NCBI GenBank assembly: GCA_029933365.1
Contig: JAOZOH010000146.1
Location: forward strand, 1-6,488
DNA length: 6,488 bases
Origin: Desulfuromusa sp.
GTDB taxonomy: Bacteria; Desulfobacterota; Desulfuromonadia; Desulfuromonadales; Geopsychrobacteraceae
Direction: 5' to 3'
In this document: positions 1 through 6,488 of the stretch, one piece after another
How the letters are laid out: each line of letters opens with the position of its first letter
Position numbering within the stretch: position 1 is the stretch's first letter
Program-made: the position numbers and the translations under genes
Notes under the pieces: generated by a model
The model's input: only the letters and a program-made list of their open reading frames with translations
Told to the model about the DNA's origin: nothing
The model's database searches: none

Positions 1-1007
1 TTTTTTCTTTTCCAATCCCGACCTATAACATCACCAAAGATCTGGACTGGGAGAGCGATCGACTTCGACCTGTCTGGGAGATGACGGCGAAATACGGTAT
101 CCCCTATTTCAGTAATTTTGTGAATTCCGATATGGATCCGGAAGATGCCCGCTCTATGTGTTGTCGGCTGCGCCTCGATAATCGTGAATTGCGCCGACGG
201 GGAGGTGGCTTGTTTGGCTCCAACCCGATGACCGGATCGATTGGCGTTGTTACCATCAATTTGCCACGGGCCGCCTATCTTGCCAATGATAAGGCCGATT
301 TTTTTGCCCGGATCAGCAAGTTGATGAAGCTGGCATTCCAGTCGCTGGAGATCAAGCGGAAGCAGCTGGAACGGTTTACTGCCGATGGTCTTTATCCCTA
401 CAGCAAGTTTTACCTGTCGGCCATCCGTGAGCGGAGTGGCAATTTCTGGGATAACCATTTTTCCACCATTGGTCTGATCGGTATGCATGAAGCCTGTCTC
501 AACCTGTTTGGTAGTGGCATAGAGAGCGAAGTCGGGCGGGCGCTTTCCCAAGAAACTCTTGAGTATATGCGCAAACAGCTTGAGGCTTTCCAGGAAGAGA
601 GTGGGCATCTTTATAATCTGGAGGCAACTCCGGCAGAGGGAACTAGCTTCCGTCTTGCCAATCGGGATCGACAGAGTTACCCCGATATTATCTGTGCCGG
701 GGAGGAAGAACCCTATTACACCAATTCGACCCAATTGCCGGTCGGGATAACTGAAGATATCTATGAGGCCTTGACTCATCAGGATGAGATGCAAACTCTT
801 TACACAGGTGGCACTGTTTTTCACGGATTTTTGGGTGAGCGGTTGGAAGATTGGCGCAGTGCACGGTTACTGGTCAAGCGGATTTCAGAAACCTTCCATT
901 TGCCCTATTTTACTCTAAGTCCAACTTTTACAATTTGCCCGGTGCATGGCTACATACCGGGCGAACATTTTTCCTGTCCCCACCATCAGGAGGGGCAGGC
1001 GGCGTAG
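1..1007 (+). CDS. nrdD: Anaerobic (class III) ribonucleoside-triphosphate reductase, catalytic part, 5'-truncated by window; lacks the glycyl-radical domain
   Basis: Reduces ribonucleoside triphosphates to deoxyribonucleotides by radical chemistry in anaerobic cytoplasm. The reading frame is open from base 3, so 334 C-terminal residues are visible and the start lies outside. Seen: PTYNIT near the left edge, a MCCRL finger-loop motif (Cys codons 159-164; one is the expected thiyl-radical cysteine), a GGGLFGSNPMTGSIG glycine-rich stretch, and a C-terminal metal-site region with CPVH (936-947) and CPHH (975-986). Family members normally continue from a CPxC motif straight into the radical domain (RVCGY/RVVGY). 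Here the protein ends ten residues after the last metal-site Cys with QEGQAA and a TAG stop. The missing domain is encoded separately at 1117-1263. First gene of an operon with that ORF and nrdG. Family assignment is very secure; that the split is functional is inferred. Confidence 0.95.
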   Translation, partial: FSFPIPTYNITKDLDWESDRLRPVWEMTAKYGIPYFSNFVNSDMDPEDARSMCCRLRLDNRELRRRGGGLFGSNPMTGSIGVVTINLPRAAYLANDKADFFARISKLMKLAFQSLEIKRKQLERFTADGLYPYSKFYLSAIRERSGNFWDNHFSTIGLIGMHEACLNLFGSGIESEVGRALSQETLEYMRKQLEAFQEESGHLYNLEATPAEGTSFRLANRDRQSYPDIICAGEEEPYYTNSTQLPVGITEDIYEALTHQDEMQTLYTGGTVFHGFLGERLEDWRSARLLVKRISETFHLPYFTLSPTFTICPVHGYIPGEHFSCPHHQEGQAA

Positions 1008-1021
1008 CTTATTGATTGATA

Positions 1022-1085
1022 ATCGGGGACTGAATTTATATTCTGTCTCCCGATTGTCCGGGGACAGACCAAGGGACAGTCCCCT
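1022..1085. repeat. REP-like palindromic repeat between the two nrdD parts
   Basis: This lies in the 109-bp gap between the nrdD stop and the glycyl-radical ORF. GGGGACT (1025-1031) pairs with AGTCCCC (1078-1084) as outer arms. Inside, CTGTCTCC (1043-1050) pairs with GGGGACAG (1060-1067) with one G-T wobble, and TGTCC/GGACA (1055-1066) forms an alternative small hairpin. The GGGGACAG/CTGTCCCC signature resembles short palindromes scattered between genes in Desulfuromonadales and mobilised in other bacteria by REP-associated tyrosine transposases; that identity is from memory. In mRNA it would fold between the two cistrons and could affect transcript stability or relative expression. Confidence 0.65.
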
Positions 1086-1104
1086 AGCACTCTAACTGAA
1101 AAGT

Positions 1105-1111
1105 GAGGAGG
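1105..1111 (+). promoter_or_regulatory. Strong Shine-Dalgarno site of the separate glycyl-radical ORF
   Basis: GAGGAGG ends five bases before the ATG at 1117. It is a near-perfect anti-Shine-Dalgarno match at good spacing, which argues that the small ORF is translated on its own and is not debris of a frameshifted nrdD. A similar AGGAGG occurs at 988-993 inside the end of the upstream gene. Confidence 0.85.
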
Positions 1112-1116
1112 TTGCG

Positions 1117-1263
1117 ATGGCAACAAAATGTGATGGTAAAACGGAAGTTTATTCACGTGTATGCGGTTTTTTTCGTCCGGTGCAACAATGGAATCGTGGC
1201 AAAAAAGAAGAGTTTAAAGAGCGTTCTGAGTATGTTGTTGCAACCAAGGAGCAGAAACACTGA
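1117..1263 (+). CDS. nrdD: Stand-alone glycyl-radical domain of anaerobic ribonucleotide reductase (48 aa)
   Basis: This small protein is the C-terminal domain of a class III reductase, carrying the glycyl radical that starts catalysis. Residues 10-22 read EVYSRVCGFFRPV, then QQWNRGKKEEF, the conserved end of NrdD proteins. Gly17 (codon 1165-1167) is the predicted radical site and Cys16 precedes it. Cys5 (1129-1131) in KCDGKTE matches by position the last cysteine of the NrdD metal site, so the break falls inside that site. The ATG has a GAGGAGG site five bases upstream. It lies in a different frame from the upstream nrdD fragment, with several stop codons between, so readthrough is excluded and a single frameshift would not join them. 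Its TGA overlaps the proposed nrdG start (CTGA). Inferred: it docks onto the upstream protein and is activated by NrdG. GrcA/YfiD, which replaces the damaged radical domain of pyruvate formate-lyase, is a precedent for a separate glycyl-radical subunit. Confidence 0.9.
   Translation: MATKCDGKTEVYSRVCGFFRPVQQWNRGKKEEFKERSEYVVATKEQKH
1246..1251 (+). promoter_or_regulatory. Shine-Dalgarno site that selects a CTG start for nrdG
   Basis: AAGGAG lies inside the last codons of the small radical-domain gene, eight bases before the CTG at 1260. The nrdG frame opens after a TGA at 1227-1229 and has no ATG, GTG or TTG until a TTG at 1299. That TTG would delete the conserved GFQGTS segment typical of NrdG N-termini. 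The site therefore supports initiation at CTG 1260. Confidence 0.7.
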
Positions 1264-1964
1264 AAACGATTCGGATCAAAGGTTTTCAGGGAACCAGTTT
1301 GCTCGATTTCCCCGGACGGGTTGCTTCGCTGGTATTTACCGGTAGTTGTAATTTGACCTGTCCTTTTTGCCACAATGCCGGGTTGGTTCTGGATCCTGAC
1401 AGTTATCCAGATTATCCTCTCGATGAGTTGCTGGCAGACCTGAAAAAGCGTGAGGGTTTTATCGATGGGGTTGTAATATCGGGCGGAGAACCGACCATCG
1501 ATACGGGTCTGCCGGCATTTTTATCGCTGTTGAAAGAGAGAGATCTGCAAGTCAAACTTGACAGTAATGGACTGGCACCAAAAGTTATTGCTGATCTGCT
1601 GGAGCAGCAACTGGTCGATTATTTTGCTATTGATATGAAAACCAGCCTCAATCGTTACAATGAGCTTCACACCATGCCGGTAGCAACAGAAGCTTTGCGT
1701 GAGACAGTGGAAATTCTCAAGCAAGCTACGGTGGAGGTTGAGTTTCGCACCACCTGTATCCCCCATCTGGTGGCAGAAACTGAGATCGATGCGATCGGAG
1801 AGTTGTTACAGGGAGCTCCGCTCTGGGCTTTACAGCAATTTGTTCCACTTCACGCGATGGTTGAAAAATGGCAGGAGCTTGATGTGTATCGACCGGAACA
1901 GCTTTATGCGCTAGCTGATTATGCTAGGGGATATGTTGATCAGGTTCAGGTGCGCGGGATCTAA
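1260..1964 (+). CDS. nrdG: Anaerobic ribonucleoside-triphosphate reductase activating protein (radical SAM activase)
   Basis: A radical SAM enzyme that uses a 4Fe-4S cluster and S-adenosylmethionine to abstract hydrogen from the reductase glycine and create the glycyl radical. With the CTG start the protein has 234 residues. Seen: GFQGTSLLDFPG at residues 8-19, the cluster motif CNLTCPFC (Cys30, Cys34, Cys37), and SGGEPT at 74-79, which binds SAM. The N-terminal motif and length fit the NrdG2-type activase. The start is chosen from conservation and the AAGGAG eight bases upstream; the next usual codon, TTG 1299, would give 221 residues and remove the conserved N-terminus. It overlaps the small radical-domain gene by two bases (CTGA), suggesting translational coupling, so the activase and its substrate domain would be made together. 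Function is secure; the CTG start is likely but unproven. Confidence 0.93.
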   Translation: MKTIRIKGFQGTSLLDFPGRVASLVFTGSCNLTCPFCHNAGLVLDPDSYPDYPLDELLADLKKREGFIDGVVISGGEPTIDTGLPAFLSLLKERDLQVKLDSNGLAPKVIADLLEQQLVDYFAIDMKTSLNRYNELHTMPVATEALRETVEILKQATVEVEFRTTCIPHLVAETEIDAIGELLQGAPLWALQQFVPLHAMVEKWQELDVYRPEQLYALADYARGYVDQVQVRGI

Positions 1965-1970
1965 TTAGCA

Positions 1971-1985
1971 TTCCGGGGACATGTA
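1971..1985. repeat. GGGGACA-type half-site downstream of nrdG
   Basis: CCGGGGACATG lies just after the nrdG stop and shares the CCGGGGACA core with the palindrome at 1059-1066. No complete second arm is visible, so it may be a truncated copy. With the first copy it brackets the radical-domain ORF and nrdG. Confidence 0.4.
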
Positions 1986-2020
1986 CTTGTTACGTGTTTG
2001 GAATACGATCCAGAGCAAAA

Positions 2021-2400
2021 TCAGGGTCGCGGGGTTGCGTCCCCGCCCGACGCCTTCATTTCATTGTGCGTTCAAAGAAACGAAGCAAAGAAAGACGCCC
2101 GAACTCCTTGCCCGCCACTGGCGGGTTCCCGGAAACGGATGACGGCTTATGCTGGGCGGCAAAAACTCGGCTAACGCCTCAAACATTTGCCGCCCTGATC
2201 GCAACGCCGCCATCCATTTCCGGCTGCGTCACACGGGGGGGAGTTCAAGAGCAAATACAGAAATTTCCTTTTTGCTTCCTTCGGTTTTTTTGAATCTCTG
2301 CGAGTTCTATTCCCCGCCCCCTTGGGGCGAAAGCTGGCTGAAGGCCAGCGAAGAGTCCGCGTAGTTAATACCCCGCTGCTTGTGGCAGGGTGCTTTACAT
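2021..2400. repeat. Hairpin-rich non-coding stretch, probable dispersed composite repeat
   Basis: The stretch holds no convincing gene: open frames here lack ribosome binding sites and protein-like composition. It contains a series of inverted repeats: GCGGGG/CCCCGC (2029-2046), CCCGCCA/TGGCGGG (2111-2125), GGGCGGCAAA/TTTGCCGCCC with a 22-base loop (2154-2195), CGCCCC/GGGGCG (2315-2329) and GCTGGC/GCCAGC (2333-2349). The middle part, from the CCCGCC hairpin to GGCTGCGTCACACGGG near 2222-2237, matches a pattern I remember as an intergenic repeat in many proteobacteria. The part near 2366-2390 resembles ATACCCCGC-type palindromes of Geobacter relatives. This recall cannot be verified here. It could be a non-autonomous mobile element, decayed mobile DNA, or a structured RNA. 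Confidence 0.5.
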
Positions 2401-2404
2401 ACAA

Positions 2405-2442
2405 AAAAAGCTCCGAACTTAAGGTTAAGTTCGGAGCTTTTT
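2405..2442. terminator. Strong bidirectional rho-independent terminator
   Basis: A perfect inverted repeat with 18-bp arms (2405-2422 and 2425-2442) separated by GG. The GC-rich core GCTCCGAACTTAA is flanked by an A-tract on the left and a T-tract on the right, so it gives a hairpin plus U-run on either strand. It lies between converging units: nrdG and its repeats on +, and the cytochrome gene on -, whose stop is 21 bp away. It should end both transcripts. Confidence 0.93.
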
Positions 2443-2463
2443 GTTGTTACGGGGTGAATGTCC

Positions 2464-2718
2464 TTAAAGTCTTATTTTGTGACAGAACAGGCAACGGAAT
2501 TTTGGCGGATGATCTTTCGAAAGAGGGATATCGTTTTCATTGTGACAATCTTCGCAGAATTTTTCGGCAGCTTTTTTCCCATCAGTTTTGACAATATTGT
2601 AAAATTTTTGGTGAATCTCATCTTTTGGTACCGGTTGGGTTGTTTCTTCTGGTGCCATCCAGAGAAAGATAAGAAGGGCTAAAGCTCCAAGTAGGAGCAG
2701 AATGTCACGTTTTTTCAT
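2464..2718 (-). CDS. Small membrane-anchored diheme c-type cytochrome (84 aa)
   Basis: Predicted electron carrier facing the periplasm. The start is the ATG at 2718, which has GGAG six bases upstream and gives MKKRD; an in-frame ATG 15 bases further upstream lacks such a site. Residues 6-22 form one hydrophobic helix, an uncleaved anchor or signal. Two heme-binding motifs follow: CEDCH (55-59) and CLFCH (76-80). His36 and His70 could be the distal ligands, giving two bis-His hemes, but this is inference. The region between reads KAAEKFC and DHPPKFRC, typical of small multiheme cytochromes in metal- or sulfur-reducing deltaproteobacteria. The gene lies 54 bp after the small membrane protein on the same strand and ends 21 bp before the strong terminator. 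The exact redox partner is unknown. No known cytochrome subfamily was recognised. Confidence 0.88.
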   Translation of the reverse strand: MKKRDILLLLGALALLIFLWMAPEETTQPVPKDEIHQKFYNIVKTDGKKAAEKFCEDCHNENDIPLSKDHPPKFRCLFCHKIRL

Positions 2719-2772
2719 AATGATCTCCAACAAACAGAGTTATAAAATATTGAATTTTTTAGACAGGATTCG

Positions 2773-3105
2773 TTATTCCGATTTGATAAAAACAAGGTAG
2801 ATAAACAAGGCCACAGCTACTGCCCCGCCGCCAACAAGGATCCAGAGGCCACCGCCGGCAATTCCTTCTACCCCGGTCCCCTTGCCGACAGCCAAAGAAA
2901 CTATCAGGGCAAAACCGCCCAGACCGACAAGAAACCCTGCTATTGCTTTCCAGCCAATAAAGTAGGTGATGAGTATGATGACAGCAAATCCTCCCAAAAA
3001 CCAAGGATTGCTATTCAAATCCCCGATGTTCCAGTCTTGCAACTGTTGCATGACTTGATCAGTGCGTAAGTAATCCATGTAATGTTTAATATCAGCCCAA
3101 CTCAT
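2773..3105 (-). CDS. Small membrane protein with three predicted helices, function unknown (110 aa)
   Basis: No family was recognised. Residues 1-34 are soluble and rich in D, Q and aromatic residues (MSWADIKHYMDYL). Hydrophobic segments follow at about 36-51, 54-73 and 83-107, with many glycines (the loop region GVEGIAGGG and later GGGA), ending in the charged tail KSE. The ATG at 3105 has GGGGAG five bases upstream, a strong site, so the start is reliable. Composition and site argue for a real gene. It is 54 bp upstream of the diheme cytochrome on the same strand with no terminator between, so the two are probably co-transcribed, and a membrane role linked to electron transfer is plausible. 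It contains no cysteines and no CxxCH, so it is not itself a c-type heme protein. Confidence 0.8.
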   Translation of the reverse strand: MSWADIKHYMDYLRTDQVMQQLQDWNIGDLNSNPWFLGGFAVIILITYFIGWKAIAGFLVGLGGFALIVSLAVGKGTGVEGIAGGGLWILVGGGAVAVALFIYLVFIKSE

Positions 3106-3212
3106 ATCGTCTCCCCATTGGATCTACTGAACGAGTGGATTCAGGTGTTTGCAGATAGCCGGAATAGTAGCAGATTGTGGGGTGAGGGGAAAGAGGTAAA
3201 AGCCCGTAAATC

Positions 3213-3241
3213 TTGACTTTATTATGGGTCTTAACTAGGAT
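3213..3241 (+). promoter_or_regulatory. Candidate sigma-70 promoter for murI
   Basis: TTGACT (3213-3218) and TAGGAT (3236-3241) are separated by 17 bases, matching consensus at 5 of 6 and 4 of 6 positions. Transcription would begin near 3248, giving a leader of about 60 bases before the GTG at 3307. It lies in the 201-bp gap between the divergent membrane-protein gene and murI. No equally good promoter was seen for the minus-strand gene. Confidence 0.55.
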
Positions 3242-3306
3242 GATTCCCTTGGTTTTGCGGTTAGATTAACAGTGTGTTTTGTTATCATTACATAACGGGA
3301 GTTTCT

Positions 3307-4101
3307 GTGCAGCATCGGGCAATTGGTATATTTGACTCTGGAGTCGGTGGTTTGACGGTTTTTAAAGAGATTGCCCATTTGCTGCCGGGTGAAAATCTGA
3401 TTTACCTCGGTGACACGGCTCGGGTTCCTTATGGAACCAAAAGTGTCACTACAGTTCGGCGCTATGCTTTGGAGGCTGCAGAGTTTCTGGTCGACCAAGG
3501 GGTAAAGTTATTGGTTGTTGCATGTAATACTGCATCAGCGGTTGCCTTGCCCGCTTTGCGGGAGCGTTTTCAGCTGCCGGTGATCGGGGTGATAGAACCG
3601 GGCGCGCGGCGTGCCGCAGAAAGTCAAAATCGACGGGTCGGGGTTATCGGTACCGAAGGAACGATCAATAGTGATCGCTATCCTGAGGCCATTCATGCTT
3701 TGTTACCCGATGCGCAAATCACCTCTGTTGCCTGTCCACTATTTGTTCCATTGGCTGAAGAGGGCTGGGCAGAGCATGAAATAGCCAGATTAACTGCCTT
3801 GGAATATCTACAACCGTTGTTAGCTGCGAAGATTGATACTTTGGTTCTCGGTTGCACCCATTATCCATTATTGCGAAATACTTTACAGAAAGTTCTTGGC
3901 ACTGGCGTAACTATGGTAGATTCAGCGGAAGAAACAGCAAAATCGGTCCAACAGCTGTTTCGTCAGCAAGGGCTGACGAAACCGGAACATGGTGGGAGTA
4001 GGGATTTTTTTGTGACTGATGTGCCGACTCGCTTTGAACATGTCGGGCAGGCATTTCTGGGAGCTGACTTGGGGAAAGTTGAGCAGGTACAGATAGGTTA
4101 A
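3307..4101 (+). CDS. murI: Glutamate racemase
   Basis: Converts L-glutamate to D-glutamate in the cytoplasm for peptidoglycan stem peptides, without cofactor, using two cysteines as acid/base. The chosen start is GTG 3307, with GGGAG five bases upstream; it gives 264 residues, normal for the family, and begins MQHRAIGIFDSGVGGLT. A GTG further upstream (3274) would add eleven unconserved residues. Seen: Asp10 in FDSGVGG, GDTARVPYG at 35-43, catalytic Cys73 in ACNTAS, and catalytic Cys183 with His185 in GCTHYPLL. All key residues are present, so the enzyme should be active. The GerMN-domain gene follows after 10 bp, so the two are likely one operon driven by the promoter near 3213. Confidence 0.96.
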   Translation: MQHRAIGIFDSGVGGLTVFKEIAHLLPGENLIYLGDTARVPYGTKSVTTVRRYALEAAEFLVDQGVKLLVVACNTASAVALPALRERFQLPVIGVIEPGARRAAESQNRRVGVIGTEGTINSDRYPEAIHALLPDAQITSVACPLFVPLAEEGWAEHEIARLTALEYLQPLLAAKIDTLVLGCTHYPLLRNTLQKVLGTGVTMVDSAEETAKSVQQLFRQQGLTKPEHGGSRDFFVTDVPTRFEHVGQAFLGADLGKVEQVQIG

Positions 4102-4111
4102 AGAGGATAAA

Positions 4112-4693
4112 ATGAAAAAGCCATTGTTGGGTCTGCTTGGGTTGATCGTTGTTGGAGTTCTTGTCGGATATGGAGTCGGTTGGTATTTTCAACAGTCGCA
4201 GGATGTTGGGGAGGAAGTCCGGGTTGTGATTGCAGATCAACTGCCGGATCGAGAGATCCAACTCTACTTTGCTGATCCCTCGGGGTCTTTTCTGGTTGCA
4301 GAAGCTTATGAAATTCCTGGTTGCGATGATGATCAAGATTGTATCCTGAGCTTGTTGAATGGACTGATTAATGGCTCTCAGCAAGGGAATTTTCCTGTCT
4401 TGCCGAAAGAAACAAAAGTTCTTGATCTAGAAGTGGAAAATGATCTGGCTCGGGTGAATTTTTCCAAGCAGCTGGCTGATTTACACCCTGGAGGCAGCTT
4501 GGCGGAATTACTATCGATTTACAGCTTGGCCAACAGTTTGAATGAAAATTTTCCGTATGTCCGACAGTTGCAGATACTGATTGAGGGAGAAGTGCGTCAG
4601 ACTTTAAAAGGGCATGCCCGTATCGATCAGCCAATATATGCCAATTTTAACTTCAGTAAACCGCCATTGTCTGGAGCTATCCCTGAAAAGTAA
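4112..4693 (+). CDS. Membrane-anchored GerMN-domain protein (193 aa)
   Basis: Residues 4-27 form a glycine/valine-rich hydrophobic helix after MKK, which should anchor the protein in the inner membrane with the rest outside the cytoplasm. There is no lipobox cysteine. From about 47 to 175 the sequence fits the GerMN domain, first described in the spore protein GerM but also found in non-sporulating bacteria: QLYFAD, then ILSLLNGLINGSQQGNF, LPKETKVLDLEVENDLARVNFS, and IYSLANSLNENFPYVRQLQILIEG. Cys71 and Cys77 in GCDDDQDC could form a disulfide outside the cytoplasm. AAGAGG five bases before the ATG is the ribosome site. It is 10 bp after murI, so a cell-envelope or peptidoglycan role is plausible, but the biochemical function of this domain in such bacteria is not established. 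Domain call is good; role is inferred. Confidence 0.85.
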   Translation: MKKPLLGLLGLIVVGVLVGYGVGWYFQQSQDVGEEVRVVIADQLPDREIQLYFADPSGSFLVAEAYEIPGCDDDQDCILSLLNGLINGSQQGNFPVLPKETKVLDLEVENDLARVNFSKQLADLHPGGSLAELLSIYSLANSLNENFPYVRQLQILIEGEVRQTLKGHARIDQPIYANFNFSKPPLSGAIPEK

Positions 4694-4732
4694 GAGACCA
4701 ATGTTGATATTCAAGTATTAAGCATCAAGCAG

Positions 4733-4753
4733 ATTGCCCCGATGGGCAATTTT
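4733..4753 (+). terminator. Probable rho-independent terminator after the murI operon
   Basis: ATTGCCC (4733-4739), loop CGAT, GGGCAAT (4744-4750), then a run of four T. The stem is short but perfect and lies 40 bp after the GerMN gene stop, so it probably ends or attenuates the murI transcript. Confidence 0.6.
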
Positions 4754-4786
4754 CAGGAAGATAACGGGGGAATTTTGGGATGGTCG

Positions 4787-4816
4787 TTGCGTTATTCTAA
4801 CCCGATACGGTATACG
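4787..4816 (+). promoter_or_regulatory. Candidate promoter for the 170-residue protein
   Basis: TTGCGT (4787-4792) and TATACG (4811-4816) are 18 bases apart, each matching consensus at 4 of 6 positions. It lies between the preceding hairpin and the gene at 4842, giving a leader of about 20 bases. Plausible but not strong. Confidence 0.4.
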
Positions 4817-4841
4817 TTAACTTTCTATTTGAGGAACTGCC

Positions 4842-5354
4842 ATGATTGTTGGGTTTAACCACAATGTGACTTATCGGAGTGTCAATTTTCATGTCCAGAC
4901 CGAGGACAGTGGGCTGAAGAGCCCCCATCTGGTGACCCTGCTCTATCATGGTGGTATTATCATTTCGTCACAAAAAACCAGCTACGCTGATATTATCAAA
5001 GTTGATAACCTCGACCATGTGATTGAGGAATTGGCAAAAGAGCAGCATAAAGGGATGTTGCGGAAGTTAACGCAGGGGGAGTTTGATGAGCGGATTGTAG
5101 AACTCGGAATTCCACTGGGTGCTTCCGCTGGGCGGTCAGACCAGCAGACGGCAGTAACCCAGCCAGCTCCGGGTCAGCCGGAAACGGAAGCGTCACCAGC
5201 AGAAACTCCTCCAACCAGTATTCCCACCCCGGAACCGGTAACCATTGTTGAGGAGCCGATTGTCGATAAATTTAATCAGCCAAAAGTTTCCAACGAGCCC
5301 AGTCTTGATGATTTAATTTATGACTACCTGACGGCAGGGCCGCTGCAGCAATAA
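4842..5354 (+). CDS. Conserved deltaproteobacterial protein of unknown function with proline-rich linker (170 aa)
   Basis: No function is known to me. Residues 1-88 form a compact domain: GFNHNVTYRS, then FHVQTEDSGLKSPHLVTLLYHGG, KTSYADII, and EEQ/KEQHKGMLRKL. I recall similar short proteins (NHN, HVQTEDSG, KTSYAD, EQHK motifs) in Geobacter and Myxococcus relatives; that is memory, not a search. Residues about 95-140 are rich in P, T, E and Q and probably disordered. A conserved-looking tail, SLDDLIYDYL (153-162), may be a short docking helix. There is no signal peptide or membrane helix, so it should be cytoplasmic. GAGGA six bases before the ATG supports the start. It appears to be a single-gene unit between the hairpin at 4733 and a weak terminator at 5395. 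A modular adaptor or regulator (folded head, flexible linker, terminal motif) is one possibility only. Confidence 0.8.
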   Translation: MIVGFNHNVTYRSVNFHVQTEDSGLKSPHLVTLLYHGGIIISSQKTSYADIIKVDNLDHVIEELAKEQHKGMLRKLTQGEFDERIVELGIPLGASAGRSDQQTAVTQPAPGQPETEASPAETPPTSIPTPEPVTIVEEPIVDKFNQPKVSNEPSLDDLIYDYLTAGPLQQ

Positions 5355-5394
5355 ATGCTTCGCTAAAAAATGTGACCGGGTGAAAATTGTTACC

Positions 5395-5422
5395 ATAATC
5401 AACCGACCATGATTATCTTTTT
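5395..5422 (+). terminator. Weak terminator between converging genes
   Basis: ATAATCA (5395-5401) pairs with TGATTAT (5410-5416) around an 8-base loop, followed by CTTTTT. The stem is AT-rich, so termination may be partial. The T-tract overlaps the stop codon of the opposing DedA gene. Confidence 0.45.
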
Positions 5423-6041
5423 AGTCGTCCTCTAGTTGACGGAGCTTACGATTTTTTCTGAAGAAAATATATCCAATGAGCAAGACAAGACAGAGGAATC
5501 CCACACCAATCATGATTTGGTGCAGATATTGTCCAATGAGTTCTTGATTATTACCGATCAGATACCCGGTCAGAGCCAGAATAACGACCCAGATTCCAGC
5601 GCCTAAAGCAGTGAAGATAATAAAAATGGGGAGATTCATCCGTGCCAGTCCAGCAGGTAGACTGATGTATTGCCGGATACCGGGCAACAGTCGTCCGATA
5701 AAGGTTGAAATATGTCCGTGCCGGGCAAAAAAATCTTCTGATTTTGCCAATGCCGCCGGAGTGAGCAGGACATAACGACCATAGCGTTCAAACAGTGGGC
5801 GTCCCCATTTGACCGCTAACCAATAATTGAAACCAGCTCCGAGGACGCTGCCAGAAATGCCTGCGACAATCACCAGGCTCAGAGACATCTCCCCCTGCGA
5901 GGCCAGATAACCGGCTGGTGGAATGACCACTTCGCTGGGAAAGGGGAAAAAAGATGATTCGAGAAACATCAGCACAATAATTCCGGGGTAACCCCAGAGA
6001 CTGACCGTGTCGACAATCCAGGTGATAATCTGATGAAACAT
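5421..6041 (-). CDS. DedA-family inner membrane protein (206 aa)
   Basis: DedA proteins are inner membrane proteins; members of the wider family act in undecaprenyl-phosphate or phospholipid translocation and membrane homeostasis. The start is the ATG at 6041 (MFHQI), which has AGGA five bases upstream and matches the usual length near 200 residues; an ATG 87 bases upstream would add a poorly hydrophobic, unconserved extension. Seen: [22 protein letters not shown] at 26-47 split by the acidic residues Glu28 and Glu37, [13 protein letters not shown] at 64-76, FFARHG at 104-109, and GRLLPGIR with YISLPAG at 116-131 containing the conserved Arg117 and Arg123. Later hydrophobic helices lie near 137-160 and 170-193, followed by a basic tail FRKNRKLRQ. 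All hallmark charged residues are present. The gene appears monocistronic; no clear promoter was found. The exact substrate cannot be told from sequence. Confidence 0.92.
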
Positions 6042-6367
6042 ATCAATCCTTTTTCTAAATGTGCCTGTCTTCGAGCGGTTGGTCTGTAAAATAATAGCCA
6101 CACTGACCATTGCAGGTTGCCACGTCAATATTACCTCAAAACTTACTTCTCAAAATATTTTTTCTTCTGGTAGCTTCTGCCTTTACAATCATAGCATCCT
6201 CTTTGATAGGTAGGCTTCACATAGCTTTCCTTCCCCCCCCCATCAGTTTTTCCGCCTAATGTTTTATGGCGATCAAACGAAAACTAAGCGCTCAATCTTA
6301 AGTCACCCTTCAAGGGTTTCGGGAGTCATAGATCAATAGCCTTGAAAAGTCTTGTTTCTAGCAATAA
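6042..6367. other. Mostly non-coding gap upstream of the DedA gene
   Basis: This 326-bp stretch separates the DedA gene from the partial gene at the right edge, both on the minus strand. It holds a run of nine C (6233-6241), a short palindrome ACCCTT-C-AAGGGT (6305-6317) and one very small doubtful ORF. No tRNA, strong terminator or clear promoter was recognised. The DedA promoter should be here, but only an isolated minus-strand TTGACG near 6122-6127 was seen, without a well-placed -10 box. Confidence 0.5.
6143..6220 (-). CDS. Doubtful very small ORF with a CxxC motif (25 aa)
   Basis: Starting at GTG 6220 with AAGGA seven bases upstream, the frame encodes a basic, tyrosine-rich peptide containing CYDC (residues 9-12), rich in K and Y at its end, before TAA. 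The frame stays open upstream through the nine-C tract without an ATG. At this size chance is a serious alternative. It ends 101 bp before the DedA start. Confidence 0.18.
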
Positions 6368-6488
6368 CTATCCGTCCTGTGTGGAGAGAAAATTCAGAGT
6401 AGAATGAATTGTGAACAAGGGGAAGAGTAGTGCCATAAAAAGGATATTAATAACCGGGACCATACTGATCAGGGCAGGGAATATCCCC
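6368..6488 (-). CDS. C-terminal end of a hydrophobic membrane protein, truncated by the window
   Basis: Read on the minus strand from the right edge, only one frame is open; it gives 39 residues ending in TAG at 6370-6368. The sequence is strongly hydrophobic (PALISMVPVINILFMALL, then FPLFTIHSTLNFL) with a short polar tail STQDG, consistent with one or two helices at the end of a membrane protein. The PVINILF..P...STL pattern faintly recalls the end of EI24/CysZ-type proteins, but this is too short to name a family. The other two frames hit stops quickly. Confidence 0.5.
   Translation of the reverse strand, partial: GIFPALISMVPVINILFMALLFPLFTIHSTLNFLSTQDG

Follow-up and report, generated by a model that had tools for sequence, protein, structure and literature searches.

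The window analysed here is the whole 6488-nucleotide stretch of Desulfuromusa sp. DNA at positions 1–6488 of contig JAOZOH010000146.1. It opens inside the gene for NrdD, the catalytic chain of class III (anaerobic) ribonucleotide reductase (RNR). The frame at 3–1007 (plus strand) encodes the C-terminal part of this chain (334 aa); its 5' end lies beyond the start of the window and its final residues, ...ICPVHGYIPGEHFSCPHHQEGQAA, fall within the zinc ribbon. An intergenic stretch of 109 nt follows (1008–1116), with a Shine–Dalgarno-like site, GAGGAGG (1105–1111), near its end. Just downstream of this site lies the ATG of a small open reading frame of 48 aa (1117–1263, plus strand), which is in a different frame from nrdD. 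It encodes a zinc-ribbon cysteine (Cys5), an RVCG segment with the expected radical glycine (Gly17) and then FFRPVQQWNRGKKEEF. The gene nrdG2, encoding the radical-SAM activase, occupies 1260–1964 on the same strand (TIGR02495, 175.5 bits; cut-off 131.15). Its start codon is uncertain (TTG at 1299 or upstream), and its frame begins about at the stop of the small ORF.

In Pfam, the catalytic frame matches positions 200–526 of the 562 in PF13597 (E 1.3e-100) and the small ORF matches positions 526–562 (E 5.4e-10). Because the two matches abut in one model, the large and small ORFs are collinear and adjoining; the NCBIfam model NF006126 is concordant (325–648 and 645–682 of 684, respectively). 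The hallmarks of class III RNR present at the locus are the barrel (PF13597 and NCBIfam), the RVxG segment on its separate ORF and the adjoining NrdG activase; barrel and radical domain are not in one chain. The first-pass annotation had described an nrdD frame stopping at 1007 and, 109 nt further on, a separate RVCGF ORF in another frame with its own GAGGAGG, and all of this was found as described.

The intergenic stretch contains a palindrome-like GGGGAC...GTCCCC sequence at about 1025–1085. A similar one is present at locus L001 (gap of 106 nt), and none is found at the near relatives L004, L005, L006 and L009, which have gaps of 34–39 nt. A repeat search of 900–1300 at default settings reported nothing. 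The plasmid collection searched gave no match, and a PDB sequence search with the small ORF gave a single weak, unrelated hit. Elsewhere, a small minus-strand ORF (2464–2733) with a hydrophobic leader and two CxxCH haem-type motifs (CEDCH and CLFCH) appears cytochrome-like by eye. An ORF of the Asp/Glu racemase family (PF01177) lies at 3274–4101, and in this respect the window resembles ordinary bacterial DNA.

A protein search returned 289 short homologues of the small ORF; the search admits proteins of about 26–84 aa and gives no gene context, so that some may be fragments at contig edges. The alignment of the window sequence with 38 of them (39 rows) has 19 invariant residues. A genome scan gave 205 confirmed matches, the best 80 of which were analysed as loci. 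Catalytic nrdD lies upstream at 77 of these 80, and at every one of these 77 a separate ORF encodes the radical domain (L059 is counted here, although a run of 100 N separates its ORFs and the end of its large chain is unread). The three others are L036, at a contig end, L003 and L008. Complete catalytic frames in the relatives have about 660–730 codons. A match to nrdG is found downstream at 78 of the 80 loci, starting within 100 nt at 74. Selection on the small ORF is strongly purifying: the median dN/dS is 0.033 over those 11 comparisons, out of 79, that are unsaturated at synonymous sites. The 289 homologues and this ratio show that the separate radical-domain ORF is not due to chance: it is real and no local accident.

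The same data bear on the explanation that the gene is simply broken, by an assembly error or as a strain-specific pseudogene, with an intact nrdD elsewhere. At L003 and L008 (upstream of position 4001) the catalytic nrdD has been lost and matches to nrdG are spread over two frames, whereas the small ORF has stayed intact; L003 retains a decayed tail of the catalytic gene. The small ORF can thus outlive its catalytic partner, and the two loci are real examples of operon decay in near relatives of the window. Yet the split is the same at all 77 loci with a catalytic part, and the small ORF has its own start, its own ribosome site and a dN/dS of about 0.03. The host genomes of 43 of the 80 loci, of completeness not given, were searched, and one of them (G087) proved to have a further full-length nrdD without a break; G065 has an extra partial match and G057 a catalytic chain matching in two frames. 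The first-pass annotation had named a continuous nrdD frame in relatives and an intact nrdD elsewhere as the signs of such damage. Neither is seen in the relatives, apart from the extra copy in the one genome, and we regard a broken gene as very improbable.

In the order of D. kysingii, PF13597 is matched in 120 of 136 genomes. Among the matches listed, G158 and G125 (contig 2) are alone in having an unbroken frame that spans virtually the entire model. In G125 there is also a split copy; its unbroken copy corresponds to a plasmid-borne protein named for Geoalkalibacter subterraneus. We also considered whether the split NrdD might be the sole RNR of its hosts. For most hosts this was ruled out by the presence of a PF02867 (class I/II-type) reductase in 41 of the 43 host genomes, and the split enzyme therefore need not be essential.

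Another explanation is that a single polypeptide is produced from both ORFs by programmed frameshifting, readthrough, bypassing or an intron. The two ORFs are indeed in the same frame at 28 of the 77 loci; at 13 and 36 others, however, they are in relative frames 1 and 2. The gap between them has a median of 54 nt and varies between 11 and 290 nt; with such variation, and with all three relative frames represented, neither frameshifting nor readthrough can be the general route. A Shine–Dalgarno-like motif precedes all 80 scored starts (the window and 79 loci; L008, missed by the motif pattern, was left out), versus 128 of 800 random positions (16%). A search of the window against Rfam gave no match, and in another split form of the enzyme (T3, below) the ORFs overlap. 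Production of one chain by any of these routes thus has hardly any probability in our view.

The position of the break was compared with one-chain relatives, which have the motif C..HGY....CP.CG...EVYSRV.G or a near variant. The large chain of the window type (T1) stops after the second cysteine, mostly with CPH and a variable tail. The invariant Cys5 of the small chain corresponds to the next cysteine, and its spacing to the EV of EVYSRV is unchanged. Class III radical domains contain a zinc finger motif, according to the part of PMC9531940 that was available, and we infer that in T1 the zinc would be bound by ligands from both chains.

A structure was modelled with AlphaFold2 for L068, a locus with both ORFs in the same frame, read through its single stop (mean pLDDT 80, pTM 0.77). 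Residues 658–697, which include the artificial linker, Cys5 and the radical glycine, have pLDDT below 50, and the radical loop is therefore not placed by the model; in the small chain, only the C-terminal helix reaches a pLDDT of about 70. The modelled barrel and this helix align with the one-chain NrdD structures of P. copri and T. maritima. The alignment is compatible with docking of the small chain and is no test of it.

These loci thus have two separate conserved ORFs with marks of translation, collinear with one-chain NrdD and in a conserved gene order. On this comparative evidence, and not on the structure model, we consider that the locus probably encodes a functional two-chain class III RNR with a separate radical subunit (probability about 0.88). 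The two-subunit reading put forward in the first-pass annotation is strongly supported by the uniform split in the relatives and by the near absence of other intact copies of nrdD. The ATP cone, the barrel and the beginning of the zinc ribbon would reside in the large chain. Translation from a start site of its own would yield the 48-residue chain, which would bring the final cysteine of the zinc ribbon together with the glycyl-radical loop. This small chain would dock in the barrel at the place taken by the C-terminal domain of one-chain NrdD, NrdG2 would put the radical on Gly17, and this radical would start catalysis at the barrel cysteine. Assembly of the chains, the shared zinc site and radical transfer are thus predicted features of the enzyme. 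Confidence is lower that the small chain is exchangeable, whether following damage by oxygen or against a copy encoded by a phage.

The distribution of the split was also analysed across the phylum, where 188 of the 297 genomes drawn have a match and one-chain NrdD is common. Among the matches listed, at least 23 catalytic matches end at positions 526–535 in an unbroken frame, and a separate downstream radical ORF was found at all 14 loci fetched from these 23. There are five split forms in the phylum: T1 and four others, most with other break points. In T2 (L128–L135, L139 and L163) the large chain retains CPLCDEEL or a similar sequence and the small chain has (P)CEVWTRVMGYHRPV; the one-chain forms L136 and L138 fall within the T2 clade. 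In T3 (L154, L155 and L157) the ORFs overlap. In T4 (L158–L162 and L164) a typical small chain is VPxEVYSRVVGYFRPVQNWNKGKQQEF. In T5 (L152, L153, L156 and L165) NrdD ends with CPRCGR and about 25 further residues, and the small chain contains RRITGYLVGTLDRFNNAKRAEE.

Some individual features of these forms were recorded. In the T2 locus L129 (3009–4685; genome G319), two radical-domain ORFs follow a single catalytic nrdD, with a gene for a secreted-protein-like product between them. Near the break, both chains of the three T3 loci bear charged tails that look helical and may serve for pairing. Further short copies are placed in Spirochaetota by their source names, their gene context being unseen.

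A tree of 57 rows was built by a quick method from an alignment that excluded the radical domain; L078 was left out. T1, T3, T4 and T5 each form one clade, T5 on a very long branch, and T2 is mixed with the two one-chain forms. The fused or split character changes seven times on this tree, at least five of the changes being forced by starred branches, and such a count cannot tell splits from re-fusions. The differing break points favour several independent splits. In an earlier tree, L078, also a split locus, was placed on a long branch outside the clade of the other T1 rows, at an open fork. The split first noted in the window is present as described, and its extent is wider than the first-pass annotation suggested, comprising the five forms in the phylum and stand-alone copies in phages.

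The radical domain was found in 46 viral contigs (L081–L126). When whole records were searched with PF13597, 44 of them had the terminal domain and no catalytic nrdD match; in two of these 44 (L096 and L125) the contig ends just upstream and a one-chain gene is possible, and other records may be fragments. The other two are L095, with a separate catalytic match, and L108, a one-chain form. L095 (G015) has a permuted order, with the small subunit followed by an nrdG-like gene and then a catalytic nrdD match containing two internal stops. The viral copies of L082 and L083 are cut short by a stop. Of the 44 viral starts scored, L108 among them, 31 have a Shine–Dalgarno-like motif upstream, a smaller share than at the host loci. 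One phage record, MT835493, was rejected as a stand-alone copy since it proved to be a one-chain NrdD when read. The archaeal virus ANMV-1 (KP703175; L127, 3677–4111) encodes a 144-aa protein annotated as nrdD, without the barrel; it has a zinc-ribbon-like N-terminal part and the radical domain at its end.

Purifying selection also acts on the core codons of the stand-alone copies: the median dN/dS is 0.17 over 356 pairs, which are not independent and include 11 host-genome copies, and 86.5% of the values are below 0.3. The same codons read one base off give a median of 2.06 (1004 pairs). At least one of six phage neighbour proteins (five taken from around L094 and one from L100, both of which are themselves counted) is common to 26 of the 46 viral contigs versus two of 80 nrdD loci. 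Two of the six, the transposition and Gam-like proteins, are named in PHROGs as Mu-type functions. One or other of them is present in 12 of the 46 contigs, L094 included, and at least these 12 look Mu-like from their gene content. No PHROGs family was found for the stand-alone domain, which gave weak matches mainly to full-length phage NrdD.

Eleven regions with an extra copy away from nrdD (L140–L150) were taken from the matches listed. Their genomes all belong to the order of D. kysingii, and by the match lists each of the 11 has, at another place, a small ORF adjacent to a catalytic match. Ten of the 11 copies have phage-like genes as neighbours, and the genomes concerned have split nrdD. 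One or more of the six phage neighbour proteins occur at eight of the 11, and a transposition or Gam-like protein at five. The neighbours include a phage primase, a neck protein and a pyrophosphatase at L140, and an integrase and phage tail or structural genes at L141. All five L094 proteins are present at L146 with 100% identity, and split nrdD loci occur in its genome (G108). Phages of the L094 type thus live in hosts with a separate radical subunit, and supply of that subunit by the phage is a direct hypothesis. The remaining region, L142 (6226–6384; genome G168), is a second stand-alone radical domain in an ordinary chromosomal setting, with a CobT/VWA gene and sigma-54 regulators; no phage family was found among the five neighbours searched. 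Its copy is identical to P0071, a protein named for Syntrophotalea acetylenica, and L142 is a candidate chromosomal spare part.

Class III RNR is usually portrayed as a single-chain enzyme in which the radical domain is built in. The window type resembles the one-chain NrdD and NrdG of T4, T. maritima and P. copri (PF13597, TIGR02487) in its catalytic chain, the order of its zinc-ribbon and radical motifs, its adjacent activase and the predicted fold of its large chain; it differs in that the radical domain is a separate product and the break lies inside the zinc ribbon. To our knowledge, no radical-carrying domain is freed by either the split of class II NrdJa/NrdJb or that of the class I alpha chain of phage Aeh1. 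In both, an RNR catalytic chain is likewise divided over two polypeptides, as described in the text available for PMC3267527, but they belong to other RNR classes than the enzyme in the window. Split class I and class II reductases are thus already in print, judging from the accessible parts of PMC3267527 and PMC9669993. No description of a split class III RNR or of a stand-alone NrdD radical domain was found in the literature searched, seen in part and mostly without subscription papers. Short fragments of the domain are already annotated in source databases, as the first-pass annotation had expected, for example as 'anaerobic ribonucleoside-triphosphate reductase'.

A close parallel to the small protein itself is GrcA/YfiD and its T4 counterpart Y06I, which, in the available text of PMC8683613, are spare parts of pyruvate formate-lyase. 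Like the small ORF, they are small stand-alone glycyl-radical domain proteins, and are found in phage too. GrcA, however, is an extra beside an intact enzyme, whereas the small ORF in the relatives completes an nrdD that lacks this domain; no additional unbroken full-length nrdD was found in 42 of the 43 genomes. No pyruvate formate-lyase-type domain was reported in the small ORF, only PF13597 (Pfam, E up to 1).

By analogy, the small protein might be a replaceable repair part after oxygen cleavage and the split an adaptation to oxygen exposure. Breakage at the glycyl radical would be confined to the 48-aa chain, and extra copies exist, at L142 and in the doubled ORF of L129. Spare parts have been suggested for other glycyl-radical enzymes (Andorfer et al. 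2021, PMC8683613, as seen in part); the same text regards pyruvate formate-lyase as the one validated case and any extension beyond it as speculation. Against this, regulation, stoichiometry or neutral fission explain the split equally well, and the second copy of L129 could be a simple duplication. We put the repair reading of the split somewhat short of even odds. Exchange after oxygen damage and phage use of host NrdD are both plausible hypotheses.

A wider reading, which we place just short of an even chance, is that the radical domain is mobile and interchangeable. Bacteria may have split it off repeatedly, and phages, some of them Mu-like, may carry just the piece of roughly 45–50 residues to activate, renew or take over host NrdD for phage DNA synthesis, as a minimal auxiliary metabolic gene and part of an RNR spare-part system. 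The recurrent two-chain form is a natural means of adding the radical in vitro, taking it away or exchanging it. It lets spare-part repair beyond pyruvate formate-lyase, a question raised in the accessible portion of PMC8683613, be tested directly. As auxiliary metabolic genes, the phage copies would be very small, and they would link phage replication with the anaerobic nucleotide metabolism of the host.
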